From: a bacterium
GTDB lineage: Bacteria > Bacillota > Limnochordia > DTU080 > RSA5
Length of the DNA stretch: 37,202 nt
NCBI GenBank assembly: GCA_002919195.1
Contig: PKEU01000001.1
Coordinates: forward strand, 1-37,202
Reading direction: 5' to 3'
Within the stretch, counting starts at the first letter, position 1. Every line of letters starts with the position of its first letter. Positions 1-37,202 of this stretch are shown one piece after another. The translations under genes and the position numbers were made by a program. The notes under the pieces were generated by a model that ran no database searches, was not told the origin of the DNA, and was given only the letters and a program-made list of their open reading frames with translations.

Positions 1-2
1 TG

Positions 3-899
3 GGCCTTGTCGCCGCGCTGGAAAAAGCGTCTGCCGACTCGTCCCAGATCCGGTTTATCCGCGTCGGCGGCGGCCAGATCAACGACGTGTACCGCATCGA
101 GTTCCCCGGCGGGGCGTCTTTACTCATGAAGTGGCATCCCGATCCGCCTCCCGGCTTTTTCGCGGCGGAAGCAGAGGGCCTCACAGCTATCGCGAATGCC
201 AAGAGCCTGCGGGTGCCCGCCGTGCTTGCCGTCAGCGAGCGCGGGCTCCTCTTGGAATGGCTTGAGCACGGCGCCGAGCTCTCAAGGCGCGCCGGCCGCA
301 TCAACGGCCCCAACGGCACCGGTGAGGCCAGCGATCCGGGCAAGGCGCTGGGCCAGGGGCTCGCTGGGTTGCACCGCGTGAGCGCGGACGCCTTCGGTTT
401 TCCCAAGGACAATTACATCGGCGTGCTTCCCCAGCCCAACGGCTGGATCGCCCGCTGGAGCGACTTTTACCGGGAGCGGCGCCTTGTGCCCCAGCTCGAC
501 ATCGCAGCCCAAAAGGGCCGCCTCAATCCCAGGCGCCGGCGGCTGGCGGAGCGGCTCCTCAAGCGCCTCACCGAATGGATCGACGACGAGGCGGTCCGTC
601 CATCGCTCCTTCACGGCGATCTTTGGGGCGGCAACTGGCTCGTGACGCCTACGGGCCCCGCTGTCATCGATCCGGCGGTTTACTATGGCGACCGGGAGAT
701 GGACCTGGCGATGGCGTCGCTCTTTGGCGGCTTTCCCCAGAGCTTTTACGACGCTTATCAAGAGGCCTGGCCCCTTCCGCCCGGCCACCAGCAACGGCGC
801 CCGCTGTACCAGCTCTACTACCTGCTCATCCACCTCAACATCTTTGGGGAATCCTACGGTCCTTCGGTTGACCGCATCCTTTCCCGGTACGGCGGGTGA
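3..899 (+). CDS. Fructosamine/ketosamine kinase family protein, 5' end cut by window
   Basis: The reading frame is open from base 3, so the gene starts before the window; a GTG at 87 is only an internal codon. The upstream frame reads GGGQINDVYRIE, the nucleotide-binding loop expected near the start of the family. The catalytic loop LLHGDLWGGNWLV and the metal-binding segment PAVIDPAVYYGDREMDLAM are intact, as is the C-terminal helix region ending in LIHLNIFGESYG. Family members (FN3K, PF03881) phosphorylate sugar-amine adducts on proteins or free ketosamines, which destabilises them and reverses glycation; they are cytoplasmic and fold like aminoglycoside kinases. About 298 residues are visible, close to the usual 280-300, so only a few codons are missing. 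The exact substrate cannot be told from sequence. No partner gene is visible downstream on the same transcript. Confidence 0.88.
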   Translation, partial: GLVAALEKASADSSQIRFIRVGGGQINDVYRIEFPGGASLLMKWHPDPPPGFFAAEAEGLTAIANAKSLRVPAVLAVSERGLLLEWLEHGAELSRRAGRINGPNGTGEASDPGKALGQGLAGLHRVSADAFGFPKDNYIGVLPQPNGWIARWSDFYRERRLVPQLDIAAQKGRLNPRRRRLAERLLKRLTEWIDDEAVRPSLLHGDLWGGNWLVTPTGPAVIDPAVYYGDREMDLAMASLFGGFPQSFYDAYQEAWPLPPGHQQRRPLYQLYYLLIHLNIFGESYGPSVDRILSRYGG

Positions 900-956
900 T
901 GGGAAAAAGAGGCCCCAAGCTTTGCGAAAACGCGGTAGCATAAAAAGAGAGTAGGG

Positions 957-982
957 CCTTTCGCTTCAAGACCCGCGAAAGG
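957..982 (+). terminator. Hairpin between kinase and PH-domain genes
   Basis: An 8-bp perfect stem (CCTTTCGC / GCGAAAGG) encloses a 10-nt loop. A second pairing, AGGCCC near 910-915 with GGGCCT at 954-959, uses part of the same left arm, so the two cannot form together. There is no U-tract after the stem, so a role as intrinsic terminator for the kinase gene is only possible. Confidence 0.35.
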
Positions 983-1039
983 TCAACCGGAAGTCAACGG
1001 TAAGGCCTTGCCGGGCTCAAGCTGAAAGGGGTGACGCCC

Positions 1040-1903
1040 GTGCTTTTTCACGCCGCCCAAAGCCAAGGAAAGCGGTGGATGCAAGGGATTTTTATCGGGA
1101 CCGCCGCGATCGCGATAGGAGCCATCGCGCTCATGGTCTACACGATCTGGGGCGCGCTCACGATGCGGTACGACGTGACGCCCCGGGGCCTGACGATTCA
1201 CTTTGGCCCCTCGCGCATCGAGATGGCCCGTGACGAAATCACTGAGGTCGAGATCCACGCTTCTTTGACCCGGGCGCGACGGCGCTTTGGCACCGCCTTC
1301 CCAGGCTTTTATCAGGGGCGCTGGTCCTTTGCCGAGACCGGTCCCATCTCTCTCTACGCCACCTCGCTCGACACGCTGGTCGTCATCGAGACGGAGCGGG
1401 AGCGTTACGGCATCAGCCCCGAAGATCCCGCCGCCTTTTTGCGGGCCCTGGAGGCGGGCGAGCCCGCCCAGTTCTCCGCGGTGAGCCGCGACGCCGCGTG
1501 GGGCTTGTCGGCGCTGGGCGTGGGCCTTCTCATCATCCTCTTGCTTTCCGTGGTCATCGTGGGCCAAAGCCGGGTGAGAGGAAGGATTGCCTACGAGCTG
1601 GGCCCCGATGTGCTGGTGATCCACGGGGGGCTCCGCCCCGTCACTATCCCGTACGCCACGATAACGAGCGCGCGCATCGACAGCCCACAAGGGTGGCCGT
1701 GGAAAAGCTTTGGCACGAGCGTGCCCGGGCTCCACTGGGGAAGTTTCTCCTGGAAACAGGCGGGCCCCAATCTCAAGCTCTACGCGACGCGCCTTCGCCC
1801 CCTGGTCTTGATCTCCTGCGGGAGGAAGACCTATGGCATCTCGCCTGAAGATCCCGAGGCCTTTCTCGCTGAGCTTCAGAAGCGCTTGCCCCAGGGATCG
1901 TGA
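1040..1903 (+). CDS. Membrane protein with two bacterial PH domains
   Basis: The protein has about 287 residues. Two similar units each consist of a transmembrane helix followed by a PH-like beta domain: the first helix lies near residues 15-35 and the second near 152-174. Each PH unit ends with a nearly identical signature, YGISPEDPAAFL in the first and YGISPEDPEAFL in the second, so the gene arose by internal duplication. Bacterial PH domains of this kind (bPH family) are usually membrane-associated and of unknown function. The start chosen is GTG at 1040, because AAAGGGGTGA at 1026-1034 sits five bases upstream; the in-frame GTG at 1031 lies inside that ribosome binding site. The stop codon overlaps a GTG of the next frame, so the following gene may be co-translated. 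I infer an envelope role only from topology. Confidence 0.72.
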   Translation: MLFHAAQSQGKRWMQGIFIGTAAIAIGAIALMVYTIWGALTMRYDVTPRGLTIHFGPSRIEMARDEITEVEIHASLTRARRRFGTAFPGFYQGRWSFAETGPISLYATSLDTLVVIETERERYGISPEDPAAFLRALEAGEPAQFSAVSRDAAWGLSALGVGLLIILLLSVVIVGQSRVRGRIAYELGPDVLVIHGGLRPVTIPYATITSARIDSPQGWPWKSFGTSVPGLHWGSFSWKQAGPNLKLYATRLRPLVLISCGRKTYGISPEDPEAFLAELQKRLPQGS

Positions 1904-1947
1904 CAGGGCGCGTGCGACGCCAAGATCTCGAGGAGACCTGTGGAAGC

Positions 1948-3222
1948 ATGACGAGCCAACCTTCGCCGCTGACAAAGGAGGAGGCCCGCGCGGCGGCCTA
2001 CCGGGGGCTGCACGAGGCGAAAGCCGCCCGCTTTCCCTTTCCCATCGAAGGGCGCATCCCCAACTTCAAGGGGGCCGAAAAGGCCGCCCAGATCTTGCGC
2101 ACGCTTCCGGTGTACCAAAGGGCCCAGCTGATCAAAGTCAATCCCGACGCGCCCCAACGGCCGATCCGGGCCATGGCCCTCGCCGACGGCAAGAGCATCC
2201 TGGTCCCCGCTCCCCGGCTCAGAGCCGGGTTTTGGCTCGTCACCCCCCAGGACGTGCCGCCCGGTGAGGAGCACAAGGCCGCCTCGCTAAGCCACATCCA
2301 CCGCTACGGCCGCGAGATCGATCTCGACGCGCTGAAGGCGCTCGTGACCAGCGATCCCGGTATCGGCCTGATCGTCGCCGGGTCCGTCGCGGTGAGCCGC
2401 CGGGGCGCCCGGGCGGGGAAAGGCGAAGGATACGCGGACATGGAGTACGCGCTGCTGCGGGAGCTGGGCCTCAACGAGACGCCCGTCGTCACCACGGTGC
2501 ATCCCGCTCAAATCGTCCACGACTTTGCCGTCGACTCCCACGACCTCTCAGTGGACATCATCGTCACGCCACATGAAGCCATCGAGACCCACACCCCTTA
2601 CCCCAAGCCCTCAGGCATCGACTGGAACCTGCTCACCAGCGAGGACCTGGCGGCCATGCCCGTCCTTGCCCGCTGGCGCGAGCGCCGGTGGGAAAGCCTG
2701 ACCACCCCGGACATCGTGGCTCCGGGACTCAGGATCCTCTTTGTCGGCATCAATCCCGGGAAAAAAAGCGCGGCGGTGGGCCACAACTTCGCCGGCCCTG
2801 GAAACCACTTCTGGCGGCTTCTTTACGACGCGGGCCTCACCCCGGTGAAGTACCGGCCAGACGAGGAGGGAAAACTCCTCGAGCACGGCCTCGGCATCAC
2901 CAACGTCGTCTCCCGCGCCTCACGAAGTGAAGCCGACCTCAGCTGGAAAGAGCTCAGCGAAGGCGGCCGCGCCTTGAGGGAAAAGGTAGCGGCCCTTCGC
3001 CCCCGCATCGTGGCGCTGCTCGGCAAAAACGTGTACCGGGCCTACGCCAACCTGCGGCCTTCGTCCCCGGTCGCCTGGGGCGTGCAGCCCCGCCCGGTCG
3101 TGCCGGGCTCGATCGATTTTGTCGCGCCCAACCCTTCGGCCCGGAGCACCCTTTCCTATGGCCAGCGCCTCGAGCTCTTTCGCTCCCTCAAGTCTTTGAG
3201 CTCCGGCCAAGACAACGCCTAA
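1948..3222 (+). CDS. MTHFS-like domain fused to Mug-type G:T/U mismatch DNA glycosylase
   Basis: One uninterrupted frame of 424 residues carries two enzymes. Residues 1-245 match the 5-formyltetrahydrofolate cyclo-ligase-like (MTHFS domain) family: RFPFPIEGRIPNF, VKVNP-like LIKVNPDAPQ, VPAPRLRAGF, and GSVAVS...GKGEGYADMEYALLRELG near 145-174. Residues 258-415 match the Mug/TDG uracil glycosylase family: VGINPG at 266-271 with Asn269 in the position of the catalytic Asn, GNHFWRLL at 285-292, and NPSARS at 395-400. The glycosylase excises U or T mispaired with G; the role of the MTHFS-like half is uncertain, since these stand-alone relatives are poorly characterised. ATG 1948 is preferred because the MTHFS homology begins right after it and GAGGAG lies at 1930-1935. 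An in-frame GTG at 1900 overlapping the upstream stop is an alternative. The join looks real because both halves are complete. Confidence 0.85.
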   Translation: MTSQPSPLTKEEARAAAYRGLHEAKAARFPFPIEGRIPNFKGAEKAAQILRTLPVYQRAQLIKVNPDAPQRPIRAMALADGKSILVPAPRLRAGFWLVTPQDVPPGEEHKAASLSHIHRYGREIDLDALKALVTSDPGIGLIVAGSVAVSRRGARAGKGEGYADMEYALLRELGLNETPVVTTVHPAQIVHDFAVDSHDLSVDIIVTPHEAIETHTPYPKPSGIDWNLLTSEDLAAMPVLARWRERRWESLTTPDIVAPGLRILFVGINPGKKSAAVGHNFAGPGNHFWRLLYDAGLTPVKYRPDEEGKLLEHGLGITNVVSRASRSEADLSWKELSEGGRALREKVAALRPRIVALLGKNVYRAYANLRPSSPVAWGVQPRPVVPGSIDFVAPNPSARSTLSYGQRLELFRSLKSLSSGQDNA

Positions 3223-3383
3223 AGCGCCTTGCTCCTTCCAAAATCCCATTGAGCATGCTTTCGCCGGCCCTCTTAAGAAAAGGAGCGCCAGATTATCAAG
3301 CCGGGCGCCCGCTAGCCATAGCCTGCCATAAAGCGCCTCCATGTTGTTTGACCGTGACCTTCGCCGGTTAGGAGGGACGTGCT

Positions 3384-4691
3384 ATGGCAGGACTCGAAAT
3401 GGGCTGGATCCGCGCTCATGCGGCCAAACTCGACCGCCACCTACGCCACGAGATCTTAGCGACCTACCGGCCGCTGCGGATGCTCCCGTGTTTTGTCAGC
3501 CGCCTTCTCATCCCCTGGCGCATGCGGCGCCGGGTTCCCGTCATCATCCAGCTCCGCCGCGAGTGTGAAGTCACCGAGTGCCGCAACTTCGCGCAGGCGC
3601 TCACCACCGCCGACGCGTCGAGCGCCGTCGTGCTCGAGGTCATCCGCGGCGTGGCCACCGAAGTTTCGATCCAGCGCCTTGCGACATTGGTCAACGATCC
3701 CCGGGTCGCCCGGATCACCTACGACCGGCAGGTGAGGGCCTTTCTCGATTCGGCCGCTCCTGCGGTGCATGCCCCCGCGGCCTGGGAGAGCGGCTTCACG
3801 GGCGAGGGAGTGACGGTGGCCGTCGTCGATACCGGCCTTTATCCCCACTCCGACTTCACCCAGCCCGAAAACCGCATCGCGGCCTTTCACGACGTGGTCG
3901 GGGGCCGGCGAGCGCCCTACGACGACAATGGACACGGCACCCACGTGGCCGGCATCGTCGCCGGCAACGGCCTGCGTTCCGGCGGCCGGTACAGGGGGAT
4001 CGCGCCCGGAGCCCGGCTTGTCGGGGTTAAAGTCCTCGACGCCTACGGCAGCGGCGCGCTCTCCAACGTGATCCGCGGGCTCGACTGGTGCGTGCGCCAC
4101 AAAGAGCGCTTCAACATCCGGGTCGTCAACCTCTCGCTGGGCGCCCCCGCGGTGGAGTCGTACAAGACCGACCCGTTGGCCCAGGCGGTCGAAGCCGTAT
4201 GGGAGAGCGGCATCGTCGTCTGTGTCGCGGCCGGAAACGACGGGCCCGAACCGGGCACCATCGCGACGCCGGGCATCCACCCCAAGGTGATCACGGTGGG
4301 AGCGACGGACAGCCGTGGCGAAGCCGGCTTTCCCCGCCACGAGGTCGCCCCGTTCTCCAGCCGGGGACCCACCATCGACCAGATTGTCAAGCCCGACTTG
4401 GTCGCCCCAGGCGTCGCCATCACGGCGGCCGCCGCCCGCAAGTCGGTCCTCTCCCTGCAGCACGGCGGCAAGCGGGTGGATTATATCACGCTTTCCGGCA
4501 CTTCCATGGCGACGCCGATCTGCAGCGGCATCGCCGCCTTGCTCCTGGAAAAAGAGCCGTCGCTCGACCCTGACACGGTCAAGCGGCGGCTGGTAGAAAG
4601 CGCGCGGAGTTTAGGGCTTGAACCCACCATCCAGGGAAGCGGCCTCGTCGACGCCGGGCGGGCGCTGAGCCTGCCTGGCGTTTTTTCATAG
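3384..4691 (+). CDS. aprX: AprX-like intracellular subtilisin-family serine protease
   Basis: The 435-residue protein resembles Bacillus subtilis AprX along its whole length, including the N-terminal segment MGWIRAHAAKLDRHLR and the pro-like region to about residue 130. The S8 catalytic triad is intact: Asp149 in VAVVDTGLYPH, His184 in DNGHGTHVAG, Ser374 in SGTSMATP, with oxyanion Asn285 in AAGND. There is no signal peptide, so it should act in the cytoplasm, as AprX does, probably in stationary-phase protein turnover. ATG 3384 follows GGAGGG at 3371-3376 with ideal spacing. It is a single-gene unit: 160 bp of non-coding DNA lie upstream and the next gene is convergent. The call to S8 is firm; orthology with AprX is from recognised similarity, not an alignment. 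Confidence 0.93.
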   Translation: MAGLEMGWIRAHAAKLDRHLRHEILATYRPLRMLPCFVSRLLIPWRMRRRVPVIIQLRRECEVTECRNFAQALTTADASSAVVLEVIRGVATEVSIQRLATLVNDPRVARITYDRQVRAFLDSAAPAVHAPAAWESGFTGEGVTVAVVDTGLYPHSDFTQPENRIAAFHDVVGGRRAPYDDNGHGTHVAGIVAGNGLRSGGRYRGIAPGARLVGVKVLDAYGSGALSNVIRGLDWCVRHKERFNIRVVNLSLGAPAVESYKTDPLAQAVEAVWESGIVVCVAAGNDGPEPGTIATPGIHPKVITVGATDSRGEAGFPRHEVAPFSSRGPTIDQIVKPDLVAPGVAITAAAARKSVLSLQHGGKRVDYITLSGTSMATPICSGIAALLLEKEPSLDPDTVKRRLVESARSLGLEPTIQGSGLVDAGRALSLPGVFS

Positions 4692-4736
4692 GCGCAGCGT
4701 TGAGCGCGGCTTTGCCTCGAGTTGAATCATCAACGC

Positions 4737-5957
4737 CTAAAGCCTGAGTTTCCAGCCGATCTGCAAGGAGCTTCCCAGGTCCTCGGACGACCACTGCGGG
4801 CGGTACTTGACAACGACGCTGTCGACGATACTCACCCCGGCCAAGACGTAAGGCGCAACGCCTCCCGCGCTCCACTCCATGCCGTACCCGGCAAAAAGCG
4901 TCACCGCGGCGCTCAGCGAGCGCTGCTCGTAGACCAGCGCCGACCGGACGGCGTCGATGCTGTAGGGCGCGCTCACCTGCAGCGTCCACCGGGGAGCGAT
5001 CGAGTAGCTGAGAGCCGTCTCCCGCAGGTAGAGGTCGAGCCCTAGGCGCCAGCGCCAGCGCAAGGACCCAAGCACGCGCTCATCCAGCACGTCGACGTAC
5101 TCGTGGGGGTCGGCCGCCGCCACGGCAAACAGCCGGGGCACCGAATGCAGCCCGATGGCAAAGCGGCCCGCGGCCGGCTCCCAACGAGCAAACTCCTGGA
5201 GCGCGGCGCGCTTTCGCTCGTGATCGGCCACAGGCACCCTCGTCGCGCTGTCTAAGCCCTTGAGGACGGCCGCACGCTCGCTTTGCCCGGCCGCGGCGTC
5301 TTGCGTGCTGGTGGCGTCGTACTGGTACACCCGGTAAAAGGCGACATCGAGCTGACGCCCCGACGTCGCCGCCAGCTCTTTCAGCCGGTAGAGGGCTCGC
5401 GCCAGCACCTGGTGGTCGTGATGTCGATCGGTCACTGAAGTGGTGCGGTGCTGGGCGCCAGGAAAACGCTGGTCCAGCTCCTGCATCACCGCGAGCACAG
5501 GAGCCATCTGGAGTTCCCCGTCGGGAAAATCGAGGACGATTACGTCCTCGTCGGCGACACCCAGCAGCTTGAGCGCCTCGCGGCTCTCCCGGACCCGCGC
5601 CGCTTTAAAGGCCTCCAAGTCGAGGGGATGGTACCCTTCCGCCAAAGGGTCATGGTAACGCCCGTGGATGCGGCAGAAAAACACTCCGTTGAGCACCAAG
5701 CGGACATCCGAGCTGCCCCCTTGGGTGTATAAGACGACGACGTTGCGCCGGCCGGCGGCCCGGGCCGCTAAGATCCCGCCGGCCATGCCCAGCGTCTCGT
5801 CGTCGGGATGGGGGATGTGCCACACCGTCACAGGCCTTTCCTCGGGCAAGGCTCGGGCTTCGCCCGCCGCCTTCCCTTGGAAAAAGACGCATGCGCCCAG
5901 CAAGATCCCTAGGAACAAGGCTAGCGAGCTTCGCCTAAAACGATCGCGAGTGCCCAC
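4737..5957 (-). CDS. PIG-L family deacetylase lipoprotein with barrel-like C-terminal domain
   Basis: Residues 1-23 form a signal sequence with a lipobox LGAC (Cys23), so the protein should be lipidated outside the inner membrane. Residues 43-200 are a PIG-L/LmbE deacetylase: HPDDE at 50-54 gives the zinc ligands and general base, and HHDH further on supplies the third zinc ligand. Such enzymes remove acetyl groups from N-acetylglucosamine-type sugars. The last 110 residues differ: alternating amphipathic strands (WRWRLGLDLYLRETALSYS, WTLQVSAPYS, AAVTLFAGYGMEWS) and a final strand ending in aromatic/hydrophobic residues, like a small outer-membrane barrel. The start is GTG 5957, which overlaps the end of the upstream patatin gene by 37 bases, and G-rich sequence lies upstream, so the two are translationally linked. 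The substrate is unknown; an envelope glycan is my inference. Confidence 0.8.
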   Translation of the reverse strand: MGTRDRFRRSSLALFLGILLGACVFFQGKAAGEARALPEERPVTVWHIPHPDDETLGMAGGILAARAAGRRNVVVLYTQGGSSDVRLVLNGVFFCRIHGRYHDPLAEGYHPLDLEAFKAARVRESREALKLLGVADEDVIVLDFPDGELQMAPVLAVMQELDQRFPGAQHRTTSVTDRHHDHQVLARALYRLKELAATSGRQLDVAFYRVYQYDATSTQDAAAGQSERAAVLKGLDSATRVPVADHERKRAALQEFARWEPAAGRFAIGLHSVPRLFAVAAADPHEYVDVLDERVLGSLRWRWRLGLDLYLRETALSYSIAPRWTLQVSAPYSIDAVRSALVYEQRSLSAAVTLFAGYGMEWSAGGVAPYVLAGVSIVDSVVVKYRPQWSSEDLGSSLQIGWKLRL

Positions 5958-7486
5958 GGCGAGTCACCCCCCCGGTAAGTGAGAGCAAGGCGCGAACGAA
6001 GGGGATAAATGCCGAAAAGCCGCACGCCAAAGTCTAAACCCGCTTCCACCCGCCACTGGTAGGGCGAGGCGGCGTCGCTCAAATTTTTCCGGACGCCGGC
6101 CCCCACGTAAGGCGCGGGCTCGAGGACGGCCAGCTCCCAAACACCCCGCTGCTTCAGGGGAAACGACCACTCCCAATCGAGGTCGATCTCAAAGGCCGGC
6201 TGAGGGTCCAAGGCGCGCCACTCGCCGCCGAGGAGGAGGCGCCCGCCAGATTCCTCTCCCCACCGGAGCTCGATGCCGGCCCCCGGTACAAAGCTTAAGT
6301 CCCCAGGCTCTTTCCGCCAAAAGACTTCCCCCACGAAACCTTCCGCCTTGAGCCCCAGCCCCAGTTGATGGGCGCTTTCACGCTCGCGAGCCAGCCGCCG
6401 GCTGACCTCATAGCTTGCCACAACCCTTCGATCGGCGCTGCCGGCAAGCCCCAGGTCCACCTCGAGGTCGAGCAGCGGCCTCTTCCCCGCTTCGAAGGTG
6501 AGCGCCGAGGCGACGCTGAGAGGGCTCCCCTGGCGGCCTTTCTCGGCGGCGGCGAGAGCCCGCTCAAACCTGGCCCGAAAAGCCTCATCGACCGTTCCGG
6601 AGCCATTTCGCGGCACAAACTCGATCGCCGGATCCTTTTCCCTTAAGAGCGCTTTGATCTCAGGGATGGCCGCCTTGGCCGCGGCGTACCCCTCCGCGAT
6701 GAACTCGGCGGCCCGGCCGTACTCCATGTACGACGCGGTCTCCACACCGGGCGCGATGACGATGTCCGCGTGCTCGAGCTGGACTTCAGTGTTGTGGTCG
6801 AGGACGAAGTAGAGCGTGAGCTGGAGGTTGGTGAGGATCGAGTCGTGATCGATCTCCTCGAGCTCCCGGCGGACGTCGACGGCGATGACGACGTCGGCGC
6901 CCAGCCGGCGGGCGGTCGCGGCCGGTACCGGCTCCATGATGCCGCCGTCGACATACATCCCCCCGTCGATCTCCACGGGCGGAAACATCCCGGGAATCGA
7001 CATGCTGGCGATGATGGCCCGGCTCAGCGGGCCGTGGCCCAGGGGAATCGTTTCGCCCGTGACGATGTGGGTGATGACCGAGTAAAACGGGATGGAAAGC
7101 TCCTCCATCGTCAGCGCGCCGGTGAGCTCGTGCAAAAACCGCTCAAAGGGCCCGGTATCGAGCACTCCAGCCTTGAGCGGCAGCCTCGGCGCAAAGAGCT
7201 CGCTGAGCTCGACCTCCTGGACCATCCACTCGAGTTGCTCCGGCGTCATCCCGGCGGCGTACAAGCCTGCGACGATGCTCCCCATGCTGGCGCCCACCAG
7301 GAGGTCGACAGGGATCCCTTCCTCGTCAAAGGCTTTCAAGAGGCCGATGTGGCTCAATCCCCGGGCCGCACCGCCTCCCAACACCACCCCGACCGTGGGC
7401 CGCGCGAGCGCCCCTTGGCTGACGACCAAGACCAGCAAAAGAGCTACAGCGAGGTTACCAAAAGAGGAAATTGATCTTCTCAGCAC
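5921..7486 (-). CDS. Patatin-like phospholipase with C-terminal beta-barrel-like domain
   Basis: The 521-residue protein begins with a signal peptide (to about residue 28, ALA). The patatin domain follows: oxyanion loop GGGAARG at 37-43, nucleophile elbow GASMG with Ser67, and the catalytic Asp180 in YVDGGIMEPVP. Patatins are Ser-Asp lipid acyl hydrolases. Residues from about 310 to the end are made of repeated amphipathic strands (LLDLEVDLGLAGS, HQLGLGLKAEGF, GRLLLGGEWRAL, YQWRVEAGLDFGVRLFG, ALTYRGG), as in bacterial surface patatins with a POTRA/barrel transporter (PlpD type), though I do not recognise a clear POTRA domain. GTG 7486 is preceded by AAGGGGTGG. It is the first gene of a two-gene unit with the PIG-L deacetylase. 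Location in an outer membrane is inferred. Confidence 0.88.
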   Translation of the reverse strand: MLRRSISSFGNLAVALLLVLVVSQGALARPTVGVVLGGGAARGLSHIGLLKAFDEEGIPVDLLVGASMGSIVAGLYAAGMTPEQLEWMVQEVELSELFAPRLPLKAGVLDTGPFERFLHELTGALTMEELSIPFYSVITHIVTGETIPLGHGPLSRAIIASMSIPGMFPPVEIDGGMYVDGGIMEPVPAATARRLGADVVIAVDVRRELEEIDHDSILTNLQLTLYFVLDHNTEVQLEHADIVIAPGVETASYMEYGRAAEFIAEGYAAAKAAIPEIKALLREKDPAIEFVPRNGSGTVDEAFRARFERALAAAEKGRQGSPLSVASALTFEAGKRPLLDLEVDLGLAGSADRRVVASYEVSRRLARERESAHQLGLGLKAEGFVGEVFWRKEPGDLSFVPGAGIELRWGEESGGRLLLGGEWRALDPQPAFEIDLDWEWSFPLKQRGVWELAVLEPAPYVGAGVRKNLSDAASPYQWRVEAGLDFGVRLFGIYPLRSRLALTYRGGDSPWALAIVLGEAR

Positions 7487-7636
7487 TGCGCCACCCCTTC
7501 AAGTCCTGAGGCTGGACGCGGCCACTGCGAGATCGCGGGCGGATCGGCTCCCTGGCTTATCTCTGGAGAGCACGCCGCCCGCCGGCGCCACTTTGCCCGC
7601 GCACAAGCCACGTTTTTATCGTACAAATAGTTGGAG

Positions 7637-7701
7637 GAATCCCCTTCTTCGTGGGGAATTGAATTTACCACCACTCATTGCTCTATTAGAAATTCTATTA
7701 T
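7637..7701 (+). promoter_or_regulatory. Candidate promoter and operator-like repeat of the ABC importer operon
   Basis: In an AT-rich island within a GC-rich region, TTGAAT at 7659-7664 and TCTATT at 7682-7687 are separated by 17 bases; each matches the sigma-A consensus at four of six positions. A TATTAT at 7696-7701 is another possible -10. Just upstream and touching the -35 is an imperfect inverted repeat with CCCC (7641-7644) and GGGG (7653-7656) arms, a possible regulator site. Unproven. Confidence 0.4.
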
Positions 7702-7743
7702 GTACGCATCTTCTGCACGTCTCCGAGGGGTTTAAGGGGGTAT

Positions 7744-8814
7744 ATGATGGCTTCCCCGGCGAGGACATTGCAACCGCCCTTCTCTTTCCTGCTTCGCCTG
7801 CGGAAAAGCTACATCGTCCGGAGGACGCTCAACGCCTTTTTCAAGGTGTTTTTGGTCACCACGCTCATCTTTTTCTTGATCCGGCTCATGCCGGCAAGCC
7901 CCGTCGACGTCTACATCAATCTCTTGATCTCCCAATACGGCATGCCTTATGAAGAGGCGCGCAACATGGCGGCCGCCTTGTTTTCCCTAGACCTGGACGC
8001 CCCGCTGCACTTGCAGTACATCGACTTTCTTCTCAATCTCTTGAAAGGCGATCTTGGCATCTCTCTGGTCTCCCGAGGCACCCCGGTCATCCAGATGATC
8101 GGCCGCTTCCTCCCGTGGACGCTTTTTAGCGTCGGGGTTGCCATCTTGCTCTCTTTTAGTGTCGGCATGCTGCTCGGAATGTTTATGGCCTACCGCCGGG
8201 GCTCGCTCCTTGACACCCTTCTCACCACCTTCGCCTCGGTGATGTCGTCCATCCCCAACTACCTGGTGGCCATTCTCCTGCTGGTCTTTGTCGGGGTCCA
8301 GTGGCAGTGGGTCTCCATCCACGCGATGCGGGGCTCGCTTTCGCCCGGAGTCGTTCCCGGGTTTAATTGGACCTTTATCTCCGACGCCCTGTACCACGCC
8401 GCATTGCCGATTTTCACGTACTTTATCACGACCGTCGGCCAGTGGATGCTCTCCATGAAGAGCAGCACCATGAGCACCCTGGAGGAAGATTACGTCACGG
8501 TCGCCCGGGCGCGGGGGCTGCCCGACCGGCGCATCGCCCTGATGTACGTGGGGCGCAACGCTTCGTTGCCCCTTTTCACGCAGCTCGCGCTGCAGATCGG
8601 CTTTGCGGCGGGAGCAGGCCTATTGATCGAGACGTTTTTCGTCTACCAAGGGGTCGGCAAACTCCTCATCGACAGCATCAACCAGAGGGATTACACGGTG
8701 ATGCAGGGGTGCTTTCTCATCATCACCGTGATGGTGATCTTCGCCAACCTCTTTGCGGACCTCTTGTACGGCAGGCTCGATCCCAGGATCCGGATCGTAG
8801 GAGGAGGCTCTTAA
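7744..8814 (+). CDS. Oligopeptide/sugar ABC transporter permease, DppB/OppB type
   Basis: A 356-residue inner-membrane permease with about six transmembrane helices, the first at residues 32-52 (VFLVTTLIFFLIRLMP), typical of DppB/OppB. The long extracytoplasmic segment after helix 1 (PASPVDVYINLLISQYGMPYEEA...) is characteristic of this subunit. The cytoplasmic EAA coupling loop that contacts the ATPases is DYVTVARARGLPDRRIALMYVGRNA. Two ATG codons at 7744 and 7747 are possible; AAGGGGG just upstream fits the second one better. It is the first gene of an importer operon whose later genes encode the second permease, two ATPases, a tiny membrane protein and the binding protein. The substrate class (peptide, oligosaccharide or nickel-like) cannot be decided from the permease. 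Confidence 0.92.
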   Translation: MMASPARTLQPPFSFLLRLRKSYIVRRTLNAFFKVFLVTTLIFFLIRLMPASPVDVYINLLISQYGMPYEEARNMAAALFSLDLDAPLHLQYIDFLLNLLKGDLGISLVSRGTPVIQMIGRFLPWTLFSVGVAILLSFSVGMLLGMFMAYRRGSLLDTLLTTFASVMSSIPNYLVAILLLVFVGVQWQWVSIHAMRGSLSPGVVPGFNWTFISDALYHAALPIFTYFITTVGQWMLSMKSSTMSTLEEDYVTVARARGLPDRRIALMYVGRNASLPLFTQLALQIGFAAGAGLLIETFFVYQGVGKLLIDSINQRDYTVMQGCFLIITVMVIFANLFADLLYGRLDPRIRIVGGGS

Positions 8815-8818
8815 GGCC

Positions 8819-9667
8819 ATGATGAGCTTTTTCCGCACGCTTCGCAGGCACCCCTCGGGCTTGCTGGGCTTTCTTGGCATCATCTTCTTCCTCTTGATGG
8901 TCCTGGTCGGCCCGTACGTCATCCCCCTCGACACCAAGGTCAAGGTCGACCGGATCTACTCGCCGCCGTCGCTGCAGCATCCCTTGGGCACCGATCACCA
9001 AGGGCGAGACATCCTGTCGCAGATCGTGCACGGGGGCGCGGATCTCCTTTACGTCGCCTTTTTGGCGAGCCTCCTTTCGACGATGATCGCCGTGGTCCTG
9101 GGGGCTTTAAGCGCGCTGATCGGCGGGCGGGTCGACTCATTGCTCACCGGCATCGTGGACGTGATCTTGACGATCCCCCAGTTTCCGCTTCTCGCGGTGC
9201 TGGCCGGATTTGTGCAGCTCGACAGCTCCACAGGAATCGCCATCTTGCTGGCTTTGCTCAGCTGGCCTCACTTGATGCGGCCGATCCGCTCGCAAGTCCT
9301 CTCGCTCAAAGAGCGGGATTACGTCGAAGCGGCCATCGGCTTGGATCTCGGAACGCGGCACATCATCTTCGCCGAGATCCTGCCTAACATGGCCAGTTAC
9401 ATTATCATCCACTTCATCCTGGCCATGACCGGCTCGATGTACGCCCAGATCGGCCTGGTCTTTTTGGGGCTGGTCCCCTTCTCCTCCAGCAACTGGGCGA
9501 CGATGATCCAGCTCGCCTGGGTGAGGGGCTCGATCTTCTTTGCCGACAGCGTCTATTACATCCTGGCGCCCATTGCGGCCATCTCCCTCTTTCAGCTTTC
9601 GCTGGTCTCCTTCTCCCGGGCGCTGGATGAGATTGTCAACCCGCGGCTGCGCGCGGGCGACGCGTGA
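8819..9667 (+). CDS. Oligopeptide/sugar ABC transporter permease, DppC/OppC type
   Basis: This 282-residue permease has the DppC/OppC layout: a short cytoplasmic N-terminus, helix 1 (LLGFLGIIFFLLMVLVGPYVI), then the family signature HPLGTDHQGRDILSQIVHG at about 58-76, followed by five more helices. The coupling loop is DYVEAAIGLDLGTRHIIFAEILPN. It would pair with the DppB-type subunit to form the channel. ATG 8819 lies only four bases after the stop of the upstream gene, with GGAGGAGG in the end of that gene as ribosome binding site. Its stop overlaps a GTG of the next frame. Ordinary member of the family; nothing unusual noted. Confidence 0.92.
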   Translation: MMSFFRTLRRHPSGLLGFLGIIFFLLMVLVGPYVIPLDTKVKVDRIYSPPSLQHPLGTDHQGRDILSQIVHGGADLLYVAFLASLLSTMIAVVLGALSALIGGRVDSLLTGIVDVILTIPQFPLLAVLAGFVQLDSSTGIAILLALLSWPHLMRPIRSQVLSLKERDYVEAAIGLDLGTRHIIFAEILPNMASYIIIHFILAMTGSMYAQIGLVFLGLVPFSSSNWATMIQLAWVRGSIFFADSVYYILAPIAAISLFQLSLVSFSRALDEIVNPRLRAGDA

Positions 9668-9681
9668 TAAAGGTGGCAGCG

Positions 9682-10695
9682 ATGGACTCGGACAGCATCC
9701 TTAAAGTCGAAAACTTATCGGTCATCTACCAGAGCCGGCGGGGTCCCGTGCGAGCCGTGCGCGAAGTGAGCTTTGACCTGAAAAAAGGGGAAAACCTCGC
9801 TCTCATCGGCGAGAGCGGCTGCGGAAAGACGACTTTGGGCCTGGCGCTCATCCGCCTGCTGTCCAAATCGGCCCGCATCGTTCAAGGAAAGATCCTCTAT
9901 CGCCAGGGCGACCGGATCATCGACGTCCTGTCGCTGTCGGACGACGAGGTGCGCCGTTTCCGCTGGCAGGAGTGCGCCATGGTGTTTCAAGCGGCGCTCA
10001 ACGCCTTTAACCCGGTGATCCGGATCTGGGACCACATCTACGAGACCGCGAAGTCGCACGGATGGACCAACCGCAACGAAGTGCGGGAGGAGGCTCTCGA
10101 GCTTTTCCGCATGGTGCAGCTAGACCCGCACCGGGTGATCGACGCCTATCCCCACGAGCTGAGCGGGGGGATGCGCCAGCGGGTGCTGATCGCGATGAGC
10201 CTCTTGCTCAAACCCCAGATCCTCATCCTCGACGAGCCGACGACGGCGCTCGACATCTTGACGCAGCGGACGATCATCGAGCTCTTGCGCCGGCTCAAAG
10301 AGGAGTTCCACTTTTCGATGATCTTTATCTCGCACGACCTGGCCCTGGCGGCTGAACTGGCTGACCGGGTGGCCACCATGTACGCCGGGCGCATCATCGA
10401 GCTCACCGACGTGGATAGCGCCTTCGAACGGCCGAGGCACCCGTACACCTACAGCTTGATCCGCACGGTGCCCACGGTCCACGGCGATTTCCAACAACTC
10501 CAGTCGATCCCGGGCTCGCCGCCCGATCTGATCACCCCGCCGCAAGGATGCCGCTTCCACCCCCGCTGCGCCTTTATGACCGGCTCGTGCTTGGACGAAG
10601 ATCCCAACCTGATGCCCGTCGACGAAAAGAGCGCCGTCGCCTGCTGGCGCTGGCGGGAGATCGACCTCAGGATCAAGGAGGCGGCGGAGCGATGA
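9682..10695 (+). CDS. ABC importer ATP-binding protein, DppD/OppD type
   Basis: A 337-residue ATPase with Walker A GESGCGKTT at about 43-51, Q-loop MVFQAALNAFNP, signature LSGGMRQRV, Walker B ILILDEPTTALD and the switch His in FISHDLALAAELADRV. The C-terminal oligopeptide-transporter tail carries CRFHPRCAF...SC, cysteines that in relatives bind an iron-sulfur cluster. It would pair with the following ATPase as a heterodimer that powers uptake. The longest frame begins at GTG 9664, overlapping the previous stop; ATG 9682 is preferred because AAAGGTGG at 9669-9676 is correctly spaced for it. Its own stop overlaps the next start (ATGA). Confidence 0.92.
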   Translation: MDSDSILKVENLSVIYQSRRGPVRAVREVSFDLKKGENLALIGESGCGKTTLGLALIRLLSKSARIVQGKILYRQGDRIIDVLSLSDDEVRRFRWQECAMVFQAALNAFNPVIRIWDHIYETAKSHGWTNRNEVREEALELFRMVQLDPHRVIDAYPHELSGGMRQRVLIAMSLLLKPQILILDEPTTALDILTQRTIIELLRRLKEEFHFSMIFISHDLALAAELADRVATMYAGRIIELTDVDSAFERPRHPYTYSLIRTVPTVHGDFQQLQSIPGSPPDLITPPQGCRFHPRCAFMTGSCLDEDPNLMPVDEKSAVACWRWREIDLRIKEAAER

Positions 10696-11687
10696 CGGCA
10701 CTTTTGCGCCTCGAAAACGTCACCAAGAGGTTTCCCGTCGGCCGGCGGGAGATCACGGCCGTCGACTCGGTCTCTTTGGAGATCCACGAAGGCGAGATTC
10801 TCTGCATGGTGGGCGAAAGCGGCTGCGGCAAGACCACCACCGGTAAGATCATCAGCGGATTGCTCCGCCCGACCTCCGGGACGGTCCTTTACCGGGGGCA
10901 GGACATCTGGCAGATGGACCGGACGGCCTTTAGCCGTTTTCGCAAGGATGTGCAGGTGATCCACCAGGACCCCTACGCCTCGCTCAACCCGGTGCGCACG
11001 GTGTACAAGACCTTGAGCGCTCCCTTGTTTCGCCATCGTCTCGTCAAAAACCGCAAAGAGGCAACCCAAAAAATCATTGAGCTTTTGGAGATTGTGGGCC
11101 TGACCCCGCCGGAGGATTTCATCCACAAATACCCGCACCAGCTTAGCGGCGGCCAGCGGCAGAGGGTCTCGGTGGCCCGGGCGCTCACAGTCAATCCCAG
11201 GCTGATCGTGGCCGATGAAGCGACCTCGATGGTCGACGTCTCGATCCGCATCAGCCTGCTCAACATGCTCCTCAGGCTTCGCAACGAGCTCAACGTCACC
11301 TTCGTCTTTGTGACGCACGACCTTTCGTTGGCCAAGTATTTCGCCTGGGATGGGCGGATCGCCGTGATGTACGTAGGCCGCATCGTCGAACTCAGCCCCA
11401 CGCCCCAGTTGATCCAACAGCCCCGCCATCCCTATACCCAGGCGCTCTTATCGGCGATCCCCGAGGCGGATCCCAAACTCACCCGCAGCAAACAACGGTT
11501 TCAGCTTCGCAGCCATGAGATCCCCAGCCTCCTCAACCTGCCGCCGGGGTGCGCCTTCCATCCCCGCTGCCCCTGGCATCAACCGGGGCTCTGCGACCAG
11601 CTCCGCCCGCAAGATGAGCTCCTGCAAGACGGCCGGCAGGTCGCCTGCCACGTCGTCTCCCAGCAAGACCGGGAGGCCGCGGGGTGA
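10692..11687 (+). CDS. ABC importer ATP-binding protein, DppF/OppF type
   Basis: A 331-residue ATPase starting at ATG 10692, which overlaps the previous stop in ATGA and follows AAGGAGGCGG; the longer frame back to 10548 runs inside the upstream gene and is not used. Walker A is GESGCGKTT, the Q-loop HQDPYASLNP, the signature LSGGQRQRVSVARAL and the switch His VTHDLSLAKYF. Walker B reads VADEATSMVD instead of the usual ADEPTSALD; the catalytic Glu is kept but the D-loop is altered. The C-terminal tail holds CAFHPRCPW...CDQ. It should be the partner of the DppD-type ATPase. The altered D-loop may make the two ATP sites unequal, which is inference. Confidence 0.92.
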   Translation: MTALLRLENVTKRFPVGRREITAVDSVSLEIHEGEILCMVGESGCGKTTTGKIISGLLRPTSGTVLYRGQDIWQMDRTAFSRFRKDVQVIHQDPYASLNPVRTVYKTLSAPLFRHRLVKNRKEATQKIIELLEIVGLTPPEDFIHKYPHQLSGGQRQRVSVARALTVNPRLIVADEATSMVDVSIRISLLNMLLRLRNELNVTFVFVTHDLSLAKYFAWDGRIAVMYVGRIVELSPTPQLIQQPRHPYTQALLSAIPEADPKLTRSKQRFQLRSHEIPSLLNLPPGCAFHPRCPWHQPGLCDQLRPQDELLQDGRQVACHVVSQQDREAAG

Positions 11688-11860
11688 TGGATCCCCGCAT
11701 CGGCAAAAGCGTCGTCGCGATCGCGGGGTTTCTCATCATCGGATCCCTCTTTTCACTGTGGATCGTCGAATGGGGGTCAGCCGAGGCGATCATCTCCGTC
11801 ATCACCATCGGAATCGGCGTCGCGCTGATCGCGCTGGTCGGGCTTTTCGCCCGGTTTTAA
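11687..11860 (+). CDS. 57-residue two-helix membrane protein in importer operon
   Basis: ATG 11687 shares its A with the TGA of the upstream ATPase gene, and GGGAGG at 11671-11676 lies about ten bases upstream. The frame encodes 57 residues: a short positively charged start (MDPRIGKS), a first helix near residues 8-27, a short polar turn (WGSAEA) and a second helix near 34-54, ending in ARF. Codon use is GC-rich at third positions as in its neighbours. Placement between the ATPase and the binding-protein gene, in tight coupling, suggests it is made with the importer. I do not recognise a family; it could be an accessory subunit or simply a membrane microprotein. Confidence 0.6.
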   Translation: MDPRIGKSVVAIAGFLIIGSLFSLWIVEWGSAEAIISVITIGIGVALIALVGLFARF

Positions 11861-11989
11861 ACGGGGGAAGGGGGTGACCTGAGAGCACCGGTCCTCAGTC
11901 CGGGGCGCTTGAGCGCCAAAAGTTTCGGACATGCCCTGCTTTGGGCTCACCCGTCGCAATCTTGGGAACGAAAAAGGAGGAGAAACACG

Positions 11990-13714
11990 ATGCATCGGTA
12001 TCGGATGGGAATCCTTTGGCTCACGCTGCTGTTGGTAGCAAGCTTGAGCGGTCTCGCATCCGGCGCGGCCTTCCACGGCGCCTGGCCGTATCAGCCCCCG
12101 CCGGTCGGTCACTTCAACACCTACGTGACCAACAACATTCCCAACGGCGGCATGTACTGGGACTTTGTCGAGATGCCCTTGGCGATGTACGTCTGGGGTG
12201 AGGATCGCTGGGTGCCGCTCCTTGCCACCTCCTGGGAGATCCAGCCCCCCGACAAGTTTGTGGTGAAGCTGCGGGAGGGCGTCAAGTGGAGCGACGGCTC
12301 CGACTTCACGGCCCAAGACGTGATCACCACCTTTGAGACCGGCCGCCTGATGAACTGGGTGGTCTGGCGCTTTGTCTCCGAGATCCAGGCGCCCGACGAT
12401 CACACCGTGGTCTTCACCATGAGCACGCCCTCCACGGTGGTCGTCCGCTACGTCCTCAGGGAGCGCATCCGGGCCCACTCGGTCTACGGCGACTTCGCCC
12501 GCCGGGTCAAGGAGCTGGTCGCGCAAGGCGTCAGCACCGACTCGGACGCTTGGAACAACCTGAGGGTCGAGTTTGAGGAGTTCCGTCCCAGCGAGCTGGT
12601 GGTTACCGGTCCCTACCGCATCGACCCCAACCTGATCACCGAGGCCCAGTACACGCTGGTCAAGTGGGACGGCTCTTGGATCGCCGACAAGGTGCTCTTT
12701 GACCGCATCGTGGTCTACAACGGCGAGACGCCGACGGTGACGCCCTTGGTCCTGGCCAAAGAGGTGGATTACGCGACCCACGGCTTCCCGCCGGCCACCG
12801 AGCTCCAGTTTACCCGCAGCGGGATCCGGGTGATCCGCCCGCCGACCTACAGCGGCCCGGCCCTCTACTTCAACTTCACGATCCCTGAGTTCAACCGGAA
12901 AGAGGTCCGGCAGGCCATCGCCCATGTCATCAACCGGGAGGAAAACGGCATCGTCTCGCTGGGCGCCTCCGGCGTCGCGGTCGAGTACATGGCCGGCATG
13001 AGCGACAACCTAGTGCCGCTCTGGCTCTCGGAGGAGAACATCGCTCGCCTCAACCGGTACGAGCACAACTGGGAAAAGGCTGAGGAGCTCCTGAGGAGCA
13101 TCGGGTACTCCCGCGGGCCCGACGGGGTGTGGGTGACCGACACCGGAAAGCGGATGGAGTACGAGCTCACCATGCCCGGCGAGTACGCCGACTGGTCCGC
13201 GGCGGCGGAAAACGCGGCTGAGCAGCTCAACCAGTTTGGCATCAAGGTGACGGTGCGGGCCATCAACTTCAACCAGCACCTGATCGACGTCAACGAGGGC
13301 CGCTTTGAGATGGCCATCCGGGCATGGGGCGCCGCCAACCCGCATCCGCACTTCTCCTACGTGCAAAACCTCTTTACGCACAACATCACGCCCCCGACGG
13401 GCGGCATGAAGTTCCCGATGGTCCAAGAGACCGACGTGCTGGGCACGGTGGACCTCGAAGCGTTGGTCGTCGCCAGCGCGGAGGGCCTCGATGAAGCGAC
13501 CCACAAGGAGCTCGTCACCCAGCTGGCCCTGGCGTACAACGAGCTGTTGCCCAACGTGCCCCTGTGGGAGCGGTACGGCAACAACCCGGCCCTCGACGGG
13601 GTCCGGGTGACCGGCTGGCCCGACGACGAGCATCCCTACTACGGCAACAGCCCCTACGCTGACGCCTTCGCCACCTTGTTCATCTTCGAAGGGATCCTGC
13701 GGCCCGCCCAGTAA
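11990..13714 (+). CDS. Family 5 extracellular solute-binding protein of ABC importer
   Basis: The 574-residue protein starts at ATG 11990 after AAAAAGGAGGAG, an excellent ribosome binding site; the frame extends back to 11909 but without support. A signal peptide covers residues 1-26 (ILWLTLLLVASLSGLASGAA) with a signal peptidase I type end and no lipobox cysteine. The mature part has family 5 (SBP_bac_5) features: WSDGSDFTAQDVITTFE, VVFTMSTPS, PALYFNFT and FNRKEVRQAIAHVINRE. It captures the substrate and delivers it to the permeases encoded upstream. Families of this type bind peptides, oligosaccharides or other solutes; sugar enzymes next door hint at a carbohydrate but this is weak. Absence of a lipid anchor fits a periplasm enclosed by an outer membrane. 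Confidence 0.9.
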   Translation: MHRYRMGILWLTLLLVASLSGLASGAAFHGAWPYQPPPVGHFNTYVTNNIPNGGMYWDFVEMPLAMYVWGEDRWVPLLATSWEIQPPDKFVVKLREGVKWSDGSDFTAQDVITTFETGRLMNWVVWRFVSEIQAPDDHTVVFTMSTPSTVVVRYVLRERIRAHSVYGDFARRVKELVAQGVSTDSDAWNNLRVEFEEFRPSELVVTGPYRIDPNLITEAQYTLVKWDGSWIADKVLFDRIVVYNGETPTVTPLVLAKEVDYATHGFPPATELQFTRSGIRVIRPPTYSGPALYFNFTIPEFNRKEVRQAIAHVINREENGIVSLGASGVAVEYMAGMSDNLVPLWLSEENIARLNRYEHNWEKAEELLRSIGYSRGPDGVWVTDTGKRMEYELTMPGEYADWSAAAENAAEQLNQFGIKVTVRAINFNQHLIDVNEGRFEMAIRAWGAANPHPHFSYVQNLFTHNITPPTGGMKFPMVQETDVLGTVDLEALVVASAEGLDEATHKELVTQLALAYNELLPNVPLWERYGNNPALDGVRVTGWPDDEHPYYGNSPYADAFATLFIFEGILRPAQ

Positions 13715-13855
13715 ACCGTTAGGCCAAAAGAGGGCTCGAAACAGGGCTCTTGCAAGGCCCGGGAGAGACCTTTCACGGGCGTTCCCGGGGCCCTTTGGAC
13801 CAAGGCGAGAAAGGCGCAGCGGGGATAAGTAGAGCAGCGAAAGCCAAGAGCGGAG

Positions 13856-13888
13856 AAAGAGCCGGGGGGAATTCCCTCCGGCTCTTTT
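13856..13888 (+). terminator. Strong bidirectional terminator after importer operon
   Basis: A 10-bp perfect stem, AAAGAGCCGG (13856-13865) with CCGGCTCTTT (13878-13887), closes on an inner palindrome GGGAATTCCC. The arms supply A and T runs on both strands, so it can stop the importer operon on + and the sugar isomerase gene on -, whose stop codon abuts it. A second, weaker GC-rich hairpin lies at about 13755-13800. Confidence 0.85.
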
Positions 13889-14901
13889 CAGCTCACCGCT
13901 CTTAAGTTGCCGCCCAGGAGTTTCTTGAGGTAAGCCACACTCTCTTGAAACTGCCGCTCCTCGTACTCGGCGACCGCTTGGCCCCCCAATCCCAGCTCCA
14001 CAGGCGTGCGCCACTCGGACGAACCATCCCGCTCAGCGTACTGGTGGAGAAACCTCCAGGTGCGGGCCAGCTCCACCGCGGGACGGGGCGGGTACTCGGG
14101 CCAAAAATCCTCTTCCAAGACGCGCACGTGCCGGGCCTCGAGCGCGGCAAGCTCGATCGTGGGCCGCAGGTCCGGCGCCCAGCGGCGGAAATCCGCAAAG
14201 AGGCGGGGAAAGTCGACAACCCCTTCCCCCAAAGCGCAGCGGCAGAGGAGGTAGCCTGAGGCGGTCATCCGGATCCGGTAATCCTTGAGGTGCGCCCCTT
14301 TGACAAAGGGCATCACCTTTTTGTAAAAGGTGCCGGGCTCTTCGGCAGTGCCAAGGGGGTTGGCCACGTCCAGGACCACGCCCAGCCAGGGGGACGAGAC
14401 CTCCCGGAGCAAGTGCACGATTTCGTCGGCGGTGAGATCCTGGTGGTTTTCGATGGCCAGCGTCACCCCGAGGTCCTCGGCCACCCGGGCGAGCTCTTGC
14501 AGATCCCGGAGGGTCTTGTCCATAAACGACCTCCAACGCCCCTCCATGGGCCGGCGATCGCCGCCGAGCCTAGCCCCGCCGATCACCGTGCGCACGACGC
14601 TGCAGCCCAGCTCCCGCGCCGCCCGCAAAACCACCGTCAAACGCTCGACATCGGTGCCTCCCGTCGCAGCGGCTAGCCACAACCCCATGCCTTCCGCCCG
14701 CCGGCGAATCCGGCGAAGCTCCTCCGTGTCCTCGGGATCGATCCACCTTCCCAAGTCGAGCGAAACGCCCGCAAGGCCCGCCGCCGCGGCCTTCTCCAAG
14801 AGATCATCCACGGTGAGCGGCACAAAGCCCGGGGGCTGGAGATGCCGGTACCCCATTCCGGTGGAGTACGTGAACGTGTAGCTTTCAAGACCGATCTCCA
14901 C
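13888..14901 (-). CDS. Sugar phosphate isomerase/epimerase-like TIM-barrel protein
   Basis: A 337-residue protein of the xylose-isomerase-like TIM barrel family (PF01261, also shared with AP endonuclease 2). The barrel signatures are present: GVSLDLGRWI at strand 2, VRTVIGGAR, the metal-ligand segment LAIENHQDL, then VVLDVANPLG, GAHLKDYRI and ELAALE near the C-terminal end of the barrel. These supply Glu/Asp/His ligands for a divalent metal. Known relatives isomerise or epimerise sugars, inositols or hydroxypyruvate. GTG 14901 is supported by AAGGAGG about ten bases upstream. It is divergent from the SDR gene across 291 bp, and ends at the terminator shared with the importer operon. Both neighbours suggest carbohydrate catabolism, but the substrate is unknown. 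Confidence 0.85.
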   Translation of the reverse strand: MEIGLESYTFTYSTGMGYRHLQPPGFVPLTVDDLLEKAAAAGLAGVSLDLGRWIDPEDTEELRRIRRRAEGMGLWLAAATGGTDVERLTVVLRAARELGCSVVRTVIGGARLGGDRRPMEGRWRSFMDKTLRDLQELARVAEDLGVTLAIENHQDLTADEIVHLLREVSSPWLGVVLDVANPLGTAEEPGTFYKKVMPFVKGAHLKDYRIRMTASGYLLCRCALGEGVVDFPRLFADFRRWAPDLRPTIELAALEARHVRVLEEDFWPEYPPRPAVELARTWRFLHQYAERDGSSEWRTPVELGLGGQAVAEYEERQFQESVAYLKKLLGGNLRAVS

Positions 14902-15033
14902 GGCGAAAACGCCTCCTTGAGGCCGCCTTTCCGCTCTCCACCCCTTCCTGCGCCGCGACCGTTGCCATCAAAGAGGAAAGCCACGGGCGGGCAGGAAGAT
15001 AATGCTCATGGCCCGTAAGGCGGCAGCAGCGAC

Positions 15034-15060
15034 CCGTTTCGCAAAAAAGCGACGCTTTCT
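15034..15060. promoter_or_regulatory. Palindromes in divergent intergenic region
   Basis: Between the divergent isomerase and dehydrogenase genes two overlapping short palindromes occur: TCGC-A6-GCGA and AAAGCG-A-CGCTTT, both in the stretch around 15037-15060. Such symmetric sites could be bound by a repressor controlling both genes. The rest of the 291-bp region has no clear promoter that I can defend. Confidence 0.3.
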
Positions 15061-15192
15061 ACTCTTGCCACAGTACGGCGGGAGACGGCGGGCCCCTGCC
15101 GGCAACGACCTTCGCGCCGCGAAAATCAGAGAAGGAAGCCGTAGCGCACAAAACCCCAAAGCTTTGTACATCACCGCTGGAGGAGGACGTGC

Positions 15193-15963
15193 ATGAGCCT
15201 TGAGCTTTTCTCACTGAAAGGCCGCGCCGCCCTGGTCATCGGAGGCAAGCGGGGCTTAGGATACGCCATGGCGGAGGCCTTTGCCGAAGCCGGCGCCGAT
15301 CTCGCGCTGGTAAGCCGCGAGACGGACCTCTTGAAGGAAGCTGCTCGCCGCCTCGAGGAGGCCACGGGCCGGCGGGCACTGGCTTTACCGGCCGACGCCA
15401 CCAAGCCCGACGAGGTGGAGCGCGTCGTCCAAGAGACCCTGAGGGCTTTTGGCCGCATCGACATCCTGGTCAATTCGGCGGGGATCAACATCCGCAAGCC
15501 CGTCGAAGAGATGAGCCTCGGTGAATGGCATCAGGTGATGGACACCAACTTGACCGCGACCTTCCTCGCCTGCAAAGCGGTGGGTCCCCACATGAAAAGG
15601 GCCGGTTTCGGCCGGGTGATCAACGTCGCGTCGATCCTTTCCAACTTCGGGTTGGCCGAGCGGACCCCGTACTGCTCGAGCAAGGGCGGCGTTTTGCAAC
15701 TCACCCGCGTGCTGGCTCTGGAGTGGGCCAAAGACGGCATCACGGTCAACGCGATCTGTCCCGGCTTTTTCGCCACAGAGCTCAACACCCCCGTCCTCCA
15801 AAACCCCGAAGCCTACCAGCGCCTCTGTTCCAAGATCCCCGTCGGCCGCTTTGGCCAACCCCATGAGATCAAAGCCGCCGCGCTCTTTTTGGCCTCTCCC
15901 GCCGCCAACTATGTGACCGGTTCGGCGGTCTACGTCGACGGGGGCGTGACGGCGGAAGTGTAA
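15193..15963 (+). CDS. SDR family oxidoreductase, gluconate 5-dehydrogenase-like
   Basis: A 256-residue classical short-chain dehydrogenase. The cofactor loop is GGKRGLG at 17-23, NSAG at 94-97, the catalytic tetrad Asn119, Ser147, Tyr160, Lys164 (YCSSK), and the PG motif ICPGFFATEL follows; the C-terminus YVDGGVTAEV is typical. The beginning (FSLKGRAALVIGG) and overall pattern resemble gluconate 5-dehydrogenases and KduD-like enzymes that interconvert keto and hydroxy sugar acids with NAD(P). ATG 15193 follows GGAGGAGG with good spacing. It is divergent from the TIM-barrel isomerase, and the pair may act on the same sugar. Exact substrate not determinable; SDR assignment is firm. Confidence 0.9.
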   Translation: MSLELFSLKGRAALVIGGKRGLGYAMAEAFAEAGADLALVSRETDLLKEAARRLEEATGRRALALPADATKPDEVERVVQETLRAFGRIDILVNSAGINIRKPVEEMSLGEWHQVMDTNLTATFLACKAVGPHMKRAGFGRVINVASILSNFGLAERTPYCSSKGGVLQLTRVLALEWAKDGITVNAICPGFFATELNTPVLQNPEAYQRLCSKIPVGRFGQPHEIKAAALFLASPAANYVTGSAVYVDGGVTAEV

Positions 15964-16004
15964 GGAGCGGCAGCGTGCGGGTAAGATTCCCTGCCCCCTC
16001 CTAA

Positions 16005-16045
16005 GGGGCACCCTCGTGAGCAAACCTCGCCCGAGAGGGTGCCCC
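16005..16045 (+). terminator. Long perfect hairpin after SDR gene
   Basis: GGGGCACCCTC (16005-16015) pairs perfectly with GAGGGTGCCCC (16035-16045), 11 bp around a 19-nt loop. Neither strand has a U-tract next to it, so it is not a canonical intrinsic terminator; it still separates the SDR gene from the convergent barrel gene and may protect or end both transcripts. Confidence 0.5.
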
Positions 16046-16114
16046 GAAACCGTGAACGAGCCTGCCATCGCTCCAGGAACGGACGCGACGACTCGTGGCC
16101 CGGGCTCCGGTGGA

Positions 16115-17017
16115 TCAGCGCGTGGCGATTTTCGAGGACGGGACGATGGCCACTTTCCACTCGACCCCGATCTTGGCTGCCAGTTCCTGGCCCTGCTGGG
16201 TCCACGAACCAAAGGCCGCGATCTCTTGGTCGCCTTGCGCGTCCAGGAGGTAGCCCATCCGCCACGACAGGGCGCTGGCCGGCGCCCTCACACCCGCGAG
16301 GGGCGATGTCAACCCCACCGCCGTCCGGAGCGTCACCCGCTCGTTGGCGACAAATGCAGCGCCCACGCCCAAGCCGACCGAACCGACCCGCTCGCTACCC
16401 ACAGCCTCCCGGTTGACGTGGAGGCTGCCAAAGAGGACTAAGGGATCCCGGATCTGCGACACGGAAAGCTCCACGCCCAAGGATCGCGGCGCGGCTCGAA
16501 GCGCGACGCTCATCCCAGTGCCCCGCGGCCAGCGCGGCGCGTCAAACTGCACGCTGGCCGTCGTCACCTTGAGCGCCGTTTTCCGCCACCGGCTCTCACC
16601 TCCGCCGTCCCACACCTCCCGCTGGTGCGTAACGCCGGCCCTCGCGCCGACGGCCACCGACCAACCCGGCGCCACCGTGTACCGGGCCCCGACGGATCCG
16701 GTGACGTGATGGATCGCCTCAGCGTAGGCGACCGGCCCATCGGAGGCGGGGATCCAGGCTTCCCACCCGCTGGGGGCGAGCTCCAAAGCTGCGCTCAGCT
16801 CGAGGCGTCCCCGCTGCGGCGGGTCGATCCGGATCGCGTCGATGGGCCCCCGGTCCCCAGGAGGCGCTGCACCGGCAGCCACCGGCGCGCCGCACCAAAC
16901 CGCTCCCAACAGCGCGCACGCGACCCCGAAGGCCACGAGCCGCGCCCCAGCCGCGCCCCGCCACCTTACAAGTCGCCTCACAAGCCACCTCCGGCCCCTG
17001 CTACCGCGCGCCGTCAT
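16115..17017 (-). CDS. Predicted outer-membrane beta-barrel protein
   Basis: The start chosen is ATG 17017, whose bases overlap the TGA of the upstream C39 gene (ATGA), giving 300 residues; the longer frame to 17068 lies inside that gene. A basic, long signal region (RRWLVRRLVRWRG then ARLVAFGVACALLGAVWCGAPVAAGAA) is followed by a mature part built of alternating amphipathic strands: RLELSAALELAPSG, VTGSVGARYTVAPG, WSVAVGARAGVTHQ, MSVALRAAPRSLGVELSVSQI, VGSVGLGVGAAFVANERVTLRTAVGL, AAKIGVEWKVAIV. This is the look of a 10-12 strand barrel. No family is recognised. Tight coupling to a C39-like peptidase gene suggests the two work together in export or processing. Location in an outer membrane is inferred from strand pattern. 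Confidence 0.65.
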   Translation of the reverse strand: MTARGSRGRRWLVRRLVRWRGAAGARLVAFGVACALLGAVWCGAPVAAGAAPPGDRGPIDAIRIDPPQRGRLELSAALELAPSGWEAWIPASDGPVAYAEAIHHVTGSVGARYTVAPGWSVAVGARAGVTHQREVWDGGGESRWRKTALKVTTASVQFDAPRWPRGTGMSVALRAAPRSLGVELSVSQIRDPLVLFGSLHVNREAVGSERVGSVGLGVGAAFVANERVTLRTAVGLTSPLAGVRAPASALSWRMGYLLDAQGDQEIAAFGSWTQQGQELAAKIGVEWKVAIVPSSKIATR

Positions 17018-17667
17018 CGCCTTACAGCCTCCAACCGGGCCCAGCGGCGGCTTTCCTGCTGGATCCACTCGGCTTGCCGCGCCTTGACGTGGGCCAGGAT
17101 GGGCTCGGCTGGGAGCGGCGCCAACACGTTCCCCAGAAACCCGAACCGACCCGCAAGTTCCTGGAGAGGGATCACCCGCCTTCCGTAGGATGGATCGGCC
17201 AAAGCTAGGTAGATCCCGCCCGCTCCTTTCACCAAGCCGACCGCCACCACGTAGTGAAGCCGCGGCCGGGTGACGTGCAGGATGAGGGGCGGCCCACCCC
17301 GCTCAAAGTACGCCGCGAGCTCATCGACGCCGGCGCGGTAACCTCGCGCCGGGACGCCCAGCGCCTCCAAAGCCTCTTTTAACTGGAGCATCGAGGTGCC
17401 GGAAACCTCTATCCCCTCGCGCCTTAACCCCGCCGTCAAGGCGACGATCTCGGCTTCGGCGGTGGCCCGCCCAGCGAAAGAAGTGAGATACGTCGCAAGG
17501 GCAGCCGGCCCGCAGGTGCTCCAATCGGTCTGACCTACCACCCCTTCGTACCGCCGCTCGCGGTAGGAACGGGGCCGGTCCTCCGCTCCCCTTGCCTCAA
17601 CCGGGCCCACCCCCGCAAACCCGAGGCCGATCAAGGCCACGGCCAGCCACATCTGCCAACGACGCAT
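17014..17667 (-). CDS. C39-like (double-glycine) cysteine peptidase, exported
   Basis: A protein of about 217 residues with a signal peptide (MWLAVALIGLGFAGVGPVEARG) and a single papain-like C39 domain: GQTDWSTCGPAALATYL with Gln46 and Cys52, the catalytic His138 in RLHYVVAVG, and Asp158 in LADPSYG. All three catalytic positions are present, so it is probably active. ATG 17667 is favoured, with GGGGAGGAG just upstream; GTG 17682 is an alternative. C39 peptidases cut leader peptides at double-glycine sites; stand-alone periplasmic ones (FapD of the Pseudomonas Fap system) sit beside outer-membrane barrels, as here. No amyloid-like substrate gene is visible nearby. It has its own candidate promoter upstream. 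Confidence 0.82.
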   Translation of the reverse strand: MRRWQMWLAVALIGLGFAGVGPVEARGAEDRPRSYRERRYEGVVGQTDWSTCGPAALATYLTSFAGRATAEAEIVALTAGLRREGIEVSGTSMLQLKEALEALGVPARGYRAGVDELAAYFERGGPPLILHVTRPRLHYVVAVGLVKGAGGIYLALADPSYGRRVIPLQELAGRFGFLGNVLAPLPAEPILAHVKARQAEWIQQESRRWARLEAVRR

Positions 17668-17724
17668 GGCGCTCCTCCCCACGCCTCACCGGGCGGCAGG
17701 CGGCCAGCGATCTGGGTATCGACG

Positions 17725-17753
17725 ATCGTAGCATCTTTAGGACGAAAACACAA
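17725..17753 (-). promoter_or_regulatory. Candidate promoter of the C39/barrel unit
   Basis: On the minus strand TTGTGT (17753-17748) and TACGAT (17730-17725) are exactly 17 bases apart and lie about 60 bases before the C39 start. The -35 element sits within the T-rich tail of the preceding terminator, so termination of the upstream Wzz unit and initiation of this one share the same bases. Confidence 0.45.
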
Positions 17754-17800
17754 AAGCCGTGGAAGACGGCGACGTCAACTTTTCACCGCGCTCCCACGGC
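17740..17800 (-). terminator. Terminator after the kinase/Wzz operon
   Basis: On the minus strand a 10-bp stem (GCCGTGGGAG at 17800-17791 with CTTCCACGGC at 17765-17756, one G-U pair) is followed by the T-rich run TTTTGTGTTTT. The loop is 25 nt. This fits an intrinsic terminator for the Wzz gene 45 bases upstream. Confidence 0.65.
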
Positions 17801-17844
17801 CAAAACGGGAAGATTATCTCTTGCGGACGCCTTTTTTGACGCGG

Positions 17845-19281
17845 TCAGTAGTAGCGGCCGCGCCTTAAGAGTTCGGCGGAGGGCATCCTGCCCAGGATGG
17901 GAAGTCCCAGGTAGGACTCAATCTCGTCGGGGCTCTTGAAGGTGGTGTCGAGGAACTCCAGCACAAAGGCGAGCCCGACCCCGACAAAGATGCCCAGGAA
18001 GCCTGCGATCGCCACGCTCAGCATCTTGCGGGGCTTGACGGGAGTTCTGGGCACGATGGCCGGATCCAGGACCGCGACGTTGGCAGCCTCCATGGCTTCG
18101 GTGATGCGAAGCTCTTCATACCGCTGCCGCAACATCGTGTAGATCGTCTCGGTCACGGTGGCGTTGCGCATCAGCCGGGTGAGATGGAGCTCTTTTTCGG
18201 GGAGGCCGCCCAATAAGATCTCGCGCTCCCGGATCATTTCATCGATGGCCTCGATCTTGGCCGTCTGGGCCATGACCTCCGCCTGCAGGGCGATGATTTC
18301 CTCGGACAACCGGCTCTCGGCGCCGGACGACTCCAGCCGGGAGATTTCCCGGTTGAGCTCGGCTCTCAGCTCGTTGATTTGCGCTTGTAGGCCGATTACC
18401 CGGGGGTGTGCGTCGGTGTACTGCTCCCTCGCCGCTGCGAGCTGCGCTTCGAGATTGGCGAGCTGCGATCGGATCCCCGTGATAATCGGGTCAGCGGCGA
18501 TCAAGTTGCTCGAAACCACCGAACGGGTCTCGCTGGAAAGTTCGCCCCGCAGGGCGTTGAGGCGCTCCTGGGCGGCCTGGCGTTGGACCAGCGCCTCAGC
18601 CTTGAGCGTCTCGAGCCGCGTGATGCCGGAGAGGATCGCTTCGCTCTCGCCGGCGGGCTGCACCATGGCCGCCTGCTGGCGAAAGAGCACCAGCTCCTCC
18701 TCGGCCCGTTCCAGGTCGGCCTCAAACTTCTCCAGCTGCTCGGCCAAAAAGGCCCGGGCGGCGCGGACGTTTTCACTGTTCATCTCTTGGATCGTACGGA
18801 CGAAGACATCGACCATGGTGTTGGCGATGCGCATCGCCTCTTGAGGGTCGACGTGCTGCACCGAAATCCGCAGCAGCTCCGAGCCCGTAGCCGACTGGAC
18901 GGTGATGCTGTCGCGAAACTCCTGGAACTCCGGGGAGTATACGTCCCAGTCATAACCCAGCTCGCGCGCCACCCTCAAGGCCAGCGAGCGGCTCTTTAAC
19001 ACTTCGATCGCTCGCTGCATCGCCGTTTGCCGGGTCGTCCCCGTCAACCGTTCAAAGAAAGCGGCCTCGAGAAGCCCCATGCCTTGCTCGCTGACCAGCA
19101 CCGTCGTCGTCGCCTCGTAGACCGGCGTCATCGCGCTGGTCACGAAGTAGGCTGTCGCCGCGGCAAAGAGAAAGAGGCCGAGAACGATCCACTTTCGCCG
19201 CCACAGCGCATGCCACAGTTGACGAAGATCTAGTTCCAATTCTTGATCCATCTCGGCCACGCGGGCCGGCTCTACTGCCAT
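17845..19281 (-). CDS. Wzz/GumC-type polysaccharide chain-length co-polymerase
   Basis: A 478-residue inner-membrane protein with the Wzz layout: an N-terminal cytoplasmic segment (ELDLRQLWHALWRRKW), transmembrane helix 1 (IVLGLFLFAAATAYFVTSAM), a conserved chain-length domain, a long coiled coil of about 200 residues (EQLEKFEADLERAEEELVLFRQQ onwards), and a C-terminal GNVR-like and proline-rich segment (PAIVPRTPVKPRKM) leading into helix 2 (LSVAIAGFLGIFVGVGLAFVLEFL). Such proteins set polymer length and link synthesis to export, and are usually controlled by a tyrosine kinase. No kinase domain is fused here. ATG 19281 is preferred, with GGGGGG about eight bases upstream; GTG 19287 overlaps the kinase stop. 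A strong terminator follows. Confidence 0.9.
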   Translation of the reverse strand: MAVEPARVAEMDQELELDLRQLWHALWRRKWIVLGLFLFAAATAYFVTSAMTPVYEATTTVLVSEQGMGLLEAAFFERLTGTTRQTAMQRAIEVLKSRSLALRVARELGYDWDVYSPEFQEFRDSITVQSATGSELLRISVQHVDPQEAMRIANTMVDVFVRTIQEMNSENVRAARAFLAEQLEKFEADLERAEEELVLFRQQAAMVQPAGESEAILSGITRLETLKAEALVQRQAAQERLNALRGELSSETRSVVSSNLIAADPIITGIRSQLANLEAQLAAAREQYTDAHPRVIGLQAQINELRAELNREISRLESSGAESRLSEEIIALQAEVMAQTAKIEAIDEMIREREILLGGLPEKELHLTRLMRNATVTETIYTMLRQRYEELRITEAMEAANVAVLDPAIVPRTPVKPRKMLSVAIAGFLGIFVGVGLAFVLEFLDTTFKSPDEIESYLGLPILGRMPSAELLRRGRYY

Positions 19282-19283
19282 GC

Positions 19284-20042
19284 TCACCGCCCCCCAAACA
19301 AGCGGGCCAGCGCCCGCCCCATCACGGGTCTCCCGTTGGCGGCGGTCACCCGATCTTCCTCGGAGCCGTAGTAATAGTAGTAGTAATGGCTGTTGCGGCC
19401 GCTATCGATCCGGTTGGCAACGATGCCCAACACTCTGGCGTTGACCTTTTCCAGCTGCTCTTTCGCTTGACGGGCCACTTCCTTGGGGGTGTAACCCACC
19501 CTCACTACCAGGAGGGTGCCGTCCAGCGCCGGAGCCAGCAAGGGCGCGTCGGTCACAGCGATGACCGGCGGCGTGTCAAAGATCACCTTATCGGCCCGGC
19601 TGACCAGCTGTTCGATCAGGGAGCGCATGGCCTGGGAGCCCAGCATCTCCGCCGGATTGGGCGGCACCGGTCCCGAAGCCAGCAGCTGCAGGTTGGGATG
19701 GTCGGTCTTTTGCAAGGCGTCGTCCAGGGTCGCATGGCCTGTCAGCACCGATGTGACCCCGACGCTGTTGTCCCCGCCAAAGAGCTGGTGCACCGACGGC
19801 TTTCTCAGATCCGCGCCGACGATGATCGTGCGGTTTCCCACGTCAGCCAGGGCAAGCGCCAGGTTGGCGGCCACCGTCGTCTTTCCCTCCGCGGGCACCG
19901 CACTGGTCACGACGATGGTTTGCAGCGGTCGATCGAGGCTGATGTATTGCAAATTGGTCCGTAGCGTGCGAACGGCTTCGGCCAGGGGTGATTTTGGATC
20001 ATCTCTGACGTCCAACGGGCGCATACGACTACGCATCCCCAT
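19284..20042 (-). CDS. CpsD/CapB-family bacterial tyrosine kinase
   Basis: A cytoplasmic BY-kinase of about 252 residues. Walker A is SAVPAEGKTT (Lys54), Walker A' IIVGADLRKP (Asp78) and Walker B VIFDTPP (153-159). A run of six tyrosines at 220-225 near the C-terminus is the expected autophosphorylation cluster. In this family the kinase is switched on by a Wzz-like membrane partner, and cycles of phosphorylation control capsule or exopolysaccharide assembly; that partner is the next gene, overlapping by a few bases. ATG 20042 fits the homology, but ATG 20036 or TTG 20072 are also possible because no clear ribosome binding site favours one. The separate-gene arrangement is like Gram-positives, whereas the partner is of the long GumC type. 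Confidence 0.9.
   Translation of the reverse strand: MGMRSRMRPLDVRDDPKSPLAEAVRTLRTNLQYISLDRPLQTIVVTSAVPAEGKTTVAANLALALADVGNRTIIVGADLRKPSVHQLFGGDNSVGVTSVLTGHATLDDALQKTDHPNLQLLASGPVPPNPAEMLGSQAMRSLIEQLVSRADKVIFDTPPVIAVTDAPLLAPALDGTLLVVRVGYTPKEVARQAKEQLEKVNARVLGIVANRIDSGRNSHYYYYYYGSEEDRVTAANGRPVMGRALARLFGGR
19368..19385 (-). repeat. Six-codon tyrosine microsatellite in BY-kinase gene
   Basis: Six consecutive TAC/TAT codons (five TAC, one TAT) form an 18-bp trinucleotide repeat encoding the phosphotyrosine cluster. Slippage would add or remove whole tyrosines without breaking the frame. Confidence 0.7.
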
Positions 20043-20228
20043 TTCTCGTCCGTTTTCCCGTGACCTCGCCAAATGTCACGCGATGCCCCCAAAACCTCAA
20101 CCAAGCGCACGAAAGAACGGGCAACTCCGGCTGGTTGATTTTGTTCGTCCCCCCGGAAAGCGTATCCTTTTTCAGAAAGCAAGAACTCCCTCCTAGCTGG
20201 GCCCGAGGGACGATCCCGAGGACACCGA

Positions 20229-20272
20229 TAGGACTTTTGGACTATCACGGAGTAGGACTTTAAATTAGGACC
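20229..20272 (-). promoter_or_regulatory. Direct repeats with GTCC core upstream of kinase/Wzz operon
   Basis: Reading the minus strand, AAAGTCCTA occurs twice (at 20261-20253 and 20237-20229), with related ATAGTCCAA (20245-20237) and GGTCCTA (20272-20266). They lie about 190 bases before the kinase start, next to possible promoter elements. They look like sites for a DNA-binding regulator. The same core recurs in another promoter region at 31039-31064. Confidence 0.4.
20237..20265 (+). promoter_or_regulatory. Possible plus-strand promoter in the non-coding region
   Basis: TTGGAC (20237-20242) and TTAAAT (20260-20265) are 17 bases apart. A transcript from here would run through two hairpins and end at the terminator-like hairpin 20469-20505, giving an RNA of about 230 nt. 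Weak matches; low confidence. Confidence 0.25.
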
Positions 20273-20468
20273 AGAATCTTATCGCACAAGGGAAGGAGAT
20301 TCCACGGAAATCGTTAACTTCTATGACCGACTGCAAGGCAACTGGAAGGCGGCGAGACCCCCGGACTCCCCACACCCCCGTCGCCTGACCAGTTCCCATG
20401 CGCCCTACCGTCATATCGGACCGCCGCATCCCCCCGAAATGCGCGGTTCCGAATGGTAGGTCCCACAT

Positions 20469-20506
20469 GAAGGGCCGGTAGAATACCGGTCCTTCGCCCT
20501 TTTAAT
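20469..20506 (+). terminator. Terminator-like hairpin, plus strand
   Basis: GAAGGGCCGGTA (20469-20480) and TACCGGTCCTTC (20484-20495) pair over 12 bp with a GAA loop. The one non-Watson-Crick pair is G-U on the plus strand but A-C on the minus strand, and the sequence GCCCTTTTAAT follows, so plus-strand RNA fits best. No gene lies just upstream, which implies a short non-coding transcript. Confidence 0.5.
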
Positions 20507-20549
20507 ATCCGTTTTCCAGTCCTTGTCTTTTCCATGGCACCCTCGCACC

Positions 20550-20601
20550 AACAAGAAAAAGCCGGAACACCCTCCTCCAACGATGAGGAGGGGCCCCCGG
20601 C
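20550..20601 (-). terminator. Intrinsic terminator, minus strand, in kinase upstream region
   Basis: A two-tier stem (GCCGG/CCGGC outside, CCCTCCTC/GAGGAGGG inside, 7-nt loop) is followed on the minus strand by TTTTTCTTGTT. Any minus-strand transcript begun in 20610-20820 would stop here, more than 500 bases before the kinase gene, as in an attenuated leader or a stand-alone RNA. Confidence 0.65.
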
Positions 20602-20614
20602 CTCGGTCAATAGA

Positions 20615-20730
20615 TACGACGGGCAGGCTCACATTCCTTCCTGCTCGCGGCAATCCTGCCCGAAAATGTCGAAGCACGCCTAGCGATTCACAATCTCACC
20701 GCTAGAAGCAGGACTTTCCCGCTTTTTATT
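20615..20730 (-). ncRNA. Candidate structured RNA (three hairpins before a terminator)
   Basis: On the minus strand three stem-loops follow each other: AGCGGGA/TCCTGCT (20723-20707, triloop, one G-U pair that favours this strand), CTAGCG/CGCTAG (20705-20680) and GGGCAGG/CCTGCCC (20661-20621), then the terminator at 20601-20550. This could be a riboswitch-like leader or a small RNA. No known class is recognised, and no promoter is obvious. Confidence 0.35.
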
Positions 20731-20821
20731 GAAGTTTGCACACCCACCCACTCTCCACCACGCCTCCCATGACGGGAAGCGCGCGAAAAGGGCGCGACAA
20801 CCATCATGGAGGCGATCCTCT

Positions 20822-21790
20822 TTGACAGAGCCGCATGCAACCGCGGTGACGACGGAGGTTGCCGTCGTACCAGAGCCGCAGTGGGCCCCACCTTCCCGCC
20901 GGCCTCTCGCCCACTGGATCGTCGCCTTCGTCGTACACCTCGAGACCGCCGAAGGAAAGAGCAAGAGCACCGTGCGCCACTACGCGCACGACCTCGACCT
21001 CTTTTCCCGGTACTTGAGCGCCTACGCACCGTGGGTCGTCACGCCGGAGGACGTAACCAGCCAGATCATCACCGGCTTTCTCCGTTACATGCGGGTGGTG
21101 CGGGGCAACAGCGCGACCAGCACCAAAAGGCGGCTCTCGTCGCTGCGCCGCTTCTTCGGTTACCTCGTGCAGTGCGGCGAGATCTCCCACGATCCCACCG
21201 CCCCTTTGCCCATGGTGCAGTCCCGCTCCCGCCCGGCTCCGGCCCTCACCCGGGAGGAGGCTTTGCGTTTTCTCGAAGCCTCCAAGACGACGAGCTTTCC
21301 CACCCGGGACCATGCGATCTTTCGCCTCTTTTTGACCTGCGGCTGCACTCTCTCGGAGCTTCTCGACCTCAAGGTGGGCGACTTCGATCCGGATGAAAGC
21401 ACCATCACCTTTCGCGGGCGCAGCCGCCGCACCCTCTCACTGCCGCCCGCTTGCCGCCAAGCGCTCCTCGATTACCTCAGCGACCGCCCCAAAGCGCCCG
21501 CCTCGTCCCAGCTCTTCCTCAACCGCCTTGGCCGGGGGATCAAACGAGGCGCGGTTTACTACGCCTTTGATCTCATCCTCCGGCGATCGGGGATCAACAA
21601 ACCGGGCCTCACTATCCACTCTTTGCGCCGCACCTGCTTGACGCTGCTTTGGGAAGCCGGCATCAGCCTCCACGCCCTCCAGCAGATCGCAGGGCTCTCG
21701 TCGCTGGGCAGCACCCGGGAGTACATCCAGGTGGAGGCACGCCCGAGCTCCCATCCGCCGTGGAAGTGGCAGCATCCTCTCGAGGAGTGA
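20822..21790 (+). CDS. Degenerate tyrosine recombinase/integrase (XerC/D-like)
   Basis: About 322 residues in the two-domain XerC/D layout: a SAM-like N-terminal core-binding domain (TVRHYAHDLDLFSRYLSAY, STKRRLSSLRRFFGYLV) and a C-terminal catalytic domain. The HxxR motif (HSLR) and the nucleophile Tyr (STREYIQV) are present. However the first catalytic Arg, normally in TGLRVSEL, is Thr here (CGCTLSEL), and the His/Trp of the GH motif is Leu (AGLSS). The beta-hairpin Lys region reads RGRSRRT. Strand exchange should be badly impaired. TTG 20822 is chosen because GGAGG at 20808-20812 is nine bases upstream; the frame is open to 20729. There is no sign of a prophage or integrative element around it. 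It may be a DNA-binding regulator now. Confidence 0.8.
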   Translation: MTEPHATAVTTEVAVVPEPQWAPPSRRPLAHWIVAFVVHLETAEGKSKSTVRHYAHDLDLFSRYLSAYAPWVVTPEDVTSQIITGFLRYMRVVRGNSATSTKRRLSSLRRFFGYLVQCGEISHDPTAPLPMVQSRSRPAPALTREEALRFLEASKTTSFPTRDHAIFRLFLTCGCTLSELLDLKVGDFDPDESTITFRGRSRRTLSLPPACRQALLDYLSDRPKAPASSQLFLNRLGRGIKRGAVYYAFDLILRRSGINKPGLTIHSLRRTCLTLLWEAGISLHALQQIAGLSSLGSTREYIQVEARPSSHPPWKWQHPLEE

Positions 21791-21875
21791 ACCGGTACGA
21801 GAAACGGCGACCGCAAAGCCCTAGCGGCCACGATGACGGATCAAAGGGCACGCGCCTTGCCCTGGGCAAACCAAA

Positions 21876-21909
21876 GAGGGTGGTCCGTCTTATTGGCCGG
21901 GCCACCCTC
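21876..21909 (-). terminator. Hairpin between convergent recombinase and FAH genes
   Basis: GAGGGTGG (21876-21883) pairs perfectly with CCACCCTC (21902-21909). On the minus strand it is followed by TTTGGTTTG, suggesting it ends the FAH/two-component transcript about 45 bases after the stop codon. Confidence 0.5.
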
Positions 21910-21952
21910 CCTCGATCCTTCGTTGCCGAAGCCGCAACAACGCATCCAAGAG

Positions 21953-22963
21953 CTACTTCAAATCGCCAGCTGCCACGACCGGGTTTTCCAGGGCGCCGAT
22001 GCCCTCGATCTCGGCCACCAGAGTATCGCCGGGTTTGAGAAACCGGGGCGGCACCCGCGACTGCCCGACCCCATGGGGTGTGCCGGTGGAGATGATGTCG
22101 CCCGGCTTGAGGGTAAACAGGCGGCTGAAGTACGCGATCAACGCTGGGATGTTAAAGATTAGGTTGGAGGTGTTGGAGTCCTGCATGACCTCGCCGTTGA
22201 GGGCCAACACCAGCCGCAGGTTGTGGGGATCGGCGATCTCGTCTTTGGTGACGATCCACGGGCCCAAAGGAGCAAAGGTGTCCAGGGCCTTCCCTTTGAC
22301 CCACTGGCCGTCCTCAAACTGGAGGTCGCGGGCCGAGATGTCGTTGAGGATGGTGTAGCCAAAGACGTGGTCCATGGCCTGCTCCACGGAAACGTTTTTC
22401 GCCGCCTTGCCGATGACGACGGCCAGCTCCACTTCGTAGTCGACTTTGCTGGTCACATCCGGCGGCGGCAGCACCACCGGAGAACGCGGGCCGACGATGG
22501 AGCTCGCGTACTTGGAAAAGAAGAGCGGCTGTTTCGGCGGCTCCATCCCTGACTCCTTCGCGTGGTCCAAATAATTGAGTCCCACCGCAATGATCTTTTC
22601 CGGGTTGAGGATCGGCGCGTGGACCGCCACCTCGTCGAGGCGGTAGACGAGACGGCTGGCAAAGGGCCCGGGATCCTCTTCGCCTTTGGCCAACGCGTAT
22701 TCGACGGCGGAGCGGGCCTGGGCGAGCGCAGGCTCTCCCCGCTGGATGAATGAGCGCATGTCCGAGGGGATGAGGGCACTCGCCAGCTCCCAGGGACGCC
22801 CCTCGCCCCCTTCCTCAAAGCGGGCTGCCAGCGCCGCCCTGATGTCGACGATTCGCCCTTCGACGTGAGCGCCAACCCGGGCGTGGCCGTTGTGGACAAA
22901 GGTGACAAGCTGCAGTGAAATCACATCCTCGCCGGTGATGTAGGCCTTTTCTAAACACACCAA
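21953..22963 (-). CDS. Fumarylacetoacetate hydrolase (FAH) family protein
   Basis: A protein of up to 336 residues with a complete FAH C-terminal domain: KIIAVGLNYLDHAKE, the metal-binding ExE in DYEVELAVVIG, GYTILNDISARD, KALDTFAPLGPWIV, and STGTPHGVGQSR near the end. These enzymes cleave or isomerise acylpyruvates and aromatic-degradation intermediates using Mg or Ca. The start is uncertain: the frame opens at TTG 22963, but the family homology begins at LQLVTFVHNG, so GTG 22924 is possible; neither has a good ribosome binding site. It follows the histidine kinase gene by only 32 bases and is on the same strand, so it is likely the last gene of that transcript. The pairing with a sensor is unusual and its substrate unknown. 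Confidence 0.85.
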   Translation of the reverse strand: MVCLEKAYITGEDVISLQLVTFVHNGHARVGAHVEGRIVDIRAALAARFEEGGEGRPWELASALIPSDMRSFIQRGEPALAQARSAVEYALAKGEEDPGPFASRLVYRLDEVAVHAPILNPEKIIAVGLNYLDHAKESGMEPPKQPLFFSKYASSIVGPRSPVVLPPPDVTSKVDYEVELAVVIGKAAKNVSVEQAMDHVFGYTILNDISARDLQFEDGQWVKGKALDTFAPLGPWIVTKDEIADPHNLRLVLALNGEVMQDSNTSNLIFNIPALIAYFSRLFTLKPGDIISTGTPHGVGQSRVPPRFLKPGDTLVAEIEGIGALENPVVAAGDLK

Positions 22964-22995
22964 AATTTACATTGGGTACGTGGGGAGAAATTCCT

Positions 22996-24447
22996 CTACT
23001 GGTGACAGGGAATTCGCAGGAGGATCTCGGTCCCGTGCCCCGGCTCCGAATGGATGGAAAGGTGCCCGCCCAAAGAGTCGGCCCGGCGGCGCATGTTGTC
23101 GAGGCCCAAATGCTCGCCTGCGCTCTTGGGCCGGGGCGCGTCGGGATCAAACCCGATGCCGTCGTCGACGATGGAGAGGTTGATCCCCCGCTCGTCCCGG
23201 ACCAAGGTGATCCGGATCTCGGAGGCCCGGGCGTGGCGGACCGCGTTGCTCACCGCTTCCCGCACGATCAAGAGGATGTCCATCATTGCTTCGGCCGAGA
23301 TCAAACCGCCCTCGACGGGCTCCGTCTTGATGCGGACGGGGATGCGGGCTTCCCTTTGAAGCTCCCGGACAAACAGGTGGAGCTGCTCGTCCAAAGAGGC
23401 CTCCTGGGTCGGCTCCTTGAGCCGCATGATGTACTTGCGCACGTCTTTGATCGCCCCGTCGACCGAGCGCATGATCGACTGGATCTCATCTTTCACCGCG
23501 GCGTCCGCATCCTTGAGGCTGTAGGCCAGGCCTTCCAAGTTGAGGCCGACGGCGTACAAGGTCTGGATGATCCCATCGTGAAGGTCGCGGGCGATGCGGA
23601 GTCTTTCACCCATGATCGCTTGCATCTGGTGCGCCTCGTTGAGGCGCCGCTGAAATTCGGCGTCAAAGACGTCGAGGCTGTCCAGGATGAAAAAGGCGAC
23701 GATCGCGCCGCTCACCCCAGTCCAAAGGCGCACCGGGATGCCGGTCAGCTCAAAGACGACCCGGTCGTTGAGGAAGCTCGCGGGAAAGAAACCGGCTTCG
23801 GGCACGATGAGGCCCGCGGCCGCCCCGTGCAGGAGAAAGGAATAGCCCACCCACATGAGCGGAGGGATCGAGGCTTCAAGCCCTAAGCGTTGGAGCTCGT
23901 CCTTTTGCAGCATCAGGGCCAGCGCTCCAAAGAACGAGCCCGTAAGCGCGAAAGCGTAGCGGTAAAAGGCTTCAAAGATGCGCGCCAGCCTCAGGTCTTG
24001 CTCGAGGTCGAGGCCGTTTCCCATCCAGGCTGCCAAAAACGCGACGAGCCAGAGGACAAAGAGCCCCCAGACCACCTTGGGAAGCCAAAAGAGCTCCGTC
24101 TTGGTCTCGGCGAGGAGTTTGAAGGCAAACATCAACAAAAACACGTAGGAAAGCGCCAACATGACGGTCGCGAGCATCCAGAGGACCGCCAGCACGCTCT
24201 CGGAAAAGACGGTCGTCTGAATCGGCAGAAAAACAAGTCCCCAGTCCCCGAGCCCATTGAGGATACCGAACGCGCCGAGCCACGGTAGAGCGCGCGCCAG
24301 TGTTAGCTCGCTCCAGCTCTTGGATTTCATCAACACGCCAAAGCCCATGAGGAAAAAGATGAGACCGTGGCCGAAGTTGAGGACGATGCGATTGGCTTCG
24401 AGCTCAAAGAAGTTGCGAAGGAGATTGACGACGAGCGGCTCCCCCAA
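22996..24447 (-). CDS. NarL-type sensor histidine kinase with seven-helix membrane domain
   Basis: A 483-residue membrane kinase. Residues 20-260 hold about seven transmembrane helices (for example IVLNFGHGLIFFLMGFGVLM, VLAVLWMLATVMLALSYVFL, WTGVSGAIVAFFILDSLDVF) without a large extracytoplasmic loop, so it probably senses something in or near the membrane. The HisKA_3 box RLRIARDLHDGIIQTLY places the phosphorylated His at 290. HATPase_c motifs follow: VREAVSNAVRHA (N box), VDDGIGFDPD (G1) and GLDNMRRRADSLGG. TTG 24447 is used; the G-run at 24454-24459 is six bases upstream. It should phosphorylate the response regulator encoded just upstream. The domain resembles MASE-like sensors but I do not assign a named family. 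Confidence 0.9.
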   Translation of the reverse strand: MGEPLVVNLLRNFFELEANRIVLNFGHGLIFFLMGFGVLMKSKSWSELTLARALPWLGAFGILNGLGDWGLVFLPIQTTVFSESVLAVLWMLATVMLALSYVFLLMFAFKLLAETKTELFWLPKVVWGLFVLWLVAFLAAWMGNGLDLEQDLRLARIFEAFYRYAFALTGSFFGALALMLQKDELQRLGLEASIPPLMWVGYSFLLHGAAAGLIVPEAGFFPASFLNDRVVFELTGIPVRLWTGVSGAIVAFFILDSLDVFDAEFQRRLNEAHQMQAIMGERLRIARDLHDGIIQTLYAVGLNLEGLAYSLKDADAAVKDEIQSIMRSVDGAIKDVRKYIMRLKEPTQEASLDEQLHLFVRELQREARIPVRIKTEPVEGGLISAEAMMDILLIVREAVSNAVRHARASEIRITLVRDERGINLSIVDDGIGFDPDAPRPKSAGEHLGLDNMRRRADSLGGHLSIHSEPGHGTEILLRIPCHQ

Positions 24448-24519
24448 GGACGGCCCCCCTAGGAAAAACCCCGGCCCAAACAGGATGACGGCTGATGGCC
24501 CCGCCCGTTGCGCAGGCCG

Positions 24520-25203
24520 TCAGCTCAACCGTGAGTTTTTATCGTCCGGGCAAGGGTCGGCCAGCCCGTGGCGTACGGCGAAGGCGGCCGCCTCCGCCCG
24601 GTTTGACAGCCCTAACTTGGCCAGGATGTTGCTGACGTAGTTGCGCACCGTCTTTTCGCTGAGGTAGACGATGGCGGCGATTTCTTTGTTGGTCTTGCCT
24701 TCCGCGATGAGGCTGAGCAACCGGCGCTCCTGCTCGGTAAGCGGCTCGGGCAAGTCGCTCAAGGGATCTTTCTGCCGCATCCGCTCCAGCACCCTTTGGG
24801 TCGTGCTGGGGTCGAGCAAAGATCCGCCGGCGTGCACCGTGCGAATCGCCTTGATCAAATCCTCAGAGCCCACCTGCTTCAGCACGTAGCCCGAGGCGCC
24901 CGCCATCACCGAGGCAAAGATCGCCTCGTCGTCGGTGTACGAAGTGAGCATGATCACCTTGATATCGGGATACTTGGCCCGGATTTGCCGACACGCGTCG
25001 ACGCCGCTGCCTCCCGGCATGCGCACGTCCATCACGACCACGTCGGGCGCCCTGCCCTCCTGGGCCAGCTGATCGATCTTGCGCACCGTCTCATCGGCCG
25101 AGCCCGCCTCGGCTACCACCTCGAAGTCCTCGACCCGGGCCAGGAGAGACTTGAGCCCAATCCTGACGACTTCGTGATCGTCGACGATCATCACTCGGAT
25201 CAT
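24520..25203 (-). CDS. NarL/DosR-type response regulator
   Basis: The 227-residue regulator has a receiver domain (residues 2-118) with acidic pocket DD at 8-9, phosphoacceptor Asp59 (VVMDVRMPG), Thr/Ser in MLTSYTDD and Lys in GYVLKQ, then a LuxR-type helix-turn-helix (about 150-212): LTEQERRLLSLIAEGKTNKEIAAIVYLSEKTVRNYVSNILAKLGLSNRAEA. It binds DNA as a dimer after phosphorylation. ATG 25203 has GGAG just upstream. It is the first gene of the regulator-kinase-FAH run and divergent from a small membrane protein gene, a natural target. Targets elsewhere in the window are not shown. Confidence 0.94.
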   Translation of the reverse strand: MIRVMIVDDHEVVRIGLKSLLARVEDFEVVAEAGSADETVRKIDQLAQEGRAPDVVVMDVRMPGGSGVDACRQIRAKYPDIKVIMLTSYTDDEAIFASVMAGASGYVLKQVGSEDLIKAIRTVHAGGSLLDPSTTQRVLERMRQKDPLSDLPEPLTEQERRLLSLIAEGKTNKEIAAIVYLSEKTVRNYVSNILAKLGLSNRAEAAAFAVRHGLADPCPDDKNSRLS

Positions 25204-25394
25204 GCCGCTCCAACTCCCGTACAGCCGCTCGTTGCGGCGCGCCCTATTTCAACGTGCCAACTATCCGCAATCCAATTCGGCAAAGATGCCGTTGAGCCTT
25301 CATTTGCTTCCCTGCAATACACTATTTCCAACTTCTCCATCTGAAGGTACCCCCCCTGGCGCAGAGAATCTACTCCCAAGAAAGGAGGAGGGTC

Positions 25395-25790
25395 GTGTAC
25401 GACGTCCTGAAAAACCTCTACACCGTCTCTCTCATTGCCCTCTTGCTGCAGTTTGCCGGCCTTTACGAACCCTTTGCGGTCCTCTTTGGCCTGACACTGC
25501 TCTATTTGGCCTTCGCCGACCTCTTTATGCAAGAGGAGCTCGACCGGCTGAGACGGATGTATTCTTTCGCCTACCAGAGGCGGATCGACCTCACCATCGC
25601 CTTTGTGGCCATGACCGCCTCGTTTGGCCTGCTCCACCTCGCCCAAGGCATCCACTGGAACACCTTCTTGTGGCGCTGGTCGATGTGGTTGCAAGCCGTC
25701 GGCTCCTTGGGAGCGATTTACGTCTTTCTCCACCAGTACCTGCCTGACCCGACGCGGCGGGGCGGCCGGCGCTTCCGTCTGATCCGTTAA
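25395..25790 (+). CDS. Four-helix membrane protein of unknown function
   Basis: GTG 25395 follows the very strong site AAAGGAGGAGGG. The 131-residue product has about four transmembrane helices (VSLIALLLQFAGLYEPFAVLFGLTLLYLAFADLFM, then IDLTIAFVAMTASFGLLHL and WLQAVGSLGAIYVFLHQYL) and an amphipathic cytoplasmic segment EELDRLRRMYSFAYQRR between the pairs, ending in a basic tail GRRFRLIR. I recognise no family. It is divergent from the response regulator gene across 191 bp, so it may be regulated by it. It precedes the DsbA gene by 165 bases with a separate AT-rich promoter-like stretch between them. Confidence 0.7.
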   Translation: MYDVLKNLYTVSLIALLLQFAGLYEPFAVLFGLTLLYLAFADLFMQEELDRLRRMYSFAYQRRIDLTIAFVAMTASFGLLHLAQGIHWNTFLWRWSMWLQAVGSLGAIYVFLHQYLPDPTRRGGRRFRLIR

Positions 25791-25901
25791 CGCCTCGCCC
25801 AAGGAGAGCGGCAGACGAAAAAGCTCGCCGGCCGAGCGCGGGCACAGTGAGTCGCTCGAGGAAGGCCCGGTCGGGCCATCCTAGAAAAGAGCCTCTTACG
25901 G

Positions 25902-25915
25902 TATACTATTATATT
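25902..25915 (+). promoter_or_regulatory. AT-rich -10 candidates before DsbA gene
   Basis: TATACT (25902-25907) and TATATT (25910-25915) stand out in GC-rich surroundings about 45 bases before the DsbA start. No good -35 is seen at the right distance for either, so the promoter may depend on an activator. A small GC hairpin GGCCC/GGGCC lies at 25864-25877. Confidence 0.4.
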
Positions 25916-25955
25916 GTAATTATCGTGGCCGAGCACGTGGAGGGAGGTCGCCCTC

Positions 25956-26624
25956 GTGAATCAGCGGTTGTTTAAGCTCGCAGTTGCCTTCGCCGCCATC
26001 GTCGTGGTGGTTCTCGTCGGCGCCCAGTTTGTTTCCGTCAACCGGGCCGACTCGGGAACGGCGCCTGCGGCAGATGACAATTATTTCCAAGGCCTTCCCA
26101 TGGCGGGCACCACCATCGGGCGGGCCGACGCCCCCGTCCTCGTCGAGGAGTACATGGACTTTCAATGCCCGGCGTGCCAAGTCGCATCCGAGCAAGTGGT
26201 CAAACCTTTGATCCAAAAGTACGTCGCTGAGGGCTCCGTACGGTTTGCCTACCGATTCTTCCCCTTTTTGGGCCCCGAGTCGGTCGCGGCGGCCCAAGCC
26301 GCGTACTGCGCCGCGGTCGAAGGCGCTTTTTGGCCCTATCAGCAAGTGCTCTTTGCCCAGCGAGGCACCGGCAACCGGGGCGCCTACTCGACGGAAAACC
26401 TGGTCCGGTACGCCACCGAGATCGGCCTTGACGCCGAGAGCTTCCGGGCCTGCCTCCACAGCGAAGACGCCCAGGTCTACGCGCAAGGCTCCTACCAGCG
26501 GGCGGTGCAGCTGGGAATCCCCGGCACCCCCACGTTTTTCGTCAACGGCCAAAGGGTCGAAGTCAACAGCTACGCGGCTCTTGAGCGAGCGATCGAGGCG
26601 GCCCTTCGCCAGACGCAGCAATGA
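25956..26624 (+). CDS. DsbA/BdbD-like thiol-disulfide oxidoreductase
   Basis: A 222-residue protein anchored by an N-terminal helix (LAVAFAAIVVVVLVGAQFVSV, residues 8-28), with a thioredoxin fold exposed outside the cytoplasm. The redox motif is CPAC at 71-74 in YMDFQCPACQ, and the cis-proline is Pro192 in GIPGTPTFFVNGQ. A helical insertion between the two, as in DsbA, includes the Cys at 118. It would introduce disulfides into exported proteins. GTG 25956 follows GGAGGGAGG at 25939-25947. The stop overlaps the start of the VKOR gene (ATGA), so they are co-translated and form a donor-reoxidase pair. Confidence 0.92.
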   Translation: MNQRLFKLAVAFAAIVVVVLVGAQFVSVNRADSGTAPAADDNYFQGLPMAGTTIGRADAPVLVEEYMDFQCPACQVASEQVVKPLIQKYVAEGSVRFAYRFFPFLGPESVAAAQAAYCAAVEGAFWPYQQVLFAQRGTGNRGAYSTENLVRYATEIGLDAESFRACLHSEDAQVYAQGSYQRAVQLGIPGTPTFFVNGQRVEVNSYAALERAIEAALRQTQQ

Positions 26625-27094
26625 GCAGCCAAAACCGCCGTTGGCTCGGGTGGGCGTTGGGCCTTTCCATCGCCGGCCTCGGCGTGTCGATCTACTTGTG
26701 GCTCGGGAAATTGGGCAACGCCCCCCTCATCTGCGGTCCGTCGGGCGGCTGCATCAGCGTCAACGCGAGTCCCTATTCGGAGATCTTTGGCATCCCGGTA
26801 GCCGCCTTGGGCGCGTTGATGTACCTCTGCCTCGCGGCGATCGCCCTCTACTTGCTATTTTCTCCTAAGCGCTCTGGAAAGGAAAGCCCTCCTGGAGTTG
26901 CGTTTGCCGGCTTTGCCATCGCTCTGTCCGGCGCTCTCTTTTCGCTCTACCTCACGGGCATCGAGGCTTTTGTCCTTCGGGCCTACTGCATCTGGTGCCT
27001 CGTCTCCTGGGGGATCATCACGACGACGGCCGTCCTTTGGGCCCGAGCGCTCCTCAACAAGCCCGGCGAGGCCCGCTCGACGCGACGGACCTAA
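26621..27094 (+). CDS. Vitamin K epoxide reductase (VKOR) family protein, DsbB analogue
   Basis: A 157-residue four-helix membrane protein of the VKOR family (PF07884). The four redox cysteines are in place: Cys38 and Cys44 in the outer loop (ICGPSGGC) and the CXXC Cys123-Cys126 (YCIWC), plus the conserved Ser/Gly segment SEIFGIPVAALGALMY. VKOR passes electrons from DsbA-like proteins to quinones and so takes the place of DsbB. ATG 26621 overlaps the DsbA stop. Helices lie near 9-28, 58-80, 91-117 and 121-146. A bidirectional terminator follows. Assignment is confident. Confidence 0.93.
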   Translation: MSSQNRRWLGWALGLSIAGLGVSIYLWLGKLGNAPLICGPSGGCISVNASPYSEIFGIPVAALGALMYLCLAAIALYLLFSPKRSGKESPPGVAFAGFAIALSGALFSLYLTGIEAFVLRAYCIWCLVSWGIITTTAVLWARALLNKPGEARSTRRT

Positions 27095-27133
27095 AGCGCC
27101 CCGCACACGTACCTATAAGACCCCGCAGACAAC

Positions 27134-27163
27134 AAAACGCCCGGCAGTTGGCCGGGCGTTTTT
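27134..27163 (+). terminator. Bidirectional intrinsic terminator
   Basis: AAAACGCCCGGC and GCCGGGCGTTTT form a perfect 12-bp stem with a 5-nt loop; T-runs flank it on both strands. It ends the DsbA/VKOR transcript on + and the SLBB export-protein transcript on -. Confidence 0.92.
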
Positions 27164-27172
27164 ATCCGCCGC

Positions 27173-29659
27173 TCAGTCTTCGAGCAGATCTTTGATCAGT
27201 TTGACGCCAGTCAAAAACGTGATCACATCCTGCCAGCGGATGCGGTTGCTCCGCGGGACCACGACGACCCCGCCATCCTCAAGCTCCACGCCGCTTTCCC
27301 GCACCTTTTCGGCATCCAGCCGGTCGTAGAGGCCCAGGTTGACCTGGAGGCGCTCGCCGCTTTGCAACACGTTGACCCGCTCCAGCGCAGCCCTTTCTCC
27401 TGCGCCTCCGGCCGCCGCCAGAGCGTCGACCAGCCGGGTGTTGCCCGAGAGGGTGTACGTTCCGGGCCGGGCAACTTCGCCGATGACGCTGACGGCCGCC
27501 ACGTCGGCGGGCACGTAGATCACGTCGCCCTCGACGATCCGCAGGTTCTCGCTGGAAGCCGGCTCCCTGAGCAGAGCCTCCACGTCGACGGTATACGAGG
27601 CCGGCTCTTCACCATGGTTTCGGTAGACCCGGACCGCCCGCCAGTTGCCATGGGGCTCCGGACCCCCGATAGCCGCGACCACGTCGAGGAGCCGGCTGTC
27701 TCTGGGCACCCGGATCCGCCCGGTCACCGAGGCTTCACCGACGACAAACACTTCCATTACTTTGCTGGGAACATACACCGTCTGGCCCGGCTCCACCAGC
27801 GGATTTTGGTACAGCGATCCGCTGAAAACCTCTTGATCGTGCTCGGCGTAAAGCGTCACGTTGTCCACGTCGGCATCGAGCGTGGGACCGCCGGCCTGGT
27901 AGACGGCATCGATCAAGCGCGCCCCTGGTAGATAGGGATACGCTCCCGGACGAGCCACTTCGCCGGCTACGTAGACCACCCGCGACGTGCGGGGCACATT
28001 GACGATGTCGCCGTCTTGCAACAGCAGATTTTCGCCCCGGCCGGCCAGGATGGCCTCAAAATCGACCGGGATCACTTCCTGCCCGCCGAGCGTCGACCGG
28101 GTGACCGTCAGGCGGCTGAGGTCGGCATTTTCGGTGGCGCCGCCCGCCGCCAAGATGGCGTCCGTCACCCGGCTTTGGCTCTTGAGGCGAAAGACGCCGT
28201 TGGTGCGAACCTCGCCTGCCACCGCCACCTGGATCGTCGGCCGGACGTAGATCACGTCGCCCGGCTGGACCACGGGGTTTTCCGCTCCCTCGTCGCCGGC
28301 GAGGATCCGCTCGATGTTGATCACCGACGTGACCGCCTCGCCCGACGGGCGCTCCCGCCGTAGAATAATGCCCGACGGATCCGCCTCGGGGAGCACACCT
28401 CCCGCTTGCGCCAGCACTCCCAAGACGCGCTCGCCTGCGCGCACCTCCAACGTGCCAGGCCGGGCGACCAGCCCCATGACCGTCACCTGGACGACGCCCC
28501 GGGGCACGTAGACGATGTTGCCTACCTCCACCACCGGGTTTTCCGCCGCCTCGCCTTCAAAGAGCACGTCGCCCGTTCCGATGGGCGCCTCCCTAAAGTC
28601 GCGAATATCGCCGCCGTCATAGATCTTTACCCGAGCCAGGTCGGCCTGCGGCGTCGTGCCGCCTGCCCGGGCGATGAGCTCCATGAGCCGCGGCTGCCGG
28701 CCCGGTTCGACAGGGTACGCCCCGGGGTTTCGCACCTCACCCAGCACAAAGATCTCGGGGTCGGCTTCGAGCGGCGGCACGTAGACAATGTGCCCCACTG
28801 CGACCACAGGGTTGTCCGCGACTTCACCTTCAAAGAGCACGCCCCGGGCCCCGATGGGCGCTTCCCGGAAATCCCGGATATCACCGCCGTCATAGATCCT
28901 CACCCGGGCCAGATCCGCAGACGGCGTCGTGCCGCCCGCCCGGGCGATGAGCTCTAGAAGCCTCGGTTCTCTGCCGGGCTCCAACGGGTACGCCCCGGGG
29001 TTTCGCACCTCGCCCAACACAAAGATCTCCCGCTCCGCGTCGAGCGGCGGCACGTAGACGATGTTGCCCACCGCCACCGGCGGGTTTTCCGCCGCCTCGC
29101 CTTCAAACAGCACGCCTTCGGCGCCGATGGGCGCTTCTTTGTAATCCCTGACGTTGCCCCGCTGGTACACCTTGACCTTGGCCAGATCGGCCATGGGCGT
29201 GGTGCCTCCCGCCAGGGCGATGGCCTCCAAGAGATCGACGGTTTGCCCGGCTACAGGGTACACCCCGGGCATTCGCACCTCTCCCAGCACCACGACGGAC
29301 GGGCCCTTGCCCGGACGCACATTGACGCTCACCACCGGGGTGCGGACGACCGCCGACAGCACCTCGGTCACCCGCTCAGCCACCTCGGCGGCCGTAAGGT
29401 TCCACACGTCGAGGACACCGACAAAGGGGTAAGAGATCGTCCCGTCGGGCAAGACGAGGATGTCGAGGGTAAGATCGGGCTGCCCGTAAACGACGATCGT
29501 CATCACGTCGCCGGGCTGGATGCGATAGGCCCCGCCGGCTGCCTCCTGGACGGACTGGTTATCCGCAGCGTAAGCCGTCCCGTGCGCCGGAGCCGAAACC
29601 GCGATGGCTGCAAACAAAAAAAGCAAGAAACCCAACAGTCGACGTCGCTGCATGCTCAC
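27173..29659 (-). CDS. Polysaccharide export protein (Wza/OPX type) with eight SLBB repeats
   Basis: About 828 residues. A signal peptide (LLGFLLFLFAAIAVSAPAHGTAYA) without lipobox is followed by a Poly_export domain (YRIQPGDVMTIVVYGQPDLTLDILVLPDGTISYPFVG) and then eight SLBB units, each opening with a strand like VLGEVRNPGAYPV and closing in VYVPP or similar. The C-terminus has a short amphipathic helix (WQDVITFLTGVKLIKDLLED), possibly the membrane-spanning helix as in Wza. Wza has about 380 residues with few such domains, so this protein is roughly twice as long. Units 1-3 are nearly identical at DNA level. OPX proteins form the outer-membrane or envelope exit for capsule and exopolysaccharide. 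GTG 29659 has GGAGG six bases upstream; ATG 29653 is an alternative. It lies about 7 kb from the kinase/Wzz pair. Confidence 0.9.
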   Translation of the reverse strand: MSMQRRRLLGFLLFLFAAIAVSAPAHGTAYAADNQSVQEAAGGAYRIQPGDVMTIVVYGQPDLTLDILVLPDGTISYPFVGVLDVWNLTAAEVAERVTEVLSAVVRTPVVSVNVRPGKGPSVVVLGEVRMPGVYPVAGQTVDLLEAIALAGGTTPMADLAKVKVYQRGNVRDYKEAPIGAEGVLFEGEAAENPPVAVGNIVYVPPLDAEREIFVLGEVRNPGAYPLEPGREPRLLELIARAGGTTPSADLARVRIYDGGDIRDFREAPIGARGVLFEGEVADNPVVAVGHIVYVPPLEADPEIFVLGEVRNPGAYPVEPGRQPRLMELIARAGGTTPQADLARVKIYDGGDIRDFREAPIGTGDVLFEGEAAENPVVEVGNIVYVPRGVVQVTVMGLVARPGTLEVRAGERVLGVLAQAGGVLPEADPSGIILRRERPSGEAVTSVINIERILAGDEGAENPVVQPGDVIYVRPTIQVAVAGEVRTNGVFRLKSQSRVTDAILAAGGATENADLSRLTVTRSTLGGQEVIPVDFEAILAGRGENLLLQDGDIVNVPRTSRVVYVAGEVARPGAYPYLPGARLIDAVYQAGGPTLDADVDNVTLYAEHDQEVFSGSLYQNPLVEPGQTVYVPSKVMEVFVVGEASVTGRIRVPRDSRLLDVVAAIGGPEPHGNWRAVRVYRNHGEEPASYTVDVEALLREPASSENLRIVEGDVIYVPADVAAVSVIGEVARPGTYTLSGNTRLVDALAAAGGAGERAALERVNVLQSGERLQVNLGLYDRLDAEKVRESGVELEDGGVVVVPRSNRIRWQDVITFLTGVKLIKDLLED
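28511..29329 (-). repeat. Tandem 273-bp repeats within the SLBB gene
   Basis: Three copies of a 273-bp (91-codon) unit stand head to tail, phased by the VYVPP codons whose first bases on the minus strand are 28510, 28783 and 29056. Units encode SLBB domains with GEVRNPGAYP and RAGGTTP motifs; the first two copies from the left are most alike. They are recent duplications and a likely site of homologous copy-number change. Confidence 0.8.
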
Positions 29660-29770
29660 ACCCGTCCTCCAACGAGATAAACGCCTATCGTGGAGATGTA
29701 TCACGTCGAAAAGCACCCGATCGATGGGAAATGGTTTTCTACTCCCTGCCTGCATTTCCTCGTAACCCCA

Positions 29771-31006
29771 TTAACGGGGAGCGCACGGGATTCCCAGGCC
29801 TTCCATCCACTGGAGAAAGGCCTGTTCCTGGGCGGAAGAGACCCCGTGTCCCCTATAAGTGACGGTCACGCTCGCCCCATCTTCCTGCCGCTCCACCCAG
29901 ACAGTAAACCGGCCGGGGCGCTCCTTTGGCGCCGGGCGAAAGCCCAGTACCGCCCGGCGGAGCTCCGGGGCGATCGCTTGCGGCTCCCGCGCCTCCCAGG
30001 CCCGGGCCAGCAAAGCGAGCCCTGCGGCCACGTCGCCTTGAATCCGCCACGCGACCCTATTGATACCCGGGACGGCAAAGTCCAGCTCCAGGAGCTCGAC
30101 CAGCCCTTCTCTTTCCCCGTTCAGGAGGTTTTCGGTCCACGAGGCGATGGCCTCGCTGCCTGCCCGGGGCCGGTACGGCTCAAATTGGAGGGGACCTTTT
30201 CCCCACGCCCGGGCCGCGATCACCTCGCCCAGGCGAGCGCCGAGCGCCGCGGCAGGGTAAAGGCGCAGCCGCTCACCGTCTTCGCTCAAGCGGAGGATCA
30301 GCCACTGCGCTCGCTGGACGTACCGGACTCCGTCGAGCGTGGCAATCCTCTCGCGGCTTCCCTGCCGCAGGAGGAAGATCATGACCGCGCCGTCGTCGGG
30401 GATGACGTCGACACAGCGCAAGGCCTCGTCCCCTGCCTGGCGCAGCACTCCGTCGACCAGCTCCCGGGTCACCGCCTCGCTCGCCGGCGCTCCCGTAAGC
30501 CCGAGGGTTTCGTTCAACCGGTACTCGCGAAACCGCACCCGGAGCGCCAGGTCCCAAAGGGGAAACCACGGCAGCGCATCGGGAGCGGCGAGGGCCACCT
30601 CCATCACTGCCCGCACCCAGTCGCCCCGCGCGGACAAAAGGCTCGCAAGTTGCGGCCGCTCCCGCGCCACCGCGGTGAGCGCCCGCTCCAGCGCCTCGTG
30701 GCGGCGCCGGTGCACCAAGTGCCGGCAGAGCACCGCCTGGCGCACCACGGCGCGACCGTGCTCGTCCATCACCAGCCGGGCCGCTCGCTCCCTCTTGGTT
30801 CCCCGGCGAGGGGCTACCCCCGCCCGTTCCTCAAGGAGCGCCATCAGCGCGTCGCTTTGCTTTGCGAGCCACCGGACGAGCGCCTCGTCCTCTTTCATTT
30901 CCTGGTCGACGCTGGCGAGATCCACCCCCAGGAGGCCTTCCCAGATCTCGTCTCCGGGAAACTCCCCAAACCTCCCCCCGTTGCTCAACGCCACGACAAC
31001 CCCCAC
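29771..31006 (-). CDS. Protein of unknown function upstream of export-protein gene
   Basis: A 411-residue frame with no signal peptide or transmembrane helix, so probably cytoplasmic. The N-terminal half is helical and charged (EMKEDEALVRWLAKQSDALMALLEER, RRRHEALERALTAVARERPQLASLL); the second half has alternating strands (GAVMIFLLRQG, QWLILRLSEDGERLRLYP, GRFTVWVERQEDGASVTVTYRG). No family is recognised. Composition and codon bias match neighbours, and the frame is unbroken for 1.2 kb, supporting a real gene. The start is unsure: GTG 31006 has no ribosome binding site, while GTG 30994 has a G-run before it. A TATAAT lies upstream at 31035-31030. It precedes the SLBB exporter gene by 112 bases on the same strand, so they may share a transcript. 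Confidence 0.65.
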   Translation of the reverse strand: MGVVVALSNGGRFGEFPGDEIWEGLLGVDLASVDQEMKEDEALVRWLAKQSDALMALLEERAGVAPRRGTKRERAARLVMDEHGRAVVRQAVLCRHLVHRRRHEALERALTAVARERPQLASLLSARGDWVRAVMEVALAAPDALPWFPLWDLALRVRFREYRLNETLGLTGAPASEAVTRELVDGVLRQAGDEALRCVDVIPDDGAVMIFLLRQGSRERIATLDGVRYVQRAQWLILRLSEDGERLRLYPAAALGARLGEVIAARAWGKGPLQFEPYRPRAGSEAIASWTENLLNGEREGLVELLELDFAVPGINRVAWRIQGDVAAGLALLARAWEAREPQAIAPELRRAVLGFRPAPKERPGRFTVWVERQEDGASVTVTYRGHGVSSAQEQAFLQWMEGLGIPCAPR

Positions 31007-31029
31007 TGCACAGAGCCAATGTGGATTTC

Positions 31030-31064
31030 ATTATAAGAGGACTTAGTATTAAGCTATACTGGAC
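31030..31064. promoter_or_regulatory. Divergent promoter region with GTCC-core repeats
   Basis: On the minus strand a perfect TATAAT (31035-31030) lies about 24 bases before the 411-residue gene; on the plus strand TATACT (31055-31060) could serve the phosphoesterase. No good -35 precedes the minus -10; instead AAGTCC occurs twice (around 31044-31039 and 31066-31061), 22 bases apart, flanking an AGTAT/ATACT inverted repeat. Suggests an activator-dependent promoter sharing sites with 20229-20272. Confidence 0.45.
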
Positions 31065-31214
31065 TTTCCTAAAATGTTTTTCTTCTCCCCCCATGTTTTC
31101 CCTTCCGGAGGATCCATTCCGTGTCGATGCTCACAAAATGCGCGGTCCGGGGCAGGCGAGGAGAGGAGAGAGGCGGCGCCAGACAGAACTGAGGCATCGA
31201 TCGGGGGTGATCGC

Positions 31215-31940
31215 GTGAAAGTGGCGATTTTTGGCGACATTCACGGCAACGCCCACGCTCTTGAAGCGGTGAGCCGGGACCTTTCTCAAGCCGGCGTAGA
31301 CCTGAAAATTTGCCTCGGTGACGTCGTCTTCCGGGGACCCGAGCCGGCTCGCACCCTCTCCCTCTTAAGGGAGCTTGAGTGCGACGCGCTCATCGTCGGC
31401 AACACGGACCAATGGCTCTTTCAAGGGTTTCCGCCGGGGTTTGCCGCGCCCCGTGAGCGGCGGGCCATGCTCGAGGCGTACCGGTCGTGGGCCTTGGCCC
31501 GCCTTAGCGAGAGCGACTTGGAGTTTTTGCGCTCCTTCGCCTTTTCGCACACCTTTACGCTCGGCGCCCACACCGTCCTGGCCGTCCATGCATCGGCCCG
31601 CTCGACCGAAGAGTGGTTCGGCTCCTCGTCGTCCGACGACGAGCTCGCCGCGATCTTTGGGCAGGAGACGGCCGACATCTTGGTCTGCGGCCACATCCAC
31701 ACGCCCTACGCCCGGCGCGTCGACGGCCGCTGGGTGATCAACACCGGCAGCGTCGGGCATCCCGCCGACGGCGATCCGCGGGCGAGCTACCTCGTGTTGA
31801 AAAGCGAGGGAAAGGAGCTTTCCATCGAGATCCGCCGGGTGGCCTACGACGTGGAAGCGACGGTCCAGGCCGCCGCGGAGGACGGCTTTCCCCATGCCGA
31901 GACGTACCAGGAGGCGCTCCGGTCCGGGAGGACGTTTTGA
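31215..31940 (+). CDS. Metallophosphoesterase (calcineurin-like phosphatase family)
   Basis: A 241-residue cytoplasmic enzyme with all metal-site motifs of the family: Asp8 and His10 in FGDIHGN, Asp36 in LGDVVFRGPEP, Asn63 in VGNTD, His in AVHAS and the CGHIHTP box, then NTGSVGHPADGDPRASY typical of YfcE/MJ0936-like phosphodiesterases. Substrates in this group include cyclic nucleotides or phosphate esters; the natural one here is unknown. GTG 31215 is chosen since GGGGGTGA precedes it and homology starts at once (VKVAIFGD); the frame extends to 31074 without merit. It is divergent from the 411-residue gene and convergent with the SirB1-type gene. Confidence 0.9.
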   Translation: MKVAIFGDIHGNAHALEAVSRDLSQAGVDLKICLGDVVFRGPEPARTLSLLRELECDALIVGNTDQWLFQGFPPGFAAPRERRAMLEAYRSWALARLSESDLEFLRSFAFSHTFTLGAHTVLAVHASARSTEEWFGSSSSDDELAAIFGQETADILVCGHIHTPYARRVDGRWVINTGSVGHPADGDPRASYLVLKSEGKELSIEIRRVAYDVEATVQAAAEDGFPHAETYQEALRSGRTF

Positions 31941-31991
31941 GTCTTCCTGGGGACAAGATCTCCGAGCGGGAGGCGAAACCTTAAGTCGAGC

Positions 31992-32834
31992 CTAGGCCAA
32001 GAGGATCATGACCAGTTTCTTGACCTCGTGGGCCCGGGCCTCCTGGCCCTGCCGGAGCAAGGCTTGAGCGAGGTTGTTGAACATGCGGGCGACGATCTGC
32101 CGGGTCGTGCAGGGCGCGAGGTACTCGTCGACCACGGGATAGCCCATCGCCCTGAGGAGCTCTTCGCAATCCTCCCGGCTCAAGATGGCCCCGTCGTTAA
32201 AGGGGTCGATCCACAAGGTCTCGTAAGGGCCGTCGTAGCGGACGAGGAAGTGGCCCGGGAAAGCTACACCCGAGATGGGGAGGTTGAGTCGCCTGGCGAT
32301 CAGCAGGTAGATCACGGAAAGGGTGATGGGAATCCCGACGCGCCGATCGATCACCCGGTTGATGTAGCTGTTTTCCGGATCGTAGTACCGCTGGTGGTCG
32401 GCTTGAAAACCTTCGATGGAGAAAAGCCGCTCATTGATGCAGTCGATGATGTCCTCCATGTACATCCCGTCGTGGAGCTCGCGGCTAATGGCCCCGGCGA
32501 TCCGGTCCAGCTCTTGGGAGTACCAGGTCGCATCGAGATCGGGATAACCGTACCGGGCGACGAGGAAAACCCCCGTTTCCAGGTCCATCTCCCGGTCGTC
32601 CAAAGAGGCAAAGCGGGTAAGCTCTTCCTCTAACTGCTGAAAGCGAAGCCGCGCCACAAGGTGCTCGGCGCGCGTCCTGACGAGCGGGTTGGGCGAGTGC
32701 AAAGCCTCGTGTAAGTAGGGAAGGGCGGCCTCTCCCGCTTCGAGCAGGCGCTCCTCGATGAGGGCGGCAAACGGCTCCTCCTCATCCAGGAGGCGGACCA
32801 ACGCTTTCAGTTCCGATTGGGTGAGACTCCTCAC
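31992..32834 (-). CDS. SirB1-type transglutaminase-like family protein
   Basis: About 280 residues. The N-terminal part has a HEAT-like helical stretch (EAALPYLHEALHSPNPLVRTRAEHLVARLR). From residue 70 on it matches the SirB1/transglutaminase-like family: LDDREMDLETGVFLVARYGYPDLD, RRVGIPITLSVIYLLIARRLNLPISGVAFPGHFLVRY, and LWIDPFNDGAILS. The core has a transglutaminase-like fold but the segment where the Cys should be is IGIP-like, so catalysis is doubtful; the function in bacteria is not established. A short TPR-like tail follows (MFNNLAQALLRQGQEARAHEVKKLV). GTG 32834 is preferred as GAGGAG is nine bases upstream; the frame opens at 32867. Confidence 0.85.
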   Translation of the reverse strand: MRSLTQSELKALVRLLDEEEPFAALIEERLLEAGEAALPYLHEALHSPNPLVRTRAEHLVARLRFQQLEEELTRFASLDDREMDLETGVFLVARYGYPDLDATWYSQELDRIAGAISRELHDGMYMEDIIDCINERLFSIEGFQADHQRYYDPENSYINRVIDRRVGIPITLSVIYLLIARRLNLPISGVAFPGHFLVRYDGPYETLWIDPFNDGAILSREDCEELLRAMGYPVVDEYLAPCTTRQIVARMFNNLAQALLRQGQEARAHEVKKLVMILLA

Positions 32835-33113
32835 CGCGAGACACTCCTCGCACCAAAGCTTGTACACGGGCGACGGTCGACGGCGAAACCTTGTGGCTGT
32901 TGTGGTTCACCCTTAGCTGGAGGTTTCCTCCTCCCCGCGGTCAAAATGCGCCGGTCGCTCTTAAGATCTCGCCCATTCATCGCATCGTATGTCGCATGCT
33001 ATGTCACAGGCTACGACCAGGGACTGCCACTTCATTCCTAACCCGGGAGCGACAAAGCTTCGCAAAAGGTTCGCACCACAAAAGGACGAAAAATATAAAG
33101 AGGAGTGAGACAC

Positions 33114-34199
33114 ATGAAACGGCGGTTTGGCATTTTGAGCGCGGGCGGTGACTGCCCGGGCATCAACGCTGTGATTCGAGCGGCAACCAAGCGCATCATG
33201 CGGGAAGGTTGCGAAATGATCGGATTCTTAGGAGGGTATGGCGGCCTTGTGGAAAAAGCTTACCGTGTGCTGGACGAGGCCGCGATCTCCGGCCTGCTCC
33301 ACCGCGGGGGCACCATGCTGGGCAGCAACAACCGGTACAACCCCATGCGCTACCCCGTCACCATCGACGGCAAGACCGTCATGAAAGACTGCACGGCCGA
33401 GGCGATGCAGACCATCCAAGAGCTGGGCATCGAAGGGATCATCGCCATCGGCGGCGACGGCACCTTGGCCGTCACCAAAGACATGGCTGCCCACGGGCTC
33501 AAAGCCGTCACCGTTCCTAAGACCATCGACAACGACCTACCCCACACCGACCAGACCTTTGGTTTCGACACTGCAGTACAGACCGCGACCGAGGCGCTCG
33601 ACAAGCTTCACAGCACAGCCGAGTCCCACCACAGGGTGATGGTGCTGGAGTTGATGGGCCGCTACGCCGGTTGGATCGCCTTGATGAGCGGTGTGGCAGG
33701 CGGGGCCGACGTCATCCTCATCCCGGAGATCCCTTGGAACATCGAAGCGGTCGCGCGGAAAATCCTCGACCGCAAGCGAAATGGGAAGCCTTTTAGCATC
33801 GTCGTGGTCGCCGAGGGCACCCCTGATCCTCAGGGCAACCCGGTGATCAAGAGGCGCATCGAGGAGAGTCACGAACCGGTCCGGCTCGGCGGCATCGGCC
33901 AGCTGGTCGGCGATCTCATCGAAGAGCACACCGGCATCGAGACCAGGGTGACCGTCCTGGGGCACATCCAGCGGGGCGGGTCGCCTTCGCCCTACGACCG
34001 GGTGCTGGCGACTATGTTGGGGGTCGCGGCGGCAGAGAGAGCCCTCCGAGGCGAGTGGGGCGTCATGGTCACGCTGAAAGACGCCAAAATTCAAGCCGTT
34101 CCCTTCGAAGACATCGCGCCCGGCGCTAAGCTCGTCTCCCCCAACCACGAGCTGGTCTTGGCCGCCCGGGCCTGCGGCATCTGTTTAGGCGACGAGTAG
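33114..34199 (+). CDS. pfkA: 6-phosphofructokinase, group III (ATP or PPi donor uncertain)
   Basis: A 361-residue phosphofructokinase, the committing step of glycolysis (fructose-6-phosphate to 1,6-bisphosphate). Motifs: GGDCPGINAVIR at 11-22, GGDGT at 113-117, PKTIDNDLPHTDQTFGFDTA at 135-154 with catalytic Asp139, MGRYAGWIAL, IPEIPWNI, and GHIQRGGSPSPYDR. It has Gly in the GGDG position (ATP-type) but Lys136 where classic ATP enzymes have Gly (PPi-type); this mixture defines group III enzymes, some of which use ATP and some PPi. ATG 33114 is chosen, nine bases after AAAGAGGAG. A terminator follows 40 bases after the stop. Confidence 0.93.
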   Translation: MKRRFGILSAGGDCPGINAVIRAATKRIMREGCEMIGFLGGYGGLVEKAYRVLDEAAISGLLHRGGTMLGSNNRYNPMRYPVTIDGKTVMKDCTAEAMQTIQELGIEGIIAIGGDGTLAVTKDMAAHGLKAVTVPKTIDNDLPHTDQTFGFDTAVQTATEALDKLHSTAESHHRVMVLELMGRYAGWIALMSGVAGGADVILIPEIPWNIEAVARKILDRKRNGKPFSIVVVAEGTPDPQGNPVIKRRIEESHEPVRLGGIGQLVGDLIEEHTGIETRVTVLGHIQRGGSPSPYDRVLATMLGVAAAERALRGEWGVMVTLKDAKIQAVPFEDIAPGAKLVSPNHELVLAARACGICLGDE

Positions 34200-34238
34200 A
34201 TGGGCTCGATGGGCGACACGTTGAGCCGGCGACCAACA

Positions 34239-34277
34239 AAAGAGCGCGCGAGATGCCAAAAATCGCGCGCTCTTTCC
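34239..34277 (+). terminator. Intrinsic terminator after pfkA
   Basis: AAAGAGCGCGCGA (34239-34251) pairs perfectly with TCGCGCGCTCTTT (34263-34275), 13 bp with an 11-nt loop. The T-run is short on +, longer on -. It stands 50 bases before the AAA-protease gene, so that gene needs its own promoter or read-through. Confidence 0.8.
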
Positions 34278-34325
34278 CCCCTCGGGCGCTCGCTTCCCTT
34301 TCGCTTCCGTTAAGGAGTGATCAAA

Positions 34326-36161
34326 GTGGCTCAGGCCCGCACGACGACCGGTGCCACCGAGGTCCCAAGGGCCCGCAGACACCGGTACTGGCGTTTTCGT
34401 TTCCGGTTCCGCCACCTTTTGCTCGCCGCGTTTTTGGTGTGGTACGCCTACCAATGGTACCTTTCGCCGCCGCTGATCTGGGCGTACACCCTCCAAGTGG
34501 CGTCGACCGTCCTTTCGACCCTGCTTTATATCAGTATTTCCCTGCTCCACTTCGTCGCTCTTTTTTGGTTTTTGGGCCGGGGACGAACCTACTGGATCGA
34601 CGCCGGCGAGACGGGCGTCACTTTCGACGACTACAAGGGAAACGACGAAGTCCTCGAGGTGGCAAGGCGCATCGTCACCCTGCTCAAGGGCGTCAAGAAG
34701 TTTAAAGAGATGGGAGGGGAAGTCTCTAAAGGGCTCCTCTTGGTCGGGCCCCCGGGCACCGGAAAATCGTATCTCGCCCAGGCCATCGCCCAAGAAGCCG
34801 ACCTCCCCTTCGCCTACTGCTCCGCGCCTTCTTTTCAAAACATGTTTTTCGGGGTCAGCAACCTGCGGGTGATGATGCTTTACCGCAAAGCCCGCAAGAA
34901 AGCGATGGAGCACGGCGCCTGCATCGTCTTTATCGATGAGATCGACGCGATCGGCGTCGCCCGCGGCGGCATGGGCACCTTTTTCGGCGCCGGCATGGGC
35001 CTTCTCAACGAACTCCTCTTGCAGCTCGACCCGCCCAAGATGGAGTACCGCCTCTGGGCCAAGATCCTGCGCCGCCTGGGCTTCCGGCCCAAGCCGGGGC
35101 CGCAGCCCGTCGTCTTTACCATCGCCGCGACCAACCTGCCCGAGGCTTTGGACAAGGCCCTCACCCGCCCGGGGCGCTTCGACCGCCAGATCACGGTCGA
35201 TCCCCCCGACAACGAGGGCCGCATCGAGATCATCAAGTACTACCTGAGCAAGGTCAAGCACAGCCCGACTATCAACGTCAAGCAGCTCGCGGCCGAAATG
35301 GTGGGCGACACGCCGGCCAAGATCAAGCACATCATCAACGAGGCCGTCATCAAGGCCCACTTCGACGGGCGGGACTTCATCACGTACGAGGATATCTCCT
35401 ACGCCCGCGACGTGCACGACTGGGGCCTCAAACAGCCCATCCGGGATATGCTGCCCGAGGAGCGCCGCCGCATCGCCTACCACGAGGCGGGGCACACCGT
35501 CGCCCAGATGAAGCTCCTGCCCCACTATCGCGTGGTCAAAGCCACGATCATCCGCCACGGCCGGGCCTACGGCTTTGCCGCGGCTCGCCCCGTGGTCGAG
35601 CAGCACATCCGCTCGGACAAGGAGATCTTGGCCCACATCCAGGTAAACCTCGCCTCCCGCGCCGCCGAAGAGCTGTTTCTCGGCACCAAGCTGGTCGGCG
35701 TCGCGAGCGACCTCGCCAACGCGACGCAGCTTGCCATGCACTATATCGGCACGTGGGGCATGGCGGGCACCCTCTACTCCTACGCTGCTTTCGGCGAAAC
35801 CCGGCCTGACCGGGAGCTTCGCAACCGGATCAACGAGCTCCTCGCCGAGCAACTCGAATACGTCAAGCAGGTTCTCTTGGAAGAGGAGGAGCTGGTGCAC
35901 GCCATTGCGAAAGAGCTCTTGGCCCGGGAGGAGCTTTTCGGCGACGACCTCGACGCCTTGGCCAGGAAGTACGGCAGAGGCCCCTTCCCCTACATGGAGC
36001 AAAGCGCTGACGTGGCCGGCGCGGCCGAAGTGGCCGCGGCCACCGACCAGTCGCCCGGTTCCGCTTTAGACCAACCCACCGAAGCAGAAGAGGCGCCTGC
36101 CGGACTGAAACCGGCCGAGCGGGAAAAAGCGTTGAAGACGGCGGCCGAGCGGGTCCAATAA
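34326..36161 (+). CDS. Divergent FtsH-like membrane AAA/M41 metalloprotease
   Basis: A 611-residue protein: two helices close together near 31-46 and 54-83 with only a short outer loop, then an AAA module and an M41 zinc-peptidase. AAA: Walker A GPPGTGKS (141-148), pore motif FFG (175-177), Walker B VFIDEID (201-207), arginine finger RPGRFDR (281-287). Protease: HEAGH (386-390) with third zinc ligand Asp462 in GVASDLANAT. True FtsH has a sizeable periplasmic domain between its helices; this lacks it and carries an extra stretch (residues 235-260, YRLWAKILRRLGFRPKPGP) in the AAA domain. The C-terminal 40 residues are acidic and low complexity. GTG 34326 is favoured, with AAGGAG eight bases upstream, over GTG 34317. 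Likely degrades membrane or envelope proteins. Confidence 0.88.
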   Translation: MAQARTTTGATEVPRARRHRYWRFRFRFRHLLLAAFLVWYAYQWYLSPPLIWAYTLQVASTVLSTLLYISISLLHFVALFWFLGRGRTYWIDAGETGVTFDDYKGNDEVLEVARRIVTLLKGVKKFKEMGGEVSKGLLLVGPPGTGKSYLAQAIAQEADLPFAYCSAPSFQNMFFGVSNLRVMMLYRKARKKAMEHGACIVFIDEIDAIGVARGGMGTFFGAGMGLLNELLLQLDPPKMEYRLWAKILRRLGFRPKPGPQPVVFTIAATNLPEALDKALTRPGRFDRQITVDPPDNEGRIEIIKYYLSKVKHSPTINVKQLAAEMVGDTPAKIKHIINEAVIKAHFDGRDFITYEDISYARDVHDWGLKQPIRDMLPEERRRIAYHEAGHTVAQMKLLPHYRVVKATIIRHGRAYGFAAARPVVEQHIRSDKEILAHIQVNLASRAAEELFLGTKLVGVASDLANATQLAMHYIGTWGMAGTLYSYAAFGETRPDRELRNRINELLAEQLEYVKQVLLEEEELVHAIAKELLAREELFGDDLDALARKYGRGPFPYMEQSADVAGAAEVAAATDQSPGSALDQPTEAEEAPAGLKPAEREKALKTAAERVQ

Positions 36162-36181
36162 CGGATGCGGCCAGCATACAA

Positions 36182-36235
36182 AAACTCCCCCGGGGCGTAA
36201 AAGAAAAAGACGCGCCCTAGGGGAGTTTCTTAATT
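36182..36235 (+). terminator. Bidirectional terminator after AAA-protease gene
   Basis: AAACTCCCC (36182-36190) pairs with GGGGAGTTT (36220-36228), with more GC pairs inside and a purine-rich loop. TTTCTTAATTTT follows on + and TTTTTG on -. It ends both this gene and the convergent 91-residue gene. Confidence 0.85.
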
Positions 36236-36245
36236 TTACGGTGCC

Positions 36246-36521
36246 TCACTCGCTGATGTAGACGACCTTCTCCACGTAATCCGCCGAAAGCGGCCAAGTG
36301 TGCGGGAGGCCGTATTTGACGCAGATGGTCTCCCACCAGCGAGCCTTCTTTTCAGCCAACTCTTTCGCCAGGGTCAACGTGATGTGGGAGAGCCTTGCCG
36401 CCTCGTACATGATGGAAATCTCGCGGAAAATCTGAGCCTCTTCGTCCGTCAATGTCGCGACCACGGTCCCCGGAGCCGGCTTGCCTATTTCCACATTGTC
36501 GCGGATCTGCATCATTCCCAT
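36246..36521 (-). CDS. Small protein of unknown function, 91 residues
   Basis: ATG 36521 opens a 91-residue frame; ATG 36515 and 36512 are also possible since GAAGG is close to the first. A perfect TATAAT (36547-36542) lies just upstream, giving a short leader. The product is mostly helical: LTDEEAQIFREISIMYEAARLSHITLTLAKELAEKKARWWETICVKYGLP, then a short C-terminal piece SADYVEKVVYISE. No signal peptide or membrane segment. Tryptophan pair and even charge suggest a folded soluble protein. I recognise no family. A good promoter, ribosome binding site and terminator support a real gene. Confidence 0.65.
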   Translation of the reverse strand: MGMMQIRDNVEIGKPAPGTVVATLTDEEAQIFREISIMYEAARLSHITLTLAKELAEKKARWWETICVKYGLPHTWPLSADYVEKVVYISE

Positions 36522-36541
36522 CGTCCTTCACCTCACTCGTG

Positions 36542-36547
36542 ATTATA
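36542..36547 (-). promoter_or_regulatory. Consensus -10 of the 91-residue gene
   Basis: Minus-strand TATAAT, perfect match, about 20 bases before the start codon. A possible -35, TTCCGA, is 16 bases further upstream and weak. Confidence 0.55.
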
Positions 36548-36593
36548 CCAAAGAAATTTCGCGTCGGAAGTGTGAAGAGCGCGACATCTATGG

Positions 36594-36599
36594 TACAAT
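36594..36599 (+). promoter_or_regulatory. -10 element immediately before PHP phosphatase start
   Basis: TACAAT (five of six consensus) ends six bases before the ATG at 36606, so transcription would begin at or next to the start codon. No ribosome binding site lies between. No clear -35. Confidence 0.5.
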
Positions 36600-36605
36600 T
36601 GCCAC

Positions 36606-37202
36606 ATGATCCTCGACTATCACATGCATCTCGAACCCGACGAACATCTTACAAAATGCCCGTATCATAAAGAGCAAATCGAAGTTTACGTCCAGGCGGC
36701 GCTTTCGCGGGGAACGAGCGAGATCGGCGTCTCCGAGCACTGCAACCGCTTTCGCGAGTTTCGCCCCATGATGGAGCACCTGCGGGAAACGGTCAAGGGG
36801 GAGTCCATGCGGGAATGGCTCGAGCACTCCTTCGCGGAAAGCCTGGACGAGTACGTCGACGCCGTGCTCGAGGCCCAACACGCGGGGATGCCGGTGAAGC
36901 TCTCCATCGAAGTGGACTACCTCCCCGGCCACGAAGAGGCCATCCGCAAGGTGTTGTCCGCCTATCCCTTTGATTACGTCATCGGCTCCGTGCACTTTCT
37001 CGGCCCGTGGGCGATCGACTCTTCGCCCGATGTCGGCTGGCCCGAAGCGGATGTGGACGAAACCTACCGCGAGTACTTCCGGCACTTGGTCATGGCCGCC
37101 CGCTCGGGTCTTTTCGACACCCTGGCCCATCCCGATCTCGTCAAAAAGTTTGGCCACAGGCCCTCCTTCCCCCTCGACGAGTTGTACGACGAGATCGCCC
37201 GG
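36606..37202 (+). CDS. PHP-domain histidinol-phosphatase-like protein, 3' end outside window
   Basis: ATG 36606 begins a frame open for 199 codons to the window edge. The PHP metal-binding motifs are present: DYHMHLE at 4-10, VSEHCN at about 43-48, the Glu in LSIEVDYLPG, GSVHFLG and the DTLAHPDLVKKFG segment near 172. The pattern matches HisJ-type histidinol phosphatases, which make histidinol from histidinol phosphate; other PHP phosphatases share it, so the histidine role is likely but unproven. Family length is about 260-280, so roughly a quarter is missing. The -10 element six bases upstream and absence of a Shine-Dalgarno suggest a leaderless mRNA. It is divergent from the 91-residue gene. 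Confidence 0.85.
   Translation, partial: MILDYHMHLEPDEHLTKCPYHKEQIEVYVQAALSRGTSEIGVSEHCNRFREFRPMMEHLRETVKGESMREWLEHSFAESLDEYVDAVLEAQHAGMPVKLSIEVDYLPGHEEAIRKVLSAYPFDYVIGSVHFLGPWAIDSSPDVGWPEADVDETYREYFRHLVMAARSGLFDTLAHPDLVKKFGHRPSFPLDELYDEIAR

Follow-up and report, generated by a model that had tools for sequence, protein, structure and literature searches.

The window (the whole stretch of DNA analysed, 37,202 nucleotides) is one contig of a draft genome of 3.13 Mb in 219 contigs. A structured region is located between a polysaccharide tyrosine kinase gene on the minus strand and an Xer-like tyrosine recombinase gene on the plus strand. An earlier note had described positions 20330–20730 as densely folded and non-coding, and had proposed either one or two non-coding RNAs or an attenuated leader of the polysaccharide operon. 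From its sequence and modelled fold, the segment at positions 20328–20506 of the plus strand probably encodes a previously undescribed small RNA of ~175–180 nt (about 178), with an extent that is set by conservation in a second genome of the same family, here termed the sister genome. The features of the region are as follows.

19284–20072, minus strand: polysaccharide tyrosine kinase gene (TIGR01007, above cut-off)
20328–20506, plus strand: conserved putative small RNA gene (79% identity to L010:1501–1675 of the sister genome; z = −6.6; 50 pairs)
20332–20402, plus strand: hairpin H1 (predicted fold, two-sequence consensus)
20337–20344 with 20390–20396, plus strand: H1 outer stem, one compensated pair, with a short extra pairing outside it
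20348–20356 with 20377–20385, plus strand: H1 inner stem, invariant
20356–20378, plus strand: C-rich loop region of H1, GACCCCCGGACTCCCCACACCCC, without differences between the two genomes and predicted to be mostly unpaired
20404–20460, plus strand: hairpin H2, whose long stem has five compensated pairs and a single pair changed on one side
20430–20438, plus strand: H2 loop, CCCCCCGAA, invariant and predicted to be mostly unpaired in both genomes
20469–20506, plus strand: H3, intrinsic terminator by pattern, a 12-bp hairpin (20469–20495) followed by a U-tract; conserved
20557–20605, minus strand: terminator-like hairpin, then T5 (20556–20560); outside the small RNA and not conserved in the sister genome
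20761–20814, plus strand: predicted hairpin hiding the Shine-Dalgarno (SD) sequence of the recombinase gene (GGAGG, 20808–20812)
20822–21790, plus strand: Xer-like tyrosine recombinase gene (Pfam Phage_integrase; TTG start inferred)

Folding and conservation of the region

Compared with shuffled sequences, the whole 401-nt region displays z-scores of −4.7 on the plus strand and −4.25 on the minus strand. When the region is subdivided, the signal is found almost entirely in the plus strand of positions 20330–20506 (z = −6.6, with −3.4 for the minus strand of the same stretch). The z-scores of positions 20507–20730 are −2.5 (plus) and −2.3 (minus), and positions 20100–20329 show no folding signal relative to shuffles. 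Hairpins are present as the earlier note had it, but the signal is not spread over the entire region that it outlined.

Two terminator-like patterns are found. One is on the plus strand, the hairpin at 20469–20495 with its U-tract, and the other is on the minus strand, where a hairpin at 20561–20601 is followed by T5 at 20556–20560. A count of two such patterns per 1 kb does not exceed chance (expected 1.3, standard deviation 1.4). The plus-strand terminator, which had been recognised earlier at 20469–20506, is credible through its conservation in the sister genome, where the U-tract is T6, and not through the pattern count. The minus-strand U-tract terminator that had been placed at 20550–20601 is present as a pattern but is not conserved.

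A BLASTN search of positions 20200–20730 against 100 relatives gives a single strong match (79% identity, E-value = 2e-31), which covers window positions 20328–20503. The matching sequence is on contig PKEX01000003.1 of the sister genome, which is metagenome-assembled, is the sole other family member compared and is of a different genus. The match starts 9 nt before the H1 outer stem and stops at the plus-strand terminator. The remaining hits among the 100 relatives have E-values of at least 0.0018 and span 23–28 bases, which is of chance size, and positions 20507–20730 show no convincing BLASTN alignment in any of these relatives.

In a comparison of 1.18 Mb of this genome with 1.49 Mb of the sister genome, in which homology defined the coding regions, BLASTN leaves 33 non-coding alignments, some of the lower entries being gene fragments at the ends of stretches. 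The small RNA is third at 132 bits and is preceded by a tRNA (157 bits) and a T-box leader (139 bits). Separately, three places of the sister genome carry copies of a non-coding element of 48–52 nt that is 92–94% identical (coordinates listed for the element: L209:16713–16764, L188:4200–4251, L155:1052–1099 and L171:13244–13290). It resembles the SAM-I riboswitch core in reverse complement, although at L209 it has no gathering-level Rfam match.

The two-sequence consensus of three hairpins has no broken pair among 50, with two-sided changes at seven pairs and one-sided changes at three, counts that rest on two sequences from which the structure itself was derived. Sliding the partners by 1–3 columns reduces the paired cells from 100% to 36–46%. 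The changes in the stems are compensated, and the tips of H1 and H2 are unchanged except for one base, a length difference in a C-run; apart from this difference H1 is identical over ~40 nt of inner stem and loop. Within the limits of two sequences, this pattern of changes is as expected for a functional RNA. Covarying base pairs in related genomes, which had been named beforehand as support, are thus found for the plus-strand RNA, in one relative.

Six cells of the consensus pair as G-U when the plus strand is read, and the minus strand would have C-A mismatches there. These cells and the U-tract favour the plus strand, and the suggestion that G-U pairs indicate the strand in use holds for the plus-strand RNA. 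The aligned block contains single-base indels as well as compensated changes and therefore a coding region is argued against.

For the minus strand, the earlier proposal was that the polysaccharide (Wzz/tyrosine kinase) operon has an attenuated leader. The hairpin at 20561–20601 with its T5 is upstream of the kinase gene and on the right strand for such a leader. However, the hairpin is not conserved in the 100 relatives, its stretch has a z-score of only −2.3, the pattern count is within chance, and the sister genome carries the RNA but not the kinase. In addition, the operon and the conserved RNA are on different strands. This leader is regarded as very improbable and the proposal is set aside. 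As to the one or two non-coding RNAs proposed earlier, a plus-strand RNA ending at 20469–20506 is retained, but for a minus-strand RNA nothing aligns convincingly in the 100 relatives.

Distribution and gene context

Among 73 genomes of the class and a sample of 398 genomes of the phylum, a covariance model of the RNA has hits in these two only, and a search of six genomes of the order likewise gives the RNA in the same two. The 23-nt H1 loop, with up to 3 mismatches allowed, is unique to the two genomes within the class. Each genome has a single copy of the small RNA. Searches of plasmids and phages, and pattern searches of viral contigs and genome contigs, did not find it beyond the sister genome, a protein search of genome contigs with the recombinase gave no matches, and the RNA is absent upstream of the recombinase homologs of other class members.

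The window displays no Rfam family and no tRNA, in agreement with the earlier remark that no known class could be recognised. With relaxed Rfam thresholds the region shows chance-level hits only, and it is matched by no Rfam model of the known riboswitch or leader families. 6S RNA (RF00013) is comparable in size and in its layout as an independent gene but differs in shape; the region does not match the 6S model, and the genome's own 6S RNA is on another contig (C7:20573–20764).

No sigma-70-like promoter was found for the small RNA. An AT-rich block, GGACT-TTAAATTAGG, is located at 20252–20268, ~60–75 nt upstream of the RNA, and is conserved in the sister genome, which has GGACTATAAAAATAGG. 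The block is a possible promoter, on either strand.

The gene order common to both genomes is a C39 peptidase-like protein (51% identity between the two), the RNA, the recombinase (62%; counterpart in the sister genome at L034:2285–3286), a histidine kinase (74%) and a response regulator. Only here is the C39 peptidase gene separated from the RNA by the tyrosine kinase gene and a Wzz-like gene (17845–20072, minus strand). Since this polysaccharide module is found between the peptidase and the RNA here and not in the sister genome, the gene orders indicate that the locus has gained or lost it. By synteny, the RNA goes with the recombinase and its side of the locus rather than with the polysaccharide operon, because the kinase and the chain-length protein intervene only here and the kinase has no match in the sister genome at E ≤ 1e-20. 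Elsewhere in the window, positions 27173–29755 of the minus strand encode an 860-aa polysaccharide export protein that has five to six stretches matching EpsE-type models, and this long repeat architecture is unusual.

The recombinase falls far short of the cut-offs for XerC and XerD. In both genomes it is without the first catalytic arginine (ArgI), Arg being replaced by Thr (CGCTLSEL versus CGCRLSEL or similar in homologs), and R stands in the region of the catalytic lysine. The protein may bind DNA without having recombinase activity.

The least probable of the readings considered is that of a DNA-level element, which the neighbouring recombinase would use either as a recombination site or as a G-rich (quadruplex-like) strand. 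The recombinase neighbour and the G-runs on the complementary strand of H1 are in keeping with such an element. However, the sequence is single copy in each genome, the G-runs of H1 number only three, the terminator and the G-U-tolerant covariation point to an RNA, and the recombinase is without ArgI.

The main rival to an independent small RNA is a cis-acting leader, riboswitch- or attenuator-like, which would control the downstream recombinase gene by premature termination. The RNA and the recombinase gene share a strand, the RNA is directly upstream in both genomes, a terminator ends it, and the invariant tip of H1 could be a sensing core. In both genomes a hairpin hides the SD sequence of the recombinase gene, the hairpin of the sister genome being predicted at L010:1745–1798 despite a different sequence. 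This SD hairpin looks, in the folding models, like a guard against read-through translation. However, the distance from terminator to start codon varies, from ~320 nt here to ~130 nt in the sister genome, and except for the SD hairpin nothing between these two points is conserved in sequence or as a hairpin. In addition the terminator is complete, the predicted structures show no alternative pairing that would open it, and class members with homologous recombinases are without the RNA. A leader of the recombinase gene is thus considered unlikely.

C-rich loops and proposed function

The reading that we consider moderately probable is an independent trans-acting small RNA of the Firmicutes UCCC/C-rich-loop kind, which would block SD sequences. 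The RNA would be transcribed towards the recombinase gene and end at its own intrinsic terminator. Its two long predicted hairpins would present invariant C-rich loops, ACUCCCC...CCCC in H1 and AUCCCCCCGAA in H2, in which the UCCC motif of Firmicutes small RNAs occurs. The C-rich loops would most likely pair with the G-rich SD regions of mRNAs encoded elsewhere in the genome, and translation of the presumed targets would thereby be repressed. A trans-acting translational repressor is favoured because of an anatomy like that of IsrR, the UCCC motif, and C-runs that are predicted to be mostly unpaired in both genomes.

IsrR, the iron-sparing small RNA of Staphylococcus, is 174 nt long and has C-rich loops in its first two hairpins, a terminator, and pairing to SD sequences (PMC9410917). 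The RNA described here has a similar length (~175 nt), C-rich loops on the first two hairpins, an intrinsic terminator and loops that could match SD sequences; the likeness is one of layout, with no sequence relation shown. A third hairpin before the terminator and Fur control are IsrR's own, and here H1 has a much longer C-rich loop and the host genome is GC-rich.

Pairing of UCCC to SD sequences has been described for RNAIII, RsaE, SprD, FsrA and LhrC (PMC4132741). The RNA shares with these small RNAs (RsaE/RoxS, FsrA, LhrC, RNAIII, SprD) a Firmicutes-type host and UCCC motifs and C-runs located in exposed loops, which in H1 and H2 are predicted to be single-stranded. It differs from them in structure, sequence and neighbouring genes. 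Yfr1 of cyanobacteria is 54–69 nt long and displays an ultraconserved 11-nt motif, ACUCCUCACAC, unpaired between two hairpins (PMC2190773). The loop word ACUCCCCACAC is one base from this motif and both RNAs end in a terminator. Yfr1 was rejected as an identity, given the one mismatch, the location of the word within a hairpin loop and the RNA length of ~178 nt.

The near-identity of the H1 inner stem and loop over ~40 nt exceeds the needs of mRNA pairing, which alone does not require the inner stem to be invariant as well. A structural or protein-binding RNA would account for this, with the invariant tips of H1 and H2 binding a protein (possibly the recombinase relative) or a small molecule in place of mRNAs. 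The RNA is linked in both genomes to a recombinase without the first catalytic Arg, but the linkage may be plain synteny, as the C39 peptidase and histidine kinase genes are also kept nearby. To our knowledge no RNA-binding role has been described for such recombinase-like proteins. This alternative is judged quite unlikely. An even lower probability is given to its more specific form, in which the ~40-nt H1 tip would be a new ligand- or protein-binding core and the RNA and the adjacent altered recombinase relative would form an RNA-protein regulator.

With respect to pairing by a trans-acting repressor, the loops prefer ribosome-binding sites over coding sequence, but on average shuffled loops of the same composition do likewise. 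A weak signal for ribosome-binding sites relative to shuffled loops is seen for H2 only, whose best conserved duplexes beat about 92–98% of shuffled loops, part of this signal being also inside coding sequence. GGGGGG, which is complementary to the H2 loop, is found before the start codon in both genomes in 5 of 511 ortholog pairs (0.94 expected), a retention no higher than that of other SD variants. The five genes encode KhpB/Jag, ribosomal protein L9, the 20-kDa subunit of NADH dehydrogenase, SAM hydroxide adenosyltransferase and an S1-domain protein, and are candidate targets only. A C-run is a less specific anti-SD sequence in these GC-rich genomes than in the AT-rich Staphylococcus.

Judged by its modelled fold and by analogy, the small RNA probably represents a new family within a functional kind that is already known, and its known distribution is narrow. 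With two members the effect is modest: a bacterial lineage that is mostly uncultured and has received little study gains an RNA family that was undescribed before and has structural support. The find also suggests that mRNA silencing by C-rich loops, which has been studied in AT-rich Firmicutes, may operate in a relative of high GC content, in which it is harder for an anti-SD sequence to be specific.
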